A stretch of DNA of 64,000 bases from Flexithrix dorotheae DSM 6795 (GTDB lineage Bacteria > Bacteroidota > Bacteroidia > Cytophagales > Flammeovirgaceae): the NCBI RefSeq assembly GCF_000379765.1, contig NZ_KB903476.1, forward strand, positions 310,204 through 374,203, in the 5' to 3' direction. Made by a program: the position numbers and the translations under genes. The notes under the pieces are model-generated. The model worked only from the letters and a program-made list of their open reading frames with translations, ran no database searches and was not told the DNA's origin. Below are positions 1-64,000 of the stretch, piece after piece (within the stretch, counting starts at the first letter, position 1; every line of letters begins with the position of its first letter).

Positions 1-586
1 GTCCGCCCTTCAACCCGACTTGAACGCAAGCACGGCTCCTTTTTTGTCATTGCCACAAAAAAGGAGGCAAAAAAAGTCTAGTCAGAAAGATGCTTCCTCC
101 TTCAAAACCCTTCACACCTCCCCGCCTTTCTGACAACCCTCCCTATTTTCTTATATTAATAACTGACCTTTCTCTTAGAATAAATTTGCATTATTGAACT
201 AATTTAATGGACCGTAAAAATGCCTTCAAAATTAGTGTGGGAAAGGTTACCAGATATTGGTAATTTTTTTCAAGTCCCAGGTGGGAAAATATTACAGATA
301 CCTGCTTTTCTTTCCCGGAAAACCTTTTTGAAGGCAGAGATTTTTGGGCGGTCGGCCGCTGCCGTACTTTTCATCGAATGGAAAAGTATCAAAGGTTTCA
401 TCATCTTGCATAGCTTATAATTTTGTAAAAAGGTTTTTGGGAAAGAAAATCCGATTCTTAACCATATTATAATTAAATTTAATTAAGCAAATTTTCAATG
501 CGCGAAAAATCAGTTAATAAGCTCTTATTATTAACTTCTTAAGTTGACGGCATTGAAGATATACTTTTGCTATTACTTCCTTTAAT
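1..586. other. Intergenic region with short inverted repeats, no convincing gene
   Basis: No credible gene is seen. Positions 36-47 and 55-66 form a perfect 12-bp inverted repeat with a 7-nt loop. A TAnnTTTG-type -7 box (TAAATTTG) lies at 181-188, and 247-263 forms a small AT-rich hairpin followed by seven T. An open frame of 66 codons at 220-420 runs through that hairpin and has no recognisable domain, so it is not called as a gene. Confidence 0.5.
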
Positions 587-1228
587 TCAAAGCCTTTTCA
601 AAACCTTAATTATTTCCTCGGGTTCCGCCCTGTTTCTGTATTCTGCATCTAAAAATGCATATTGAATAATGCCTTTTTTATCAATTACATAAGTAGCTGC
701 AATGGGCAATTCATTTGAACTATCCCCATTGTATTCCTGAAGGCTAAAGTTTTTGGCATAAATTTCAGCAACATCTTCCGGTAATTTGAACACAAGCCCA
801 TAATCCCAGGCAATTCTGTTTCCCACATCCGACAATACTTCAAATTCGAGCGAATGCTTTTCCTTGGTAGAAAGCGACTTGTCCGGCAATTCAGGCGTGA
901 GTGCCAGAAGATTTGCCCCCAATGCTTTTATTTCGGGTAAAACATCCTGGAAAGCTTTCAATTCCAGATTACAATAAGGGCACCAGCCCCCTCTATACCA
1001 GATCAGCACAACCGGTCCCCGGGATAAGTACTCAGAAAGTTGAGCTGGTTCGTATAGGGCATTTTTCAATAAAAAATCTTTGGCTTTATCACCTTTTTTT
1101 AAAGCATTTTCAAGAATTCCACTTTTGCGAACAGCATCTACTCCAGCATCATAGGCTTTTATTACCTTAGAATCTGCCTTTTGTAAAAATGATTGTTTGT
1201 GGTTCTCAAGTTGTGTTTTTAACGACAT
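587..1228 (-). CDS. Peroxiredoxin-like AhpC/TSA family protein
   Basis: The 213-residue product has a thioredoxin-fold core containing the sequence RGGWCPYCN, with cysteines at about residues 83 and 86. This WCPYC motif is typical of the AhpC/TSA-like peroxiredoxin family common in Bacteroidota. Such proteins reduce peroxides through thiol chemistry or act as thiol-disulfide oxidoreductases. No signal peptide is visible, so it is expected in the cytoplasm. The first 60 residues are charged and helical, as in long members of this family. The next gene on the same strand (1415-1969) is an AhpD-like protein, which suggests a shared peroxide or thiol-stress role, but about 190 bp separate them and no promoter was identified, so a joint operon is only possible. 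Substrate and electron donor cannot be read from the sequence. Confidence 0.85.
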   Translation of the reverse strand: MSLKTQLENHKQSFLQKADSKVIKAYDAGVDAVRKSGILENALKKGDKAKDFLLKNALYEPAQLSEYLSRGPVVLIWYRGGWCPYCNLELKAFQDVLPEIKALGANLLALTPELPDKSLSTKEKHSLEFEVLSDVGNRIAWDYGLVFKLPEDVAEIYAKNFSLQEYNGDSSNELPIAATYVIDKKGIIQYAFLDAEYRNRAEPEEIIKVLKRL

Positions 1229-1285
1229 AATTAAGGATTTTACAATTGGATAAAAAATCTGATAGTTGCGAGCTAGTTGAAAATA

Positions 1286-1299
1286 TAAACATGCTCTTA
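1286..1299. repeat. Isolated 14-nt copy of a foldback-element end
   Basis: The 14 bases TAAACATGCTCTTA are identical to 22360-22373, the right terminal repeat plus target duplication of the miniature element there. No matching left end is found within the next few hundred bases on either side. It could be a remnant of a decayed copy or, less likely for 14 bases in 64 kb, a coincidence. Confidence 0.35.
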
Positions 1300-1414
1300 A
1301 TTCAATTTACAAACACCTTTTCAAAGCATAAAATTTTTCACATGCCTTTGAAATTTGGAAAATAAAAAAGGACCTTTATCAGGCCCATTTTTAGATTGTT
1401 GTAATTCAATACAA

Positions 1415-1969
1415 TTAAACTGCAACTTCAGTTCCAAGTGGTTTGGCGGTTGGAAAATCAACCGGTACTTGTGTTAATCTGTGGGCAAAGTTAGTAAAAG
1501 TGATATCCACTACAATAGCCAGAAGGTCAATCAGTGCTTTTTCATCATATCCTGCCTCAAAAAAGGCCTGTTTGGCTTCTTCACTGGCTTTTCCCTTTTC
1601 CTGAGCGATTTCCTTTGCCAGCTGGGTGATCACTTTTAATTTCTGATCGGAAATAGAAGCTGCTCTTAAGGCTAAAGTTTCTTCTTCTGTAAATCCATTC
1701 AATTTAGCTAATGCTGTATGAGCGGCTAAACAGTACGCACATTCATTTACTTCCGATACAGCAAGTTTAATTGCTTCAGCTTCTTTCTTATTAAATGCAC
1801 CATTGTCAGTAGCCTGGGAATAAGTAAGATATGCACCAAGGGCATTAGAAGAATAACCGATTGTTGCATACAAATTAGGAACGGTACCCAACGCTTTTTT
1901 CAGGTTATCAAATATACCTTGTGAAGCTGCATCTACCTGGTCTCTGTTTGGAACTTGAATTGTTTTCAT
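1415..1969 (-). CDS. Carboxymuconolactone decarboxylase / AhpD-like family protein
   Basis: The protein (184 residues from the ATG at 1969) carries NECAYCLAAH, the E-x-x-x-C-x-x-C-x-x-x-H-like signature of the AhpD/CMD family, whose redox-active CxxC reduces peroxidases or peroxides. The open frame extends 19 codons further upstream, but that extension is lysine- and phenylalanine-rich, has no family likeness, and precedes an ATG that directly begins the conserved part, so 1969 is preferred. It is cytoplasmic, with no signal or membrane segment. The neighbouring peroxiredoxin-like gene at 587-1228 lies on the same strand and could be a functional partner, as AhpC and AhpD are elsewhere. A role in antioxidant defence is inferred from the family; an actual decarboxylase activity is unlikely. 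Confidence 0.85.
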   Translation of the reverse strand: MKTIQVPNRDQVDAASQGIFDNLKKALGTVPNLYATIGYSSNALGAYLTYSQATDNGAFNKKEAEAIKLAVSEVNECAYCLAAHTALAKLNGFTEEETLALRAASISDQKLKVITQLAKEIAQEKGKASEEAKQAFFEAGYDEKALIDLLAIVVDITFTNFAHRLTQVPVDFPTAKPLGTEVAV

Positions 1970-2107
1970 GATTTTAAAAATTTTAAGATTAATAAATGAT
2001 TTTGTTTTTGTGTTTTGATTGAACAATACAAAGTTGCAGTAAAACCGGTAGCCGGGAAATGACTAAATTTCCCCCGGACTTGACATTTCTTCCCGAAAAT
2101 GAAAAAA

Positions 2108-2135
2108 CCTCCAAAAAATTCTCATTTCATGGAGG
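2108..2135 (-). terminator. Second intrinsic terminator-like hairpin after arsRI
   Basis: On the minus strand a 6-bp GC-containing stem (TGGAGG with CCTCCA, extended by A-T pairs) is followed directly by a run of six T. It lies downstream of the stronger arsRI terminator at 2204-2246 and could act as a back-up stop before the AhpD-like gene. Confidence 0.5.
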
Positions 2136-2203
2136 CTTTAAAGGGCCTTTCAGGCAAAAAATTATTTTCTTACTTATTCCTGGTTAATAAAAACACCAAA
2201 AAA

Positions 2204-2246
2204 ACTCAGGTAAAATGAGGCTTACATTTGCTCACTTTACCTGAGT
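2204..2246 (-). terminator. Intrinsic terminator of the arsR-arsI operon
   Basis: Arms 2204-2219 and 2231-2246 pair over 16 bp with one mismatch around an 11-nt loop. On the minus strand the stem is followed by seven T, the form of a rho-independent terminator, placed about 105 bp after the arsI stop codon. Confidence 0.85.
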
Positions 2247-2351
2247 ATGCCAGGAATAATAATAGATTTATTTTAATGAAATCACTTGACAAAATTGCCA
2301 CTACATTATGATAATGCAAGAATGTTTCTCAATATCAAATTATACTGAAAT

Positions 2352-2873
2352 TTAGCAACATCCTGAACCTGGCTCACAGCAGGCTTCTTCCTGAACTCCT
2401 GCTACATTTAATTCAGCTTTTTGAGCCGGTTCCCCCGGTGTACAGCAAACCTCAGCAGATTTAGTTTCATATTGAGGGTCATTGAATTCGGCATCTTCAT
2501 GAAAATAATACACTTCCCATTGTACTCCATCCGGATCGTTTACCCAAAATTTGTCCTGAATGGCATAGCAACAGGCAGTACCGATTTCTTCCTTTTCTAC
2601 CAATCCTTTTTCTTTGGCCAATTGTAAATATTGCTCTAACTCCGCTTTTGTTTCTACCTGAATGCCAAGGTGGCCAAAGTTGGCGTTCACCCTTTCTTTA
2701 TTTTCTATAAAGGAAATCACTAAAGCAGGTTGCTCAAGGATGTATTTGGCATACCCTGCTTTTATTTTATCGGCAGGTTTGTTGAAAAAAGCATCGTAAA
2801 ATGCCACAGATTTTTCCAAATCACTCACGTAATAGGATACGTGCATCCTGGGGAAAATTGATTTTGCTTCCAT
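2352..2873 (-). CDS. arsI: ArsI/CadI-type VOC dioxygenase (C-As lyase family) with Cys-rich tail
   Basis: This 173-residue vicinal-oxygen-chelate protein begins with MHVSYYVSDLEKSVAFYD, as in ArsI/CadI proteins. Candidate Fe(II) ligands are H11, H68 and E120 (in QWEVYYF), and a vicinal cysteine pair C101-C102 sits in TACCYA. This is the ligand and cysteine spacing known for ArsI, which cleaves the C-As bond of trivalent organoarsenicals. The downstream member of an arsR-arsI operon, it follows arsR by 126 bp. The C-terminal 35 residues carry three further cysteine pairs (EVCC, EACC and the final GCC), which is more thiol than the catalytic core needs and suggests metalloid binding. CadI-like cadmium sequestration is the alternative. 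The arsenic role is inferred from family and context and not proven. Confidence 0.88.
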   Translation of the reverse strand: MEAKSIFPRMHVSYYVSDLEKSVAFYDAFFNKPADKIKAGYAKYILEQPALVISFIENKERVNANFGHLGIQVETKAELEQYLQLAKEKGLVEKEEIGTACCYAIQDKFWVNDPDGVQWEVYYFHEDAEFNDPQYETKSAEVCCTPGEPAQKAELNVAGVQEEACCEPGSGCC

Positions 2874-2999
2874 AATTAATTGATTTTAAAATTTATAGGT
2901 TGATTTGATTTTGATTTCAGTTTTTAACTATTCAGCAAAGGTATTCTATAAATATATTGGAGGATAAAAATGGTAATAATTCCATTTTTAAGATCTTTG

Positions 3000-3332
3000 C
3001 TATTTGCAGCAACTATTCTTGCTTTCCAGAATACCGGAAAGATTGGCCACAAAATCCTTTACACCATTCCAGCCTTCCTCATTAATACAATAGCAAATAT
3101 TTTTTCCATCAATATTTCCCTTAATCAATCCTACTTTTTTCAGTTCGGATAGATGGCGGGAAATAGTGGGTTGTGCCAGTGGCAATTCGTCTACAATTTC
3201 ACCGCAAACACAAGAGGGTGATTTGGCCAGGTATTCCATAATGGATAACCGAGCTGGATGACCAAGGGCTTTTAATACTTCTGCCATTTTATTGGTTTCT
3301 TCAGAGAAACCTTCTGTTTTTGTTATTCCCAT
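3000..3332 (-). CDS. arsR: ArsR-family metalloid-responsive repressor
   Basis: The 110-residue winged-helix protein shows the ArsR pattern: LKALGHPARLSIMEYL, then SCVCGEIVDEL in the sensor/recognition region, then QPTISRHLSELKKVGLI as the recognition helix. The C-V-C pair corresponds to the alpha-3 arsenic-binding cysteines of classical ArsR proteins, which bind As(III) or Sb(III) and leave the operator. Two further cysteines end the protein (SCCK). It is the first gene of the arsR-arsI pair. A palindromic sequence overlaps its start codon (3330-3351), which suggests autoregulation. No arsenite pump or arsenate reductase gene lies nearby in this window, so the operon appears limited to the regulator and the dioxygenase. 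Confidence 0.9.
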   Translation of the reverse strand: MGITKTEGFSEETNKMAEVLKALGHPARLSIMEYLAKSPSCVCGEIVDELPLAQPTISRHLSELKKVGLIKGNIDGKNICYCINEEGWNGVKDFVANLSGILESKNSCCK

Positions 3333-3351
3333 ATTGCAATATTAGAATATG
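3330..3351. promoter_or_regulatory. Putative ArsR operator overlapping the arsR start
   Basis: CATATT at 3330-3335 is mirrored by AATATG at 3346-3351, and the inner 12 bases 3331-3342 are themselves a perfect palindrome (ATATTGCAATAT). ArsR-family sites are AT-rich dyads of this form close to the promoter or start. The site touches the arsR ATG at 3332. Its role is inferred from position and symmetry. Confidence 0.55.
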
Positions 3352-3412
3352 ATGATTAAAAATGCAAATTCTGAGAGAATATTTTTGAAAATTCAGGAAG
3401 GAAACTGTTAAA

Positions 3413-4060
3413 TTAGTTTCTTACAAAAAGCCATTTAATAGGATAATAAACCCCCAGACCAATATATCCGAGTAATCCAGGTTTAATTTTTTCTTTTATT
3501 TCAACTGTAATTGTAGCATATGCTTTAAGATGATCAAGACGATTAATTTTCCCTTTTAGCAGTTCAATATTCTCATTTACTCTTTCCAACTCCCGTTCAA
3601 TTTCAAGCATTTCATCTACACGCTGAGCCTTTCCTAGTAGTTCTAAATATCTGGACCTTGTTTTTTGGGCATTTTCCAATCTAATATTATAGTCTACATA
3701 ATCATCTGTTACATCTGTTCCAGATTTTTCCATAGATTGAACTTTTCCCATTTTAGAAATTTCAATAATTATATTTTCAAACTTCCCACTTTCAATTCTC
3801 AGCACAACCCTATTGCTACTCGTTTCTAAAACATATCCATTATAGACTTTGACGAGGTTCTCAATATCCTTTTTAGTAGAATCCGGAACCTCAACAATAA
3901 GCTCCATATCAACTGAATAAAGCATGATTCTTTCTGAAGGAAACTTCTCATTGTTAGTCATCTCCGGTTGAGGGGATGAAGATGTGGAATATTTGGGAGA
4001 GGCACAGGACATAAGACATCCACTTAAAAGAAACAGCTGGATTATAATATTGATTTTCAT
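3413..4060 (-). CDS. DUF4349-domain lipoprotein
   Basis: A signal peptide ending in LMSC gives a lipoprotein cysteine at about residue 19, so the mature protein should be anchored in the cell envelope. The rest matches the DUF4349 pattern: a beta-rich N-terminal part (RIMLYSVDMELIVEVPDS, then a VVLRIES strand), then a long coiled coil (RLENAQKTRSRYLELL through VNENIELLKGKINRLD), a YATITVEI strand, and a hydrophobic C-terminus near residues 195-215 that could be a membrane segment. Function of the family is unknown. The gene is monocistronic; a -7-like box on the minus strand (CAAATATA at 4097-4104, reading TATATTTG) lies 37 bp upstream, without a clear -33 partner. Confidence 0.8.
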   Translation of the reverse strand: MKINIIIQLFLLSGCLMSCASPKYSTSSSPQPEMTNNEKFPSERIMLYSVDMELIVEVPDSTKKDIENLVKVYNGYVLETSSNRVVLRIESGKFENIIIEISKMGKVQSMEKSGTDVTDDYVDYNIRLENAQKTRSRYLELLGKAQRVDEMLEIERELERVNENIELLKGKINRLDHLKAYATITVEIKEKIKPGLLGYIGLGVYYPIKWLFVRN

Positions 4061-4386
4061 TTATTTATAGAGGAATTAGTTTAATAAATTTGTAAACAAA
4101 TATAGATAATTTTAAAAGCCATTTATTCTGTAGTTTCGAGGGAAATTATTTGGGATGATTAATGAAATTGAATTTAATTCTCCAATAGTCTCCATTCGGA
4201 CTATTTATCTGAACATCCGCTCGCAGTATTTTTGGAATGTAGGGAAAGGCTGAACACATTTTAAGGCACAAGCAAAAGTTTACCCTTTTTGAAAAAAAAG
4301 TTTCTTAGATAAGTCTTTTTAAGCCTCGTTTTTCAGCAGTATATTTACCCAATTAAGTTCACAATCAATTGACAAACAACTCAATA
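4061..4386. other. Intergenic region between divergent genes
   Basis: This 326-bp gap separates the leftward DUF4349 lipoprotein from the rightward acyltransferase. A minus-strand TATATTTG box is at 4097-4104. The acyltransferase frame is open from a TTG at 4369, but nothing supports that start. No RNA gene, repeat or hairpin stands out. Confidence 0.4.
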
Positions 4387-5280
4387 ATGCAGGGCTTTTT
4401 TTTCTACTTACTTTATCCAATCATTTTTTTGGTTGCCTCTTTGCCTTTTTCCCTACTCTATGCCTTTTCAGATTTTTTATTTTACCTATTAAAATTGACT
4501 GGCTATAGAAAAGAGGTGGTGCGACAAAACCTCAGAAATTCCTTTCCCAATAAATCCGAAAAGGAAATCATCAAAATTAGTAATCATTACTTCCGCTACT
4601 TGTGCGACCTGATTCTGGAAACCCTAAAAACCCTTCGAATGACCAGAAAGGAAGCTGTTACCAGATGTGTTTTTCATAAAAAAGAATGGCTTGACAAACT
4701 TTACGAAAAGCATCAAAGCATCCTTATCGTGATGGGGCATTATGGAAACTGGGAGTGGGCAGGTCCTTCTTTTACCCTCAACAATGACTTTCAACTGGTC
4801 GTAATTTACAGACCACTTTCCAATCCTTATTTCGAAAAAATGATGTGTGGCATGCGCACCAAATTCAATACTGAAATTTCTCCTGTAAACAGAACTTTGA
4901 AAGACATGGTAGCCAACCGAAAAAGAATTACTGCCACTGCTTTTATTGCTGATCAGACCGCTTCTCCGGAAAATGCTTACTGGACCAATTTCCTGAACCA
5001 GGACACAGCTGTTTTTACCGGTCCGGAGAAAATTGCCAAGAAATTCAATTATCCCGTAGTTTACATGCAAGTCCTGAAGCCAAAAAGGGGATTTTATGAA
5101 GTTACTCCTCATTTATTATTCGAGAACCCAAAAGACACCGCAGATAATGAAATTATGGAAGCTTTTACCAAAATTCTTGAAAAAGACATTTTAGAAGAAC
5201 CAACACCATGGCTCTGGTCCCATAAAAGGTGGAAACATAAAAGACCAGAAAAAAAGAAGGAAAAAAGCAATAATTCCTGA
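4387..5280 (+). CDS. LpxL/HtrB-type lysophospholipid acyltransferase
   Basis: The product (297 residues from the ATG at 4387) begins with a membrane anchor of about 25 hydrophobic residues and carries GHYGNWEWAG, the H-x4-E/D active-site motif of LpxL/LpxM-family acyltransferases that add secondary acyl chains to lipid A or other lipids at the inner membrane. Later family landmarks include the DQTAS segment and the conserved TGPEKIAKKFNYPVVYMQV block. The final 20 residues are strongly basic. The frame is open to a TTG at 4369, which would add six residues; the ATG is preferred. It lies 180 bp upstream of a desaturase on the same strand, and the pairing fits a role in membrane or lipid A remodelling, which is inference. 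Confidence 0.9.
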   Translation: MQGFFFYLLYPIIFLVASLPFSLLYAFSDFLFYLLKLTGYRKEVVRQNLRNSFPNKSEKEIIKISNHYFRYLCDLILETLKTLRMTRKEAVTRCVFHKKEWLDKLYEKHQSILIVMGHYGNWEWAGPSFTLNNDFQLVVIYRPLSNPYFEKMMCGMRTKFNTEISPVNRTLKDMVANRKRITATAFIADQTASPENAYWTNFLNQDTAVFTGPEKIAKKFNYPVVYMQVLKPKRGFYEVTPHLLFENPKDTADNEIMEAFTKILEKDILEEPTPWLWSHKRWKHKRPEKKKEKSNNS

Positions 5281-5380
5281 AGATGAACATCATAATTGTA
5301 ATACTTTTGCTACTTTATACTGCTTATTAACCTGACCTAATGTGGAACAATCCGAAAACCTTAACCGATATTTTTTTATG

Positions 5381-5413
5381 TTGTCACTTAATCATCTGAT
5401 TTGTTTACCTTTG
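5381..5413 (+). promoter_or_regulatory. Promoter of the desaturase gene
   Basis: TTG at 5381-5383 and TACCTTTG at 5406-5413 are separated by 22 bp, matching the Bacteroidota consensus TTG-N(17-23)-TAnnTTTG. The predicted transcript would start near 5420, about 40 bases before the ATG. Confidence 0.7.
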
Positions 5414-5460
5414 TCCCCCAAAAAAGGGCAAGAGCCTAAAAAGCTCCTATATTAAACCTT

Positions 5461-6435
5461 ATGAGAACCGGAAAGGAATTAATTTTAGCAACTAAAGTTT
5501 TCGCCAAAGAAGATAGGAAGAAAAGCTGGTTTGAAGTTTTTATCACTATATTTTTTGTATTAGTCGTATTTCCTATGCCATTTTTAAATACCCCTCTTTG
5601 GACTAAATTAATAGCTTCAGTAATCTGTGGCTTGTTGTATGTGAGAATGTTTGTCATTTATCATGATTACCAGCATCATACAATATTACAAAAGTCGAAA
5701 TTAGCAGAATGGATCATGACGGGCTTTGGTATTTATCTGCTTGCCCCCAGAAGAATTTGGAAAAGATCGCACGATCATCATCACAATAACAATTCAAAAC
5801 TTTCTATCTCAGGCATAGGATCTTACCCTACCATTTGTAAAGACAGATTCCAGAAACTCTCCAAAAAGCAAAAAAGAATTTATTTAATCAACAGACATCC
5901 GCTAACCATCATATTTGGTTATGTAACGCTGTTCATTTACTGGCTTAATGTAAAATCATTCGTACAAAGTCCTAAGAAACACCTGGATTCTTTAGCTGCC
6001 CTGCTTATTCATCTGGCTTTGAGCATAATGGTTTTTATGATTTTCGGACCTGAAATTTATTTTATTGGGTGGTTTGCACCTTTCTTTCTGGCTTTTGGAA
6101 TTGGCTCCTATCTATTCTATTGTCAGCATAATTTTCCCAAAGCAAAATTCAGGGAAAATCATGATTGGACTTATGACAATGCCGCTCTTTCTTCCACAAG
6201 TTTTATGGAAATGAATCCCATTATGCACTGGTTTACGGGTGATATCGGTTTTCATCATGTGCACCACATGAATTCAAGGATTCCATTTTACAGGTTAAGA
6301 GAAGTTATGGCCAAAATGCCTGAACTTCAAAACCCACCAACCACTTCCTGGAACCCGATGGAAATTTACCGATGTTTCCGGCTAAAACTTTGGGATCCTG
6401 AAAAAGACAAAATGATTACCCTGAAGGAATTATAA
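5461..6435 (+). CDS. Membrane fatty acid desaturase (type 1)
   Basis: This 324-residue membrane protein has the three histidine boxes of membrane fatty acid desaturases: HDYQHH at about residues 68-73, SHDHHHN at 103-109, and HHVHHM near residue 265. These histidines bind the di-iron centre that introduces a double bond in an acyl chain. Hydrophobic segments near residues 28-66, around 90, and 170-225 fit the four-helix topology of the family. It has its own promoter (5381-5413) and follows the lipid acyltransferase on the same strand. The exact substrate and regiospecificity cannot be told; acyl-lipid desaturation in response to temperature is a common role. A hydroxylase or ketolase of the same superfamily is the alternative. 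Confidence 0.88.
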   Translation: MRTGKELILATKVFAKEDRKKSWFEVFITIFFVLVVFPMPFLNTPLWTKLIASVICGLLYVRMFVIYHDYQHHTILQKSKLAEWIMTGFGIYLLAPRRIWKRSHDHHHNNNSKLSISGIGSYPTICKDRFQKLSKKQKRIYLINRHPLTIIFGYVTLFIYWLNVKSFVQSPKKHLDSLAALLIHLALSIMVFMIFGPEIYFIGWFAPFFLAFGIGSYLFYCQHNFPKAKFRENHDWTYDNAALSSTSFMEMNPIMHWFTGDIGFHHVHHMNSRIPFYRLREVMAKMPELQNPPTTSWNPMEIYRCFRLKLWDPEKDKMITLKEL

Positions 6436-6474
6436 TTCAGGGTTGCTTATCAGAAAGTGTTAAAATCTTTTCCC

Positions 6475-6482
6475 TAACTTTG
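6475..6482 (+). promoter_or_regulatory. -7 promoter element upstream of the pseudouridine synthase
   Basis: TAACTTTG matches the Bacteroidota -7 consensus TAnnTTTG. No TTG at the usual spacing is seen, so this is a weaker call. A start near 6489 would leave a leader of about 100 bases before the ATG at 6592. Confidence 0.45.
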
Positions 6483-6591
6483 CATTCAGGCAAAATGGGT
6501 ACTATTGCCATATGCTTGTCCACCACGAAGGAAATCAAACCCCTTTATTACTTTATTTAAATTTAATTTAGGCGCTAAAGGCTTACAAAAA

Positions 6592-7530
6592 ATGAAACCA
6601 GGAAGAAATAACTCTCGGAATAATAAAAGAAATTCATTTAAGAAAAATGAGGATAAAGGGTTTCCTAAAGGCAAAAAGAAGGGAGTGTTTAAAAAAGAAA
6701 ATTCTGAAGAAAAAGCTACAAAATTTACCAGAAGACAAAGAAACACTCCGGTAACTGCCCCCACCTATAGCGAAAAGGTTTTCAAAAAAGAAAAGACCGC
6801 GAAGAGTGATGCACCAGCACTTTTTCGACTGAACAGGTTTATTGCCAACGCAGGAGTATGCTCTAGAAGAGAGGCAGACCAACTGATTGCCAATGGAGAG
6901 ATAAAAGTAAATGGTGAGGTAAAACAGGAAATGGGTTATAAAGTCCAGCCGGGAGATAAAGTATCTTACAAAGGGAAATTACTGAGAAGGGAAAAACTGG
7001 TTTACCTGCTTTTGAATAAGCCAAAAGGATTTATCACGACCATGGAAGATACGCATGGCAGAAAAACGGTAATGGATTTAGTATCCAAAGCCTGTGAAGA
7101 AAGAATTTACCCTGTGGGCCGACTTGATAGGGACACCACTGGCTTATTGCTTTTTACCAATGATGGAGAATTCGCTAAAAAGCTGGCCCATCCCTCTGGC
7201 AAAACCCAGAAAATTTACCATGTGGAACTGAACCGTGCCATTTCAGAAGAGGATTTTGATACTATTGTACATAAAAAATTTGAATTAGAGGATGGCCCTG
7301 TGGACCTTGACGGGATTAATATTTTACATAACGATAGAAAAAAACTCGGGGTGGAATTACATTCTGGTCGGAACAGAATTGTGAGAAGAATGTTCGAGCA
7401 TTTTGGTTATGAAGTAGTAAAGCTGGATAGAACTGTTTTTGCCGGGCTCACCAAAATTGACCTGCCAAGGGGAAAATGGAGATTCCTTTCGGAAAAAGAA
7501 TTAATAAAGCTCAAGCATTTTCAAAAGTGA
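6592..7530 (+). CDS. RsuA/RluB-family rRNA pseudouridine synthase
   Basis: From the ATG at 6592 the product is 312 residues. The first 75 are a basic, low-complexity tail rich in Lys, Asn and Arg. An S4 RNA-binding domain follows (RLNRFIANAGVCSRREADQLI), then the catalytic domain with GRLDRDTTGLLLFTNDG, whose aspartate is the family nucleophile, and the later HSGRNRIVRRMFEHFGYEV motif. The arrangement corresponds to RluB/RsuA enzymes that isomerise a uridine in rRNA. The frame stays open back to a TTG at 6505, but the extension has no family likeness. Basic N-terminal tails of this kind are common in Bacteroidota RluB homologues. The target could be 23S (RluB-like) or 16S (RsuA-like); RluB is more likely given the GRLDRDTTGLLL form. 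Confidence 0.9.
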   Translation: MKPGRNNSRNNKRNSFKKNEDKGFPKGKKKGVFKKENSEEKATKFTRRQRNTPVTAPTYSEKVFKKEKTAKSDAPALFRLNRFIANAGVCSRREADQLIANGEIKVNGEVKQEMGYKVQPGDKVSYKGKLLRREKLVYLLLNKPKGFITTMEDTHGRKTVMDLVSKACEERIYPVGRLDRDTTGLLLFTNDGEFAKKLAHPSGKTQKIYHVELNRAISEEDFDTIVHKKFELEDGPVDLDGINILHNDRKKLGVELHSGRNRIVRRMFEHFGYEVVKLDRTVFAGLTKIDLPRGKWRFLSEKELIKLKHFQK

Positions 7531-7611
7531 TTTTCCAGGTTTTATTTACCTCCCTGTTCCCAGCAGGATTTCTTTTTAACTATTCTTTTTTTGAATATTG
7601 GTATTATGGAA

Positions 7612-7642
7612 AAAGCAAGGCCTCTGGCGAAGACCTTGCTTT
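7612..7642. terminator. Bidirectional terminator between convergent genes
   Basis: AAAGCAAGG at 7612-7620 pairs with CCTTGCTTT at 7634-7642. A T-rich stretch follows on the plus strand, and five T follow on the minus strand. It lies between the ends of the pseudouridine synthase and the leftward TonB gene. Confidence 0.8.
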
Positions 7643-7649
7643 CATTTTT

Positions 7650-8465
7650 TCACCTCCCCAACTTAAAATGCAAGGGAAAAACCATTCTTTGCCTTACAGG
7701 CCGGCCTCTTTGTTTGCCCGGATTCCATTTTGGGGAATTTTCTAAAATCCGAATGGCCTCTTCATCACAACCAGCCCCTATTCCTCTCAAAATGTGGATA
7801 TCTGATAATGTACCATCAGTGTTAACTATAAATTGCACATATACCTTCCCTTCCACTCCAATCTTCCTGGCCTGATTGGGATATTTAATGGTCTTTTTGA
7901 TGTATTTGTAAAACTTACTCCAACCATTTGCTGGCTCAGCATTCACCTCAGCAATAACCACAAAATCATTCACTACTTCTTCCGGTTCTGGTTCTTTAGG
8001 AAGATTTATCTCTTCTATTATCGTTTCTTCCACAGGTTCCGCCTCAAACTCAATCTCATCCTCTAACTCATCTTCCTTTGCTTCTGTCACGATAGGAATA
8101 GGAATTTTCTTTGGGGGTGGTGGAGGTGGCATTTCTGTTATGGGGATTTCAATGTTTTTCTCGGGATCTGCCATTAATTCTCCAATGGGAATTAATACTC
8201 TTTCCTCAAAATCTGGAAACTCAAATGCAGATAATACGATTAGCAAACTAAGCATCAGCCCAATATTTCCCAGCAGCCCGCTAAATTTATTGATATCTAC
8301 CAGACTGGATTTTTTGCTTAGTTCAGGTATTTCATAGCTGGCGGTTAATGCCTTTTCCGAATTCTTTTTTAGAATGGATTTGAAAATTAAAATGGTACCC
8401 AAAATTAGTACGACAAATACTGCCAATACTCCTAGAATACCCAGGTTTGATAGCATATTGATCAT
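7650..8465 (-). CDS. Energy transducer TonB, copy 2 of a tandem pair
   Basis: From the ATG at 8465 the protein is 271 residues and closely parallels its upstream neighbour at 8697-9515. There are two hydrophobic segments near the start (LGILGVLAVFVVLILGT and IGLMLSLLIVLSAFEF), then a proline run followed by a long Glu-rich spacer, and a C-terminal TonB domain from about residue 185 (KYIKKTIKYPNQARKIGVEG ... VRQRMVFPLHFKLG). TonB couples the inner-membrane proton motive force to outer-membrane receptors such as the SusC protein in this window. The frame is open 55 codons further upstream, but the aligned start of the paralogue supports 8465. A hairpin at 8629-8659 sits in the gap between the copies. 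The spacer is strongly acidic, unlike the Pro-Lys spacer of enterobacterial TonB. Confidence 0.85.
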   Translation of the reverse strand: MINMLSNLGILGVLAVFVVLILGTILIFKSILKKNSEKALTASYEIPELSKKSSLVDINKFSGLLGNIGLMLSLLIVLSAFEFPDFEERVLIPIGELMADPEKNIEIPITEMPPPPPPKKIPIPIVTEAKEDELEDEIEFEAEPVEETIIEEINLPKEPEPEEVVNDFVVIAEVNAEPANGWSKFYKYIKKTIKYPNQARKIGVEGKVYVQFIVNTDGTLSDIHILRGIGAGCDEEAIRILENSPKWNPGKQRGRPVRQRMVFPLHFKLGR

Positions 8466-8628
8466 GGTAAGGAGGATTTTAAAATTGGAAAATGTGAATA
8501 ATTTAGTATCTGGGATTTTGAAGGGGAATTGTATTCCATTAAACCGAAAAGTTGCAAACTTTTCTTTATAAATTGGCTCAAGTAATCGCTTCGCTTGATA
8601 CTTAAGCCATCTGCTTTTTTGAATTTTC

Positions 8629-8659
8629 ACTAGCGAGGGGCTTTTAGCTCCTCGCTAGT
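8629..8659. terminator. Stable hairpin between the two tonB copies
   Basis: ACTAGCGAGG at 8629-8638 pairs perfectly with CCTCGCTAGT at 8650-8659, and the inner bases extend the stem. On the minus (transcribed) strand no T run follows, so it is not a standard intrinsic terminator. It could stabilise an mRNA end or attenuate the second copy. Confidence 0.5.
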
Positions 8660-8696
8660 AAAAAATAACCTTACGGCCATGGAGAAATTCAACCAA

Positions 8697-9515
8697 TTAG
8701 TTTCCCAATACAAAGCTCAGTGGGAACACCATTCTTTGCCTAACAGGAACTCCTCTTTGTTTACCAGGATTCCAGTTTGGTGCATTTTGCAAAATCCTGA
8801 TGGCTTCTTCATCACAACCTGCTCCAATTCCTTTCATGACTTCCACATTGGTAATTGAGCCATCTGTATCAATGATAAATCTTACAAAAACTTTTCCCTC
8901 CACACCCATTCTTTTGGCCTGATTGGGATATTTAATATTTTTCTTAATGTATTTATAGAATGCATTCATGCCCCCTTTAGGTGCAGCAGATTCTTCCACA
9001 ATATCAAAAAAAGCAGGAGCCACTTCTTCTTTTTCAGGTTCTTCTTCCACCATTACTTCTTCAATGATTACATCCTCATCGGCTTCCATATCCAGATCTA
9101 CTTCAATATCTTCTTCAATTTCCTCATCTTCCACCTCAATAATTTGCGGGGCCTGTATTTTAGGCGGCTTGGGTTGCTGTTGTTCGGTAGGAGGAATCTC
9201 CATCATCTCCTCCAAATCTACCTGTAGATTTCCCATATCCACCAGGGTTTGTTCCCCAAAGTCTGGAAATTCAAAAGCAGAAAGTACCAAACCCAAACTA
9301 AGCATTAAACCCACATTTCCAATAAGCCCACGGTACTTATTTACATCAACAAGGCCCGATTTTTTGCTAAGTACATCTGAATTATTACTGGCTAAAAGTG
9401 CTTTCTCGGAATTGCGTTTGAGCACATACCTTAGCAATCCAATTGTGCCAACAATTAACCCCACAAACAAGGCCAATACTCCGGGAATCCCTAAAAGGTC
9501 AAGAAATTTAATCAT
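8697..9515 (-). CDS. Energy transducer TonB, copy 1 of a tandem pair
   Basis: The 272-residue protein has two transmembrane-type segments (LGIPGVLALFVGLIVGTIG near residues 8-26 and IGNVGLMLSLGLVLSAFEF near 63-82), a periplasmic spacer dominated by Glu, Asp and Val (about residues 95-165), and a C-terminal TonB domain (about 185-272) ending in VRQRMVFPLSFVLG. It shares the GIGAGCDEEAIRIL block with the neighbouring copy and with the M56 protein at 9851-11077. It should energise TonB-dependent outer-membrane transport together with ExbB/ExbD encoded elsewhere. The two-TM form, with a conserved SKKSGLVDVNKYRGLIGN loop between the segments, is typical of Bacteroidota and differs from the single-anchor E. 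coli protein. Tandem duplication is the simplest explanation for the pair. Confidence 0.87.
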   Translation of the reverse strand: MIKFLDLLGIPGVLALFVGLIVGTIGLLRYVLKRNSEKALLASNNSDVLSKKSGLVDVNKYRGLIGNVGLMLSLGLVLSAFEFPDFGEQTLVDMGNLQVDLEEMMEIPPTEQQQPKPPKIQAPQIIEVEDEEIEEDIEVDLDMEADEDVIIEEVMVEEEPEKEEVAPAFFDIVEESAAPKGGMNAFYKYIKKNIKYPNQAKRMGVEGKVFVRFIIDTDGSITNVEVMKGIGAGCDEEAIRILQNAPNWNPGKQRGVPVRQRMVFPLSFVLGN

Positions 9516-9850
9516 AGCTTTAATATTTAAAAGTTTATAAGTGCCCTCCTATTCGCTTTTGGCCCTTGGAAAAGGCAAAGGATATCCAGTCAAAAAACAA
9601 TTGTATTTTTTGAAATTTCCACTTCAAAAGCGATTTCATTAAAGAAACACTTTGTTATAAATTATTTTTAAAGGTTTTCAAATCAACTCAGCACTTTTGC
9701 CTTTTTGTTGATTGACAATGGTATAATGGAGGATGACTAAAAAGATACAGCAGAACTTTATTTTTTTTGAAATTTTTGATTTCTATCCTTTTAGGGAAAC
9801 CTGGAGATATAATTTTAATGATAAATATTTGGTAAGCATAACAGCTATGC
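9516..9850. other. Intergenic region, no gene
   Basis: This 335-bp gap lies between two leftward genes. A 7-bp hairpin (AAGCATA with TATGCTT, 9834-9840 and 9846-9852) overlaps the stop codon of the M56 gene but lacks a T run on the transcribed strand. No promoter pair of the TTG/TAnnTTTG type was found for the TonB gene. Confidence 0.4.
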
Positions 9851-11077
9851 TTAATGGAGCTTGAAATTTACAGGTAATACTATTCGCTGTTTTACACTCA
9901 TATTATCCGCTATTGCCGGAGTCCAGGCTGGAGATGCTTTTATAACTCTTACAGCTTCTTTGTCACAACCTGCTCCTATTCCTTTTAACACATTAAAATC
10001 ACCTAAATTTCCATTTTCATCAATCACAAACTGAACATAAACTTTCCCTTCTATGCCCATCTTTTTCGCCTGGTTAGGATATTTCATATTTGTTTTAAGG
10101 AAGGAATAAAAACCTTCAAAATCACCTTCCGGTTTGGCGTTAACTTCTACAATGTCATAAATTCCATCCTTCCCGGGTTTTACTTCCAGCTTATTTTTAA
10201 GGGCGATTTCCTCCTGATCGGAAAGCTCTCCAATATTTGTATTGCACGCAAAGGCTACAAATAAAATGGCCAAAACCGGCAACATCAATAAATTTTTAAT
10301 TCCCCAATAAGCCGGGGTTTTCGTTTTTTGAATCATAATTATTCTTTTTTTAATGGGTGATTGATTAAAACTGTGTACCACATTTAAATGCAGTTCCTTA
10401 AACAAGCTATTGACAATGAGCCTGGTATAAGATTTTTGATCTGAATTTTTTAAAACAAAAGCATCGGCTATGAATTCGTGCTGATCCACCAATTCCCTTT
10501 TAAACAAATAAACCAGTGGATGAAACCAGAAAATAATTTTCAGAAATTCGAATAAAAAAAGATCAATGGTATGTCTGTCTTTTATATGTGCCAATTCGTG
10601 TTTCAATATTTTATCCTGTTCTTCTTCACTGAGATCGGCTTTATTGTTCCAAAAAAGGTAATTGAAAAAAGAGAAAGCAGGCATTTCCCCCTCTGTAAAT
10701 ATTAAGGTATAACCCTGCTTTTCTTCTCTTCTGGCATTTTTGATCAACCTCAGAATTTGGCTGGTTTGTTTCAAAAGTTTACCAAACAAGATTAAGGACA
10801 CAATCCCGTATCCTCCAAGAATAGCCGTAAACAGGTTAAACCCATTTTCTGCCTCTGCAATTGGGTCTCCGGTATTAAACTCAGGTAAGGTCAACTCCGA
10901 CATCCCATTGGCACCTGTAATTGCAAAGGAAAATAGCGGTAGCATAAAGCTCAGAATTGGCGCAAAAACCAAATAATACCTGTTGCGCTGAAAAAACGTT
11001 TCCTTTCGGAACAGGAAGACATATAATCCATAGAAGACTACCAAACAAATAGTAGACTCGATCAGATAGTTTATCAT
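9851..11077 (-). CDS. M56-family (BlaR1-like) membrane peptidase fused to a TonB C-terminal domain
   Basis: The 408-residue protein starts with several membrane segments (residues 1-25, 36-55, 85-101), then a cytoplasmic M56 peptidase loop with HELAH at 160-164 and the downstream FHPLVYLFKRELVDQHEFIAD segment that supplies the third zinc ligand. A final membrane helix (about 263-283) leads to a periplasmic TonB domain (about 320-408) with YPNQAKKMGIEG and GIGAGCDKEA. BlaR1 senses beta-lactams and cleaves the repressor BlaI; here the penicillin-binding sensor is replaced by a TonB domain. It is translated two bases after the blaI-like gene ends, so the two form an operon. The signal sensed is unknown. 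M56-TonB fusions of this sort are seen across Bacteroidota. Confidence 0.85.
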   Translation of the reverse strand: MINYLIESTICLVVFYGLYVFLFRKETFFQRNRYYLVFAPILSFMLPLFSFAITGANGMSELTLPEFNTGDPIAEAENGFNLFTAILGGYGIVSLILFGKLLKQTSQILRLIKNARREEKQGYTLIFTEGEMPAFSFFNYLFWNNKADLSEEEQDKILKHELAHIKDRHTIDLFLFEFLKIIFWFHPLVYLFKRELVDQHEFIADAFVLKNSDQKSYTRLIVNSLFKELHLNVVHSFNQSPIKKRIIMIQKTKTPAYWGIKNLLMLPVLAILFVAFACNTNIGELSDQEEIALKNKLEVKPGKDGIYDIVEVNAKPEGDFEGFYSFLKTNMKYPNQAKKMGIEGKVYVQFVIDENGNLGDFNVLKGIGAGCDKEAVRVIKASPAWTPAIADNMSVKQRIVLPVNFKLH

Positions 11078-11079
11078 CG

Positions 11080-11466
11080 TTATTTCTCTTTTTGATTTTC
11101 CTCTTCTAGGAGTTTCATCAGTTCTTCCATCTCCTGCACATCCATATCATTTTGCTTCACGAAAAAGGAAACCATTTTCTCGAAAGAACCACTGAAATAA
11201 CTGGAAATGAAACTTTTAAGAAACATATTGCTGTACTTGTCTTTATCTACCAAGGGGTAATATTCATGAGTTTTTCCATAGGCATTGTGCGCTACAAAAC
11301 CTTTGGATTCTAATATTCTTACTATGGTGGATACTGTATTGTATGCGGGTTTTTTCCCTGTTTTAGGATCGGCAGGCAGTTCGGGCAAAATATCTTTTAC
11401 AAAGGCTTTTTCCTTTTTCCATAAAACCTGCATAATTTGTTCCTCAGCGGTAGTTAATTTTTTCAT
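11080..11466 (-). CDS. BlaI/MecI-family transcriptional repressor
   Basis: The 128-residue protein begins with KLTTAEEQIMQVLWKKEKAFV and continues with YNTVSTIVRILESKGFVAHN, the winged helix of the BlaI/MecI/CopY family, and has a C-terminal dimerisation part ending in a charged tail. Members repress their own operon as dimers and are inactivated by cleavage by the paired M56 peptidase, here encoded directly downstream with a two-base gap. Palindromic operators lie 105 to 152 bp upstream of its ATG (11571-11588 and 11601-11618). Regulated genes may include the two TonB copies further downstream on the same strand, but a 335-bp gap separates them. Antibiotic resistance is not implied, because no beta-lactamase or PBP2a gene is nearby. 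Confidence 0.9.
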   Translation of the reverse strand: MKKLTTAEEQIMQVLWKKEKAFVKDILPELPADPKTGKKPAYNTVSTIVRILESKGFVAHNAYGKTHEYYPLVDKDKYSNMFLKSFISSYFSGSFEKMVSFFVKQNDMDVQEMEELMKLLEEENQKEK

Positions 11467-11543
11467 GTTTAAAGTCTGACTTTTTAGTGAACCGAAATAC
11501 AGGATTTTTCCAACTCATTTCGGTTTAATATGATTTTAGAAAC

Positions 11544-11558
11544 ATCATTAGTAATGAT
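11544..11558. promoter_or_regulatory. 15-bp perfect palindrome upstream of blaI-like gene
   Basis: ATCATTA at 11544-11550 and TAATGAT at 11552-11558 are perfect inverted repeats around a central G. It lies between the repressor start and the two AACTAA-type operators, and its half-site differs from theirs. It may be a third regulatory site. Confidence 0.4.
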
Positions 11559-11570
11559 ATTACAATTATA

Positions 11571-11588
11571 TAACTAATTATTTAGTTA
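11571..11588. promoter_or_regulatory. Putative BlaI-type operator, site 1
   Basis: TAACTAA at 11571-11577 is mirrored by TTAGTTA at 11582-11588 with four bases between, an 18-bp dyad. A near-identical 18-bp dyad starts exactly 30 bp away at 11601, about three helical turns. The position just upstream of a BlaI-family gene supports operator function. Confidence 0.6.
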
Positions 11589-11600
11589 ATCAAATTTTTA

Positions 11601-11618
11601 CAACTAAATCTTTAGTTG
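11601..11618. promoter_or_regulatory. Putative BlaI-type operator, site 2
   Basis: CAACTAAA at 11601-11608 and TTTAGTTG at 11611-11618 form a perfect 8-bp inverted repeat with a 2-base centre. It shares the AACTAA/TTAGTT half-sites with site 1. It lies between the leftward repressor gene and the rightward rhomboid gene at 11775, so either or both could be controlled from here. Confidence 0.65.
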
Positions 11619-11774
11619 AATCAAAGAATTTTCTTAAAGTATCTTAAATTTTGAACCAGCTTTTTCTCCAAATTGTAATGGAATGATGTATATTTATTGA
11701 GATTATATGATGCATAAATTCCGGATAAAAAGAAACTGGGAATACATTAAATTGTTAAGGCGAGAGGTATTAAA

Positions 11775-14483
11775 ATGATAAGAATAGGATTTCCACCAAC
11801 TATAAAAAAAGAAATTCCTTCAGCAGGACTAACACAGCGGCAAGTGCTGACAATAGTCAGAGAAGCAGCCTGGAATATGCAATGGAATGTATTGTATAAT
11901 TCTGAAGAAGGTCTGGTAGCCCGTACTTCACCCAGCCTAAATTCTAATGGAGAGGAAATCATAATTCGCACCAATACCAATGAAAACAGAATTTGCAGCT
12001 ACAGCTTGAAAGAAGCTATAGTGGATAAAGGGGAAAACAGCAGGAATATCAATGCTTTTATCAGGGAGTTTAAATCTATAAAAGCTAAAAAAGACGGTTT
12101 CGACCTGAACAGGGACTACCTTAAAATTGCAGGATACTTACAGGAAGGCCGGGATCATTTATTGGAATTTCCCCTTTCCGAATCAGAAAAAATAAAACAG
12201 GCATTTGGTTTTATCATCCCGTCCAAATCCTATTTTATCACCCCAACTATCATTATTCTAAATGTCCTTATTTTTTTGGTTATGTTGCTTTCAGGAGTTG
12301 ACTTCTTATGGCCTGAAGTAGATGATTTGATTAAATTTGGCGCAAGTTCCAAAGAAATTACCCTACAAAACCAATGGTGGAGAATCCTTACCTGTTGCTT
12401 CCTGCATTTTGGAATTTTCCATTTAGCAATGAACATGTGGGTATTACAGGATATAGGCCGATTTCTGGAAGCCTTTTTAGGCAGAACCAAATTTGTAATT
12501 GCCTATTTATTGTCAGGAATTTTCAGTTCTTCCCTGAGTTTGTGGTGGCACGATTTTACCATTAGTGTAGGCGCATCAGGAGCTATTTTTGGCTTATTCG
12601 GTACCTTTCTCTCCCTTAATGCTACCGGAATTATTGACAGGATGATGAACCGAAACCTTCAGAAAAAAATCCTTCTGTTTATAGGTTTCAGTCTGATGAT
12701 AGGTTTTCTTGTGCCGGTATTTGATAATGCCGGGCATATTGGCGGGCTGATAGGAGGAATTTTGGTCGGGTTTGCCTACTTGCCCGAATACATTAACCCT
12801 CAATCAAAATTAAAAAAATTCAATATCATCCTGCCTTCTATATTAATACTGAGTATCAGTGGGGGAATTCTTGCATTTACCTCCAATTGGTCAGTTGCCT
12901 ACAATGAAGGCATGGAGGTTTTTCAGACAAATGAAGAGGAAGCCTTGCGCTATTTCGATTTCCCCGAAGAAGTCACCACAGCAGAAAGAATTTCCCTACT
13001 CCGAAATTCCAGTATTCCGGCAAATGAGGCAAACATTCAATTGATGGAAGAAGTAGGAGATATTCAGGGATTACCCACTGATCTTAAAAAAAAGGCCATC
13101 CTTTTATTGGAATATTCTCAACTCAGGAAAAAACAATTTGAATTAATTGCCGGATCGCTAGAACAAAAACCAGGAATCACGCGGGAGGTTTTACAGGAAG
13201 TGGAAGACCAGATTGAATCGATCAAGATTGCGCTCAACCCCGATTCTCCCGGCTTATATTTTGACAGAGCCGAGCGCAAAATTGAAGAAGGGAAATATGA
13301 GGAAGCCCTTTCCGATATGAATATTGTGATCGGAATGATGCCCAAACAATCTAAATTTTATGAGACCAGAGCCAGAATTCACAAAGCATTGTTTCACTTT
13401 GAGCAGGCGGTTGAGGATTATGAAATGGCAGCAAAGTACGGTTATGATGTAAGAAGAGCATTTTTGGATATTGGATACTGCTGGAATAGACTCAGGCAAT
13501 TCGAAAAGGCACTGGAAGCCTATTCCAAAGTCATTTCCTTCGATCCCACCTCGGCTTCGGCTTACAATGGAAGGGGCTGGACCCATTTCCAGCTAAGGGA
13601 ATATGATAAGGCATTTGCCGATTATAAAATGGCACTGGAGCTTTACCCCGCATACTCCACCATTTACAACAATATTGGGCTCATCTATCAGTACAAAGGA
13701 AATACTGACAGTGCTACCTATTATTACAATATGGCCATAGAAATGGACCCTGCACATGATTTTCCCCATCAAAATCTCGGCAGAATTGAAAGCCAGAAAG
13801 GCAATGACGCTAAAGCACTTGTCCATTATAACAGTGCCGTTGCAGCTGATGAATTCAATCCTGATAATTATTACTTAAGAGCCATTACCCTAATTAACCT
13901 CAAAAAAAAGGAAGCACTCGATGATATTGAAATGGCTATATCACTTAACCCCAGAGATCCTGACTTTTACCGGGTAAGGGGCCTTGCCTGGTTCGAATTG
14001 TTTGGCAACTATGAAAAGGCGCTTAAAGACTATAGTTATACCATTTCCCTGGCTCCCAAGGATATTTTTGCCTATTTAAGCAGGGCCAATTTTTTTACTG
14101 ATGCCGGAAAATATGAGCAGGCTTATCAGGATTACCAGATCGTAATGCAACTGGACTCCAATTATGCATCTGCTTATGGAAACTCAGGCTGGGTAAAATA
14201 TCTGCAGGGAGAATATGAAGCATGTATTGAACTTTCGAAAAAAGCCATTTCCCTTGATTCTAATGCCTTTTATGCAATGTACAACCTTGCCCTGGCTGAA
14301 TTAAACCTGGGGCATTTTGAAAAAAGCAAAAGCTTGTATAAACAATATCGCGATAAAAACATTGAAGTGAACGGAAAAGTAAATTCAGGAGCCATTGAAG
14401 ATCTGAAAGACCTCATTCAAAAGGGAGTTTTGCAGGTTGAAGCAGAAACAATCCTCAATGATATATTTAATGTACAAATTTGA
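11775..14483 (+). CDS. Rhomboid-family intramembrane serine protease fused to TPR repeats
   Basis: The 902-residue protein has a cytoplasmic N-terminal region (1-150) followed by a rhomboid domain (about 155-340). The domain shows the HFGIFHLAMN motif, the catalytic serine in VGASGAIFG (S269), and the catalytic histidine in NAGHIGGLIGG (H321). A further TM near 350-370 is followed by about 500 residues of tetratricopeptide repeats (clearest from 495, for example AYNGRGWTHFQLREYDKAFADY). Rhomboids cleave transmembrane helices of substrate proteins within the membrane; TPR arrays bind partners, so substrate recruitment is a reasonable inference. It is divergent from the BlaI/M56 operon, with the palindromic operators in the shared 308-bp gap. 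Standard bacterial rhomboids are 200-300 residues, so this is a large fusion. Confidence 0.88.
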   Translation: MIRIGFPPTIKKEIPSAGLTQRQVLTIVREAAWNMQWNVLYNSEEGLVARTSPSLNSNGEEIIIRTNTNENRICSYSLKEAIVDKGENSRNINAFIREFKSIKAKKDGFDLNRDYLKIAGYLQEGRDHLLEFPLSESEKIKQAFGFIIPSKSYFITPTIIILNVLIFLVMLLSGVDFLWPEVDDLIKFGASSKEITLQNQWWRILTCCFLHFGIFHLAMNMWVLQDIGRFLEAFLGRTKFVIAYLLSGIFSSSLSLWWHDFTISVGASGAIFGLFGTFLSLNATGIIDRMMNRNLQKKILLFIGFSLMIGFLVPVFDNAGHIGGLIGGILVGFAYLPEYINPQSKLKKFNIILPSILILSISGGILAFTSNWSVAYNEGMEVFQTNEEEALRYFDFPEEVTTAERISLLRNSSIPANEANIQLMEEVGDIQGLPTDLKKKAILLLEYSQLRKKQFELIAGSLEQKPGITREVLQEVEDQIESIKIALNPDSPGLYFDRAERKIEEGKYEEALSDMNIVIGMMPKQSKFYETRARIHKALFHFEQAVEDYEMAAKYGYDVRRAFLDIGYCWNRLRQFEKALEAYSKVISFDPTSASAYNGRGWTHFQLREYDKAFADYKMALELYPAYSTIYNNIGLIYQYKGNTDSATYYYNMAIEMDPAHDFPHQNLGRIESQKGNDAKALVHYNSAVAADEFNPDNYYLRAITLINLKKKEALDDIEMAISLNPRDPDFYRVRGLAWFELFGNYEKALKDYSYTISLAPKDIFAYLSRANFFTDAGKYEQAYQDYQIVMQLDSNYASAYGNSGWVKYLQGEYEACIELSKKAISLDSNAFYAMYNLALAELNLGHFEKSKSLYKQYRDKNIEVNGKVNSGAIEDLKDLIQKGVLQVEAETILNDIFNVQI

Positions 14484-14511
14484 GTGAGGAATGGCTTTTC
14501 ATTTATATTTG
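14479..14511 (+). promoter_or_regulatory. Promoter of the small secreted protein gene
   Basis: TTTG at 14479-14482 and TATATTTG at 14504-14511 are 21 bp apart and match the Bacteroidota consensus. The -33 element overlaps the stop codon of the rhomboid gene. The transcript would begin near 14518, about 40 bases before the ATG at 14559. Confidence 0.7.
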
Positions 14512-14558
14512 CAGTCTGATTTTTGCACTTATAAAATCTTAATTTTAAACGAAATTCA

Positions 14559-14948
14559 ATGACACTAAAAATGATGAAACTCCTTAAAATTTCTTTGTTT
14601 TCTTTAATGGTTATGCTGAGTTCATTTTCATTAAAAGCACAATTACTTCCAACCAACCTGGAAATTACTGTGCTGGATGAGAAAGGAAATATCCAACCCG
14701 GAGCATCTGTAAAAATCTACGAAAGCGAAGAAGATTATAAGAATGATAAAAATGCCATTAACACAGGGAAAACTGACGAAAAGGGTAAAATAAAATTTAA
14801 AAAACTGAAAACACAGGCCTATTTTGTAAAAGCGGTTAAAGGGGACCTGAATAACGATGATGGAGCCAACCAGACCAGCATTCTGGTAGAAAAGAAAACC
14901 AATAAGGTAAATATTATTATAGAAGGTTTTGGCACCCTGAAACATTAA
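14559..14948 (+). CDS. Small secreted carboxypeptidase-regulatory/Cna-B-like domain protein
   Basis: This 129-residue protein has an N-terminal signal peptide (hydrophobic to about residue 26, ending SLKAQ). The mature part is one beta-sandwich of the carboxypeptidase-regulatory or Cna-B type, recognised by ITVLDEKGNIQPGASVKIYESEEDY, TDEKGKIKFKKL and the final VNIIIEGFGTL strands. Such domains are structural and often bind ligands or stabilise extracellular proteins, so no enzyme activity is expected. It is expected in the periplasm or outside the cell. It has its own promoter and a strong terminator (14971-15011), so it is probably monocistronic. No partner is evident; the rhomboid gene upstream is transcribed in the same direction. 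Confidence 0.75.
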   Translation: MTLKMMKLLKISLFSLMVMLSSFSLKAQLLPTNLEITVLDEKGNIQPGASVKIYESEEDYKNDKNAINTGKTDEKGKIKFKKLKTQAYFVKAVKGDLNNDDGANQTSILVEKKTNKVNIIIEGFGTLKH

Positions 14949-14970
14949 CCCCCACAGGAAATTTAGTTCA

Positions 14971-15011
14971 AAAAACAGTCTTTGGTTAAAATTATCGAAG
15001 ACTGTTTTTTT
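14971..15011 (+). terminator. Intrinsic terminator
   Basis: A 13-bp perfect stem (14971-14983 with 14999-15011) with a 15-nt loop ends in a long T run. It closes the transcript of the small secreted protein. Confidence 0.9.
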
Positions 15012-15101
15012 TGTTACTAACTTTAACTTTTTGCTTACCTTAAGTGCGGGAAACCAAAACAATTTTAGTACTTTCAAAAGGTATTTTTTAAAGGCTTCAT
15101 T

Positions 15102-16598
15102 ATGCATTATAGAATTACCCTTACTTTCTGTCTCTCACTAATTTTATTAATAATAGGTTTTCAGTCCATTGCCCAAACCAATCGCTACTGGGCCCAAAAT
15201 TTTAATGCCGAAGCCTCTTTAATGGGTGGAGCCGTTGTGGGGGGAAGAGCGGGAAATACCGCTATTTTTTACAATCCTGCGCTTATATCCGATGTTGGGA
15301 CTGCCAAACTTTCTATTAATGCCAATTTGGTGGCACTCGATTTTTATTCCGCAACCAATTTCTTAGGGACCAACCTTTCCCTTTCTTTATCAAATTTCAT
15401 TTTACAACCCAGATTTATTTCATTTCTGGTAAAATCAAAAAATGATAAAGTCAAAATAGAAATTGCCAGTTTTACCAGGGATCAGTCTGAATTTGATGTT
15501 TTGGATGGCGTAAGAAGAGAAGCGGAAGTATTTGAAATTCTTCCCGGGAATGAACTCTATAACGGGACAGTGGAAAACATCAATCATTACAAAGACCTTT
15601 GGTTCGGTGGAGGAGCTTCCTACAAATTGTCAGACAGGTTCACTATTGGGGCCAGTGGGTTTCTTTCTGTCAAAAGTTTAAAAGAAAAATTTTTGGTTGA
15701 TGTGAATGCTTCCTTAAAAAATGATACGGTGTATGTAGAAGATATCGCGGTTGCCTCTTTCAATTCTTCTTTTCGTCAGCTTGAACGGATAAAGCTGAAT
15801 AATTACAGGTTCGTAGGAAAACTTGGCATGCAGTATCAAATGGACAACTGGGGTTTGGGTTTAAACCTGACTTTACCTTCAATAAATTTAGCTGGCAAGG
15901 GAGAGGTATTAAGGGAAATCAGTTATACCAATATTCCTGATTCTACGGGCCAGGCTTTCATCCCGGATTTCCTTATTTCCGACTGGCAAACCAAACTCCC
16001 GGCAGATTATAAAGACCCTTTTTCTTTAGCATTAGGATTTAATTACACTGCGCCAAATGGCAAAACATTTCTGAGTGCCTCAATTGAATATTTTGCAAAA
16101 ATTGCTCCTTATAAAATGATAACCGCAGAAGTAAATGAAAATATTACCACTGAAGAAAACTATGAAAGACTAACCAATAAAGAATTTCTGAGCATTGTAA
16201 ATGGAGCAAATGCCATTACCAATATTGCTATTGGGCTGGAAAAAGAAATTTCTGAGGAAATGGTTATTCTGGGAGGAGTGAGAACTGATTTTAATTTTCG
16301 AAAGGATTTTGATTTTAAAGAATTTTCAGATTTTAGAAACCAGCAGGGGATTGAATATGATGTCTATCACCTTACTGGTGGGGCAAAGTTCAATATTAAA
16401 GCAAGTAATATTATTCTTGGCATTCAGTATTCCATAAGCAGGGAAAAAGACCTCAAACAATTGGTGGATCTGGGTACCCCTTCTGAGGGCACAGATCCTC
16501 CTCTGCAGGGTACAATTGATAATGATGTGAAGTTTGCCTACAATGGTGTGGGAATTTTCTTTGGATTTAACCTGAATTTCGGTGGTGAAAAAAATTAA
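15102..16598 (+). CDS. OmpP1/FadL-like outer membrane beta-barrel protein
   Basis: The 498-residue product has a signal peptide ending near IGFQSIAQ (about residue 24) and a mature start of the FadL/OmpP1 type: GGAVVGGRAGNTAIFYNPALIS resembles the early asparagine-proline motif of FadL-like channels (NPA, where the family takes up hydrophobic substrates). The rest alternates hydrophobic and polar residues in strands with turns such as KLSDRFTIGASGFLSV and WGLGLNLTLPS, and ends in GIFFGFNLNFGGEKN. This fits an outer membrane beta-barrel. Transport of fatty acids or other hydrophobic compounds is a family-based guess, because many Bacteroidota members have other or unknown roles. No operon partner is visible; the next gene is 138 bp downstream. 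Confidence 0.75.
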   Translation: MHYRITLTFCLSLILLIIGFQSIAQTNRYWAQNFNAEASLMGGAVVGGRAGNTAIFYNPALISDVGTAKLSINANLVALDFYSATNFLGTNLSLSLSNFILQPRFISFLVKSKNDKVKIEIASFTRDQSEFDVLDGVRREAEVFEILPGNELYNGTVENINHYKDLWFGGGASYKLSDRFTIGASGFLSVKSLKEKFLVDVNASLKNDTVYVEDIAVASFNSSFRQLERIKLNNYRFVGKLGMQYQMDNWGLGLNLTLPSINLAGKGEVLREISYTNIPDSTGQAFIPDFLISDWQTKLPADYKDPFSLALGFNYTAPNGKTFLSASIEYFAKIAPYKMITAEVNENITTEENYERLTNKEFLSIVNGANAITNIAIGLEKEISEEMVILGGVRTDFNFRKDFDFKEFSDFRNQQGIEYDVYHLTGGAKFNIKASNIILGIQYSISREKDLKQLVDLGTPSEGTDPPLQGTIDNDVKFAYNGVGIFFGFNLNFGGEKN

Positions 16599-16736
16599 AA
16601 AATAGAGGTTAATACATTCATACTGTAATCAATATCCATAAAGAACTTTCCTCCTTTTCTTCCGGTTATAATAACTGAATGTATTAATTTTGTGTAATCT
16701 ATTTGAGCATCAATAAATAGCAATAAAAAATTTATT

Positions 16737-16961
16737 ATGACTACAGTACTTCTTGGAGTTGGATTTATAGGATTATTTTTCATTTTGATGAGTGTAAGGC
16801 TGATTTTCCTTAAAAATGGAGAATTTAAGGGAACATGTGCTTCTCAGAGCCCTTTCCTGCAAAATGATGGGGTGACGTGTTCACTTTGTGGAAATGATCC
16901 AAGCAAATGTGAAAATAAAAATAAGGAAAAAGAAGAAGTAGCATTGCCGGAAATTGGATAG
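16737..16961 (+). CDS. Small single-pass membrane protein with four cysteines
   Basis: The 74-residue protein has one N-terminal transmembrane helix (about residues 3-24) followed by a soluble tail with cysteines at 34, 48, 51 and 58 in the arrangement KGTC ... TCSLC ... KCEN, then an acidic end. Similar small membrane proteins with a cysteine-containing tail are common in Bacteroidota, and the layout recalls NqrM, the iron-delivery factor for Na+-NQR, but the spacing is not the same and no nqr gene is present here. Iron or zinc binding is therefore only a suggestion. A -7-type box (TAATTTTG, 16685-16692) lies 44 bp upstream without a clear -33 partner. The ATG is at 16737. Confidence 0.65.
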   Translation: MTTVLLGVGFIGLFFILMSVRLIFLKNGEFKGTCASQSPFLQNDGVTCSLCGNDPSKCENKNKEKEEVALPEIG

Positions 16962-17082
16962 TGCGATTAGCACGAAAAAAGTGAGTCGAAACCAAATGGT
17001 AAACAGACTGAACTTCAACCACATACAATTCTTACTCAATTAAAACCCGTGGGAAAAGTCAGTTACCTTCTTTATAAAAACT

Positions 17083-17115
17083 AAAGGTTCTTTTTGCAAA
17101 GAACCTTTTATTTTT
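17083..17115 (+). terminator. Intrinsic terminator after the small cysteine protein gene
   Basis: AAAGGTTCTTT (17083-17093) and AAAGAACCTTT (17098-17108) form an 11-bp perfect stem with a 4-nt loop, followed by a T-rich tail. It is 122 bp after the stop codon of the small membrane protein. Confidence 0.85.
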
Positions 17116-17140
17116 GCCTAAGGATTTATTTTTAATTTTG
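17114..17140 (+). promoter_or_regulatory. Possible promoter of the LamG/SARP regulator
   Basis: TTG at 17114-17116 and TAATTTTG at 17133-17140 are 16 bp apart, one short of the usual range. The predicted start would leave a leader of about 90 bases. The element partly overlaps the T tail of the preceding terminator. Confidence 0.4.
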
Positions 17141-17237
17141 AATAATTTGTAGGGTCTTTATCCAATTTTTATAGGGAAGAACACCCAATATCCATTAACC
17201 AGCGTAGATTTTCCAATTATATTTTTTAATATAAAAC

Positions 17238-19610
17238 ATGATTAAAAAAGGTATTTTCTGTTTGCTGTTATTTCCATTCTTTTTTCTACAGGGATTTGCC
17301 CAAAGCCTTACAGAAACTGCTTTTAATAATACCTACCTCACCGCAAAAGTTTCAGATCCACAAGATGAACCTTCTATTACTAATTTAATTCGACTTGGTG
17401 TAAGGGCCTTTTACCTGGAAACCCTTTCTGCCCAATCCACCCCAGTATTTTTAAAAAACCTCCAAACTATCCCAGATAATCTGGGACCTCAAAACATCAT
17501 CCTCATTATTGGGAAAACTATTAATAAAGACACATACTATACTCTACTTGAAAAATCCGGAATAAAACAGGATGCATTCATTTCCCTTTTTGAAGCACAA
17601 GACTTTTGGCATGTAGAATATGAGAATCAGCGAATTACCAGTATCCATGGAGATTTGCAGGAAAAGCTGGTTTTTTGCAATATCATTGAAAAAAACTGGA
17701 ACAATGAACTTGTAAATCCAAACACACAATTTATAGAGCTGGTGCTTTCCTTCTGGCAACAAACAGGAAGAAAACCCAATTTTGTCTGTTTCACCCCTAC
17801 CCCATTTGGGTTTTCTGTTACAGAACTACTCAATCAGACCAATTCCATTTTAAAGGTAAGTGGTGAGGTTAATTTTCAGCAAAAATTATTAGAAGAAATT
17901 ATATGGGAAAAAGAAATACCGGCCATTACCGGAGGAAAATTTTCCTTTCCCCACTTTGCAGGACAGCGGATAAATCTCAAACCAGAAAAGCCCGGATTCG
18001 ATTTCCATCCCCCTTCTTTTGAATCCACTGATTTAAAACAGGACTCTACCATTTCCTTTGAGGGTACAATCAAAAATATTGGAGAAAATCTGGTGGCCTG
18101 GTACCCATTCGATGAAAACTTTGACAATTTTTCCAATTTACCCTTAAAAAAAGTTGAATCAGAAAACACCCAGATCAAAAATGATTTATCCAGAAAAAAA
18201 GTAGCTGAATTTTCTGGCAAATCATTCCTAAAACTTCCTCCGGTGGAAGCTTTAGGACTTAATGATCAGGATTTTACCATCAGTTTATGGATAAAGGCCG
18301 ATACTTTAATAGATGAAGATGAACCCATTATTTCTACTTTTAAAAGAAAGTTTCGTGAAGGGTTGCATTTGATATTCAGAGATCAGAAACCTTATATGGG
18401 TTTTCATAGTGATGATATCAATGGGAATTTCAAAATAAAAGCCGGGCAGTGGTATCACGTAGTTTGGCGCTACTACAAAAACCTGGGAGAAAGGGCCATT
18501 TTTATTAATGGGAAACCAGATAAAAAGGTCCGGAATCTGGCTTCATTTAAGGGAGATGGGGAAATCTATTTAGGAGTAAGAAGAACTGCCGATGAAGAAA
18601 GAGACTACTTTCAGGGCAAAATGGATGATTTGGCCATCTGGAACCGCGCATTGGGTGATGAGGAAATTAAGGCGCTTTATCTGGGAAAAGAAATTAAACC
18701 CCTTTCTCTGGCAAAAAAGAATACACCCTTTCTTCCCTTCTTTGTGGTTGGAGGAATCCTATTAATTGGTGCTTTAATTTATTTCAGAAAAAGAGAACAC
18801 AAACCTGAACAAACTAAGGAAATTGCGGGTACTCCCAAGCCTGAGGACAAATCTGCTGCTTTGCCAAAAAGAAATATGGTGAAATTGTTTGGCATTTTCA
18901 CTGCAATTGATAAAAATGGAAACGATATTACCAGAGACTTTACACCAAGAGTGAGGCAACTGTTCTTGCTTCTGGTTTTCTATTCTTCCAAATTCCCTCA
19001 GGGAATATCGGTAGAAGAATTATCACGGGAAGTTTGGCCCGACTTAGATTTGGAAAAAGCCGCCAATAACAGACGGGTAAACATGAAGAAGCTCAGGGCC
19101 CTTTTAGCCAACTTTGAAGGGCTGGAAGTGGTGCATACAGAGAATTTCCTCAAATTGCAATATTCGTCTCCATTCTATTGCGATTATTTTGAATTCAAGC
19201 AGTTAACGGATCAGTTCTTAAATACTAAAAAACCGGAACAGGCTGCTTACAAACAGTTTTTGCAATTTATAAACAGCGGCCAGTTTTTACCAAAAATTGA
19301 AGGAGAATGGTTGGACCCTTTTAAAGAATTTGTTTCCAATTTTACCATCGATTACTGTTTGGAGTTAATCAAATCCTTCCCGGCAGAAGATGACGAAATC
19401 AAAATTAACCAGATAACCAAAATTATTTTTCTTTACGATCCTTTTAATGAAGAAGCCCTGGCCTTTCTTATGCAGCATTTTATAAGTTCCAATAAAACTC
19501 AGCTGGCCAAACACACTTACAACGATTTCAAAAAAGCCTACCAGGATGCATATGACGAGGATTTCCCTAAAAGTTTTGAGGAAATTTTGGCTACAACCAA
19601 CCTTCAGTAA
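17238..19610 (+). CDS. Membrane-spanning regulator: phosphodiesterase-like domain, LamG, TM, SARP-type winged helix
   Basis: This 790-residue protein has a signal peptide (1-22) and a periplasmic segment (22-250) resembling a degenerate PI-PLC-type barrel, with LIRLGVRAFYLET in the place of the GVRxxDLR motif but no clear catalytic histidines. A LamG domain follows (285-485: LVAWYPFDENFDN, FTISLWIKAD, YHVVWRYYKN, MDDLAIWNRALGDEEIKALY), then one TM (497-516). The cytoplasmic part (547-645) looks like the winged helix of SARP/AfsR regulators (RQLFLLLVFYSS, EELSREVWPDLD, NNRRVNMKKLRALL), with a helical BTAD-like tail (650-790). It would sense an extracytoplasmic ligand and bind DNA without a kinase. 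It converges on a DUF5916 gene with a 5-bp gap. Target genes are unknown; the N-terminal call is the weakest part. Confidence 0.7.
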   Translation: MIKKGIFCLLLFPFFFLQGFAQSLTETAFNNTYLTAKVSDPQDEPSITNLIRLGVRAFYLETLSAQSTPVFLKNLQTIPDNLGPQNIILIIGKTINKDTYYTLLEKSGIKQDAFISLFEAQDFWHVEYENQRITSIHGDLQEKLVFCNIIEKNWNNELVNPNTQFIELVLSFWQQTGRKPNFVCFTPTPFGFSVTELLNQTNSILKVSGEVNFQQKLLEEIIWEKEIPAITGGKFSFPHFAGQRINLKPEKPGFDFHPPSFESTDLKQDSTISFEGTIKNIGENLVAWYPFDENFDNFSNLPLKKVESENTQIKNDLSRKKVAEFSGKSFLKLPPVEALGLNDQDFTISLWIKADTLIDEDEPIISTFKRKFREGLHLIFRDQKPYMGFHSDDINGNFKIKAGQWYHVVWRYYKNLGERAIFINGKPDKKVRNLASFKGDGEIYLGVRRTADEERDYFQGKMDDLAIWNRALGDEEIKALYLGKEIKPLSLAKKNTPFLPFFVVGGILLIGALIYFRKREHKPEQTKEIAGTPKPEDKSAALPKRNMVKLFGIFTAIDKNGNDITRDFTPRVRQLFLLLVFYSSKFPQGISVEELSREVWPDLDLEKAANNRRVNMKKLRALLANFEGLEVVHTENFLKLQYSSPFYCDYFEFKQLTDQFLNTKKPEQAAYKQFLQFINSGQFLPKIEGEWLDPFKEFVSNFTIDYCLELIKSFPAEDDEIKINQITKIIFLYDPFNEEALAFLMQHFISSNKTQLAKHTYNDFKKAYQDAYDEDFPKSFEEILATTNLQ

Positions 19611-19615
19611 AGCTT

Positions 19616-21868
19616 CTACAAATTCAACCAATAAGTAAATTTTGCCACCAATGCCCGGTTTTTACTGGCAAACGTGTCTGGAAAATAATTTTCGGTATAC
19701 ACCAAAAAGAAATCGGAAACTGGTTTATATCGGTATTGTAATCGCGCATTGATATTTACATTATCAATCTGATTGTTATATTGGAAATAGGTTGTTAAGA
19801 AAACCTTGCGAGAAAACGTAATGTCAAATCTTGGCCCAAACAGGAAAATTTTTCCACTAGAATAAGGTTCCGGAAGATTAATATCATTGTAAGAAAAATT
19901 TAGTGTGGCAATGCCGTAAGGCTGAAACCTGTAGTTGACATTTCCAGCCATTCGGTAGAGGCTTCCATTAAAAAAACCTCCTCCCTGTCCTTCTAATTCA
20001 TAAAATATTTTCTTCCTTTTATCAGACTCATAAATTAAAAGTAAATTGGAATAATTGTAGGATTCGCCCATGGGTAAAGGCTCTCCATTTCCTGATCTGG
20101 TAGGATCAAAATCTTCAAAAAGATAGGTGTATTGATTTTGAATAGCCCCGGTAAATTCTGCATTGGTTTTAAAAACAATATTGTAATTTAAGGCATAATT
20201 ATGATCCGTTTTCCCATCCTGATCATTCCATATATATTCCGTGGAAACTCCAGGGCCGTGGTTGGCAATTATTTTATCGGAATAAAAAGTGAATTTTACG
20301 CTGGGAGCTACTCTTTTGTAGTTGTTCCGGGGGACAAAACCGACTTCAGGGTCATAGTATTTTCCCACGATCTGGTGATCCCAGGTTAAAGTAAGCCATG
20401 GGATATTATAAGCCAAAGTAGCCCCGTGAGCAAAATCTTTTTTTGACTCCTCATTTTCGTAAATATTATGATGGTAAAAGAACTTACCTGTCCATTTATT
20501 ATCGGCTGAGGCAAGGTTATAATCCAAACCTAAAGTTCGGTTATAATTGCTCTTATCAATTCCCCATTCCAGGGTAGAATCCTGGGAGAATTGATGAGTA
20601 GACTGTTTATTAATGAATATGGCAGAAATGTTTGACCTAGAGAAAACCTGCCTTTGCAAAGCCATAACTGAATAATTATAACCTGGCAAATTAATACTAT
20701 TATCCTTTTTGGTCTGCAAATTCATGACTCCAATACGCCAGTTTTTATCAATTCTGCCACTTAAACGTGCACCGTAAGTTATAGGCACAGGCACATTAAT
20801 TCCAGTATTTCTATCCAAGGCAATTCCAATTCTTCTGGAAAAAAATGGGCGAATATTGTCGGTACCAAATGAGGCAAATAGATCAGCATTTTCCAGAAAA
20901 AACTGTCTTTTTTCAGGAAAAGATAATTCGAATCTGGTAATGTTAGTCTGCTGATCATCAACTTCCACCTGAGAAAAGTCCGGGTTAATGGTCAGGTCAA
21001 GATTAAGAGATGGAGTGATTCCTATTTTGGCATCACCACCTAAGTCGAATCCATATGTTGTGGGTTCACCATCTATAAAGTTTCTGCCTGTATTTCCTGC
21101 AACATAGGGAATAATAGAAATATTCGAACCGGGCTTTTTTAAAGGTTCTTCAAAATCCAGATAACCTCCAAATGCCGGAGAAACAATAGACTGATTTCGG
21201 GGAATATGACCCCAACTGGAAGAGGTAGCCGTTTTACTGTCTAGTCGGTAAAAATTGGCAAACCAGGTTTTTGCTCCTTCTTTATACCTTAGTGTTTTAA
21301 ATGGAATAGCCATTTCCGCAGTCCAGTAGCCATCATGAATTTTAGCTTCTCCATACCATTTGTTGTCCCAGGACAAATCGAACCCACTTCGTACCTGGCT
21401 GGTTCCTCCACTCCCACTTCCGGAAATTCCAGAAATTAAGCCCTCCCTCCGGACGCCAAAAGGATTGATACCGAAAAAGGTAGCATTGGTTTTATCCTCG
21501 AATGGATCAAGCACAACGGTAATCACATCATTCTCCTTTCCCCTGAAATCTCTTCTCAAAGAAGTAGTTACATAACCCCCGGGGACCGGATCTAAACACC
21601 TGACCCCGAAATAAAGAAATTGATCATCATAGGCCATTCTAATCTCTGAAATGGTAGAGGAATAGGAGGTATCGTAGGGAAATTGCTCCCAAAATGGCTG
21701 AGAAACCGGGGCTGTTTCCCAAAATGCTTCTGTCAATTCCCCATCCACTTTTATTTTCCCTTCAAGCCTTTTCACGGCAAGCCTTCTTTCTTCCTCCTGA
21801 GCTATTAAAGGGTGTTTAAAAACAATAAATAATGCAATAAGGTAAAAAATTCTCCTATAAGACAACAT
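19616..21868 (-). CDS. DUF5916 outer-membrane protein with N-terminal CBM9-like domain
   Basis: The 750-residue product has a signal peptide (ending near KHPLIAQ) followed by a beta-sandwich of the CBM9 type used by this family (RLEGKIKVDGELTEAFWETAPVS ... FGVRCLDPVPGG ... KENDVITVVLDPFEDK). A long C-terminal region alternates in strands (YNFNIVFKTNAEFTGA-like, NYRFQPYGIATLNFSYNDI, YRYKPVSDFFLVYTENYF) and fits an outer membrane beta-barrel. DUF5916 proteins are frequent in Bacteroidota, and their function is not established; carbohydrate binding and outer-membrane location are inferred from the domains. The gene converges on the LamG/SARP regulator with only five bases between the two stop codons and no terminator. 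No promoter of the usual form was found upstream. Confidence 0.85.
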   Translation of the reverse strand: MLSYRRIFYLIALFIVFKHPLIAQEEERRLAVKRLEGKIKVDGELTEAFWETAPVSQPFWEQFPYDTSYSSTISEIRMAYDDQFLYFGVRCLDPVPGGYVTTSLRRDFRGKENDVITVVLDPFEDKTNATFFGINPFGVRREGLISGISGSGSGGTSQVRSGFDLSWDNKWYGEAKIHDGYWTAEMAIPFKTLRYKEGAKTWFANFYRLDSKTATSSSWGHIPRNQSIVSPAFGGYLDFEEPLKKPGSNISIIPYVAGNTGRNFIDGEPTTYGFDLGGDAKIGITPSLNLDLTINPDFSQVEVDDQQTNITRFELSFPEKRQFFLENADLFASFGTDNIRPFFSRRIGIALDRNTGINVPVPITYGARLSGRIDKNWRIGVMNLQTKKDNSINLPGYNYSVMALQRQVFSRSNISAIFINKQSTHQFSQDSTLEWGIDKSNYNRTLGLDYNLASADNKWTGKFFYHHNIYENEESKKDFAHGATLAYNIPWLTLTWDHQIVGKYYDPEVGFVPRNNYKRVAPSVKFTFYSDKIIANHGPGVSTEYIWNDQDGKTDHNYALNYNIVFKTNAEFTGAIQNQYTYLFEDFDPTRSGNGEPLPMGESYNYSNLLLIYESDKRKKIFYELEGQGGGFFNGSLYRMAGNVNYRFQPYGIATLNFSYNDINLPEPYSSGKIFLFGPRFDITFSRKVFLTTYFQYNNQIDNVNINARLQYRYKPVSDFFLVYTENYFPDTFASKNRALVAKFTYWLNL

Positions 21869-22207
21869 GTTTATAAGTTAAAAATAAAATTAGTTCAAGC
21901 GCAAATAGGAAGGGTTTAAACACTTATTTCCAGCCACTTGCAACCAACAAATGATAAAACTGTTTGTTTAATAGCTTAATTTAAGCCTTAAAATGTATTG
22001 ACGACAGGTCTTTAGTTCATTATCCCTTTTGTGGAATTAGGAAAAAAGGGATAAATACTGGTGAAAAAGAGGCAACAAACTGGTGATTTTAAAAAAGATA
22101 GTATTGTAATAAGTTAAACAAAGATTTTTACTTCTTTGGGAATTCAATATTAGAAATTTAACATAAATCTAATAGATTGTGATAAACCATGCAATAGAGA
22201 GAAATGA

Positions 22208-22373
22208 TTAGAGCATGTTTAAAATTTATCCTTTTGGCTTCAAAATGCCATTTAGGGAACTTCGGTCATTATAAAATTACCAAATAACGCTGCTATTCAA
22301 AAATTTTCTAGTATCCCGATAACCCCAAACTGACATTTTTCGCTTTAAAAAACAAAACTTAAACATGCTCTTA
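22208..22373. mobile_element. Foldback miniature element (MITE-like) with 3-bp target duplication
   Basis: GAGCATGTTTAA at 22211-22222 is a perfect inverted repeat of TTAAACATGCTC at 22359-22370. Both ends are flanked directly by TTA (22208-22210 and 22371-22373), a 3-bp target duplication. The inner sequence also folds back: AAAATGCCA (22242-22250) and TGACATTTT (22331-22339) mirror each other with one mismatch at equal distance from the ends. No coding frame fits inside about 160 bp, so a transposase would act in trans. The ends resemble those of the element at 36494-36654. Confidence 0.7.
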
Positions 22374-22425
22374 GTCCAGCGAAACAGATAAATTTGAAGC
22401 TATAAAATATTTTTATTTAAAACAT

Positions 22426-22539
22426 ATGAATGATATTCAACCCTCCACAGTAGCCGTCTTAATCAAGTTCGCTTTCATGATCATTCCTTTTGTGTTGATT
22501 ATTTTCCTAATCTATTTCTTTTGGAAGAAGAGGAGATAA
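22426..22539 (+). CDS. 37-residue single-pass membrane protein
   Basis: The short frame from the ATG at 22426 encodes 37 residues: a short polar start (MNDIQPSTV), a hydrophobic stretch of about 24 residues (VLIKFAFMIIPFVLIIFLIYFFW) and a basic end (KKRR), so it reads as a small single-pass membrane protein with its basic end in the cytoplasm. No recognised family can be named. It lies between a foldback element and a structured repeat in a gene-poor 1-kb region. No clear ribosome-binding site or promoter was identified, and chance hydrophobic frames of this length do occur in AT-rich DNA. It is entered because the topology is coherent; expression is unproven. Confidence 0.4.
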   Translation: MNDIQPSTVAVLIKFAFMIIPFVLIIFLIYFFWKKRR

Positions 22540-22609
22540 GATAAGGATTCGGATTAAAAATCATTTTTTCTGGTTAGAGTTTGTAACCTTTGCCTTATAA
22601 TAATGGTGC

Positions 22610-22698
22610 CCCAGCAGGGTTTGCGTTTTTGCGAACCTGCGTCTATCAAACCTCTGAAGTTCGAGGCACACCAGGTTACTACCGAAGACCTTGCTGGG
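22610..22698. repeat. Structured dispersed repeat, copy A
   Basis: CCCAGCAGGGT (22610-22620) pairs with ACCTTGCTGGG (22688-22698) over 11 bp including one G-U pair. Inside, AACCTG (22634-22639) pairs with CAGGTT (22672-22677), and CCTC/GAGG form a small inner hairpin. Alternatively GGTTTGC pairs with GCGAACC just downstream. The first 27 bases from 22616 closely match 36822 onwards, and GAAGACC occurs 68 bases in at both loci. It may be an RNA element or a decayed repeat. The function is unknown. Confidence 0.55.
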
Positions 22699-22810
22699 AA
22701 AAGCGGTTTTTGGAAAACATTGAGGAAATGTAATTATTTTGATGCTTAATTGACCGCCTCTCTTTATACATAGGTTGTGTATTTGGATTAAAAACCCTGC
22801 GATAGGGCTT

Positions 22811-22827
22811 CAGAATTTCAAATTCTG
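22811..22827. repeat. 17-bp perfect palindrome
   Basis: CAGAATTT and AAATTCTG are inverted around a central C. It lies 32 bp after the stop codon of the leftward MBL gene. There is no T run on either strand, so it is more likely a binding site than a terminator. Confidence 0.4.
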
Positions 22828-22858
22828 CAGAGCAAAGAAAAGTTGTTCTTTTTAACCT

Positions 22859-24277
22859 TTACAATTCAAAACTTTCCCCTTTCTCGGGAATATGAATATT
22901 CTGGTAGTCTTTTTCCTCCAGCAATTCCTTGAAGTCTTCCATGGAATCAGGCTCTCCATGCACCAGAATAATTTTTTTCAATTCCTCTGGAGATTGAGCC
23001 TCCACAAATTGCAACAGGTCCTTCTGATCGCCATGGCCACTGAAAGCATCGGTATGCTCCACTTTTGCCATTACCGGAACTGTTCTTTTTCCCATCACTA
23101 CATTAGCTCCTGAGTTCACCAATCGGTGTCCGAAAGTTCCTTCGGCACTGAAACCAACCATCAGAATAGTACAGCGGGCATTACCCAGGTTTTCCTTGAT
23201 ATGATTCTGAATTCTTCCACCTTCCAGCATACCTGATGAGGAAATGATGATACAGGATTCATTGCTTTTGGAAATCATGATGCTTTCCTTCAGGTCATCA
23301 ATGTATTCCAGATTATCCAGATAGAAAAGCGCTCCTTTCTCATCTTTAAAATCCCTGGCTTCTTCATTCAGGTAAGTCGTATTTTGTTCATACACTTTGT
23401 TGCTTTTCCTTGCCAGGGGGCTATCTGCATAAATCTTAACAGCAGGCATATTTCCTTTGGAAAACAGTTTATTCAGTGTATAAATAATCGCCTGGGTTCT
23501 GCCAATACTGAAAGCGGGAATGATTAATTTTCCGGCCATATCCACACAGGTTTTCTGAATGGCATTTCGCAATTCCTCCTCCGTTTCCACTTTCGACTGG
23601 TGCAACCTGTTGCCATAAGTAGTTTCACAAACCAGATAATCTACCTGATCAGGCTTTTGAGGGTCGGGCAATAAGGGATAATTACTCCTTCCGACATCTC
23701 CCGAAAACATGATTTTTTTGGACTTCCCATTTTCAAAAACTTCCAGCAATACATTGGCAGCCCCAAGTAAATGCCCGGTAGGAATTAAAGTAAGTAAAAG
23801 ATCTTTTTTTACTTTAGTTCTTTTGTTGAATGGAAGAGTAAGAAATTGTTCCAAAGATTTATTTACATCCTTTTCCAGGTAAATTTCATCGGGATTAAAA
23901 TCTGGTTTGTAGCCGGGATTTCTACTGCGTTTTTTCTGGAAATGTTTGATTTTTCTCCGGTTGATATTGGCAGAATCAAGCAGGAGTAATTCGGCAAGTT
24001 CCATGGTAGGACCAGTGCAAATAATCTTCCCCTCAAACCCTTCTCGAAACAGGTTGGGAATTCTACCGGAATGATCCAGGTGTGCATGGGTAAGAATCAC
24101 CAGATTAATCATGCTGGCATCAAAAGGAAAGGCAGAGCCGGGATATAAGGCATCATTAGTTTGCCCCTTCCCCATTTCCATTCCGCAGTCAATTAAAATC
24201 CGAAAATCATCCTCCAGTTCTAATAGAAAAACACTTCCTGTTACCTGCTTTGCAGCTCCCCAAATGGTTAATTTCAT
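22859..24277 (-). CDS. Beta-CASP family metallo-beta-lactamase (RNA-processing type)
   Basis: The 472-residue protein shows the metallo-beta-lactamase signature THAHLDHSGRIP and later zinc-binding segments (GHLLGAANVLLE and FSGDVG), followed by the beta-CASP insert and C-terminal motifs (SSSGMLEGGRI, FSGHGD and LVHGEPD). This is the CPSF73/YSH1-like architecture of RNA nucleases and exonucleases. Bacterial members are usually called MBL-fold with an RNA specificity domain. It should be a cytoplasmic zinc-dependent hydrolase acting on RNA, though its target is not known. The promoter at 24301-24333 overlaps the end of the DUF4230 gene, so it is transcribed separately. No terminator is strong downstream; a weak 4-bp hairpin followed by five T on the transcribed strand is at 22795-22807. 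Confidence 0.9.
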   Translation of the reverse strand: MKLTIWGAAKQVTGSVFLLELEDDFRILIDCGMEMGKGQTNDALYPGSAFPFDASMINLVILTHAHLDHSGRIPNLFREGFEGKIICTGPTMELAELLLLDSANINRRKIKHFQKKRSRNPGYKPDFNPDEIYLEKDVNKSLEQFLTLPFNKRTKVKKDLLLTLIPTGHLLGAANVLLEVFENGKSKKIMFSGDVGRSNYPLLPDPQKPDQVDYLVCETTYGNRLHQSKVETEEELRNAIQKTCVDMAGKLIIPAFSIGRTQAIIYTLNKLFSKGNMPAVKIYADSPLARKSNKVYEQNTTYLNEEARDFKDEKGALFYLDNLEYIDDLKESIMISKSNESCIIISSSGMLEGGRIQNHIKENLGNARCTILMVGFSAEGTFGHRLVNSGANVVMGKRTVPVMAKVEHTDAFSGHGDQKDLLQFVEAQSPEELKKIILVHGEPDSMEDFKELLEEKDYQNIHIPEKGESFEL

Positions 24278-24300
24278 CCGAATATATTTTTACATTCTGC

Positions 24301-24333
24301 CAAATGTAACCCGAAAAGCAGCTGGTTTGCAAA
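24301..24333 (-). promoter_or_regulatory. Promoter of the beta-CASP gene
   Basis: On the minus strand TTTG (24330-24333) is followed after 21 bp by TACATTTG (24301-24308), a good Bacteroidota promoter match. It begins inside the last bases of the upstream DUF4230 frame. Confidence 0.7.
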
Positions 24334-24337
24334 AAAT

Positions 24338-24955
24338 CTAATGAAAAAGGAGGTATTCGGGGGAGAGCTTGAATGTGAGCACTACTTTTTTGTTGGATAT
24401 CCGCTCCAAAATAGGTTTCAGGGTAAGTTCGGCATTAGCCCTGGTTTGTTCCAGTAAATTGGATTCAATGGCAATCCGTTCAATTTTTTCTTCTGCCTTT
24501 TTAAAAGCTTCTTCCACCAATTCTGTTTTATCGAACATCTGGCTGAAAGTGAGGTCATAAACCTTGCTTTGTGCATGATCTATTTTAGAATAACAAATTT
24601 CCGGTTCCGGCATATCCACAAACAGGGTATCTCCAGCCTCATTAACATGCTCGGCTTTTATTTTTGTGAAATCTATGCAGCCTACGGCTTCTCCGGTTAC
24701 TACTAAAAGTATTTCATCATCGGTAAGGGGAAAAAGATTATCCTTTTTCAATTTAATAATGTCCCGAAATTTGAATTTTACCAGCTCCATTTTTCCCAAC
24801 CCTTCTACTTCTTCCAGCACCACATTGTTAAAATTATCCTCCATTACCTCAATTTTCCCGGTTTCCTCTTTAAAAAACCGGTCTTTTTCCCTTTCCAATA
24901 ATATGAAAACCAATAAAACCAAAACCAGCAACCAGGGCAAAAACTTCTTTAGCAT
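24338..24955 (-). CDS. DUF4230 membrane-anchored protein
   Basis: From the ATG at 24955 the protein has 205 residues: an N-terminal anchor (MLKKFLPWLLVLVLLVFILLE) followed by a soluble domain containing LLVVTGEAVGCIDFTKI, the DUF4230 hallmark, and a helical C-terminal half (EEAFKKAEEKIERIAIESNLL ... AELTLKPILER). The family is found in many Bacteroidota and its function is unknown. The frame is open 26 codons earlier, but the promoter (25006-25034) predicts a transcript start near 24999, which excludes the longest start. The ATG at 24970 remains possible. Its promoter is divergent from that of the aminotransferase gene at 25112, and the two elements overlap in a short 156-bp gap, which could link their expression. 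Confidence 0.8.
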   Translation of the reverse strand: MLKKFLPWLLVLVLLVFILLEREKDRFFKEETGKIEVMEDNFNNVVLEEVEGLGKMELVKFKFRDIIKLKKDNLFPLTDDEILLVVTGEAVGCIDFTKIKAEHVNEAGDTLFVDMPEPEICYSKIDHAQSKVYDLTFSQMFDKTELVEEAFKKAEEKIERIAIESNLLEQTRANAELTLKPILERISNKKVVLTFKLSPEYLLFH

Positions 24956-25005
24956 GGAGAATAGGAACATAGCATATTTTTTATTGGCAATTTCCAAAAA
25001 AGCAC

Positions 25006-25034
25006 CAAAATTACCAATTTTTGGTTCAATCAAA
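25006..25034 (-). promoter_or_regulatory. Promoter of the DUF4230 gene
   Basis: On the minus strand TTTG (25031-25034) and TAATTTTG (25006-25013) lie 17 bp apart. The predicted start near 24999 supports the shorter protein starts. Confidence 0.65.
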
Positions 25035-25049
25035 ATTTTCAGATTAAGA

Positions 25050-25083
25050 TTGTAAATTAAATCCCAACCGGTGTGTAATTTTG
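25050..25083 (+). promoter_or_regulatory. Promoter of the aminotransferase gene
   Basis: TTG at 25050-25052 and TAATTTTG at 25076-25083 are 23 bp apart. The transcript would start near 25090, about 20 bases before the ATG at 25112. It lies back to back with the DUF4230 promoter. Confidence 0.65.
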
Positions 25084-25111
25084 ATTCACAAAATGAAAAT
25101 CTTATAAACAG

Positions 25112-26200
25112 ATGAAAAAACTATTTCTGACCCCTGGTCCAAGTGAGCTATACTTTACCGTCCCAGATCATATTCAAACTGCAATGAAGGAGGGAGTGGC
25201 TTCTATTTCACACCGAAGCAAAGATTTTGAAAAGATTTTCAAATTTGCTGTAGATGGAATCCGGACACTGCTGGAAGTACCGGAAAATTACCACATTGTT
25301 TTCACCAATTCGGCCACAGAGATTTGGGAAAGATTAATTCAGAATTGCATAAACAATTCATCCTACCACTTTGTGAATGGTTCATTTTCCCAAAAGTTTT
25401 ATAGTTTTTCAAAAATGATGGGTAAAAATGCACATGTTTTTGAAGTGGCACCGGGCAATGGTTTTGACCTCAGCAATGTTGATATTCCCGGGGAAGTTGA
25501 AATGATTGGAATTACTCAAAATGAAACAAGTACAGGAGTAGCCTTTCCTGTAGAAGATATATATCAATTAAGAAATCAGTATCCCGATAAAATCATTGCG
25601 GTTGATGCGGTTTCCTCTGTTCCTTATTTATCCATAGATTTCCATAAGATTGATTCCCTTTATTTCTCTGTTCAAAAAGGGATGGGATTACCGGCCGGAT
25701 TAGGCGTGTGGATATTCAATGAAAAACTGGTGGATAAAGCCAATCAGATGACTGCGCAGAAAAAACCAATCGGCACTTATCACACTATTCCGTCCTTGCT
25801 GAAAATGGCGGCTAAAAACCAAACCCCCGCTACACCAAATGTACTGGGCATTTATTTATTGGGAAAAGTTTGTGAAGATATGAATAGAAGGGGCATGCAG
25901 GTTATTAGGCAGGAAACCAATTACAAAGCTGCATTGCTTTACAATTTATTCGAGTCCAATTCACTATTCGAACCATTTGTGAAGGAGAAAAAACACAGGT
26001 CGAAAACTGTGGCTGTTGGAAACTTAATCGGGCAAAGTGCCAGTGATTTTCTTCAAAAATTAAGTAAATACAAAATGGAAGTTGGAAAAGGTTATGGAGA
26101 AAATAAGGAATCCCAGATCAGAATAGCCAATTTCCCTACTCATTCGAAGGAAAGTATAGAATTGCTGGTAGATTTGATTGAAGGTGGAAAACTGATTTGA
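25112..26200 (+). CDS. Class V aminotransferase, phosphoserine transaminase-like
   Basis: The 362-residue protein opens with KKLFLTPGPSELYF and contains IAVDAVSSVP (the cofactor-binding aspartate at about 165) and FSVQKGMGLPAGLG, where K189 is the expected lysine that forms the Schiff base with pyridoxal phosphate. These are features of class V aminotransferases, and the general layout is that of the SerC-type phosphoserine aminotransferases, which make phosphoserine from phosphohydroxypyruvate. Other class V members (aspartate, alanine-glyoxylate, cysteine desulfurase-like) cannot be excluded, because the SerC phosphate-binding motif was not resolved by eye. It is a single cytoplasmic gene with its own promoter. 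No serA or other serine genes are adjacent. Confidence 0.75.
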   Translation: MKKLFLTPGPSELYFTVPDHIQTAMKEGVASISHRSKDFEKIFKFAVDGIRTLLEVPENYHIVFTNSATEIWERLIQNCINNSSYHFVNGSFSQKFYSFSKMMGKNAHVFEVAPGNGFDLSNVDIPGEVEMIGITQNETSTGVAFPVEDIYQLRNQYPDKIIAVDAVSSVPYLSIDFHKIDSLYFSVQKGMGLPAGLGVWIFNEKLVDKANQMTAQKKPIGTYHTIPSLLKMAAKNQTPATPNVLGIYLLGKVCEDMNRRGMQVIRQETNYKAALLYNLFESNSLFEPFVKEKKHRSKTVAVGNLIGQSASDFLQKLSKYKMEVGKGYGENKESQIRIANFPTHSKESIELLVDLIEGGKLI

Positions 26201-26267
26201 TTTTTCAGAAAATAAAAGGAAGAGCCTGGAAGTTAGAAAATAGTTCTAGATCAACCGGTCAGCCATT

Positions 26268-27326
26268 TTATTTCCCATTCATTTCCTCACCTTTAGCCAT
26301 AACTTCCACATAGGCCCTGAAGTCTTCAATTTGCTGGTTGCTCATTCTTTCCAGTGTGTATTGCGGCATATAGGGTTTATGTCCGGGCTCTGGCTTTGTG
26401 CCATATCTAATGGCATGATAAAGCGAAAGCTGTGAACTTTTAGCCATATCCTTTTTAAGCTTTTTAAAAGAAAGTTTATTATCCTCCAGCGTATATTTAG
26501 TGACCCCATTTTCATCATGGCAATGCAGGCAACTCTTTTCAAATATCAATTGCCCATTTTTAGGATTCCCAACCAATTGTTCAAACCCTCCTTTCCTGCT
26601 TTCCGGGGGATCAGCAAAAGTTGCCGGAGAAGCTTGCAGGTAAAATGATTTAATCCATTTAATTAATGCATCATGGTTAGCTTTATCTTCATATTCCTCA
26701 TTCAATTTTTTAAAATCTGATTCCTGAAGCCCCAAATCACCAAGTCGATATTCCAATGACCAGAGGTAGGCCATAATTGCATCCATTTCCCAGTCTTCCA
26801 CCTTCCTTCCCTGGGAACATTCAACTGCACAAAGTTGCACAGCCGCAGTAATATCCTTATTGGCTTCAATTACCAAATCGCCATATTTCTTAATGTAATC
26901 TCCATTATACCAACTTTCCCGATTAACCATTCCATAAAATGTAGAAGCCTGTAAGAATGGAATATTTTCACTATTGGCGAAGGCAAGTCGCACTTCGGGA
27001 TCGCTTTTTTTTAAATCCGGATCTTCAATTTCAGAATTATGACAACTTACACAATTGTAATATTTGCTGATATATTTTGAGGATTTCCCTGAAGGAGCTG
27101 TTGTTTTTCCAAACCTGATTATTTCTTCTCCTCTTTCAATCAATTCAGTATCCAGATGATCAGGTTTGAAATTTTTTAAAGAATCCCCCATCTTTTGAAG
27201 CAATTCTGCCAGGGATTTATTTTCATCCCAGTGAGTTTTTCCAGTTAGATCCTTTTGATGGATGAAACTCATTTTAATGAAAGCGCAACATATCAAAATC
27301 GAACAGAATAAACCAAAAGTCTTCAT
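26268..27326 (-). CDS. Diheme c-type cytochrome, possibly TsdA/SoxA-like
   Basis: The 352-residue protein starts with a hydrophobic signal (CSILICCAFIKMSF) and has two heme-binding motifs: NCVSCH (about residues 91-96) and CLHCH near residue 270. Between them a CAVEC segment and the WEMDAIMAYLWSLEYRLGD block resemble the N-terminal cytochrome module of TsdA/SoxA-type thiosulfate-oxidising cytochromes, in which a Cys may be an axial ligand. A role in thiosulfate or sulfur-compound oxidation is therefore a hypothesis only; a generic electron carrier is the alternative. It would be periplasmic. Nearby genes (aminotransferase and sigma factor) do not point to sulfur metabolism. No promoter of the usual form was found. 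Confidence 0.75.
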   Translation of the reverse strand: MKTFGLFCSILICCAFIKMSFIHQKDLTGKTHWDENKSLAELLQKMGDSLKNFKPDHLDTELIERGEEIIRFGKTTAPSGKSSKYISKYYNCVSCHNSEIEDPDLKKSDPEVRLAFANSENIPFLQASTFYGMVNRESWYNGDYIKKYGDLVIEANKDITAAVQLCAVECSQGRKVEDWEMDAIMAYLWSLEYRLGDLGLQESDFKKLNEEYEDKANHDALIKWIKSFYLQASPATFADPPESRKGGFEQLVGNPKNGQLIFEKSCLHCHDENGVTKYTLEDNKLSFKKLKKDMAKSSQLSLYHAIRYGTKPEPGHKPYMPQYTLERMSNQQIEDFRAYVEVMAKGEEMNGK

Positions 27327-27685
27327 GAAAGTTGGAGAGAGGACAATATTTACAAAAAGAAAGTTTACAATTAAAAAAATGCTAAATTATCTGGTATTTT
27401 TTTATTAAAGTAATATAAATAAGCCACTAACTATCAAATAGTGCAGGGAAATAGCTCAATTTAATCAATCTTTCTAAAAGAAGAAAATAAAAAATGCACC
27501 TATAGGCTTTCTCATTTCTTATAAGGATTTAAAATATTTTTGGAAAAAAATACAAAAAATTTTACCTTACGTTATTATTTCAGTCCCACTTTATGACTAC
27601 ACCTAGCCATTAACTTTTAAATTGTTGCGGCATAAACAATTTTATGCCCAATTAGTGATGATGATTTTGACTAGAAATATCAAAT
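27327..27685. other. Intergenic region between divergent genes
   Basis: This 359-bp gap separates the cytochrome gene from the rightward sigma-factor gene. It is AT-rich. No TTG/TAnnTTTG promoter pair, structured RNA or repeat was recognised. Confidence 0.4.
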
Positions 27686-28312
27686 ATGAAAATGATTAAC
27701 AGTACACTCAAAAACAAAATTGCTGAAGGAGATCAAAAAGCTTTTTCAGAACTTTTCTACAATTATTTTCATCGACTTTTTCGGTTTGCTTACGATTTTG
27801 TAAAAAATAATGAAACTGCCGAAGAAATTGTAGAAGATGTTTTCTTTAAAATATGGGAAAGAAGAGAAAGGCTGCCACAAATAGAAAATCTGGAAACTTA
27901 TCTTTATGTAGCTGTAAAAAACCACTCTTATAATTTTTTAAAGTCTCCAAAAAACAAACTATTTGTGTCTATTAGTGGCAATACCTACCAAATTCCAGAT
28001 GCCCACATTAGCCCAGAAAAAAGTCTGCTAACCAAGGAGTTACAACAAAAAATTGATTTAGCTATTGATCAGCTCCCCGAAAAGTGCAGGATGGTGTTTA
28101 ATCTGGTAAAAGAAGATGGATTAAAATACAAAGAGGTGGCAAAAATCATGGATATTTCCACTAAAACTGTCGAAAATCAGCTACGTATTGCCTTAGGGAA
28201 GATTAATGATACATTAAAAAGTTATCTGGATAAACATCCTAACAAAAAAGGAAAGCAAATCAAACTTTCAGATATTGCCTCGCTTTTACCTATACTTCTA
28301 CTATTAAATTAA
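27686..28312 (+). CDS. ECF sigma factor of the SusC/SusD regulatory type
   Basis: The 208-residue protein has sigma-70 region 2 (FSELFYNYFHRLFRFAYDFVKNNETAEEIVEDVFFKIWERR) and region 4 (LPEKCRMVFNLVKEDGLKYKEVAKIMDISTKTVENQL), with a short linker, as in ECF sigma factors. It directs RNA polymerase to promoters of its regulon, here probably the SusC/SusD genes downstream, and is controlled by the FecR-like anti-sigma factor encoded next on the same strand after 77 bp. The arrangement sigma, FecR, SusC, SusD is the standard Bacteroidota signal-transduction operon. The C-terminal run is hydrophobic (SDIASLLPILLLLN). Confidence 0.92.
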   Translation: MKMINSTLKNKIAEGDQKAFSELFYNYFHRLFRFAYDFVKNNETAEEIVEDVFFKIWERRERLPQIENLETYLYVAVKNHSYNFLKSPKNKLFVSISGNTYQIPDAHISPEKSLLTKELQQKIDLAIDQLPEKCRMVFNLVKEDGLKYKEVAKIMDISTKTVENQLRIALGKINDTLKSYLDKHPNKKGKQIKLSDIASLLPILLLLN

Positions 28313-28389
28313 TTTTTTTCAAATTCTTTTGGGGGTTTTTGAAAAAAGCTTTGTCTAACAATTTAAAAGATACTTCAAAGTCGTTTTCG

Positions 28390-29427
28390 ATGGAAGAAAA
28401 TAAAATATTGGATTTGATAGCCAAAAAACTATCAAATGAATGTACAGCGGAAGAGTTGCTCCAGCTAAACAATTGGCTGGAGGAGAATAAAGAACACCAG
28501 TTATCTTATTCGATTATAGAAGAATATTGGGAAAACCGATCTGAATCTCAAAATAAGAGAGCAAAACAGGTACATGATCGGTTATTTTCAAGAATAAATA
28601 ACAACACATACAACGAAAAAAGAAAACCTCTCGATTACACTAAAAGCACTGGCACCACCTGGGCAAGGTTAAATATTGTTACCAGGTTTGCAGCAATTTT
28701 CATTTTGGTAATTGGTACCACTTTTTTAGTCACTGATATTAACATAGTGGATGATTTTGAGGAAAAAAATATTGTGGAGATCATAGTGAAAGAGAATGAA
28801 AAAGGCAAAAAGACTCAATTTACACTTCCAGACGGAACCAAAATCTGGCTCAATGCATCAAGCAAATTAGAATTTCCTAAAGTATTTACCGGAAATTCCA
28901 GAGAGGTGTATTTGGAAGGACAAGCTTATTTTGTAGTGGCAAAAGATACTTCAAAACCATTTAAGGTAATTACCAACAACCTTTCGACTACTGCCCTTGG
29001 AACTGAATTTAATATAAGTGCTTTTTCAGATGAGGATGAAATAGAAATTGACCTCACTGAGGGTAAGGTTTTAATCCAAAATACGGACGAACAACAAGCA
29101 AATAAGGAAAACATTCTTATTCCCGGAAAGGCTTTGCATTTTAATAAACTTACCAAAGAAATAACAGAAAGTAAATTTGATCTTAAAGCCGCTACGGCCT
29201 GGAAAGATGGGATAATTTATTTTAGTCATGCTTCACTTTACTCAGTTGTGGACAAACTGGAAAGGTGGTATGGTGTAAATATCCAGATTTCCGGAAAACT
29301 GGAAAAGGACTGGGATTATACCGGAGAGTTCGATAATGAGAATTTAATGAATGTACTTGAAAGCATCAGTACTGTGGAACGCTTCGAGTTTACCCTCAAC
29401 AAGAAGGAAGTATTAATTAAATTATAA
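28390..29427 (+). CDS. FecR-family anti-sigma/signal-transducing protein
   Basis: From the ATG at 28390 the product is 345 residues. An N-terminal cytoplasmic domain (LDLIAKKLSNECTAEELLQLNNWLEENKEHQLSY) would bind the sigma factor, a transmembrane segment lies near residues 98-118 (FAAIFILVIGTTFLVTDI), and the periplasmic FecR domain follows (GKKTQFTLPDGTKIWLNASSKLEFP ... REVYLEGQAYFVVAKDTSKPF), with a DUF4974-like end (VVDKLERWYGVNIQIS). It would relay the state of the SusC receptor to the ECF sigma factor across the inner membrane. The frame begins at a TTG 17 codons earlier, but the ATG is preferred. The next gene is the SusC receptor 197 bp downstream. Confidence 0.9.
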   Translation: MEENKILDLIAKKLSNECTAEELLQLNNWLEENKEHQLSYSIIEEYWENRSESQNKRAKQVHDRLFSRINNNTYNEKRKPLDYTKSTGTTWARLNIVTRFAAIFILVIGTTFLVTDINIVDDFEEKNIVEIIVKENEKGKKTQFTLPDGTKIWLNASSKLEFPKVFTGNSREVYLEGQAYFVVAKDTSKPFKVITNNLSTTALGTEFNISAFSDEDEIEIDLTEGKVLIQNTDEQQANKENILIPGKALHFNKLTKEITESKFDLKAATAWKDGIIYFSHASLYSVVDKLERWYGVNIQISGKLEKDWDYTGEFDNENLMNVLESISTVERFEFTLNKKEVLIKL

Positions 29428-29624
29428 ACCTCTAATTTATTATGACTATCACAGAAAACTCCACCTAAAGAAAAACCGGCAGCTTTAGCACAAAGTTACC
29501 GGCTTATCATTTTTTCAGCTCCAATCAGGTAAAAAAAGAATTAATTGGACCTAATTCAGCAAACACCTGAAAAAGAGCAAATCTTGTTTCAATAAATTTT
29601 TATTCATCAAAACATTGTAAAAAT

Positions 29625-32600
29625 ATGAAATTGAAATCAATACGCCTAATAGTAATGCTTTCAAAATACACACTATATGGCATCTTTCTTCAATGTATGT
29701 TTCTGAATCTATTATTAGCATCAGAAGGAAATGCCCAGAAAAGCGTAAAAGATGTGTACGTTACGATAAAGTTGAAAAACGCTACACTCAAAGAAACATT
29801 TGCAAAAATCGAGTCTCAGACTGATTTTAAGTTCTCTTTTGATCAGGGAAATATTGATAGGGATATCCGTATTACTCAGGACAAAAAGACGGTTACTGTG
29901 GCAGAATTATTAACCGAGGTCTCAAGAGTTTCCAGGTTAAAATTCAAGCAGGTAAACTACAGTATTAATGTAGTGAAGTTAAATGATAAAACGGATTTTG
30001 GTGGTAAAAAAGCTAAAGTTACTACTGAAGTATACCAAACTGTAGTATCCGGGACAGTTAATTCCGGAGATACCAACGAACCTCTTCCAGGTGTAAGTAT
30101 AATTGTAAAAGGAACTTCCACAGGAACTACAACAGATATTGATGGAAAATATTCATTAAGCGTACCAGCTGATGCCACTTTACAATTTAGCTACATTGGT
30201 TTTGTAACACAGGAGGTAATAGTAGGGAACCAAACTCAACTTAATGTTATTTTGGAGCCGGATTTAGCTCAATTGGAAGAAGTAGTGGTGGTAGGTTATG
30301 GTACTCAAAAAAGAGCCGAAGTAACTGGTGCAATATCATCAATCAGTTCTGAAGCAATTACGGAGGTCCCAATCACTTCTTCAGAACAGGCCCTACAAGG
30401 TAGAGCAGCAGGTGTTACTGTAATTAGCAATGGTAATCCTGGTTCAGCCCCAACCATTAGAATCAGAGGCCTTGGTACTGTAAATAACAACGATCCATTA
30501 ATAGTAATTGACGGTATTGTTGGTGGAAGTATGCAAGATTTAAACCCAAATGATATTGAATCAATGGAGGTCTTAAAAGATGCATCAACAACAGCTATTT
30601 ATGGGGCCAAAGGAGCAAACGGAGTTGTAATGATTACCACTAAAAAAGGTAAAAGTGGGAAAGCAAAAGTAAGCTTTGATGCATGGGCTGGTGTACAAAC
30701 TCAGAAGAAAAGATATGATGTTTTAAATACACAACAGTATACTCAATATGCGACTGAATTTGGACAATTACAAGACCCTGTAGCTGTTCCAATAAGGATT
30801 ACAGACCCTCAATATGCTTCTTATTTGCAAAATAATACTAACTGGCAGGATGAAATATTCCAGGATGGTGTTATGCAAAACTACAATGTAAGTGTATCCG
30901 GAGGCGGTGAAAATAGTACTTATATGGTTTCAACAGGTTTCCTTGATCAGGAAGGAATCGTAAAATCTACTGATTTTCAAAGATTTAATTTTAGAGCAAA
31001 TAGTGAATTTAAAATTGGCAAACTAAAGATTGGAGAAACATTAACAACCTCATTCAATCAATCTAGCCCTTACAATGACCAAGGTGGACGGTCAATGATT
31101 GAGCACGCCATAAAAATGGCTCCTTATTTACCTGTTTATAATCCCAATAATTTAGGTGGATTTCAAGGGCCAATTTCTCAGTTAGATAATCAAGATGCTG
31201 AAAACCCTGTTCGTGCCTTAGAACATGGTACCAGAGAAAACAGCTCTGAAAACATAATGGGAACAATATACGCTGAATACGAGATCATTGATGGTTTAAA
31301 ATTCAAAACTCAGGGAGGCTTAAATTACACTAATGGTAGAACAGAAAATTTCGTACCTTCTTTTGATGATGCAATGAACGATGTGGTTAAAGGGCAACAT
31401 TTTCAGGAAAAGGCTATAATCACTAAAAATACCTGGAAAAATGAGTCTATCATTTTTACCAATAGCCTAACCTATACAAAAACCTTTAATGATGTTCACA
31501 ACTTCACCGCTTTAGCAGTAATTGAATCTCAGGAAAGTAGCTATTCTAATATTGATGCTTCCAGTTCAAACTATGTAACCGATGAGGTAAATCAGTTGAA
31601 TTTAACTGAAGCAAGTTTGGTTTCAAGAACATACGAATATAGCAGATATGGTTATTTAGGAAGATTAAATTATAACTACGATGGTAAATATATACTTGCA
31701 GCTTCTTTCAGAAGAGATGCGTCCTCAAGATTTGGTCCTAATAATCGATGGGGTTCTTTCCCCTCATTTGCAGCTGGATGGAGAATTAGTGAAGAATCCT
31801 TCATGCAGGGCATGAGTGCTATTAGCAATATGAAGCTAAGGGGTAGCTGGGGTATTGTGGGTAACGATTTACTTGGTGATTACAGATATAGTTCTGCACT
31901 TACAAGTAATTATAATTATCATTTTGGTGATGGAGGTTCTTTGGCACAAGGGACAACCGGAGCAGGTCCTGCAAGCCCGGACTTAAAATGGGAGGAAACC
32001 ACAATGATCAATGTAGGCCTTGACTTAGGACTACTTGCTGATCAAATTACTTTTTCAGTTGAATACTTTAAAAATACCAGTGATGACCTACTAATGGATC
32101 TACCATTAACTCCTTCCTTAGGTTTCCATAGTCCAAGTGTCCCTAAAAACGTTGGTTCAGTTGAAACATCAGGATTTGAAATATCTTTAGGTTATAATGA
32201 CTTTGAAGGAGAATTTACATGGTCCGCCAATTTAAACTTAAGTACAGCAAATAATAAAGTATTGAGTCTTGGTGGAGTAGAACAAATTGCAGGAGGTAAT
32301 TTCGAAAACCAAAACATTACCCGAGTAATAGAAGATGAAGCTATGTTCCATTTCTATGGATATGAAATGATAGGAATTTATCAGGATCAAGCTGATATAG
32401 ATAATAATCCTTCACATGGAAATGCCCAACCCGGTGATGTAAAATACCGAGACATTAGTGGTCCTGAAGGAGTTCCTGATGGGGTAATAACCGCTGATGA
32501 TAGAACTATAATTGGTAACCCATTTCCGAAATTAAACTATGGATTTTCTGGAAATGCAGAGTACAAAGGTTTTGATTTGAACTTGTTTATTGTAGGTGTT

Positions 32601-33035
32601 TCCGGTAATGATGTTTATAACACCAACATTTATGATTTACAGGGAATGACAAGGTTATTTAACTCTGGAACTGATGTTTTAAACAGGTGGACTGGTCCAG
32701 GTACTTCCAACTCAATTCCAAGGGCTCTTGGTGCTGGTGAAAATGTTTCTGTTTCTTCTCGATTTGTGGAAAAGGGATCTTATTTAAGATTGAGAAATAT
32801 TTCCTTAGGATATACAATTCCTTCTGATAGCTTCCTGAATGGAAGTATTTCAAAACTTAGGGTTTACGTCAGTGGTCAAAACTTGCTTACAATCACAGAT
32901 TATTCTGGTCTTGATCCGGAAATCGGTACACATGTGACAACCGATCCAACACAGAGGAATTACCAACTTGGTATTGATCGTGGAAATTACCCTTTGCCTA
33001 AATCATTTGTTGGAGGTATTCAAGTTTCATTTTAA
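29625..33035 (+). CDS. SusC/RagA-type TonB-dependent receptor with STN domain
   Basis: This 1136-residue outer-membrane receptor begins with a signal peptide (to about residue 37, ending near EGNAQ), then a periplasmic secretin/TonB N-terminal (STN) domain, a carboxypeptidase-like domain (VSGTVNSGDTNEPLPGVSIIVKG), a TonB plug (EEVVVVGYGTQKRAEVTGAISS) and the 22-stranded barrel. The STN domain marks it as a signal-transducing receptor that communicates with the FecR protein encoded upstream. It works with the SusD partner to import a polymeric nutrient, powered by TonB proteins such as those at 7.6-9.5 kb. No glycoside hydrolase, sulfatase or peptidase is encoded in the vicinity, so the substrate cannot be inferred. 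It ends 17 bp before the susD-like gene. Confidence 0.95.
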   Translation: MKLKSIRLIVMLSKYTLYGIFLQCMFLNLLLASEGNAQKSVKDVYVTIKLKNATLKETFAKIESQTDFKFSFDQGNIDRDIRITQDKKTVTVAELLTEVSRVSRLKFKQVNYSINVVKLNDKTDFGGKKAKVTTEVYQTVVSGTVNSGDTNEPLPGVSIIVKGTSTGTTTDIDGKYSLSVPADATLQFSYIGFVTQEVIVGNQTQLNVILEPDLAQLEEVVVVGYGTQKRAEVTGAISSISSEAITEVPITSSEQALQGRAAGVTVISNGNPGSAPTIRIRGLGTVNNNDPLIVIDGIVGGSMQDLNPNDIESMEVLKDASTTAIYGAKGANGVVMITTKKGKSGKAKVSFDAWAGVQTQKKRYDVLNTQQYTQYATEFGQLQDPVAVPIRITDPQYASYLQNNTNWQDEIFQDGVMQNYNVSVSGGGENSTYMVSTGFLDQEGIVKSTDFQRFNFRANSEFKIGKLKIGETLTTSFNQSSPYNDQGGRSMIEHAIKMAPYLPVYNPNNLGGFQGPISQLDNQDAENPVRALEHGTRENSSENIMGTIYAEYEIIDGLKFKTQGGLNYTNGRTENFVPSFDDAMNDVVKGQHFQEKAIITKNTWKNESIIFTNSLTYTKTFNDVHNFTALAVIESQESSYSNIDASSSNYVTDEVNQLNLTEASLVSRTYEYSRYGYLGRLNYNYDGKYILAASFRRDASSRFGPNNRWGSFPSFAAGWRISEESFMQGMSAISNMKLRGSWGIVGNDLLGDYRYSSALTSNYNYHFGDGGSLAQGTTGAGPASPDLKWEETTMINVGLDLGLLADQITFSVEYFKNTSDDLLMDLPLTPSLGFHSPSVPKNVGSVETSGFEISLGYNDFEGEFTWSANLNLSTANNKVLSLGGVEQIAGGNFENQNITRVIEDEAMFHFYGYEMIGIYQDQADIDNNPSHGNAQPGDVKYRDISGPEGVPDGVITADDRTIIGNPFPKLNYGFSGNAEYKGFDLNLFIVGVSGNDVYNTNIYDLQGMTRLFNSGTDVLNRWTGPGTSNSIPRALGAGENVSVSSRFVEKGSYLRLRNISLGYTIPSDSFLNGSISKLRVYVSGQNLLTITDYSGLDPEIGTHVTTDPTQRNYQLGIDRGNYPLPKSFVGGIQVSF

Positions 33036-33052
33036 TTAAAACCTGAAAAATC

Positions 33053-34534
33053 ATGAGATTAAAACAATATATATTAGGATTTTTTATAACCACCTTTTTA
33101 ATGGTTTCCTGTAAACCTGATTTAGACTTGGTGGACCCAAATCAGCTTTCGCCAGATACCTTCTTTAAAAATGAGGTTCAGCTCCAATCTGCCGTAAATG
33201 CAATATACGCTAACTTGCAAACCAGAGGACTTTATGCCCGACATATGTTCTTTATGATGGACAATATGGCCCATGAAAATGCAGGAAATCCTCAACTGGA
33301 AGCAGACAAGGTTCAATACCTAAATTTTTCTTTTCCTGCTGACCACGGTGCAATCTTTCAATATTGGGATAACTGTTATAGAGGAATAAACAAAGCTAAT
33401 TTTGTATTGGATAATGCAGAAACAGCAGATGGAGTGACGGAAGCAACTGCAAAGAAAAATATTGGTGAAGCCAAATTTTTAAGAGCCCTTTATTATTTCT
33501 TTTTGGTTACACGTTTTGGAGATATTCCAAAATATACTACCGTAACACCTGAAGGTCAGGGAAGGTCCCCAAAGGCTGAAATTTACCAATTAATTATTGA
33601 TGATTTAACAGAAGCAGCTTCTTCATTACTGAAAAAGAGTGAAGAACCAGATGCAGGAAGGGCTACTTCTGGAGCTGCAAATGCATTACTTGGCAAAGTT
33701 CATTTATACTTAGGAAACTATAATGAGGCTAAAACAGCCTTCGAAAAAGTAATTGGAAGTGGGGAATACCAGCTTGTTGATAATTTTTATGATAATTTCA
33801 TGGAGGAAACTGAACACAATAGCGAAACTGTGTTTCAAGTGAATTTCACAGGTAATAACGGAGGTGCTGATGCTTGGGGTACCACTGGTACAGGTGTTGC
33901 CGAGGTCACTTTTAGAAGTCAGGAGTATGGTTTAACCTGGTTTAATGTTTATCCTTCCGATAATTTACTTGATCAATTTGAGGATGGGGATCCAAGGTAC
34001 CAGGACAGTTTTTACTCGAATGGAGATATCATTGATCCAAACGGTACAGCAACACCGGCTGAGATTCCACTTGGTAGAAGAGCTGCATGGAAGAAGTATG
34101 AACAATATTATAAACAACCCTCATCTAATACAGAATCGGGTATTAATGTAAATGTCATTCGATATGCTGATGTTTTATTAATGATGGCAGAGGTGGAAAA
34201 TGAACTTGGAAATATTACTGGAGCTGTTGATTACCTGAATCAAATAAGGAATAGAACTTCCACTAGTATGCCAAACTATGGGACTCCTGAAATGAATGGA
34301 ACTTACCCTGTGACTTCAAAAACAGAAGTTTTTAATGCAATTGTCCATGAGAGAATTGTCGAATTATGTGGTGAACAGGTTCGTTTCAATGACCTACTAA
34401 GATGGGACATGGCTAAAGATGTTTTAGCAGGAACCGGGTTTACTGTGGGAAAACATGAATTATTTCCCATTCCTCAACAGGAAATTGATCAAAATGAGGC
34501 ATTGTCAAACGCTGATCAAAACCCAGGATATTAA
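33053..34534 (+). CDS. SusD/RagB-type nutrient-binding lipoprotein
   Basis: The 493-residue protein has a lipoprotein signal peptide ending MVSC (cysteine near residue 20) and the SusD fold: an N-terminal conserved segment (LDLVDPNQLSPDTFFKNEVQLQSAVNAIYANLQ), four TPR-type repeats (AKKNIGEAKFLRALYYFFLVTRFGDIP) and a C-terminal RagB region (RYADVLLMMAEVENELG ... LNQIRNRT, IVHERIVELCGEQVRFNDLLRW, ending in LFPIPQQEIDQNE). It forms the lid over the SusC barrel and binds the substrate at the cell surface. The gene follows susC by 17 bp and is the last gene of the operon, closed by a terminator at 34574. Which polymer is bound cannot be told from the sequence. Confidence 0.95.
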   Translation: MRLKQYILGFFITTFLMVSCKPDLDLVDPNQLSPDTFFKNEVQLQSAVNAIYANLQTRGLYARHMFFMMDNMAHENAGNPQLEADKVQYLNFSFPADHGAIFQYWDNCYRGINKANFVLDNAETADGVTEATAKKNIGEAKFLRALYYFFLVTRFGDIPKYTTVTPEGQGRSPKAEIYQLIIDDLTEAASSLLKKSEEPDAGRATSGAANALLGKVHLYLGNYNEAKTAFEKVIGSGEYQLVDNFYDNFMEETEHNSETVFQVNFTGNNGGADAWGTTGTGVAEVTFRSQEYGLTWFNVYPSDNLLDQFEDGDPRYQDSFYSNGDIIDPNGTATPAEIPLGRRAAWKKYEQYYKQPSSNTESGINVNVIRYADVLLMMAEVENELGNITGAVDYLNQIRNRTSTSMPNYGTPEMNGTYPVTSKTEVFNAIVHERIVELCGEQVRFNDLLRWDMAKDVLAGTGFTVGKHELFPIPQQEIDQNEALSNADQNPGY

Positions 34535-34573
34535 TTAATATAACTAACATAGGATTTAGACTATGGATAAAGT

Positions 34574-34605
34574 AAAAGCCCCACTTGTTAGTGGGGCTTT
34601 TTTTC
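34574..34605. terminator. Terminator after the SusCD operon
   Basis: AAAAGCCCCAC (34574-34584) and GTGGGGCTTTT (34591-34601) form an 11-bp stem with a 6-nt loop and a run of T on the plus strand. It also lies at the end of the convergent recJ gene; on the minus strand the T run is short (four). Confidence 0.9.
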
Positions 34606-36314
34606 TAAAAATCCCTTTTCATTTTAATGTCCTTTAGCATCAGTTGAAGTTTTTTGATGCCTTTATATTCATTTTCCTCAATGGTATAACAAATGAAAAA
34701 TGGTTCATTTGGCCGCAGGTCTGCATAAAAATTTCCTAAACCAAAGCCGATTACGTCAATTTTTTTTGCTCCATCAGGATCTTTCACCAATAGTTTCAAA
34801 TGTTTTTCTTTCAGCACTCTGGCTGCCCCCGGGGGAAAGACTACTTCCGATATAAACATAGGACGCATATTAGCCGGGCCAAACGGGGCCATTTGCTTGA
34901 TGATATTATAAAACTTTTCGTTGATTTGGTCAATCCGTAAAACCAGGTCAATATTTACATTTGGAATAAGCTGATCCTTTTGAATAGAAGCTGCCACAAT
35001 TTCCTCAAACTTTTTGGCAAATGCAGGAATGGCATCAATTTCCATGGTAAGTCCTGCAGCATATTTATGTCCTCCATATTGTAAGAGATGTTCTTCACAA
35101 CTGGTAATGGCTTCATAGATATCAAATCCACTAACCGACCTGGCAGAACCTGTGGCCTTTCCATTGGAATGTGTCAGAATAATGGTTGGGCGGTAATATT
35201 TTTCGATACACCGAGAGGCTACAATACCAATTATTCCCTTGTGCCAGTCATCCTTAAAAAGTACGGTAGTTTTTCCATATGACCTACCTCCTGCCTCAAT
35301 CATTCCTATGGCCTCATTAGTAATACTTTCATCGTATTCCCTTCTGGTTATGTTATTTTTATTTACCTCATATGCCGCTGTTTTGGCCTCCTCATAAGAT
35401 TCCGAAAGCAATAAATGCACAGCTTTATTGGCATGGGCTATTCTTCCTGCAGCATTTATTCTGGGGCCAATGCCAAACACCAGATGACCAATATTAAGGT
35501 CTTGAGGGAGTTCTGCCACATCTATTAAAGCCTGAATACCTGTTCTGGGATTTTCCCTCACTTTATCCAGACCAAATTTGGCCAAAATCCTGTTTTCCCC
35601 TTCAATTGGTACAATATCACAACCTATACTGATGGCTACTAAATCCAGGTAATCCAATAATTCCGTTTCAGGAATTTCTTGTCTACTGCAATAGGCCTGA
35701 AGATACTTGAAAGCAATTCCGCACCCTGAAAGTTCATCGAATGGATACTGGCAATCTTTTCTTTTAGGATCCAGGACAGCAACAGCTTCAGGGAGATTTT
35801 CCCCGGGGTTATGGTGATCACAAATAATAAAATCCAGGCCTGCTTCCTTTCCGAATCTTACTTTTTCTACAGCTTTTATTCCACAGTCAATGGTGATCAC
35901 TAAAGAAAAACCTTCTTTTATGGCATGTGCTATCCCTCTTTGGGAAACACCATAACCTTCCTGATAACGATCGGGAATATAATAGTCCAGATGATCAAAA
36001 TACCGACTCAAAAAACCATAGAATAAGGCTACAGAAGTAGTCCCGTCAACATCATAATCTCCATACACAAGAATTTTCTCCTTATTTTCCAGAGCTTTTA
36101 CCAGTCGGTCAACTGCCACATCCATATCTTTCATCAGAAATGGATCGTGCAAGTCGCTAAGACTTGGTCGAAAAAAATGTTTGGCTTTTTCCAAAGAATC
36201 AATTCCCCTCATGCAAAGGATTTGGGCAATAGGCTCACTTACATTGATGGCAGCCTGCAAAGAGCTTACCTGAGCGCTATCCGGAGTTTCTTTGAATTTC
36301 CACTTTTTGTACAT
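34605..36314 (-). CDS. recJ: Single-stranded-DNA-specific exonuclease RecJ
   Basis: The 569-residue protein has the DHH-family phosphoesterase core: DYDVDGTTSVALFYGFL (metal-binding motif I), FIICDHHNPGENLPEA (DHH motif), and DYLDLVAISIGCDIVPI, then the DHHA1 part (GGHKYAAGLTMEID) and a C-terminal RecJ OB-fold domain. Length is close to that of RecJ. It degrades single-stranded DNA 5' to 3' and works in recombination and mismatch repair; in the cell it is cytoplasmic. It is a single gene between two unrelated neighbours, transcribed leftwards towards the shared terminator at 34574. No promoter of the TTG/TAnnTTTG type was recognised upstream. Confidence 0.95.
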   Translation of the reverse strand: MYKKWKFKETPDSAQVSSLQAAINVSEPIAQILCMRGIDSLEKAKHFFRPSLSDLHDPFLMKDMDVAVDRLVKALENKEKILVYGDYDVDGTTSVALFYGFLSRYFDHLDYYIPDRYQEGYGVSQRGIAHAIKEGFSLVITIDCGIKAVEKVRFGKEAGLDFIICDHHNPGENLPEAVAVLDPKRKDCQYPFDELSGCGIAFKYLQAYCSRQEIPETELLDYLDLVAISIGCDIVPIEGENRILAKFGLDKVRENPRTGIQALIDVAELPQDLNIGHLVFGIGPRINAAGRIAHANKAVHLLLSESYEEAKTAAYEVNKNNITRREYDESITNEAIGMIEAGGRSYGKTTVLFKDDWHKGIIGIVASRCIEKYYRPTIILTHSNGKATGSARSVSGFDIYEAITSCEEHLLQYGGHKYAAGLTMEIDAIPAFAKKFEEIVAASIQKDQLIPNVNIDLVLRIDQINEKFYNIIKQMAPFGPANMRPMFISEVVFPPGAARVLKEKHLKLLVKDPDGAKKIDVIGFGLGNFYADLRPNEPFFICYTIEENEYKGIKKLQLMLKDIKMKRDF

Positions 36315-36490
36315 AATCGCTTTTGTAGTCTTTTTTAGTTTCGGGATTAAAATATTAAATATCTATTCCCGAGTCAAGGGCCTCTATGGACTGAAAATTA
36401 CTTTTTACTGATAACAAATATCTTATAAAAATTATAGGAATGATATTCACAGCAAAAATAAATTCCGGATGCTCAATGAAAGAATTATAG

Positions 36491-36657
36491 GATGAAGTTG
36501 TCTAAAGTAAGGGATTTCCTAGTGAGGATGAATAGATTTTGGTTTAGGCGATTCAATTTTGAGGAGAATAATGGATATTATTTTGCGAAAAATTGAAGAA
36601 GCATAGGGCAAAATCTATCATTCGCAGCTGAAAGTTTCTACTTTAGACAACTTCGAT
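36491..36657. mobile_element. Foldback miniature element (MITE-like) with 3-bp target duplication
   Basis: GAAGTTGTCTAAAGTA (36494-36509) is a perfect 16-bp inverted repeat of TACTTTAGACAACTTC (36639-36654). GAT flanks both ends directly (36491-36493 and 36655-36657), a 3-bp target duplication. Inner arms also pair: ATAGATTTT with AAAATCTAT, TTCAATTTT with AAAATTGAA, and AATAAT with ATTATT, so the element folds over most of its length. No coding frame is seen in its 161 bp. It lies in the 700-bp gap between recJ and the next leftward gene. Confidence 0.75.
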
Positions 36658-36721
36658 AATTTAAAACTGGAAAAAGAACAGATTGAAACTGAGAAATTAT
36701 AAGGGAAAATATAAGAAAATG

Positions 36722-36755
36722 AAAAAGGGAAATCATCCATAAAAATTTCCCTTTT
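36722..36755. repeat. Hairpin downstream of the foldback element
   Basis: AAAAGGGAAAT (36723-36733) and ATTTCCCTTTT (36745-36755) form an 11-bp stem with an 11-nt loop. No long T run follows on the plus strand. No gene ends directly before it, so its role is unclear. Confidence 0.45.
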
Positions 36756-36821
36756 AAAATTCCTTGTGTAACACTAACACTTTGCAGTGATCCTAAAAAA
36801 ATAGTTTAAGGAAGTCTCTGG

Positions 36822-36897
36822 AGGGTTTGCATTTTCGCGACCCTGTGTTCAATTTAGTACTCTGCCAATTTGCAAAATCTTTCTAAAGAGAAGACCC
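36822..36897. repeat. Structured dispersed repeat, copy B
   Basis: From 36822 the sequence AGGGTTTGCATTTTCGCGAC matches the repeat at 22616 with few changes, and GAAGACC occurs 68 bases downstream at both loci, so the copies align without net gap over about 75 bp. The local hairpin GGGTTTGC with GCGACCC is kept. The 11-bp outer stem of copy A is largely lost here. It lies 168 bp after a foldback element, as copy A lies 237 bp after one. Confidence 0.55.
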
Positions 36898-36962
36898 ACA
36901 AAGAAATAGAGAACTTTTGTTAACAATCACAGCAATCCGGTATAACCAGCAAAAAAAGAAGA

Positions 36963-36988
36963 TCCCGCAAAAAATTAAAATTGCGGGA
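36963..36988 (-). terminator. Intrinsic terminator of the STAS-like gene
   Basis: TCCCGCAA (36963-36970) and TTGCGGGA (36981-36988) pair over 8 bp around a 10-nt loop, and on the minus strand a T-rich stretch follows. It is 29 bp after the stop codon of the leftward STAS-like gene. Confidence 0.8.
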
Positions 36989-37016
36989 CCTTTTTATTTC
37001 TATTTTTTTGAGGTGA

Positions 37017-37430
37017 TCAAACAGCTACTTCCTGCATTTCTTCAATCCATTTTTTTGCATCTTCCAGATTATCAAAATATTCCATAAACTTTATTCCTCC
37101 CTCAGTAGCATCTTGTTTTACATTTTTCACATAAAACTTTTTAAAAACATCCGAGTCCATCACCACAGCTATCCTTTTTAAACCACCAGCAATAGCCTTT
37201 GGAATGGCCTCTGATTTCAACCATTTTGATAATTCCGGACTTATGACTCCTTCATTTCTGATATCTGAAATCCAGCTGGTAGCTTTTACTTCCAAAAACT
37301 TGTCAACACCTTTGGTAAACATGTATTTATATGTCTCATGATTGGCATACGTTTTCCATGTTAATAGAACACTGTTGATCTCGGGCAGGTGATGTAAGGA
37401 AGCCCTTTCCTTCTCAATTAAAATTTTCAT
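37017..37430 (-). CDS. Uncharacterised cytoplasmic protein, STAS/SpoIIAA-like
   Basis: The 137-residue protein has no signal or membrane segment. A predicted alternation of strands and helices (LPEINSVLLTWKTYANHETYKYMFTKGVDKFLE, then SWISDIRNEGVISPELSKWL, then KRIAVVMDSDVFKKFYVKN) fits the STAS/SpoIIAA-like family seen in Bacteroidota, which is generally uncharacterised. It is entered as a weak family call. No partner gene with a kinase or phosphatase domain is adjacent, so an anti-anti-sigma role cannot be supported. The gene is single and has a terminator behind it (36963-36988). Confidence 0.55.
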   Translation of the reverse strand: MKILIEKERASLHHLPEINSVLLTWKTYANHETYKYMFTKGVDKFLEVKATSWISDIRNEGVISPELSKWLKSEAIPKAIAGGLKRIAVVMDSDVFKKFYVKNVKQDATEGGIKFMEYFDNLEDAKKWIEEMQEVAV

Positions 37431-37550
37431 TCGTTAATGTTTTACCTAACAATTTTTACTGTATTTAGAAGCAAACGACCTATTGAGGCTGAATATTTAA
37501 TCTGAGAGGAAGCTATAATTGATTTATTTTAAATGGAACTTACATAAAAA

Positions 37551-37581
37551 AACAGAGCCGATGAAATTCACCGGCTTTGTT
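37551..37581 (-). terminator. Terminator of the sigma/anti-sigma operon
   Basis: On the minus strand AACAAAGCCGGTGAA and TTCATCGGCTCTGTT form a long imperfect stem followed by seven T. It is about 50 bp after the stop codon of the leftward membrane protein gene. Confidence 0.8.
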
Positions 37582-37631
37582 CAGGGAAATAGTAATCTAA
37601 CTAAAATTTTAAATATTTTTATCCCGGATAA

Positions 37632-39110
37632 CTAGTTTTTAAAATGATATCTGAATACCATTCCAATGGCATATCCGTCAGGATTACTGGAGAAGTTAGC
37701 TGTTGGTTTTGTAAAGGAATTTAAGGCGAATCTGTAAGTCGCTTCTACAGATAAGCTGTAATTATCGTGAATGGAATAATTTACTTCATTCCCTACAGAA
37801 CCATTGAAATAAACCCTTCTAAACTGGCTATCCACATCACCTGGATTGGTGGCCACCGAATATCCCGAACCACTATTTTCGGAAATTTCATTTCTTAAGA
37901 AAAAATCAGATGCCACACCAGCTTTCACTATCAGGCTGAGTTTTTTTTGTCCAATCACATACCCTGCCTGTACTGGCACGGAAGCAAATTCGAAAGAATT
38001 ATTCAAGGAATGAGTAGCATTTACATCCAACACCGAAGGAGAGGTTAATCCAAAGTTTTCAGTCCTGGTTTGAAATGTAATGGGAATTGCAGCTTCACCC
38101 TGTGTTCCCTGCAATGCTACATTTGTTTGCATGGTGGAATTGTAATTTGCGTAAGCCACACCGCCTTCAATCACCCATTTTCCTGAGAGTTTCATTCCCA
38201 TGTTTATGCCATAACTGAAAGAAGCATCAGGTGAGTTTTGAATGCCCAAATCAGAAGCAGGAATAGCATTGGGGACAGTGTTGATCACACTGGCGGCATT
38301 GGAAAGCATGGTTCCGGACATATTTCCCCCTTCAAAATTGGGATTGAAAAAGCCCGAATTCAGATTGACATTAGCATAAACCTCATTTTGTTTTCTGGAA
38401 GCTTTTGTTTCTTCTTCTTCTAAATTATTATACCACAGAAATGCAGTTTTTTTAGTGACGAGGGGAAAATCATTTGCAGTGATTTTGTCTGTGTCAATCA
38501 GCTGTACCGGAATATTGACAATACTAAATTGTTGTTTATTGGCAAGGACAATTTTCTGTTCCTTGGATAAATTTTCTAATGCAGAATGATTACCACCAAA
38601 AAATACTTCCTCTCCCTGAACCTGGGTTCCACCTATGGCCGATTCATTTTTAGAAATTTGTTGAGAGGGAATTACACTTTCACTTTTCTCCGAATTTGAT
38701 ACGTTTCCACTAAAAGGAGAATGTTCCTCTTTATTTAATTCATTTTCCGGATTGGCAATCTGAGCTGAACTTTCATTAGGGGAATTAAACTCAGCTGCTG
38801 CGTTTTCATCTGGTGATTTTAATTTTTCGTTTTCTGAATTTACTTCCTTATTAATTTGATCAGATAACAAATTATTATTGGCATCCTTGCTGAAATATAA
38901 GATGGAAATAGTCCCTGAAATTAGAAGAGCGACAGCTGCAACTGCTTTATAAATTTTGTAGTAACCTTTATACTTTACAAAAGCCGCCTTATTTAATTCT
39001 CCGTCTATTTTTCCCCAGGTAGCTGGGTTTGGCGTACTTTCTGCCCCATCAAAAGCATCTTTCCAGGCGTTTTCAAAGTCAGTTCTAAACTTGTTGTTTG
39101 AGCCTTTCAT
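37632..39110 (-). CDS. Anti-sigma-like inner-membrane protein with C-terminal outer-membrane-barrel-like domain
   Basis: The 492-residue protein has a short cytoplasmic N-terminus (residues 1-50, TDFENAWKDAFDGAESTPNPATWGKI), one transmembrane segment (about 54-74), a long Ser/Asn/Glu-rich periplasmic stretch (about 75-250), and a C-terminal region (about 285-492) with barrel-like strands (SYGINMGMKLSGKWVIEGGVAYANYN, VQAGYVIGQKKLSLIVKAGV, YSLSVEATYRFALNSF, YAIGMVFRYHFKN). It overlaps the end of the ECF sigma gene by 26 bp, so it is likely its regulator. A bare cytoplasmic part plus TM is the anti-sigma layout, and the C-terminal half resembles outer-membrane barrels of the porin family. Whether that end really inserts in the outer membrane is not known. 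Confidence 0.7.
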   Translation of the reverse strand: MKGSNNKFRTDFENAWKDAFDGAESTPNPATWGKIDGELNKAAFVKYKGYYKIYKAVAAVALLISGTISILYFSKDANNNLLSDQINKEVNSENEKLKSPDENAAAEFNSPNESSAQIANPENELNKEEHSPFSGNVSNSEKSESVIPSQQISKNESAIGGTQVQGEEVFFGGNHSALENLSKEQKIVLANKQQFSIVNIPVQLIDTDKITANDFPLVTKKTAFLWYNNLEEEETKASRKQNEVYANVNLNSGFFNPNFEGGNMSGTMLSNAASVINTVPNAIPASDLGIQNSPDASFSYGINMGMKLSGKWVIEGGVAYANYNSTMQTNVALQGTQGEAAIPITFQTRTENFGLTSPSVLDVNATHSLNNSFEFASVPVQAGYVIGQKKLSLIVKAGVASDFFLRNEISENSGSGYSVATNPGDVDSQFRRVYFNGSVGNEVNYSIHDNYSLSVEATYRFALNSFTKPTANFSSNPDGYAIGMVFRYHFKN

Positions 39111-39645
39111 AATAAATATTTTCAGAAGTCAGTATCATTTCTTTAAGCAAACTTTTCGCCCTTGAATATTGAGATTTGGAAGTTCCAATGTTGATTTTTA
39201 ACATTTCAGCGATCTCTTTGTGCTGAAATCCCTCAATAGCATAAAGGTTGAAAATAACTCTGCACCCATCCGGTAATTTTTGCAGCATTTTTAATAAATC
39301 CTCCAAATGGATATTCGACAGGGTAAAATCCCTATCGGCCAGGTAGTGCAAATCATTTACATCTACCATTGGATATAGGTACAGTTTGCTTCGTTGATAA
39401 TTAAGCGCAGTATTAATCACAATCCTTTTCATCCAATAGAAAAGGCTGGACTCTTTTCGGAAATTCTTAATATTGTTGAATATCTTCACGAACGCTTCCT
39501 GTAAAATATCATCAGCATCCTCCTGCTTCTTGGCATAACGGAGGCAAATCGTGTACATCTTCCCTGAAAAGGTAGCGTACAGGGCTTGTTGTGCTTTTCG
39601 GTCTCCCTTACAACACCCTTTTATGATTTTTTCTTCGCTGATCAT
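39085..39645 (-). CDS. ECF sigma factor
   Basis: The 186-residue protein has region 2 (ALYATFSGKMYTICLRYAKKQEDADDILQEAFVKIFNNIKNF) and region 4 (LPDGCRVIFNLYAIEGFQHKEIAEMLKINIGTSKSQYSRAKSLL), as in ECF sigma factors. Its 3' end overlaps the next gene by 26 bp, so the two are translationally coupled. The downstream gene encodes an anti-sigma-like membrane protein, an arrangement typical of cell-envelope stress systems in Bacteroidota, and differs from the FecI/FecR pair at 27.7 kb because no TonB-dependent receptor follows. The regulon cannot be inferred from the window. Confidence 0.9.
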   Translation of the reverse strand: MISEEKIIKGCCKGDRKAQQALYATFSGKMYTICLRYAKKQEDADDILQEAFVKIFNNIKNFRKESSLFYWMKRIVINTALNYQRSKLYLYPMVDVNDLHYLADRDFTLSNIHLEDLLKMLQKLPDGCRVIFNLYAIEGFQHKEIAEMLKINIGTSKSQYSRAKSLLKEMILTSENIYYERLKQQV

Positions 39646-39916
39646 GATACAGATCCTGGTCGTTTAGGTAATTCAGGTATTAAAAAAAATACCCTTACAA
39701 TTTAAGATAGCCGGCTAATTCCAAAAAGTTAAAAAATTACTTGCACTCCATTATCCTGACACGTGCATTCTGAATTAGGTTGGGATAAAAACAGGTTTTG
39801 GCCCATTATCCCCTGACTTCTTTTATAATGTAGCATTTTATTATCTATCCCCCCAAAAGAGAAAGGAAAAAAATTATTTTTTTCGAAAAAATAATTTGAG
39901 TGTTTTAAAAAATACC

Positions 39917-40576
39917 TCAGGATTCAACTTCTTCTTTTATTTCCTTGGAAAGATGATAATGAATTCCCAATTCTTCAGATTTAGCTGCCTTTATCATTGC
40001 AGAGGCTACCATATTACCCTCAATTCCCTGATATTTCTTGGGAATAAACGGTTGAAAAACAGTATTAAAAGTTTTGGCTAAATCCTCCCCAAATCTTTTT
40101 TCTTTTCTTTCACCCAATAAAAGAGATGGCCTAAAAATATGTACTGCTTTAAATGGTAATTTTTCGATGGCCTGTTCGATCTCTCCTTTTACCCTGTTGT
40201 AATAAAACAGGGAATTGGCATTGGCCCCAAGCGCAGTGACAAGGAAAAATCTTTCAACTCCCTGCTCCAGACAAATTTTTGCAAAATCATGAACATAAGT
40301 AAAGTCCACTTTGTAAAAAGCCTCCTTGGACCCGGCAGCCTTCATGGTGGTTCCCAAACAACAAAAGGCATCCTGGGCCTTAATCAGTCCCTTTGAAACA
40401 TGCAACCTGTCAAAATCCACGGTATTGGTCTGAACTTTATCGTTCAACACATCCAGTGGTCTTCTGGAAAACACCTGAATTTTACTGTAAATATTTTCAT
40501 TTAAAAGATTAATTATTAATGATGAGCCGATTAAACCCGTGGCCCCAATAACTATTGCAGTTCTTTCTTTTTCCAT
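39917..40576 (-). CDS. NAD(P)-binding short-chain dehydrogenase-like protein (TIP30/HTATIP2-like)
   Basis: The 219-residue protein begins with ERTAIVIGATGLIGSSLIINLL, a Rossmann GxxGxxG motif, and continues with FSRRPLDVLNDKVQTNTVDF and DAFCCLGTTMKAAGSKEAFYKVDFTYV. This is the atypical SDR group related to TIP30/HTATIP2, without the classical YxxxK arrangement being obvious (YYNRVKGEIEQ is a candidate). It probably binds NADP(H), but its reaction is unknown. A -7-type box (minus strand TAATTTTG, 40600-40607) lies just upstream without a -33 partner. It is a single gene in the cytoplasm. Confidence 0.8.
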   Translation of the reverse strand: MEKERTAIVIGATGLIGSSLIINLLNENIYSKIQVFSRRPLDVLNDKVQTNTVDFDRLHVSKGLIKAQDAFCCLGTTMKAAGSKEAFYKVDFTYVHDFAKICLEQGVERFFLVTALGANANSLFYYNRVKGEIEQAIEKLPFKAVHIFRPSLLLGERKEKRFGEDLAKTFNTVFQPFIPKKYQGIEGNMVASAMIKAAKSEELGIHYHLSKEIKEEVES

Positions 40577-40667
40577 CTTTTGTTTTGTTTAAAGGTTCAC
40601 AAAATTAGCTTAGATAGCTGGTGCAGGTAGAAAACAGGAAGCGAAAACACTGGTATGCATAAACAAA

Positions 40668-41225
40668 TTAGTGGATAATAGCGTCTGGATCAAGTTCAAT
40701 TTCGGGAAATTTTTTAAAAATTTCATCAATTACCTTCTCCACCCTTTTATCTAAATTTTTTGGAGAAGCTTCTAAAAGACTCTCAGCACTACCAATCCAA
40801 AGTGTTTTTTGATTTAACCTATCCTCAATATGAATGATGAGCATAGCTTTTTTTAGTTCTTCTTTAATGACTTCATATTTCTGGTCTGTTCCCACTCCGA
40901 AATCTAAGGGAGCAGTAATCACAGCTTGTTTGTCTTCCAGGTTGAGAAAATACTCGATGAATAAATCAGGATTTTCTTCAGATTTTTTAAATCCTTTTTC
41001 ATCCATTTCATTCTCTATTGATTCTTTAATTATTTCCCTTAAATAATCATTGTCGTGCAGGGGATTCCCTGGCTTTACCCCTTCCTGGAACTCTGACCAA
41101 TCAAAAGTTTTGTATTGGCTAAAATCATCTTCAGGATTATACTTCGAATTCACTACATACCGATCGCTACAACTTAATAACAAAAGAATTGCTAAGGTTG
41201 TTACCAGGAAATAATAAACTTTCAT
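40668..41225 (-). CDS. DUF4136 lipoprotein
   Basis: The 185-residue protein has a lipoprotein signal peptide (LLLLSC, cysteine near residue 20) followed by VVNSKYNPEDDFSQYKTFDWSEF, the conserved start of DUF4136 proteins, and continues with DLFIEYFLNLEDKQAV and a C-terminal LNQKTLWIGSAESLL block. It is likely attached to the outer membrane or periplasmic face of the cell envelope. The family is widespread in Bacteroidota and Proteobacteria and has no established function. It is transcribed leftwards from near 41225 and no clear promoter is seen. The gap to the rightward FKBP gene is about 270 bp. Confidence 0.8.
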   Translation of the reverse strand: MKVYYFLVTTLAILLLLSCSDRYVVNSKYNPEDDFSQYKTFDWSEFQEGVKPGNPLHDNDYLREIIKESIENEMDEKGFKKSEENPDLFIEYFLNLEDKQAVITAPLDFGVGTDQKYEVIKEELKKAMLIIHIEDRLNQKTLWIGSAESLLEASPKNLDKRVEKVIDEIFKKFPEIELDPDAIIH

Positions 41226-41494
41226 CCGATTAGAATTAGAGGTTTGGGACCAGGTTTTTATACATCAATTATCACATTTCGTATGCCTTTGGAGAATTTT
41301 GAATTGCGCTGATATCCTGCAAAATTTATTTCAGCGCTTACCAGACAACAAATTAAGATATTATTATAAGGTTGAGAAATTCTTTCCCATCTTTGTGGGT
41401 AAATATTTTTTTTAAACAGAAAATTGCTGTTTCCTCTTTATTTCAAACAAAGCAATCGGCATTGTGGAAGAGAGAATGGTTAAAAATTAAAAAG

Positions 41495-42208
41495 ATGAAA
41501 ATTAAATTAAACATTATTGCTTTTATTGGTTTAATAGGACTCATTGGATGTGATAAAGGTGGTTTAGGAGGTTCTTCTAATGTGGCTTTAAACAGTGACA
41601 GAGATTCTTTAAGCTATAGTGCGGGAATGACTTTTGCCCAGTCTTTCGTGCAACAAACTGGTGAAGAAGATTTTAATATGGACCTGGTGGTTGCAGGAAT
41701 CAATGATGTATTGAAAAAGAATGATTGCCTAGTGTCAGATGAAAATGCTCAAATGGCAATACAAAAATATTTCATGGCCAAGCAACAGGAACAAATGGCA
41801 AAAGCCAATGAAGCTGCAAGTGCAAACCTTGAAGAAGGGCAAAAATTCTTGGAAGAAAATGGTAAAAAAGAGGGTATAGTTACCTTAGAAAGTGGTTTAC
41901 AATACGAAGTTATTGAGGAAGGTTCAGGAGCATCTCCTAAACTGGAAGATACGATTACTGCGCATTACCATGGAACTTTAATTGACGGAACCGTATTCGA
42001 TAGTTCTGTAGATAGAGGAGAGCCTGCCCAATTCCCTGTTGGTGGGGTAATTAAAGGTTGGACAGAAGCTTTACAACTGATGAAGGTGGGAAGCAAGTGG
42101 AAATTATATATTCCTTCTGACCTGGCTTATGGCCCAAGAGGAGCTGGACAGGATATTGGACCTAATGCTGCTTTAATTTTTGAAGTAGAATTAATTTCAA
42201 TCGACTGA
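41495..42208 (+). CDS. FKBP-type peptidyl-prolyl isomerase lipoprotein
   Basis: From the ATG at 41495 the protein has 237 residues and a lipoprotein signal peptide (MKIKLNIIAFIGLIGLIGC). An FKBP N-terminal dimerisation domain (SLSYSAGMTFAQSFVQQTGEEDFNMDLVVAGINDVL) precedes the FKBP catalytic domain (GLQYEVIEEGSGASPKLEDTITAHYHGTLIDGTVFDSSVDRGEPAQFPVG ... PSDLAYGPRGAGQDIGPNAALIFEVEL). It catalyses cis-trans isomerisation of prolyl bonds and acts as a folding helper in the cell envelope, as Mip/FkpA proteins do. The frame is open 41 codons further upstream, but the signal peptide fixes the start at 41495. It ends at a strong terminator (42228) and converges with the AraC gene. Confidence 0.92.
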   Translation: MKIKLNIIAFIGLIGLIGCDKGGLGGSSNVALNSDRDSLSYSAGMTFAQSFVQQTGEEDFNMDLVVAGINDVLKKNDCLVSDENAQMAIQKYFMAKQQEQMAKANEAASANLEEGQKFLEENGKKEGIVTLESGLQYEVIEEGSGASPKLEDTITAHYHGTLIDGTVFDSSVDRGEPAQFPVGGVIKGWTEALQLMKVGSKWKLYIPSDLAYGPRGAGQDIGPNAALIFEVELISID

Positions 42209-42227
42209 TAAAGTAATATTCATGCAG

Positions 42228-42266
42228 AAAAAGGCTGGATGGTTTTCAAACTGTCCAGCCTTTTTT
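42228..42266. terminator. Bidirectional terminator
   Basis: AAAAAGGCTGGA (42228-42239) and TCCAGCCTTTTT (42254-42265) form a 12-bp stem with a T run on the plus strand and an A/T run on the minus strand. It lies between the convergent FKBP and AraC genes. Confidence 0.9.
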
Positions 42267-42267
42267 A

Positions 42268-43248
42268 TCAGTTTTGTTTAATGAAATTAGGTGTTACCCC
42301 ATATTTCTTTTTAAATGCGGTAGTAAAGTGCCCCTGGTTTTTATAACCAGTGAGAAATGCTACATCCCCTATTGAAAGATCAGGATTTACCAAAAGCTGC
42401 TTGGCTTTTTCCAGCTTGAAATCAAGCAAATACCCAAACACAGAATTTCCGAATATTTCTTTAAAGCCTTTCTTTAATTTGAATTCATTCAAACCCGACA
42501 TCTTTGCCAATTCACTTAATGAAGGAGGATTAGCCACATTTTTTATCAATTGCTCCTTGGCAAAATAAAATTTCTCTTCGTCTTCCTTTCCAAATGAAAA
42601 CTGGGGTTTTTCCAGTTGAAGACCGCCTGCAATCAGGGTTAATAGTTCGAAAACTTTTGCCTGGAAATAAGTGGTTCTTAATGGGTCTTCAAATGAGCTA
42701 TTCATCATCTGAAAAAGTACTATTTGCATATTTGGGCTAATCGGCATATTTCCTTTAACAAGCATTGAGGGTCTTTCCGCTTCAATATCCTCAATAAATT
42801 GATGAAAAACATTGCCACAGGTTTTAGCCATTTTCACAAAATTTTCCGGCATCAGGTTTACTTCAAAAACCTTTTGTGTTACATGAGCTTCTGTTTCAAA
42901 TACACCTTGCGGTTCTGGGGAGTAAAATATATTACATTCACCTTGTGTAATAATGGTTTCCTCCTTGAATCCTTTCCATTTTCCTTTACCAAATCCTTGA
43001 AGATGAAAATGGATTTCCACACAGGGTTGATCTCCAGATGCATAAAACTTTAAATCAGAGTTGGAAATTAATTCGGCCTGGTGAAAGTAGTAGTCTTCAA
43101 AAAGTTGCACTTCCATTGCACCTTTCAGAAAGCCAATGTCCAGTTCAAATTTTGGGTTGGAATTTTCCTCAAAACAGGCTGGGTTTGCCAGAATATTCTG
43201 TTCGTAAATCAGTTCCTCAATATCACTTGTTCGTAATGAAAATTTCAT
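42268..43248 (-). CDS. AraC-family transcriptional regulator
   Basis: The 326-residue protein has an N-terminal sensor region of unknown fold and a C-terminal AraC DNA-binding domain (about residues 225-326): PSLSELAKMSGLNEFKLKKGFKEIFGNSVFGYLLDFKLEKAKQLLV, then the second helix-turn-helix LSIGDVAFLTGYKNQGHFTTAFKKKYGVTP. The N-terminal part, with a cupin-like strand set (EVQLFEDYYFHQAELI), resembles AraC members of the PchR type that respond to siderophores, but this is not certain. It is a single gene with no recognised operator. Regulated genes cannot be inferred. Confidence 0.88.
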   Translation of the reverse strand: MKFSLRTSDIEELIYEQNILANPACFEENSNPKFELDIGFLKGAMEVQLFEDYYFHQAELISNSDLKFYASGDQPCVEIHFHLQGFGKGKWKGFKEETIITQGECNIFYSPEPQGVFETEAHVTQKVFEVNLMPENFVKMAKTCGNVFHQFIEDIEAERPSMLVKGNMPISPNMQIVLFQMMNSSFEDPLRTTYFQAKVFELLTLIAGGLQLEKPQFSFGKEDEEKFYFAKEQLIKNVANPPSLSELAKMSGLNEFKLKKGFKEIFGNSVFGYLLDFKLEKAKQLLVNPDLSIGDVAFLTGYKNQGHFTTAFKKKYGVTPNFIKQN

Positions 43249-43780
43249 GTTATTTCACCTAAGGTAGCTAGAGTTATCAGTAAAATTCTAATTGTTAGTC
43301 AGGTAGCAGGCATCAATGAAATTGTAGCAGTTTCCACAATGAACTAAAGTGGAAGCAGATTTCACTCTAAAATAAGGGTTAAATATTTAGTAGAAAGGTT
43401 TTTTACCTAAAAATTCCAGTCATTTTAACGGATTTATTTTCAGTAAGTTACAGATAATTTTATCTTAAAAGCATTCAAAACAAACTGCCTAAATAATTAA
43501 TTGGACCAATACCCCAAACTGTGGTAAATTGGTTTTGATAAGGTTTGTATTTTCTGAATTTTGGGGAATTCTGAGGCTTAAATCCGCTTTGCTTTCTCTA
43601 ATAATCCGTTTAGCGTAACAAATTATCCTTTCTACGTAAATACCAAATTGATTGTGGGGTTATTTTCGCAAAACAACTATTTCATTAGAATAATTTCAAA
43701 AAGCTAAAAAGCCTTAAAAAATTATTTCAAATGATGTGTCTGTTTTAACTTTTACTGACATAACTATAACTAGAAAACCC
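43249..43780. other. Intergenic region between divergent genes
   Basis: This 530-bp gap holds the upstream regions of a leftward AraC gene and a rightward uncharacterised gene. A small hairpin (TTCCAC 43332-43337 with GTGGAA 43349-43354) is the only structure noted. No promoter of the TTG/TAnnTTTG form or RNA gene was recognised. Confidence 0.4.
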
Positions 43781-44380
43781 ATGGGATTAACATCAGAAGA
43801 ATTGGACTACCCCTCTCCATCCTCAGCCAGAAATTCAGAAAACTTTAAGACGCAAACAAGCATTATTCTTCAAGAATTTATCAGGGAAAATCCCCTCTCT
43901 AGTGTTCTTGTTGTAGGTGAAAATTCAGAAATCAATTTTAAAGATTTTGATAATGGAAAAATCAGCTGGACATCCATAAATCTGGAAGGAAAAAGAACAA
44001 TGGGTGAGAAAAGGAAAAATCCATTAGAAATAACCGGGGATATTGAAAACCCTGAATTCCTTAAAATGATGAAAGTAAACCGACCAACACTGATTTTACT
44101 GTCCAAGCCTGTTAACCACCTCAAACAAATGGTGGCCAAAAGGTTTATAAAGGAAATTTGCGATTATTTTGATTATTGTGAACTAATCCTAAATTTCAAA
44201 AACCTTCATCTGAACAATCATACCTCCGACCAGTTTTCAGGAGCAGATAAACCCAAAGAGTTAGAAAAATGGAATAAAAAAATCTTTCTTTTTGAAGATT
44301 ATTTTTGGCAGGACAGTAATTACCAAAAACAATATGGCGTATCTCTGGTAAAAAAAATCGGGCACTATAAAATTGGATGA
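43781..44380 (+). CDS. Uncharacterised protein
   Basis: The frame opens at a GTG at 43736, but the first ATG is 43781, giving 199 residues. No signal peptide, membrane segment or known domain was recognised. The strand-like segment SSVLVVGENSEINFKDFDNGKISWTS could be the start of a Rossmann-like fold, and KMMKVNRPTLILLSKPVNHLKQMVAKRFIKEICDYFDYCELILNF is an amphipathic region, but neither supports a function. It has a normal codon pattern for the window and ends just before a convergent conserved gene (44417). It is called hypothetical. The start remains uncertain. Confidence 0.6.
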   Translation: MGLTSEELDYPSPSSARNSENFKTQTSIILQEFIRENPLSSVLVVGENSEINFKDFDNGKISWTSINLEGKRTMGEKRKNPLEITGDIENPEFLKMMKVNRPTLILLSKPVNHLKQMVAKRFIKEICDYFDYCELILNFKNLHLNNHTSDQFSGADKPKELEKWNKKIFLFEDYFWQDSNYQKQYGVSLVKKIGHYKIG

Positions 44381-44416
44381 TTTTGAGATTTATAATCAGA
44401 AGAGAGCTGGGGAGAT

Positions 44417-44827
44417 TCAACTCTCTTCTAACATTTCGGCCATGGTGTTCATATAAAGTACTACATCATCCACACAGTTATGTCTTAAATAAGTGTTTTC
44501 ACCCACCTTTTCCAGAATGGATTTATCGGACAGGTACTCTAATTTTACGATGTCCTCATAATTAAAACCTATTTCATTTAATTGGTTGAAAATTTCATCT
44601 ACTTTGCTCCCTGTATTATTACAATAATCATTGGCATGCTCCGTCCATTCATCCATCTGAAAATCAATAGATTCTACAATTTCTTTATCCGACATATCCG
44701 TGATGGTTTGCACCAAGTGCCCACAATTACATCTACCCATATGCCCCCATTCATAATTGGCTCCTTTTTCAAGGCGACTTGCGGTTTCTTTAAGTGCTGA
44801 GATTAATAATGGGTTTTTTTGTGGCAT
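44417..44827 (-). CDS. Conserved uncharacterised protein with a Cys-containing motif
   Basis: From the ATG at 44827 (the frame is open eight codons further) the product has 136 residues. No signal or membrane segment is visible. A conserved-looking GANYEWGHMGRCNCGHLVQTIT motif, with cysteines spaced C-x-C and a nearby histidine, and a DYCNNTGSKVDE stretch suggest a metal-binding or redox-active site, as seen in a small family of Bacteroidota proteins. No function is known. It converges with the hypothetical gene at 43781 with 36 bp between stop codons. Confidence 0.7.
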   Translation of the reverse strand: MPQKNPLLISALKETASRLEKGANYEWGHMGRCNCGHLVQTITDMSDKEIVESIDFQMDEWTEHANDYCNNTGSKVDEIFNQLNEIGFNYEDIVKLEYLSDKSILEKVGENTYLRHNCVDDVVLYMNTMAEMLEES

Positions 44828-44870
44828 AACTTTCTGGTTTGAAATAAACATTTATTTAAAATACAAAAAA

Positions 44871-44898
44871 ATAACAATTCCATTAGTGGAATTGTTAT
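44871..44898 (-). terminator. Intrinsic terminator of the phosphatase-superfamily gene
   Basis: ATAACAATTCCA (44871-44882) and TGGAATTGTTAT (44887-44898) form a perfect 12-bp stem with a 4-nt loop; on the minus strand seven T follow. Confidence 0.85.
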
Positions 44899-44939
44899 TA
44901 AAAGTTCGAATCACAAAAAAATTAATGAGAAAAAATCCT

Positions 44940-46361
44940 CTATTTTAGAAGTTCCTTTATTCTACTTTCTTCCATATAATCAGGTACTGGAATTTTGAAA
45001 TTTTCTAATATTGTAGGCACAAAACTGGTGGTTTTCACTCCACTAATCCGGCTGTTTTTCACTGAGGTATCCTGTGGATCATAGATTATCATAGACCCTT
45101 CCGGGATGTGATAGGCCGTACCATCCGATTCATCATCAATTTGTTCATTCACCAAGCCTAACTCTGAAAGCTTAACTGTTACTCCTTTGAAAGAAATTTG
45201 GTCTTCTTCCAGGTTTCTGTGTCCCAGGTTTATACTGAAAAAACCTCCTTCTTTTTTCCTGAACACCAAAGGCTTTCCATTAATGAAAATTTCTTTCAAG
45301 GCCTTTGCAAACAAATCAATTTTGTCATAAGTAACCGTCAGGTTATACTGTGGATGCATGGCAATTTTTTGCTCCCAATCATTTTTCTGAAGCCCCAAAA
45401 AAGAGGTAAACTTATCCATGTTTTTGCAGTATAATTCGGTGCTCAGCTTTTCCGCTTTAGTTGCCTCCTGCCCCATACTACTGGCCACTACAATTTTATA
45501 TTCAGGGTTCTGGTCCGCAAATTTTACCAGGTTTTCGAAAAAGTCTTCAAACTTGGAAAATGCAAAATCTATTTCACCAGAAAATTTATTTTTCCAGTCA
45601 TCACTTAGGTTATACTCTTTATAATCATTAGGGAAGGTGGCTGCCCAATACCTGTGCATGGTAGAAGCCACATGGTTGGAGAAAAATGTAGCGAATGTAG
45701 GCTTTTTAGTTCTGATTAACTTGGAGAAAATATCAAAAGCCAAAACCGGTTGAAAAACACGCCTCCTATTCTTTTTCCATCCATCTAATCGCTCAGAAAC
45801 TATTTGTCCGGCAACATCAACAAGGGTTTTTACCTTAATTCCCATGCTGGGTAAATTAATAGCCAGCTCTGAGGCTGATTTTAAATCGATACCTGAATCC
45901 ACATTCCTACCCGATTTCCTTGACATGGCCAAATTAAATTTTTGGAATGGTTCCAGTTTAGCCGGATGCAACTTGCTATCGCTGGCAAAAGGATCAGGGA
46001 TGAAGAAGGAATAGTCTGTATAATTTTCAGGCATGGGGAAGGTATGCATAGAAGCAAAAACCCCAGGTTGCAACTGATTATCCGATAAAATTTTCCATAT
46101 GGTAGGATAAGCTTTATCTACCTTCTCCAGGTTTTCTCCGAAATCTTTGATTTTATGCTTAACATTTGTCACTCCACGATGGAAAGTAGGCCAGGTTATC
46201 CAGGGGGAAAGCTCTCCTTCATCCTCCGTGACAGTCTCAATCTGAGCACATTTTGGTAATGTTTTAGCTAAAAATGAAGTAGGATATTTTCTTGTATAAT
46301 AGTCTATTACAGAAAAAGGAACCTCATTAAGTTCGAATAAAATAAATTTTCTAGTGGCCAT
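44940..46361 (-). CDS. Alkaline-phosphatase-superfamily protein (type I phosphodiesterase/pyrophosphatase-like)
   Basis: From the ATG at 46361 the protein has 473 residues and no clear signal peptide. The start MATRKFILFELNEVPFSVIDYYTRKYP and the ELSPWITWPTFHRGVTNVKHKI segment match the alkaline-phosphatase/phosphodiesterase superfamily, where the Thr in the latter segment is the likely nucleophile and nearby Asp/His residues hold two metal ions. Later HPQYNLTVTYDK and DGTAYHIPEGSMIIYDPQDT segments fit the C-terminal part. The exact substrate is unknown; sulfatase, phosphodiesterase and phosphonoacetate hydrolase types share this fold. The frame is open a further 85 codons upstream, but that extension has no family likeness. 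Confidence 0.7.
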   Translation of the reverse strand: MATRKFILFELNEVPFSVIDYYTRKYPTSFLAKTLPKCAQIETVTEDEGELSPWITWPTFHRGVTNVKHKIKDFGENLEKVDKAYPTIWKILSDNQLQPGVFASMHTFPMPENYTDYSFFIPDPFASDSKLHPAKLEPFQKFNLAMSRKSGRNVDSGIDLKSASELAINLPSMGIKVKTLVDVAGQIVSERLDGWKKNRRRVFQPVLAFDIFSKLIRTKKPTFATFFSNHVASTMHRYWAATFPNDYKEYNLSDDWKNKFSGEIDFAFSKFEDFFENLVKFADQNPEYKIVVASSMGQEATKAEKLSTELYCKNMDKFTSFLGLQKNDWEQKIAMHPQYNLTVTYDKIDLFAKALKEIFINGKPLVFRKKEGGFFSINLGHRNLEEDQISFKGVTVKLSELGLVNEQIDDESDGTAYHIPEGSMIIYDPQDTSVKNSRISGVKTTSFVPTILENFKIPVPDYMEESRIKELLK

Positions 46362-46639
46362 AAGGCATGTATTTTTATTTAATATATCAAAAAATTCATT
46401 GGAAAAAGAGTGAAGAGTTCTTTCGCCAAAGGACTCTGTAACACAGGTAATACAGAGGCTGAAAAGCTGTTGAGAAATCAATAAAAGTTGATATAGAAAA
46501 AACGGAATGGAATTTAAATATTGCCCAATATTGTGAATATAAAACAGGTCAATTAGGAGATAGAGGTCTAAATGGAAACCATAGGATTTCATTTTTTTCC
46601 AAAAATAAATCTTCAAGATTCAATGCCCATAAAAGAAAA

Positions 46640-46669
46640 AAGGGAAATTCATAAATATGAATTTCCCTT
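46640..46669 (-). terminator. Intrinsic terminator at the end of the act-cox operon
   Basis: AAGGGAAATTCAT (46640-46652) and ATGAATTTCCCTT (46657-46669) form a perfect 13-bp stem with a 4-nt loop; on the minus strand a T-rich run follows. It lies 26 bp after the small ORF that closes the operon. Confidence 0.9.
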
Positions 46670-46695
46670 CTCAAGAATACTAAATCAATTAAAGA

Positions 46696-46803
46696 CTAAT
46701 CATCTTTTTTCATTGAAGTGATAACAGCCACAGCCAAAGAAATTAATAATGGTGGTGCCATAAAGACGAATGCCATAAAACCTAATAATGTAGTTCCTTC
46801 CAT
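46696..46803 (-). CDS. 35-residue membrane protein at the end of the act-cox operon
   Basis: The short frame from the ATG at 46803 encodes 35 residues beginning MEGTTLLGFMAF, continuing as one transmembrane stretch (FMAFVFMAPPLLISLAVAVI) and ending in a charged tail (KKDD). It starts 32 bp after the coxA stop codon and lies directly before the operon terminator, with no promoter of its own, so it should be co-transcribed with the oxidase genes. Small single-helix subunits or assembly factors are usual in terminal oxidases. Whether this one is such a subunit is inference from position and length. No family can be named. Confidence 0.6.
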   Translation of the reverse strand: MEGTTLLGFMAFVFMAPPLLISLAVAVITSMKKDD

Positions 46804-46835
46804 TGTTTTATTTTTTATCTTTTAAACAGACTTTA

Positions 46836-48719
46836 TTAATGACTTTCACTGCTTTTACCCAAATCCTTTTTTTCTTCCTCCTCTAGCTTACCCAGCTCAT
46901 TTTCCATGTCAGTATTCGATTCAGGAGTTTGAGAAAATGGTATATGCTGAGGGATAAAATCTTCTTTTGATCCGGGCTTACTGTAATCATAAGGCCATCT
47001 GTAAACTGTAGGAATCTTTCCAGGCCAGTTGCCGTGCCCTGGGAGTCTTGGTGTTGTCCACTCCAGGGTATTTGATCTCCAGGGGTTCAAAGGAGCAAGT
47101 TTTCCTTTAAATATACTGAAGAAGAAATTGAAGGCAAATATGAATTGAGCTGCAAGCGTGATGAAAGCTGCCACGCTAATTACAATCTGAAGGTCAGTAA
47201 ATGTACTGAAAGCATCAAAATTAGTAAAGGAATAATATCTTCTTGGGAAACCGGCAATACCTATATAGTGCATCGGGAAAAATACCATATACACCCCAAT
47301 AAACGTAAACCAGAAATGAACATATCCTAGTTTTTCATTCATCATTCGTCCAAACATTTTTGGGAACCAATGATATACACCCGCCATCATACCAAAGAAC
47401 GAAGCACTACCCATTACAAGGTGAAAGTGTGCCACAACAAAATAAGTATCATGAAGTTGAATGTCAATTGCAGAGTTACCTAACACAATCCCTGTCACCC
47501 CTCCAGATATAAATAGGGAAACCAAACCAATTGAAAATAGCATAGCCGGGGTAAATACCAGATTCCCTCTCCAGAGTGTGGTTAGGTAGTTAAATGTTTT
47601 TACCGCTGATGGTACTGCAATAATTAATGTCAGGAACATAAACACAGAGCCCAAGAACGGATTCATGCCGGAAACAAACATATGGTGTGCCCATACGATA
47701 AATGATAGAAATCCAATGCCTATCATAGATCCAATCATGGCTCTATATCCAAAGATAGGCTTCCTGGCATTCGTAGAAATAATTTCCGAAGTAATCCCTA
47801 AAGCTGGTAGAAGTACAATATAAACTTCAGGGTGCCCTAAGAACCAAAATAAGTGTTGGAACAATAAAGGACTACCACCCACATTAGGAAGGGCTTCTCC
47901 ACCAATATAAATTTGTGATAAGTAAAAACTAGTTCCGAAACTTCTATCAAATATTAATAATAATGCTGCTGACAATAAAACTGGAAAAGATAATAATCCA
48001 ATTACGGCAGTAAGGAAAAATGCCCAAATAGTTAATGGTAACTTTGAAAAGGACAAGCCCTCAGTTCTTAAGTTAATAACCGTAGTGATATAATTTATAC
48101 CGCCTAATAGGGTAGATACAATAAAGAAGGCCATACTTGTTAACCACAAAGTCATACCTAGTCCCGATCCTGACATCGCCTGAGGAAGTGCACTTAATGG
48201 AGGATAAATTACCCAACCGCCACTTGCAGGTCCTGTGGAAATGAACAAAGAAATTAACATGATTACCCCAGCTAAAAAGAAAAACCAGTAGGATAACATG
48301 TTCATAAACCCTGAAGCCATATCTCTGGCTCCAATTTGTAACGGAATCAGGAAGTTACTAAATGTTCCACTAAGTCCAGCTGTCAACACGAAAAATACCA
48401 TTATGGTACCGTGCATGGTCACCGCAGCCAAATAAAACTCAGTATCCATTTTTCCCTGAGCATCAATCCAATCTCCTAATAATGGTTTCATGAATGTTAA
48501 ATCAGCATCAGGAAAAGCGAGTTGAACTCTAAAAATTGCTGATAGTAATCCACCAATAAAGGCCCACAATATACCAGTAATCAAAAACTGTTTAGCGATT
48601 ACTTTGTGATCCAGAGAGAATACATATTTCTCAAAGAACCCTTGCTCATGGTGGTCATGATGGTCATCATGCCCGTGAGCATCAGCAGCACTTTGTATAT
48701 CTATATCTACGGTTGACAT
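46836..48719 (-). CDS. coxA: Cytochrome c oxidase subunit I
   Basis: The 627-residue multi-pass membrane protein carries the heme-copper oxidase signature: HPEVYIVLLPALG (CuB histidine, covalently linked tyrosine, D-channel glutamate), HHMFVSGMNP (CuB histidines) and HDTYFVVAHFHLVMG (heme a and a3 histidines). The early IGARDMASGFMN region is the D-channel entrance. The N-terminus is histidine-rich (HGHDDHHDHHEQ), which may bind copper. It forms the catalytic core that reduces oxygen to water and pumps protons. It is the last large gene of the act-cox operon, following subunit II by 34 bp. No subunit III gene is found in the operon. Confidence 0.97.
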   Translation of the reverse strand: MSTVDIDIQSAADAHGHDDHHDHHEQGFFEKYVFSLDHKVIAKQFLITGILWAFIGGLLSAIFRVQLAFPDADLTFMKPLLGDWIDAQGKMDTEFYLAAVTMHGTIMVFFVLTAGLSGTFSNFLIPLQIGARDMASGFMNMLSYWFFFLAGVIMLISLFISTGPASGGWVIYPPLSALPQAMSGSGLGMTLWLTSMAFFIVSTLLGGINYITTVINLRTEGLSFSKLPLTIWAFFLTAVIGLLSFPVLLSAALLLIFDRSFGTSFYLSQIYIGGEALPNVGGSPLLFQHLFWFLGHPEVYIVLLPALGITSEIISTNARKPIFGYRAMIGSMIGIGFLSFIVWAHHMFVSGMNPFLGSVFMFLTLIIAVPSAVKTFNYLTTLWRGNLVFTPAMLFSIGLVSLFISGGVTGIVLGNSAIDIQLHDTYFVVAHFHLVMGSASFFGMMAGVYHWFPKMFGRMMNEKLGYVHFWFTFIGVYMVFFPMHYIGIAGFPRRYYSFTNFDAFSTFTDLQIVISVAAFITLAAQFIFAFNFFFSIFKGKLAPLNPWRSNTLEWTTPRLPGHGNWPGKIPTVYRWPYDYSKPGSKEDFIPQHIPFSQTPESNTDMENELGKLEEEEKKDLGKSSESH

Positions 48720-48753
48720 AATAAAAATTTGTATTTAATTTCTTGAAAATTTC

Positions 48754-49818
48754 TTATTGGTTATCAGCAAGGTCTAAGTTTATCCCAATTGAAGATAAGT
48801 AATCTTTATTTTTAGAGGCCCAAGAGTCTTGTTCATTATACCATTTGTTGAAATCAGCTGGTTCATCTACAATAATTACTTTTCTCATAGCAAAATGACC
48901 AGATCCACAAACCTCAGTACAAGCCAATTCATAATTAAAGTTTTTATACCTTGGTTCTCCAGTATCAGGATCTATTTTTTGCCATGCAGGATCCTTGCTT
49001 AGTTCTTCTCTCATTTCAGCGGTAGTTTTTATTGGTGTAAACCAAAACTGGGTAGGCATACCCGGAACCGCATCCATTTTCACTCTAAAATGTGGCATAA
49101 ATACGCTATGCAAAACATCTCTCGCCCTTATTTTCAGAAGAACAGGCTGTCCTTTGGGTAAATGAATATCTCTGGCAATGAAGTCATCTATACTTTTTGG
49201 ATCTCTAAAATCGATACCCATTGAATTAGTACCATCTATTTTGCGGAAGTTATGTTTCCCCAACTCTCCATCCTTTCCGGAATACCTAACTTCCCAGTTA
49301 AACTGCTTACCCATAATTTCAATTGCCACAGATTCTTTTGGTGCAGGACTGGTAATGTCGGTCCAAACCATCCATCCAGAAAGTACTAAACCAGTCATGA
49401 CTACAGCAGGCACAACAGTCCAGATAATTTCAAGCGTATCATTATGAGGCTGGAAATAAGCGCTTCGGCTTTCCTTAAACTGATATTTAAAAGGGAACCA
49501 AAATAGAAGCAAGTGAGTAGCAAAAAAGGCTACCCCGATAATCGCCATGGTTAACCAAAATAAAAAATCGGTTTCACTTCCATGAGCTGAGGCAGCAGCT
49601 GGTAAAAAGTTCTCACTGGCAATTCCGGAGTAAATGAAAATTGCTCCAAATCCTACCACAAAAAGGACAGGAAATAAAATAGCATTTATTTTATTACTAG
49701 AAGAGACTCTTTGCTTTGTAGAACCTTTAGCTATGCTTACTAAAGTAAAAATTCTATATATGAGTGCTAGTATTGCTACCAGGAAAACGACTCCTGAAAT
49801 TAAAAGTAATGCAGCCAT
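48754..49818 (-). CDS. coxB: Cytochrome c oxidase subunit II
   Basis: The 354-residue protein has three hydrophobic segments (about residues 1-20, 47-65 and 85-110), then a periplasmic cupredoxin domain with the CuA site CTEVCGSGHFAMRKV and the earlier HSVFMPHFRVKMDAVPG segment. CuA receives electrons from a soluble or bound cytochrome c and passes them to heme a in subunit I. No fused cytochrome c domain is present at the C-terminus, so this looks like an aa3-type rather than caa3-type subunit, with electrons arriving from the act complex. It lies between actF and coxA in the operon. Confidence 0.95.
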   Translation of the reverse strand: MAALLLISGVVFLVAILALIYRIFTLVSIAKGSTKQRVSSSNKINAILFPVLFVVGFGAIFIYSGIASENFLPAAASAHGSETDFLFWLTMAIIGVAFFATHLLLFWFPFKYQFKESRSAYFQPHNDTLEIIWTVVPAVVMTGLVLSGWMVWTDITSPAPKESVAIEIMGKQFNWEVRYSGKDGELGKHNFRKIDGTNSMGIDFRDPKSIDDFIARDIHLPKGQPVLLKIRARDVLHSVFMPHFRVKMDAVPGMPTQFWFTPIKTTAEMREELSKDPAWQKIDPDTGEPRYKNFNYELACTEVCGSGHFAMRKVIIVDEPADFNKWYNEQDSWASKNKDYLSSIGINLDLADNQ

Positions 49819-49884
49819 AAATATCTTTTCAAATTTTAATAATTCAATTCAATAATTCTTCGTGGTTGAAAAAATGTGGTTTTA

Positions 49885-51237
49885 TCAGGTATGGTGATGA
49901 ACACACTCTTGCAACATTGGGTGATTTACAGGAATTAGTTTTGATTTTGCAAGGTTGCTTAACACCACAAATATAAATGCTGACCCATAGATCATAATTA
50001 ATCCTAGTTCCATAAAACCAAATCCTCCATGCTCTTTCAAAGTACCCGGTGCAACCATCAGATAAAAATCAAACCAGTGCCCTACAAGTACCACCGTACA
50101 AACAATCTTCAAAAATGTCATTTTTCTTTTTGCATCTCTTGTCATTAAAGCAAGGAATGGGAAAAAGAAGTTAAGAATCAAATTGATAAAGATAAACTTA
50201 CTATAATTATCACTTTGCAATCTTTCTAAAAAATAAACAGTCTCTTCAGGAATGTTGGCGTAGTAAATTAAAAGGAACTGGGAAAACCAGATGTAAGTCC
50301 AGAAAATACTAAAACCAAACACAAACTTTCCTAAGTCATGAAGATGATTTTCATTAATAAATGAAAAATATCCTGCTTCTTTCAAAAACACCACAATTAA
50401 AGTAATTGCAGCAAGACCACTTACAAACCAGCTCGCAAACACATACCAGCCAAACATTGTACTGAACCAGTGTGTATCAATTGACATAACCCAATCCCAA
50501 GCTGAAATTGAAGAAGAAACACCAAAAAATATTAAGAACGTGGCAGAAAATGTAACTAATTTTCTATAATGCTTTGTACCTCCATTAACATCTTCCAGAT
50601 GAGATTGTTTTTTTATAAACTGATAAAATAATACCCATCCTAAAAAGAAAAATATCATTCTTCCATAATAGAATACTGGTATACTTGGAACTCCTTCTGC
50701 TCCAGGCATAAAGAAGAATCCCTTCTTTCCATTGATAATCGCATCAAAATGGCCACTGGTTTCGTCATAAAGACTTGTATCAGTCCAGTGAAATAAACTA
50801 TGGTTGGCAATTACAAAAACTACAAGCATCAAAACTCCGGCAATTGGCAGAAAATTACCAAAAGCTTCAGGAACTCTCTTAAATCCTACGGACCATCCGG
50901 CTGTGGCAACATAATTAACAGCAACCCAAAATACCCCGATTAAGGCAAGTCCTGTAAAAAACAAGTTATTGATCCACATTCCGGCAAATAGCTTTGTTGT
51001 CCAGCTATAAGCATGACCATGCCCTCCGGACTCGGTCCCATCAGAATTTATTGATGCCAGATTGTCCTGAGTTAGGTTTAACGCATGCTCTCCATGGCCA
51101 CCACCTGACATTTCTAAAATAATTCCTATAATTAAAAGAACTATTCCAATACCCAGGGTTAAAAATATTTTTTTCTTGGCTTTATCTGAAAAAACAAATT
51201 TTTCTTCAAGGTTTAATTCGTGAGTTTCTGTTGCCAT
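49885..51237 (-). CDS. actF: Alternative complex III membrane subunit ActF (NrfD-like)
   Basis: The 450-residue protein has about ten membrane segments (for example TLGIGIVLLIIGIILEM, FLPIAGVLMLVVFVIANHSLFHWTD, FIFINLILNFFFPFLALMTRDAKRK) and resembles the ActF subunit of alternative complex III, itself related to NrfD and to the partner subunit ActC. It contributes to the membrane part that binds quinol and may translocate protons. It follows actE by 77 bp and precedes coxB by 66 bp in the same operon. Final residues carry two histidines (ECVHHHT). The gene order actA-B-C-D-E-F supports the identification more than sequence alone. Confidence 0.9.
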   Translation of the reverse strand: MATETHELNLEEKFVFSDKAKKKIFLTLGIGIVLLIIGIILEMSGGGHGEHALNLTQDNLASINSDGTESGGHGHAYSWTTKLFAGMWINNLFFTGLALIGVFWVAVNYVATAGWSVGFKRVPEAFGNFLPIAGVLMLVVFVIANHSLFHWTDTSLYDETSGHFDAIINGKKGFFFMPGAEGVPSIPVFYYGRMIFFFLGWVLFYQFIKKQSHLEDVNGGTKHYRKLVTFSATFLIFFGVSSSISAWDWVMSIDTHWFSTMFGWYVFASWFVSGLAAITLIVVFLKEAGYFSFINENHLHDLGKFVFGFSIFWTYIWFSQFLLIYYANIPEETVYFLERLQSDNYSKFIFINLILNFFFPFLALMTRDAKRKMTFLKIVCTVVLVGHWFDFYLMVAPGTLKEHGGFGFMELGLIMIYGSAFIFVVLSNLAKSKLIPVNHPMLQECVHHHT

Positions 51238-51314
51238 CTTTTGCTTTTAAATTTTTGCAAAGTAAATTTTCTTTCTTTTGGATTATTAAACACAATCCAT
51301 TTATCTCTTTTAAA

Positions 51315-51986
51315 CTATTGTTCTCCTTTTTGTAATTTTTGAACATACCTCACAATTTTCCATCTTTCCTCTGGGTTCAATTGTGATTTATGAGGCCACA
51401 TTCTTCTGATGCCATGTGTAATTACATGAAAGATGTGTCCTTCAGGAAGACTAGCCACTGATCTGGAGGAATAATTAGGTACACCACCATATATTCCACC
51501 TACTTTCCCGTCACCTGCACCAGTTTTACCATGGCAATGTGAGCAATATGAAAGATAAAGCTGTTTGCCTTCTGCTACTATATCAGGAGTATTTGGTAAA
51601 GGATTTTTCAATTCTCTTCCAGCCTGTGCCACACTATCCTTGTGGATATTATAAATTAAAAGATTTTGCCCAGGAGAACTCACATTGCTATTTGTAACTG
51701 AGGTGTAGTTCTGTCTTGCAACGGTACCCTCTACTGGAGTTAAAGAATTACTTGGTGAAGCAGCTTTATAATCATTATATGGAGTAGAGTTAATAAAAGT
51801 CTCATAATATGCTTCTCCAATCATTCCATCAGTAGTCTCCGTGATCTGAGTGAGCGGCTCATATGGAATTGAATGATACATTTGAGGCGCATATTCAACA
51901 CCAGGATTATTTCCCCCAGGACCACAAGCTAATGCAATAGCACTTATTATTGATACTGTTAATATATTTTTAATAATATTCATCAT
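51315..51986 (-). CDS. actE: Alternative complex III monoheme cytochrome subunit ActE
   Basis: The 223-residue protein has a lipoprotein signal peptide (cysteine at about residue 21, after SAIALAC) and a single heme-binding motif CSHCH (148-152) in KQLYLSYCSHCHGKTGAGDG, with a later RRMWPHKSQL that could supply the methionine ligand. This is the ActE cytochrome, which passes electrons from the pentaheme subunit ActA to the next acceptor, probably the CuA centre of the oxidase. It is expected on the periplasmic side, anchored by its lipid. It lies 13 bp after the actD gene. The region between the lipobox and the heme (about 25-135) is of low complexity. Confidence 0.92.
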   Translation of the reverse strand: MMNIIKNILTVSIISAIALACGPGGNNPGVEYAPQMYHSIPYEPLTQITETTDGMIGEAYYETFINSTPYNDYKAASPSNSLTPVEGTVARQNYTSVTNSNVSSPGQNLLIYNIHKDSVAQAGRELKNPLPNTPDIVAEGKQLYLSYCSHCHGKTGAGDGKVGGIYGGVPNYSSRSVASLPEGHIFHVITHGIRRMWPHKSQLNPEERWKIVRYVQKLQKGEQ

Positions 51987-51999
51987 CTTTTGAAAAATT

Positions 52000-52611
52000 T
52001 CAATTCAGTTTCCTGCTAGATACCGTCACCCCGTTGGTTAAAACATCAATTAAATACTTTCCGAATGTAGGACTAAACTCTTCCTCTGTAAAATCTTTCC
52101 TATAAGCTTCCTCCGCTTTAGCATCAGATAAAATTTGTTTAATTTCATCCTCACTCTTTTTATTTTCAGCTAAATCAATGGCCATGACGTGTTTGTCATC
52201 AGTCATTCTGATATCAAATATGGTAGGAACTGCGGTTGGTCCTAATCCTCTTGTAATAAAGAAGGTGAACCCCATACCATAAGCCGCCAACAACACTGTC
52301 AATTCAAATGTAATAGGCACAAAGTCGGGAATAGCCACAAAAGGTTTACCTCCAATGTTCATTGGCCAGTCCACACCCATCATCAAGGTTTGCATTAAAA
52401 TGGCCAAAATTGTTCCCGTAAGACCAAAAAAGAAAGCAGCTACAGGCATTCTGGACCTACTATATCCAAGTGCATCTTCCAAATGGTGCACTGGGTATGG
52501 TGTATATACCTCATGGATTTTTACACCTTCTGATCTGATTTTTTTAACAGCCTTTAGGAGTATATCTTGATCATTGAATATACCTACTAAAAAATGCTTA
52601 TTTCCTTCCAT
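52000..52611 (-). CDS. actD: Alternative complex III subunit ActD (DUF3341)
   Basis: The 203-residue protein begins with KHFLVGIFNDQDILLKAVKKIRSEG, characteristic of DUF3341/ActD, and has two transmembrane segments (about residues 55-78 and 98-120). It is a structural subunit of alternative complex III with no cofactor site visible. It follows actC by 43 bp and precedes actE by 13 bp. The C-terminal 80 residues are cytoplasmic or peripheral and rich in charged residues. Confidence 0.92.
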   Translation of the reverse strand: MEGNKHFLVGIFNDQDILLKAVKKIRSEGVKIHEVYTPYPVHHLEDALGYSRSRMPVAAFFFGLTGTILAILMQTLMMGVDWPMNIGGKPFVAIPDFVPITFELTVLLAAYGMGFTFFITRGLGPTAVPTIFDIRMTDDKHVMAIDLAENKKSEDEIKQILSDAKAEEAYRKDFTEEEFSPTFGKYLIDVLTNGVTVSSRKLN

Positions 52612-52654
52612 CTATCTGATTAATTATCTGAAATTCAATTTTTTATCAAAAACT

Positions 52655-54070
52655 TTATACCCTATCCTTCTCAGGAACAAGTTCGTTAGGAATTGTTCTT
52701 CTCCCCTTATATACCGTAGAATTAGAATCTTTCAATATCGCTTTTACCTCAGCCATGTTAATTACCGGACAAACCTTTGCAAACAGGAAGAACAAAGTAA
52801 AGAACAATCCGAAAGTGAAAACATAACACATGATATCCCAAAGTGTAGGCGTAAAATACAACCAGCTAGAAGGCAGATAATCACGGTGTAGGGAGGTTAC
52901 AATAATTACAAATCTTTCAAACCACATTCCTATATTCACTACAATTGACAGGAAGAATGTCATAACAAAACTAGTCCTGATTTTCTTGATATAGAATAAC
53001 TGTGGCGAAATCACATTACAAGTCATCATAGACCAATATGCCCACCAATACTGCCCACTCATTCTGTTCACGAAAGCATATTGTTCATATTCCACTCCTG
53101 AATACCAAGCAATAAAAAACTCTGTAATATAGGCGATACCTACAACTGAACCAGTTACCAGAATAATGATGTTCATCATTTCGATATGCTCAAGTGTGAT
53201 ATAGTCCTCTAATTTATAAACTACCCTGGTAATTAACATTAGAGTAAGTACCATCGCAAATCCAGAGAAAATTGCTCCAGCAACAAAGTAGGGAGGGAAA
53301 ATAGTAGTATGCCATCCTGGAATTACTGAGGTAGCAAAGTCAAAACTTACAATGGTGTGTACTGAAAGTACAAGTGGTGTAGAAAGACCTGCAAGAATCA
53401 ATGAAACTGATTCGTAATGCATCCAGGTTTTAGCTGAACCATCAAAGCCCAAACTCACAATTCCGTATGCAATTCTGCTTACTTTTGACGTTGCCCTGTC
53501 TCTTAGTGTGGCAAAGTCAGGTACCAGACCGATAAACCAGAATAGTAATGAAACTGTAAAATATGTGGTAATTGCAAAAACGTCCCAAAGTAGAGGAGAG
53601 TTAAAGTTTGGCCATAATGAACCAAAAGCATTTGGAAGGGGTAATACCCAATAAGCTCCCAGCCATGGCCTTCCCATGTGAACGATTGGCCAGATTGCAG
53701 CACAAATTACCGCAAAAATTGTCATCGCCTCAGCAGACCGGTTAATAGAAGTTCTCCATTTTTGTCTGAATAGAAGCAGGATAGCAGAAATAAGTGTTCC
53801 TGCGTGACCAATACCTACCCACCACACAAAGTTAGTGATATCCCATGCCCACTGAACTGTTTTATTAAGTCCCCATCGACCAATTCCATTCCACAGCATA
53901 TCTCCTAAAAAGTACCCTCCGGCAAAAAGGAGTACTAGGGACAAGGTTAAGGCAGCAAGCCAAATTTTTGAGGGAGCTGCTTCTACAGGTTTACAAATGT
54001 CGTCTGTAACATCTTTATAGGTTTTTCCCCCTGTAATTAATGGCTCTCTTACTTGTGATACAATTTGCAT
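52655..54070 (-). CDS. actC: Alternative complex III membrane subunit ActC (NrfD-like)
   Basis: The 471-residue protein has about ten membrane segments and belongs to the NrfD/PsrC family; GVEYEQYAFVNRMSGQYWWAYWSMMTCNV and the adjacent segments are typical of ActC proteins. In alternative complex III it forms the quinol-binding membrane subunit next to the Fe-S subunit ActB. It is encoded 56 bp after actB and 43 bp before actD. It probably catalyses quinol oxidation on the periplasmic side, which is known for the family and not shown here. Protein ends with a cytoplasmic tail (KAILKDSNSTVYKGRRTIPNE). Confidence 0.95.
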   Translation of the reverse strand: MQIVSQVREPLITGGKTYKDVTDDICKPVEAAPSKIWLAALTLSLVLLFAGGYFLGDMLWNGIGRWGLNKTVQWAWDITNFVWWVGIGHAGTLISAILLLFRQKWRTSINRSAEAMTIFAVICAAIWPIVHMGRPWLGAYWVLPLPNAFGSLWPNFNSPLLWDVFAITTYFTVSLLFWFIGLVPDFATLRDRATSKVSRIAYGIVSLGFDGSAKTWMHYESVSLILAGLSTPLVLSVHTIVSFDFATSVIPGWHTTIFPPYFVAGAIFSGFAMVLTLMLITRVVYKLEDYITLEHIEMMNIIILVTGSVVGIAYITEFFIAWYSGVEYEQYAFVNRMSGQYWWAYWSMMTCNVISPQLFYIKKIRTSFVMTFFLSIVVNIGMWFERFVIIVTSLHRDYLPSSWLYFTPTLWDIMCYVFTFGLFFTLFFLFAKVCPVINMAEVKAILKDSNSTVYKGRRTIPNELVPEKDRV

Positions 54071-54126
54071 ATTTCCAGCAATAGATTAAAATATCAAATT
54101 CAATTTTTTATTTAAAGAAAGAAGTT

Positions 54127-57100
54127 TTATGCGTTCTCAGCATCCTTATTTCTAATCTTGGTCATGTACCAAACATTTGGTCTGACATTTATTTCGTCCA
54201 ATACATTGTAGGCCCTTTCTTTAATTTCAACCTCCATAAGTTTCCTTACTTCAGTTTCCTTATTGTTCAGGTCTCCAAATGTGATTGCATTAGTAGGACA
54301 AGCACTCGCACAAGCCACACTAGCATCTCCGTCCTGAATTGGTCTTCCTTGCATTTTGGCTTTTAATTTACCCGCCTGAATTCTCTGTACACACATAGAA
54401 CATTTTTCCATCACCCCTCTTGACCTTACGGTAACATCAGGATTCAATACCATTTTTCCTAAATCATTATTCAAATGGTAATCAAAATCTTCATTGTTGT
54501 GATACCTGAACCAGTTAAACCTTCTTACTTTATAAGGACAGTTATTCGCACAATACTTTGTACCAACACATCTGTTATAAGTCATTTGATTTAAACCTTC
54601 AGAACTGTGGGTTGTAGCAGCTACCGGACAAACTGTCTCACAAGGAGCGTTATTACAGTGCTGACACATCATTGGCTGGAATACAACTTCAGGATTTTCA
54701 GCGGCCTCTTCCAATTCTTTTGCCGTTTCGGCATTAGCAGGGCTACTGTAGTATCTATCGATTCTAATCCAGTGCATTTCCCTTCTATTAATCACCTCCT
54801 GCTTCCCTACAATAGGAACATTATTTTCCAAATGACAGGCCACCACACATGCTGAACAACCAGTACAACTGTTCAGGTCAATGTTCATTCCCCAATGGTG
54901 ATTATTATAAGCATGCTGATCAGCTTTTAATCCCATTACTTCATTCCATGATCCAGGAACTTTCTTTTCAGTTTTCTCTCTTGGATCATCTTTATATCCA
55001 TCACTCTGAACATCCCACAGAGAAATATTACCTGGCTTATCAGATCCTGAATAGGTGGAGATATGTGGATCGTATCTTCCGGCTCTTGGATTACTTTTAT
55101 ATTCTTCAAGAGTTGACTCCTGAATAATAGTTTCCCTACCAACAATGGTATGGTGAGTTTGAGTTTGCGCTACATGTTGTGATGAACCAGTAGCAGCAAT
55201 TGATACACCTGCTACCTGAACATTTTTTACAGTTTTATCAAAACTCAATAATTTGTATGCATTAGCTCCTCCAGCTTCAGCCGTTACCTTTCCTGCCTTT
55301 CCACCATCTCTTCCATAGCCTACAGCAATAGCAATCGTCTTTGCTTCCTGACCTGGCTGAACGATAACAGGCAATTCCATCTCCACACCGTTCGCACTCA
55401 CTTTTGCTACCTGAACTTTGGTTTCAAACACCTCAGCTAATCCAAGCTCTTTAGCTGCTGATTGAGAAACTGCTACATAATTACCCCAACAAACTCTTGA
55501 AATTGGATCAGGAGTTTCCTGTAACATCGGGTTATTGGCCTGAGAACCAGACCCCATTACTGCACTACTGTAAATTACAAGTTCAAAATCAGCATTTGCA
55601 GCTTTATAATTCTTTTTAATATCAGAGGAAAGCCCTGCATAATCTACCGGAGCGAGTTCCTCTGCATTTACTTCCCCTCCATGGAGACTCACATATCCCT
55701 CTGCATTCTCTATATCATAAACCCCGTCATGCAAAGTTCTTTGCCAGAATTTATCAAAATCAGTTTCTTTAGACTGTGTTGGGAAAATGCTTTCTTTCCA
55801 ATAAGACTGAATAACTGATAAGTAAGTATCTTCACTTCCAGACCATTTCAATAATGAATCCTGGAATTGTCTAGTATCGAATATTTTGGAAATTGTAGGC
55901 TGAGCAAGACTTAGGAATCCTTTTCTTGGTTCTGCATCATTCCATGACTCAAGGAAATGTGAGTCTGGACAATTATACCCACAAAGAGAGGCTGTTTCAT
56001 TCAATCTGTCATTAGTTGAAACAGAAAGTTTAGCCTTGGAAATTCCAGCAGCAATCTTGTCTCCCATAGGGTGATCATAAACTGGATTTGCATTGTAGAA
56101 TATCACGGCTCCAACTTGTCCTTTTTCTAATCTTCCCACGAATGACGCCATTTCAGCATCATTACCCTGTTTTTGGAAAGAAGGAGAATTTAGGTCAAGT
56201 GTTTGTCCATAATTTCCAAGCATTTCATTAATTCCGTTCACTAACAATTGAACAGCAATATCATTAGTACCTGAAATTACAATTGACTTTCCTTTACTTG
56301 CTAATAATTTTTTAGCCGCTAAATCTAAATTTTTAACTTCTACTTTTTCAATTCCGGAAATGGTTGGACCGCCAGTCGATTTTGCGATTAAATTGAATAG
56401 CTGCGCTACAACTAACCCTTCCTGAGAGGCCTTTATAGGAGTTCTATAATCTGCATTCGCTCCTGAAAGAGACATTATTGGTTCAAACTGAAAATGAGTT
56501 GACATTTTCTTTTTGTTTTTACCAATTTTTCTTGTTTCAGAATATCCGGCATTGTGCTCTACTCCACTAAACCAACTTCCAAGGAAATCAGCACTGATAC
56601 TTACTATAGTATCTGCTTTATTGAAATGGTATGTTGGTAAAACTGCTTTGCCAAATTGTCTTTTATTTGCTTCTAATAAAGCCGATGCAGATTGCGAATC
56701 GTAAGAAATAACTTTAGTAGAAGTATACTTAGAAGAAAAATCCTGAATTAATTTCTTAGTGGAAGGACTTAGAATGGTATTGGTCACAATGGCAATTTCC
56801 TGTCCTGAGGTAGCAATCTTAGAAAGCTGGCTGGAAATTTCTTTGTCAACAGTAGCCCAATCACTATCTGCACCCCCTTTACTTGGCCCTTTAGCCTTTT
56901 CATTATCGTACAATGAAAGTACAGAAGCGTTTACCCTTGCATTGGTACCGCCCTTTGTGATTTTGGAAAATGAGTTTCCTTCTACAAAAATTGGCCGTCC
57001 CTCTCTTGTTTTCACAACTACAGAGCAATATTCTCCGCCATCAGCATAGGTAGATGCATAGTAATTTGGAATTCCTGGATCTACACTTTCCGGCTTATTC

Positions 57101-57336
57101 AAATATGGAATAGCCTTTCTTACTGGTGCTTCACATGCTGCCAACGAAACTGCTGCAACACTAAATCCCATCATTTTAAGGAAATCCCTTCTGGTACTTC
57201 CCTCTTCAGAATTATCACCAAATGCGTCTTTTATAGGTAATTTATCGGAAAATTCCTTATCAGCATGCTTTACAAAACTAGGATCATTTTTCAGCTGCTC
57301 AATTCCTTTCCAATAGGTCTTTTTATTAACTTTCAT
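54127..57336 (-). CDS. actB: Alternative complex III Fe-S subunit ActB
   Basis: From the ATG at 57336 the protein has 1069 residues. A twin-arginine signal (STRRDFLKMMGFSVAA, RR at 49-50) is followed by a lipobox-like LAAC (C68). The central part (about 90-800) is a molybdopterin-oxidoreductase-like domain that in ActB proteins lacks the cofactor, and the C-terminal part (about 815-1020) is a ferredoxin-like domain with four cysteine clusters: C824-x2-C-x2-C-x3-C, then 891-903, 923-933 and 979-1013. These hold Fe-S centres that carry electrons from quinol to ActA. The upstream TTG at 57351 is not preferred. It is the largest subunit, following actA by 45 bp. Confidence 0.95.
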   Translation of the reverse strand: MKVNKKTYWKGIEQLKNDPSFVKHADKEFSDKLPIKDAFGDNSEEGSTRRDFLKMMGFSVAAVSLAACEAPVRKAIPYLNKPESVDPGIPNYYASTYADGGEYCSVVVKTREGRPIFVEGNSFSKITKGGTNARVNASVLSLYDNEKAKGPSKGGADSDWATVDKEISSQLSKIATSGQEIAIVTNTILSPSTKKLIQDFSSKYTSTKVISYDSQSASALLEANKRQFGKAVLPTYHFNKADTIVSISADFLGSWFSGVEHNAGYSETRKIGKNKKKMSTHFQFEPIMSLSGANADYRTPIKASQEGLVVAQLFNLIAKSTGGPTISGIEKVEVKNLDLAAKKLLASKGKSIVISGTNDIAVQLLVNGINEMLGNYGQTLDLNSPSFQKQGNDAEMASFVGRLEKGQVGAVIFYNANPVYDHPMGDKIAAGISKAKLSVSTNDRLNETASLCGYNCPDSHFLESWNDAEPRKGFLSLAQPTISKIFDTRQFQDSLLKWSGSEDTYLSVIQSYWKESIFPTQSKETDFDKFWQRTLHDGVYDIENAEGYVSLHGGEVNAEELAPVDYAGLSSDIKKNYKAANADFELVIYSSAVMGSGSQANNPMLQETPDPISRVCWGNYVAVSQSAAKELGLAEVFETKVQVAKVSANGVEMELPVIVQPGQEAKTIAIAVGYGRDGGKAGKVTAEAGGANAYKLLSFDKTVKNVQVAGVSIAATGSSQHVAQTQTHHTIVGRETIIQESTLEEYKSNPRAGRYDPHISTYSGSDKPGNISLWDVQSDGYKDDPREKTEKKVPGSWNEVMGLKADQHAYNNHHWGMNIDLNSCTGCSACVVACHLENNVPIVGKQEVINRREMHWIRIDRYYSSPANAETAKELEEAAENPEVVFQPMMCQHCNNAPCETVCPVAATTHSSEGLNQMTYNRCVGTKYCANNCPYKVRRFNWFRYHNNEDFDYHLNNDLGKMVLNPDVTVRSRGVMEKCSMCVQRIQAGKLKAKMQGRPIQDGDASVACASACPTNAITFGDLNNKETEVRKLMEVEIKERAYNVLDEINVRPNVWYMTKIRNKDAENA

Positions 57337-57381
57337 GTATATTAAAGTCAAATAACTGTGAACTTTCTTGCTTAATTTATA

Positions 57382-58617
57382 TTAGTAATGGCACTTAGAA
57401 CATTCCAACCCGCCTATATCCTCAACTTTCATTGGTTCTTTTGAATCCGACTCATGCAATTGAAGCAATTTATCGTAATAATCATTGCCTTTGGCATTTA
57501 CATCCGTTTCTCTATGGCAATCAATACACCATCCCATTGTTAATAATGAATGTTGCTGCACAACTTCCATCTCCTTGATATCACCATGACAGTTTTCACA
57601 ATCCAAACCACCAACTTTTACGTGTTGAGAGTGATTGAAATAGGCAAGATCAGGCAAATTGTGAACCCTTACCCATTGGATAGGTTCATTATTTTCAATT
57701 GCAGTATATATCTTATTCATTTCAGGAGAAGTTGTCCTGATAGAGTTGTGACAATTCATACAAATATTCGCTGAAGGAATATTGGCATTTTTACTTTTCT
57801 CTACTCCGGTATGGCAGTACTTACAATCAATTTCGTAATATCCTGCGTGAAGTTTATGTGAGAACGGAATAGGCTGGTCAGGTGCATATCCCTGTTGCAC
57901 GCCTATACCCAACAGACCATCAACAATCCCCTGGGCAACTACAGCAACAAAGATAAAGGTCACGATCCCAATAAATGCTTTGCTTTTTAAAACACTTCCA
58001 ACATCAAACCTCTGATCCAAGAATTCTTTTTCTTCCTCAGTGAGTTCCTTTTCCTTTCTGATGTATCTGGTTAAAGCCGATACTAATAATACCATTACTA
58101 TAAGAATGATAATCAATAGTATAACCAACCCAACCACGATGGCTAATAATAAATCAGAATTTACTGAAGATTCAACCTCTTGACCTCCTCCTCCTGATCC
58201 TGGGGTAGGAACATCAGCAACATCCTCTTTATTCGTTTCATCCTTTACATAAGCCAGAATTGAAAGAATTTCCTCATCAGAGAAAAAATCGTGGTTTGGC
58301 ATCATCTGCTTATATTCTTCATATAATGCAGTTGCATAAGGATCACCACTCGTAATTGTTTTTTCAGGATATTTAATAAAATTGATTACCCATGAAACCG
58401 GTTGCCTCTCCCAAACGTTTTGTAAGGCAGGACCAACTAATCTGGTTTTCACATTATGGCATTGGGCACAATTACCTTTGAAAAGTTTAGCGCCCTCAGA
58501 AATTACTGCAGCATCAGTTGGAATTTCGGGTTCCTGTGCGAAAGACTGGCTTGCCAGAAAGAGCGGTAGGATATAAAGTATTAAATTAACCTTCAGCTTT
58601 ATGAATAATTTACTCAT
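57382..58617 (-). CDS. actA: Alternative complex III multiheme cytochrome subunit ActA
   Basis: From the ATG at 58617 the product has 411 residues. A signal peptide (to about residue 28, ending SFAQ) is followed by a monoheme cytochrome c domain (CAQCH near 50), two transmembrane segments (about 155-180 and 213-232), and a periplasmic multiheme part with CKYCH, CMNCH, CENCH, CIDCH and CSKCH near 264, 285, 339, 363 and 405. The last five are the pentaheme core expected of ActA; the sixth, N-terminal site sits in a separate domain. It would collect electrons from the Fe-S subunit ActB. The GTG at 58632 is not preferred. It is the first gene of the act-cox operon. Confidence 0.94.
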   Translation of the reverse strand: MSKLFIKLKVNLILYILPLFLASQSFAQEPEIPTDAAVISEGAKLFKGNCAQCHNVKTRLVGPALQNVWERQPVSWVINFIKYPEKTITSGDPYATALYEEYKQMMPNHDFFSDEEILSILAYVKDETNKEDVADVPTPGSGGGGQEVESSVNSDLLLAIVVGLVILLIIILIVMVLLVSALTRYIRKEKELTEEEKEFLDQRFDVGSVLKSKAFIGIVTFIFVAVVAQGIVDGLLGIGVQQGYAPDQPIPFSHKLHAGYYEIDCKYCHTGVEKSKNANIPSANICMNCHNSIRTTSPEMNKIYTAIENNEPIQWVRVHNLPDLAYFNHSQHVKVGGLDCENCHGDIKEMEVVQQHSLLTMGWCIDCHRETDVNAKGNDYYDKLLQLHESDSKEPMKVEDIGGLECSKCHY

Positions 58618-58671
58618 AGGTTCGATTTCCACGTATTTAATAATAGGTAATGCTTCTTGATTTTATGAGGC

Positions 58672-58702
58672 CAAATTTAGCATGCAAAGTATTTTAATCA
58701 AA
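58672..58702 (-). promoter_or_regulatory. Promoter of the act-cox operon
   Basis: On the minus strand TTTG (58699-58702) and TAAATTTG (58672-58679) are separated by 19 bp, a strong match to the Bacteroidota consensus. The start near 58665 leaves a leader of about 48 bases before the actA ATG. It would drive all nine genes of the operon. Confidence 0.8.
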
Positions 58703-58900
58703 TAGCATATTCGACTCTGCAAATATCCAATTTCTTTTACTTCTCATTATCTATTTAACCGACCGCAAAACAACAACATAACCTTTTGTTTTACAATTAT
58801 TTACAGGAATTAAAAAGTAATTGATTTTCTATTTAGAATTACTCTAAATTATTAAATGCAAGTTTTTACTCAAATTCGCAAAAAAATGCAGCCATAAAAA

Positions 58901-58928
58901 AAACGTACCCAAAAAGCTGGGTACGTTT
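58901..58928 (-). terminator. Intrinsic terminator of tRNA-Cys
   Basis: AAACGTACCC (58901-58910) and GGGTACGTTT (58919-58928) form a 10-bp stem; on the minus strand a run of eight T follows. Its upper arm overlaps the last base of the encoded CCA end. Confidence 0.85.
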
Positions 58929-58930
58929 GG

Positions 58931-59001
58931 AGGTCGCGAGCGGATTCGAACCGCTGTAAAAGGTTTTGCAGACCTCTGCCTAGCCGCTCGGCCACGCGAC
59001 C
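58931..59001 (-). tRNA. tRNA-Cys (anticodon GCA)
   Basis: The 71-base minus-strand sequence folds as a tRNA: GGTCGCG/CGCGACC acceptor stem, GCCGAGCGGCTAGGC in the D-arm region, an anticodon loop reading CTGCAAA with anticodon GCA, and GCGGTTCGAATCCGC as the T arm. The discriminator base is U, as in tRNA-Cys, and CCA is encoded directly behind it (58928-58930). Length and anticodon agree with bacterial tRNA-Cys. A terminator follows, and a promoter with TTTG and TACTTTTG spaced 19 bp lies just upstream. Confidence 0.95.
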
Positions 59002-59014
59002 TTTAAATCGGTCA

Positions 59015-59045
59015 CAAAAGTATTAATTCTATCTTAATCCTCAAA
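59015..59045 (-). promoter_or_regulatory. Promoter of tRNA-Cys
   Basis: On the minus strand TTTG (59042-59045) and TACTTTTG (59015-59022) are separated by 19 bp. The start site would be near 59008, about seven bases before the mature 5' end of the tRNA. Confidence 0.8.
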
Positions 59046-59106
59046 TAAATTTTCAGGATTATTTCCTAATTTGCCAACTTATTTGAATTAAACCTCTCTA
59101 ACATCC

Positions 59107-59766
59107 ATGTTGATTGATAATTATAAGCACAAAGGATTAAGAAAATCTCTGATAAAAATAATTCGGGAGAAGGGAATTACAGACGATAAAGTTCTGGAGG
59201 TGATCGGAAAAGTGCCCAGACACTTTTTTCTGGAAACGGCATTTGTGAATCACGCTTATGTAGATAAAGCTTTTTCCATAGGAGAAGGTCAAACAATTTC
59301 CCAACCCTTCACGGTAGCCTTCCAAACACAACTACTCAATGTAAGAAAAAATGATAAAATTTTAGAGATAGGAACAGGGTCGGGATACCAAAGTTCTATC
59401 TTAATGGAGCTCGGAGCTCAACTTTATTCGATTGAATTCAACAGAAAGCTTCATAACAGGTCAAAAAAAATATTAAATCAACTCAATTATAAAGGGACAT
59501 TTATTTGTGGTGATGGTTCGAAAGGTCTGGAATTTCATGCTCCTTATGATAAGATATTAGTAACTGCAGGAGCGCCTACCGTTCCGGAAGCTTTAATCGA
59601 ACAACTGAAAATAAATGGTGTATTGGTAATTCCGGTAGGCCCGGAATCCCAACAAAAAATGCTAAGAATTACTAAACTTGAAGATAAAAAAATTAAAAAA
59701 GAAGAATTCGGTAATTTTAGGTTCGTAAAATTACTTGGAGAAGATGGTTGGGGATTAAACAAATAA
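59107..59766 (+). CDS. pcm: Protein-L-isoaspartate O-methyltransferase
   Basis: The 219-residue protein shows the Pcm signature EGQTISQPFTVAFQTQLL and the SAM-binding motif ILEIGTGSGYQSSILMELG, followed by SIEFNRKLHNRSKKIL. It methylates the isoaspartyl residues that arise in damaged proteins, starting their repair, and acts in the cytoplasm. It is followed on the same strand by a thioesterase gene with a 15-bp gap, so the two may be co-transcribed. No promoter of the usual form was identified upstream. Length is normal for the family. Confidence 0.95.
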   Translation: MLIDNYKHKGLRKSLIKIIREKGITDDKVLEVIGKVPRHFFLETAFVNHAYVDKAFSIGEGQTISQPFTVAFQTQLLNVRKNDKILEIGTGSGYQSSILMELGAQLYSIEFNRKLHNRSKKILNQLNYKGTFICGDGSKGLEFHAPYDKILVTAGAPTVPEALIEQLKINGVLVIPVGPESQQKMLRITKLEDKKIKKEEFGNFRFVKLLGEDGWGLNK

Positions 59767-59781
59767 TAAACTTTAAAATTT

Positions 59782-60312
59782 ATGCCTTCTAAATCAAAAA
59801 AAGCAATTGAATCATTAGCCACAATGACCGAAATGGTATTACCCAATGATACTAATACCCTGAATAATCTTATGGGTGGAAGGCTTATGCATTTGATGGA
59901 TATTGTTGCCGCAATTTCAGCCCAAAGACATTCAAACAGAGTAGTAGTAACTGCCTCGGTAGACAATGTGTCATTTTCACATCCCATTGCACTTGGTGAT
60001 GTAGTGACCTTAACTGCAAAAGTGACAAGAGCATTTAATTCTTCTATGGAGGTTCATATTTCTGTATCTTCTGAAAACATTCCTTCCGGAAAAAAAACAG
60101 TTACCAATGCCGCATTTTTTACATTTGTAGCTGTTGATCAGGCAGGAAACCCTATTTCCGTTCCAGAGTTGGAACCAGAAACAGAAGAAGAAAAACTTCA
60201 TTATGACGGAGCCCTGAGAAGAAGGCAATTGAGGCTGGTACTGGCTGGAAGAATGAAGCCTGAAGAAGCCAAGGAATTAAAATCTATCTTTTATACAAAT
60301 GAAAAAGGTTAG
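59782..60312 (+). CDS. Acyl-CoA thioesterase (hotdog fold, YciA/BFIT-like)
   Basis: The 176-residue protein has the hotdog-fold thioesterase pattern: MTEMVLPNDTNTLNNLMGGRLMHLMDIVAAISAQRHS, with the asparagine and aspartate used by this family, then VVTASVDNVSFSHPIALGDVVTLTAKV. It hydrolyses acyl-CoA esters; the chain length preference cannot be told. It is cytoplasmic. It follows pcm by 15 bp on the same strand. The stop codon lies inside the first arm of the terminator hairpin at 60302, so translation runs to the very base of the stem. Confidence 0.9.
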   Translation: MPSKSKKAIESLATMTEMVLPNDTNTLNNLMGGRLMHLMDIVAAISAQRHSNRVVVTASVDNVSFSHPIALGDVVTLTAKVTRAFNSSMEVHISVSSENIPSGKKTVTNAAFFTFVAVDQAGNPISVPELEPETEEEKLHYDGALRRRQLRLVLAGRMKPEEAKELKSIFYTNEKG

Positions 60313-60335
60313 GCAATTTATTACCTAACCTTTTT
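60302..60335. terminator. Bidirectional terminator overlapping the thioesterase stop codon
   Basis: AAAAAGGTTAGG (60302-60313) and CCTAACCTTTTT (60324-60335) form a 12-bp stem around a 10-nt loop, with T runs on both strands. It serves both the thioesterase gene and the convergent pdhB gene, whose stop codon is at 60363. The thioesterase stop codon (60310-60312) is within the stem. Confidence 0.9.
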
Positions 60336-60362
60336 CATTATTTCAAGCACTGAAACTGTTTT

Positions 60363-61343
60363 TTACTTCACATATAAAGTAGATTTCACAGCATCAATAG
60401 TTTTCTTGGCATTTGGTAATGCGGTTTCGATTAATGTGGGTGCATAAGGAAGCGGCACATCAAGGTTATTTACCCTGTGTACAGGTGCATCCAGGTAATC
60501 GAAAGCATATTTTTGTACATGATAAGCCAATTCTGAAGAAATAGAAGCCAGCGGCCATGCTTCCTCAACCACTACCAACCTGTTTGTTTTCTTTACAGAA
60601 TCCACAACAGCTTTATAATCAATTGGCCTGATAGTCAGCAAATCAATTACTTCTGCGTTAATTCCTTCTTTTGCTAATTCAGCAGCAGCAATATTCACTT
60701 CTTTCATCATCTTCCCAAAAGAAACAATAGTAACATCAGTTCCTTCTTTCACTACTTCAGCAACCCCTAAAGGTAAAATATACTCTCCTTCAGGAACTTC
60801 ACCTTTATCACCATACATCAATTCAGACTCCATGAAAATAACAGGATTATTATCCCGAATGGAAGCTTTTAATAAACCTTTTGCATTATATGGGTTACTC
60901 ACAACTACCACCTTCAATCCCGGAGTATTTGCATACCACGAATCAAAATTCTGAGAGTGTTGAGAACTTAACATCCCAGCATTTCCAGTAGGTCCTCTAA
61001 ATACTATTGGCACAGGATATTGCCCTCCAGACATCGACATCATTTTCGCTGCACCATTAATCACCTGGTCAATAGCAACCAACGAAAAGTTGAAAGTCAT
61101 AAATTCCACAATTGGTCTTAAACCATTCACTGCAGAACCTACACCTATTCCGGCAAATCCCAATTCTGCAATTGGAGTATCGATCACCCTTTCCGGCCCA
61201 AACTCATCCAACATACCCTGACTTACCTTGTATGCACCATTATACTCTGCAACTTCTTCACCCATTAAATACACCTTTTCATCCCTTCTCATTTCCTCTA
61301 CCATTGCTTCCCTTAGTGCTTCCCGAAATTGAATTTCTCTCAT
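60363..61343 (-). CDS. pdhB: Pyruvate dehydrogenase E1 component, beta subunit
   Basis: The 326-residue protein matches the beta subunit of the alpha-beta type pyruvate/branched-chain dehydrogenase E1: REIQFREALREAMVEEMRRDEKVYLMGEEVAEYNGAYKVSQGMLDEFG at the start, then DTPIAELGFAGIGVGSAVNGLRPIVEFM, then the C-terminal transketolase part (VTIVSFGKMMKEVNIAAAEL, IDLLTIRPIDYKAVV). With the alpha subunit it decarboxylates pyruvate using thiamine diphosphate. No alpha-subunit or E2 gene is adjacent, so pdhA must lie elsewhere, which is common in Bacteroidota. A -7-like box (minus strand TATTTTTG, 61366-61373) lies upstream. Confidence 0.95.
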   Translation of the reverse strand: MREIQFREALREAMVEEMRRDEKVYLMGEEVAEYNGAYKVSQGMLDEFGPERVIDTPIAELGFAGIGVGSAVNGLRPIVEFMTFNFSLVAIDQVINGAAKMMSMSGGQYPVPIVFRGPTGNAGMLSSQHSQNFDSWYANTPGLKVVVVSNPYNAKGLLKASIRDNNPVIFMESELMYGDKGEVPEGEYILPLGVAEVVKEGTDVTIVSFGKMMKEVNIAAAELAKEGINAEVIDLLTIRPIDYKAVVDSVKKTNRLVVVEEAWPLASISSELAYHVQKYAFDYLDAPVHRVNNLDVPLPYAPTLIETALPNAKKTIDAVKSTLYVK

Positions 61344-61497
61344 GTTTTAATTATAAGTAGTTAACCAAAAATAATCAGGCAGTATAGAAGCCTTATTTCT
61401 GAAAATATTTTTAATAATTATTTTTACTTTGAAGCCAGGCCAAACAATTGACCTTTTTAAAATTTTGGTGTAAAAATAATCTTCATTTCCATATAAA

Positions 61498-61540
61498 AAA
61501 AAAGCCTGCTTCATTTTTATATCATGAAGCAGGCTTTTTT
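61498..61540. terminator. Strong terminator of the OmpA/TPR lipoprotein gene
   Basis: A 16-bp stem (61498-61513 with 61525-61540) is flanked by A and T runs on both sides, so it can work in either direction. It is directly behind the stop codon at 61555 on the minus strand. Confidence 0.9.
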
Positions 61541-61554
61541 TAATATAAATGAGA

Positions 61555-63378
61555 TTATTTAGTAGCTTCAGTAACAGCTGCTTGCTGACTTAAGAACTCT
61601 AAATCTTTTACAGCTTTCTCTTTTAGATCATTATCTAAATCAAATGCCTTTTTCAGATTTGAAGTAACTTCACCTGAATTTCCTAATCTGGCAGCAGTAA
61701 TAGCAGCACCATAATAAGCTAAAGCATTTTTAGAGTCAGCAGAAATAGCATCAGCGAAAGCAGTTTTTGCTTTTGCATAATCATCTGCATTTACTTCTTT
61801 ACTTGCTTTTAACAGAATAGCAAGAGCCTTGTTGTAAGCAGCAACAGGATCATTTCCAGCTTGCTCAAGGTTACTAATTGCAGTTCCGTAATCAGCAGTG
61901 GTAATACCAAAGTATCCATTCAATGAATTGATAGTAGCACCTAATTCACCAGCACCACCAGAAACTCCAGACATAGTAGCTTTCGCACCGGCAACATCTC
62001 CTTTAATTAACTGAGCACTTGCAAGGTTAACTTTTCCTTCAGTAGACTCTTGTTTTTGAAGACTTAACTTGAAGTTAGAAATAGCTTTGTCAACTAAATC
62101 CATTTTTTTGCTTTCACTTGATTCCTCAATAGCCATTGCCATATAAGTAGCACCTAAGTTATTGTAAGCAGAATAGTTGTCATCAAGTTTGATAGCAGCT
62201 TCGTAAATTTTTTCTTTTTCTGCTAAGTCTGGAGTCATTGAAGCAGCATAAGCCATCATTTTTGAGTTCAAACCATCAACTTCTTCTCCGTTAGCTTGCT
62301 TCTTAGTCATTACAGCAATCTCGGCATCAGTTGGCTCGTCTTTGATTTGAAGAATCTCCATTTTACCAGCTCTTAGAGGAGGATAGATATCTCTGAATAG
62401 CACTCTATAAAAAGAAAGTGTTTGTAATTTTAGTTCTTTAGAAACAAAATCACCTGATCCGTTAAGAATATCCATTACTTCGCTCTTCTGACCATCAGAA
62501 ATTTTATCGCTTGCCTGAACAGCATTTTTAAATGCATCCCAATCTTCAACTACTGGCTTCAACACAAAGTTGATGCTATCCATAGTAGATTCATAATCGA
62601 ATTTTTTACCAAGAGTTTTGTAGTATTTTTCAACAACTGCAGCTCTATCGTTGGCAAGTTTACTGTTGATTTCAGTTGAACCTTCAGGAGAGTGCATACC
62701 AGTGATATTTACAGTTCTGGTAGGCATGTTTGTAGAAACGTAATTTTCTAATTCTTTTCCTCTGTCACTTCTTCTTTCGCTGTATCTCAAATCAGATCTT
62801 CCTTGTTGGAAGTAAAAATCAACATTAGTTGGGATATATTTCTCTGAATTATCGTATCCATGAGGCACATAGTTGGCACTGTAAGGAGCCTGAACTAACT
62901 GAGAAGTAGTAATAACACCTTTACCAAGGTTATCAATAGTATAAAGTTCAGTTTCTTTTACTTTTTCTGGCTTAGATTTTTTATAAGCTCTTCCTTTAAA
63001 AGCTAATTGACCTTCTTTGTATTTTTCGTCATAATCAAAGCTTAAATCTTTTTCAACAGTTGGAGTAGGATTAGTTGCCAAAGCATCTCCATCATACACC
63101 AATGTTCCATTTTCTCCACCTATTGCTGTTTCTTCGTCAGTAGCGGTTTTGTAGAACACATCTAGTTCATACATTATTTTCGGTTTCAAAACCTTTTCAG
63201 GAACCTGAACCTTTACTGTAAACTCCACTTTATCTCCGTGCAACTCTAATGGGTTAGGAGTCACAGTAGATTGACCATTTTTAGCTGATTCAATCATTGG
63301 AGTTAGTGCATTACAGCTTGCAAATAACAATATACCTGATGTCAAAACACCAGATAATGCCCGTTTGTACATATTCAT
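61555..63378 (-). CDS. OmpA-like and TPR-containing outer-membrane lipoprotein
   Basis: From the ATG at 63378 the product has 607 residues. A lipoprotein signal peptide (SGILLFASC, cysteine near 23) is followed by a beta-rich part (VEFTVKVQVPEKVLKPKIMYELDVFYKTAT), then an OmpA C-terminal-like peptidoglycan-associated segment (YVSTNMPTRTVNITGMHSPEGSTEINSKLANDRAAVVEKY) and tetratricopeptide repeats near residues 400-600 (YSAYNNLGATYMAMAIEE, DYAKAKTAFADAISADSKNALAYYGAAI). It is likely an outer-membrane lipoprotein that links to peptidoglycan or gives structure. The frame is open 19 codons further, but the promoter at 63413 puts the start of transcription downstream of that. No operon partner is seen. 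Confidence 0.8.
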   Translation of the reverse strand: MNMYKRALSGVLTSGILLFASCNALTPMIESAKNGQSTVTPNPLELHGDKVEFTVKVQVPEKVLKPKIMYELDVFYKTATDEETAIGGENGTLVYDGDALATNPTPTVEKDLSFDYDEKYKEGQLAFKGRAYKKSKPEKVKETELYTIDNLGKGVITTSQLVQAPYSANYVPHGYDNSEKYIPTNVDFYFQQGRSDLRYSERRSDRGKELENYVSTNMPTRTVNITGMHSPEGSTEINSKLANDRAAVVEKYYKTLGKKFDYESTMDSINFVLKPVVEDWDAFKNAVQASDKISDGQKSEVMDILNGSGDFVSKELKLQTLSFYRVLFRDIYPPLRAGKMEILQIKDEPTDAEIAVMTKKQANGEEVDGLNSKMMAYAASMTPDLAEKEKIYEAAIKLDDNYSAYNNLGATYMAMAIEESSESKKMDLVDKAISNFKLSLQKQESTEGKVNLASAQLIKGDVAGAKATMSGVSGGAGELGATINSLNGYFGITTADYGTAISNLEQAGNDPVAAYNKALAILLKASKEVNADDYAKAKTAFADAISADSKNALAYYGAAITAARLGNSGEVTSNLKKAFDLDNDLKEKAVKDLEFLSQQAAVTEATK

Positions 63379-63412
63379 AACAGTTTTCTTAAGTTTAGTA
63401 TCTTGTTTGAAG

Positions 63413-63443
63413 CAAAAATATTTTTCTAAAATCATTATTCCAA
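63413..63443 (-). promoter_or_regulatory. Promoter of the OmpA/TPR lipoprotein gene
   Basis: On the minus strand TTG (63441-63443) and TATTTTTG (63413-63420) are separated by 20 bp. The predicted start near 63406 leaves a short leader and supports the ATG at 63378. Confidence 0.7.
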
Positions 63444-63714
63444 TAAATTATTAGATTTTATCTAATTCTTCACGGCATAATGGTGTGAAATTAATAATTA
63501 ATTTTAATAATTCACCAAAAATCACAATGTAATATAATCAGAGGACTTTGCCCAAAAACCTCAAATTTTAAACCAAATTACAAGATATTAACATTTCCAT
63601 TTCTAATTTTTATTATCTTTATAAAATATAGTGGGTCTAAATTTTCGACTTACTTTGTCTTGAGGGTTTGTGGAAATTTGTTGAAATATTTAAATCAAAA
63701 TAAGAATTGAATAT

Positions 63715-63933
63715 ATGAAACAATTACAGTTTTTCCTTGAGAAGCAGGCATTTGGTGTGTGCTCAAAACTTGGAGATACTTTCGGGATTCCAACTTATGT
63801 CATTAGAAGGTATTTTATTTATACCTCTTTTCTTGCCTTTGGCTCTCCTATCATTGTTTATCTTGCTTTGGCCTTTTGGCTTAATATTAAAAGCTACCTA
63901 AGAGCAGGGGCAACAGTGAAGAAATTTTTCTGA
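63715..63933 (+). CDS. PspC-domain small membrane protein
   Basis: The 72-residue protein has an N-terminal AFGVCSKLGDTFGIPTYVIRRYFIY segment followed by a transmembrane stretch (SFLAFGSPIIVYLALAFWLNI, about residues 38-58). This matches the PspC domain, which in other bacteria acts as a membrane stress sensor. No PspA or other phage-shock gene is nearby. The gene lies close to the window edge (63933), with no downstream gene visible. No clear promoter was identified. It is a single gene here. Confidence 0.85.
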   Translation: MKQLQFFLEKQAFGVCSKLGDTFGIPTYVIRRYFIYTSFLAFGSPIIVYLALAFWLNIKSYLRAGATVKKFF

Positions 63934-64000
63934 TGTTTTAAAGGTCAGGAAAAATGGGGGATTGCTTGGAAATTGATTAAAAATTCGATGAGGTTTTTGG

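Follow-up and report, generated by a model that had tools for sequence, protein, structure and literature searches.

The regulator locus and its conservation

The window analysed here is a stretch of 64,000 nucleotides from Flexithrix dorotheae DSM 6795, the genome of which measures 9.54 Mb. The list of open reading frames of the window contains one of 790 amino acids, starting with ATG, which converges on a gene of the DUF5916 family. The features of the locus are:

17083..17108, no strand assigned: intrinsic-terminator-like hairpin 5' of the gene (11-bp stem and T run)
17238..19610, plus strand: regulator gene for a predicted membrane-tethered SARP-type protein of 790 residues (reading frame, copy in the genome L003, paralogue on G000:C6)
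17238..17303, plus strand: putative signal peptide, residues 1-22 (read from the sequence by eye)
17304..18092, plus strand: probable N-terminal periplasmic domain, about residues 23-285 (A2 profile; full-length matches confined to the window's genus)
18219..18671, plus strand: LamG / concanavalin-like domain, residues 328-478 (PF13385, E 1.1e-20)
18729..18785, plus strand: single transmembrane helix, residues 498-516 (hydropathy)
18786..18869, plus strand: putative cytoplasmic linker, residues 517-544 (between the helix and the start of the next domain)
18870..19172, plus strand: SARP-type winged helix-turn-helix, about residues 545-645 (profile alignment, invariant residues)
19173..19607, plus strand: BTAD-like helical domain, about residues 646-790 (profile alignment, helices of the model)
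19616..21868, minus strand: convergent DUF5916 gene (PF19313, E 1.4e-26), its N-terminal part CBM9-like but below cut-off, its product probably an outer-membrane barrel

The 790-residue reading frame is real and not a chance one, since a second genome (L003, a Flammeovirgaceae MAG) carries an intact copy of 792 residues that aligns to residues 1-788 of the window protein, its best segment being 74% identical (E 0). The initial annotation had named conserved neighbours in other genomes as a check, and the genes around the regulator are indeed the same in L003. One protein encoded near the regulator (15102-16598, plus strand, 498 residues) has no Pfam match and resembles an outer-membrane barrel; its sole match in L003/L019 is a reading frame of 105 residues. 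Another gene of the window (22859-24277, minus strand) encodes a Beta-CASP/RMMBL protein of metallo-beta-lactamase fold, probably an RNA-processing nuclease.

The genome of the window also has a paralogue of the regulator, on G000:C6, with 788 residues and the same plan. Its LamG domain is recognized by Pfam (E 5e-19) and its C-terminal part is 31% identical to that of the window protein. The counterpart of this paralogue in the second genome of the genus (G187) is locus L021.

The hairpin upstream of the regulator gene is conserved in L003 and suggests that the gene has its own promoter, but taken alone it is not significant, as the region contains 7 terminator-like sites versus 6.1 in shuffled sequences. 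Promoter- and terminator-like sites in this region stand at about the shuffle level, and no convincing operator motif was shared by the upstream regions of the two genomes or of the paralogue loci.

The sensor part and membrane topology

The signal peptide (MIKKGIFCLLLFPFFFLQGFAQ, followed by S) was recognized by inspection. Within the extracytoplasmic part, the LamG_3 family scores 74.8 bits against a curated cut-off of 27.6, and at E<=1 Pfam adds a marginal pentaxin match and nothing more; a histidine kinase, receiver or AraC domain was not found in the window protein at this threshold. Among PDB sequences, the LamG part aligns best with a pentraxin (E 8e-5). These results agree with the initial annotation in its description of a kinase-free single chain with an extracytoplasmic LamG domain and one transmembrane helix.

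The transmembrane helix (hydropathy 2.42) is preceded by a net charge of +3 over 12 residues and followed by a net charge of +2 over 12 residues, so that the charge rule alone leaves the orientation of this protein unsettled. The signal peptide, together with the relatives described below, in which 27 of the 28 proteins with a transmembrane helix have a positive stretch after it, favours an orientation with the N-terminus outside and the C-terminus inside. From a signal peptide and one transmembrane helix in a Gram-negative organism we infer a periplasmic sensor part, and a signal from outside the cell would consequently have to cross the outer membrane first.

Residues 23-285, approximately, have no Pfam or PDB assignment, and their full-length relatives are four proteins of one genus. 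The profile built from these four rows (A2) found 2 of the 194 genomes of the order, both from the window's genus, and among 395 genomes of the phylum it found the window's own and three partial, weak hits. This domain had been interpreted as a degenerate PLC-like barrel, and our comparisons with Pfam, PDB and PI-PLC-X proteins do not support that interpretation. None of the phosphodiesterase families matched at E<=10, hhalign of A2 against three PI-PLC-X proteins gave 0.07%, and a single histidine (H239) is invariant in the four rows versus the two catalytic histidines of PLC phosphodiesterases. The AlphaFold model of the extracytoplasmic part, made from a 2-row alignment and of low confidence (mean pLDDT 31), begins with alternating strands and helices, a pattern that fits many alpha/beta folds. 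The four-row profile is weak and may miss a distant kinship of fold. The phospholipid signal that had been proposed as one of the inputs depended on the barrel and is therefore also unsupported.

The C-terminal part is related to SARP regulators

The C-terminal part of the window protein, with 246 residues, was aligned with 14 others to give the profile A1, of 15 C-terminal domains. In this part of the protein no Pfam family is over its cut-off (Trans_reg_C reaches E 0.05), and PF03704 (BTAD) has no match anywhere in the genome of the window, so by the curated cut-off the protein would not be called a SARP. The same family is found below threshold in 3 of the 15 members (best E 0.049), the window protein not being among them.

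The relationship emerged from the comparison of profiles. We aligned A1 by hhalign to a profile of six Bacteroidota SARP/BTAD proteins (A5), five of them with PF03704 over cut-off and the sixth, L110, from a genome outside the PF03704 list, and obtained 99.0% with E 5.8e-18 over 221 columns, covering the winged helix and BTAD together at 16% identity. The unrelated domain A2, used as a control against the same six proteins, gave 0.1%. Because all six A5 proteins were already A1 matches, an extra test used 19 loci chosen by PF03704 alone, those that matched this model best (E 1.5e-26 to 1.1e-11). A1 matched 17 of these at E<=3e-5 (database size 1000), missing L071 and L077, and on the 19 reversed sequences it gave nothing at E<=10. 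In one relative, L107, the NCBIfam AfsR model matches the same region as A1 does (E 1.3e-19).

In searches of the PDB, A5 found AfsR (8hvr, E 1e-13) and EmbR (2fez, E 2e-10) along almost all of its length, with several designed TPR proteins as the top rows above both, and A1 found no SARP. BTAD is TPR-like, and the profile signal could therefore stem in part from the BTAD half alone. Residues invariant in all 15 rows of A1, from four genera, are W600 and, in the putative recognition-helix region of the winged helix, N610, N611, R612 and L619. AlphaFold modelling of the C-terminal part (254 residues) from a 2-row alignment gave a mean pLDDT of 50, with helices at 77-88 in residues 201-250 of the model and the remainder mostly poor. 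Foldseek with this poor model returned no match at E<=0.001; EmbR (E 0.35) and AfsR (E 0.52) appear in its list amid numerous TPR proteins, and we give this result no weight.

Taken together, the sequence profiles establish the C-terminal part as a SARP-type winged helix followed by BTAD, with a predicted role in DNA binding. The cytoplasmic module of SARP/AfsR type with a BTAD-like tail that the initial annotation had described is thus borne out by the A1-A5 alignment and by the proteins picked through PF03704.

A family of membrane-tethered SARP-type proteins

Searching with the single C-terminal domain found relatives in 14 of the 194 order genomes, and the A1 profile had matches at E<=0.001 in 32 of the 395 genomes of the phylum, with E below 1e-40 in 11. 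The phylum scan scored at most seven candidates per genome and weaker SARPs may consequently be missed; E-values within the loci compared were computed for the reading frames of those loci, and for L113, chosen because of a weak A1 match, the match was absent on this rescan. Of 31 family reading frames, 28 have by hydropathy a transmembrane helix ahead of the C-terminal domain, and the three without a clear one are a sensor-only frame (L099), a SARP-only frame of 271 residues (L100) and one with a weak helix (L101). Judged from these sequences, the window protein is one member of a family of membrane-tethered SARP-type proteins.

The sensors of this family differ. Nine ectodomains from the order were aligned (A7, leaving out L022, L026, L031 and L033) and Pfam assigned a kelch family at E<=0.01 to seven, the two without including L034. 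When the nine are combined in one profile, it matches kelch structures, and on the basis of this alignment all of them are termed kelch-type here. Outside the order, the sensor of L099, the sole one scanned with Pfam, is also kelch, and L105 has a weak match to a mutarotase-type model. The kelch-type ectodomains and that of the window protein are unrelated (0.2%).

We built a tree of 37 C-terminal rows, labelled by locus, from which L019, L022, L031, L104 and rows under 35 bits or about 170 residues were excluded. It separates 26 rows of the tethered family from 11 other BTAD rows with a support of 88/94, a decent though not a decisive value; the LamG-type rows do not form a supported clade.

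Several loci show other arrangements of these parts. In L099 (3902-6459) a kelch sensor of 485 residues and a transmembrane-SARP part of 364 residues occupy two reading frames a few bases apart, whereas the L097 relative is one frame of 838 residues, pointing to a split gene or a frameshift in L099. In L100 (3849-7573) a tethered protein forms a tandem pair with the SARP-only copy that has no transmembrane helix, and in the tandem pairs of L103 (4325-8819) and L104 (4363-8857) each protein has one. The pairs in these three loci may form heterodimers.

Gene neighbourhoods of the kelch-type and LamG-type proteins

All 11 kelch-type loci of the order, not counting the near-copies L022 and L031, have a SusC- and/or SusD-cluster gene within 6.1 kb of the regulator; within the stretch compared, L027 has SusC alone and L032 SusD alone. 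GH92 is present in five of the 11, four of these also with a WbsX/GH99-like gene. The assignment to SusC and SusD rests on BLAST clusters; Pfam, run on representatives, identified TonB-dependent receptors (L025, L028), SusD types (L025, L030) and GH92 (L025, L030). For a random gene of these genomes, the probability of lying equally near a PF07980 SusD gene is roughly 8-17%, and at most about 34% should the number of SusD genes be double; this estimate counts PF07980 alone, whereas the genes found also include SusC and SusD-like_2. The 11 loci are moreover akin, and by our count of tree and context they represent four or five groups and not 11 cases. In L023 (5253-5942) and L027 (7926-8516) a gene for an ECF sigma factor lies between the regulator and the SusC-type gene, so that the uptake genes there may be under a different regulator.

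Outside the order, one of nine loci (L105; stretches of 9-12 kb, L104 set aside) has SusC nearby, with a SusD match just beyond, and in six of the eight genomes of these loci PF07980 has no match. Proximity to SusC/SusD is thus not a general feature of the tethered-SARP family. The window locus itself has no SusC/SusD or glycoside hydrolase gene among the neighbours scanned or clustered.

The neighbour of interest in the window is the DUF5916 gene. The initial annotation had noted that it converges on the regulator gene with a 5-bp gap, which is correct (19611-19615), and had proposed it as a possible target or partner. At the paralogue locus (L020, and L021 in the second genome), the genes downstream in the same direction encode a NagB-like protein, a Gfo/Idh/MocA protein, two 3-keto-disaccharide hydrolases and again a DUF5916 protein. 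A GH29 fucosidase gene is divergent at 0.8 kb in L020, with none at the corresponding place in L021. Also near this locus is a gene for a RelE-like toxin (L020 1255-1584, minus strand, PF06296), for which the L021 reading frames of at least 90 residues include no counterpart. The CBM9-like part that falls below cut-off in the DUF5916 protein of the window is over cut-off in that of L021.

The genome has four DUF5916 genes, and each of the two LamG-type loci is linked to one of them. The two linked proteins are mutual nearest relatives, 44% identical versus 24-29% to the remaining pair, a pattern that joint duplication of regulator and DUF5916 gene would produce. With random placement and independent loci assumed, the chance of two genes lying so near any of the four is about 2.5e-5, and if both loci arose by one duplication they count as one event and not two. 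With no more than four such genes in the genome and one of them linked to each LamG-type locus, the DUF5916 protein is a likely partner or target, and this linkage, which strengthens the proposal of the initial annotation, is the best clue to what the window gene acts on or with. Our full-text search of the open PMC literature found no paper on DUF5916.

Proposed mechanism and alternatives

We consider it fairly probable that the window protein is a kinase-free one-component transmembrane regulator, with a periplasmic glycan sensor, a SusR-like topology and a SARP output. The periplasmic part, made up of the genus-specific domain and LamG, would bind a glycan fragment or a glycan-linked ligand, or alternatively would contact an outer-membrane protein that has bound its ligand, the DUF5916 product for instance. 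The resulting change would be relayed through the single transmembrane helix and the 28-residue linker to the cytoplasmic winged-helix and BTAD module, which might dimerise on promoter DNA close to the inner membrane and there recruit RNA polymerase as SARPs do, acting as an activator rather than a repressor. The likely targets would be the adjoining DUF5916 gene and, for the paralogue, the co-directional run of sugar-metabolism genes.

It is rather unlikely that the ligand is something other than a glycan; in that case the signal could be a protein of the envelope, for example the DUF5916 barrel. LamG/pentraxin-type domains are able to bind proteins or calcium, which gives the pentraxin match of the LamG part some weight here, and the contact of FecR with the outer-membrane protein FecA is a model for a signal from such a barrel. 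Within the stretches compared, DUF5916 is the sole neighbour family common to the two LamG-type loci, and at the window locus the neighbours scanned include no sugar genes. Glycans are favoured by the DUF5916 gene of the paralogue, which lies among sugar genes, and by the CBM9-like part of the DUF5916 proteins.

The tethered module need not act from the membrane if intramembrane cleavage frees it as a soluble SARP, perhaps by a rhomboid protein with TPRs that is encoded in the window (11775-14483, plus strand, 902 residues with a long TPR run) and that is a possible protease partner of the regulator. Its rhomboid domain (E 5e-31) is fused to the TPRs, and the gene lies 2.8 kb upstream of the regulator gene in the same orientation, separated from it by the reading frames 14559-14948 and 15102-16598. 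Proteolytic release is a live alternative because this gene is upstream in both the window and L003; in addition, the transmembrane helix contains small residues likely to weaken a helix (VVGGILLIGA), and the SARP-only copy of L100 lies beside a tethered one. However, the 8 of 11 L021 neighbours and the three L020 neighbours scanned with Pfam include no rhomboid, and proximity in a single genus is weak evidence, so we regard release by cleavage as improbable. Equally, the C-terminal module might be a scaffold for protein interactions that does not bind DNA, with LamG serving in adhesion or envelope sensing. The predicted DNA-binding part is distant from other SARPs, at the low identity given above and below Pfam cut-offs, and BTAD is a TPR-like interaction fold with TPR proteins as top PDB rows. 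The invariant residues of the putative recognition helix and the extension of the SARP alignment over the winged-helix part argue against a scaffold, as do the relatives from the order, which adjoin uptake genes as local regulators would, and this explanation seems quite unlikely to us.

Comparison with known systems

Three types of regulator are described for sugar loci of Bacteroidota, namely SusR-like proteins, hybrid two-component systems and ECF sigma/anti-sigma pairs (PMC3878776). Tethered SARPs with exchangeable lectin-type sensors, kelch or LamG, that read periplasmic sugars directly and without a kinase could tentatively be added as a fourth class, a proposal to which we give slightly less than even credence. 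Our searches of the open PMC literature listed no earlier account of tethered SARPs that carry a lectin or kelch sensor. If the proposal is true, a module best known from the control of antibiotics in Streptomyces reads periplasmic sugars, and the SARP module would be seen to work from the membrane as well. A further type of regulator with SARP-like output would yield pairs of regulator and sugar that can be tested and would account for gene neighbourhoods now without a recognised regulator, and the DUF5916 family would gain its first functional lead.

Regulators of the ToxR/CadC type have an N-terminal cytoplasmic winged helix, then a transmembrane helix and a periplasmic domain. The window protein would resemble them in combining periplasmic sensing and winged-helix output in one chain without a kinase, but its domain order is reversed, with the DNA-binding part C-terminal. 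Two other loci of this study, L110 (1281-4172) and L119 (1751-4156), encode an N-terminal SARP/BTAD part followed by a transmembrane-like segment, that is, a SARP output in ToxR-like order.

SARPs are usually soluble proteins that carry the module at their N-terminus or close to it, and the AfsR structure rows from the PDB search with A5 fit this position. The initial annotation had described SARPs as normally soluble, which agrees with this, and as normally actinobacterial; they are not confined to Actinobacteria, as 19 of 296 phylum genomes have PF03704 at E<=1e-10. By sequence profile the window protein has in common with AfsR and other Streptomyces SARPs a winged helix and then BTAD, over the 221 columns of the A1-A5 alignment, but its module forms the C-terminal, probably cytoplasmic end, behind a signal peptide, LamG and a transmembrane helix. 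AfsR binds as a side-by-side dimer to a box over the -35 element and contacts region 4 of sigma (PMC10936776).

The hybrid two-component systems of Bacteroidota join a periplasmic sensor to a DNA-binding output, and many of them are encoded next to sugar-utilisation genes (PMC3878776). The window protein would likewise have sensor and output in one chain, but by Pfam it is without the histidine kinase, receiver and AraC domains.

SusR of Bacteroides thetaiotaomicron sits in the membrane, its sensor in the periplasm and its DNA-binding part, at the C-terminus, in the cytoplasm (PMC3878776). The terms SARP and BTAD are absent from the main text of that paper, and in the description given there the DNA-binding domain of SusR resembles no other known one, which would set it apart from the SARP-like A1 domains. 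In other respects SusR is a close parallel: the window protein has the same order of sensor, transmembrane helix and C-terminal DNA-binding part, probably the same membrane location and no kinase, and its relatives from the order are encoded beside SusC/SusD.
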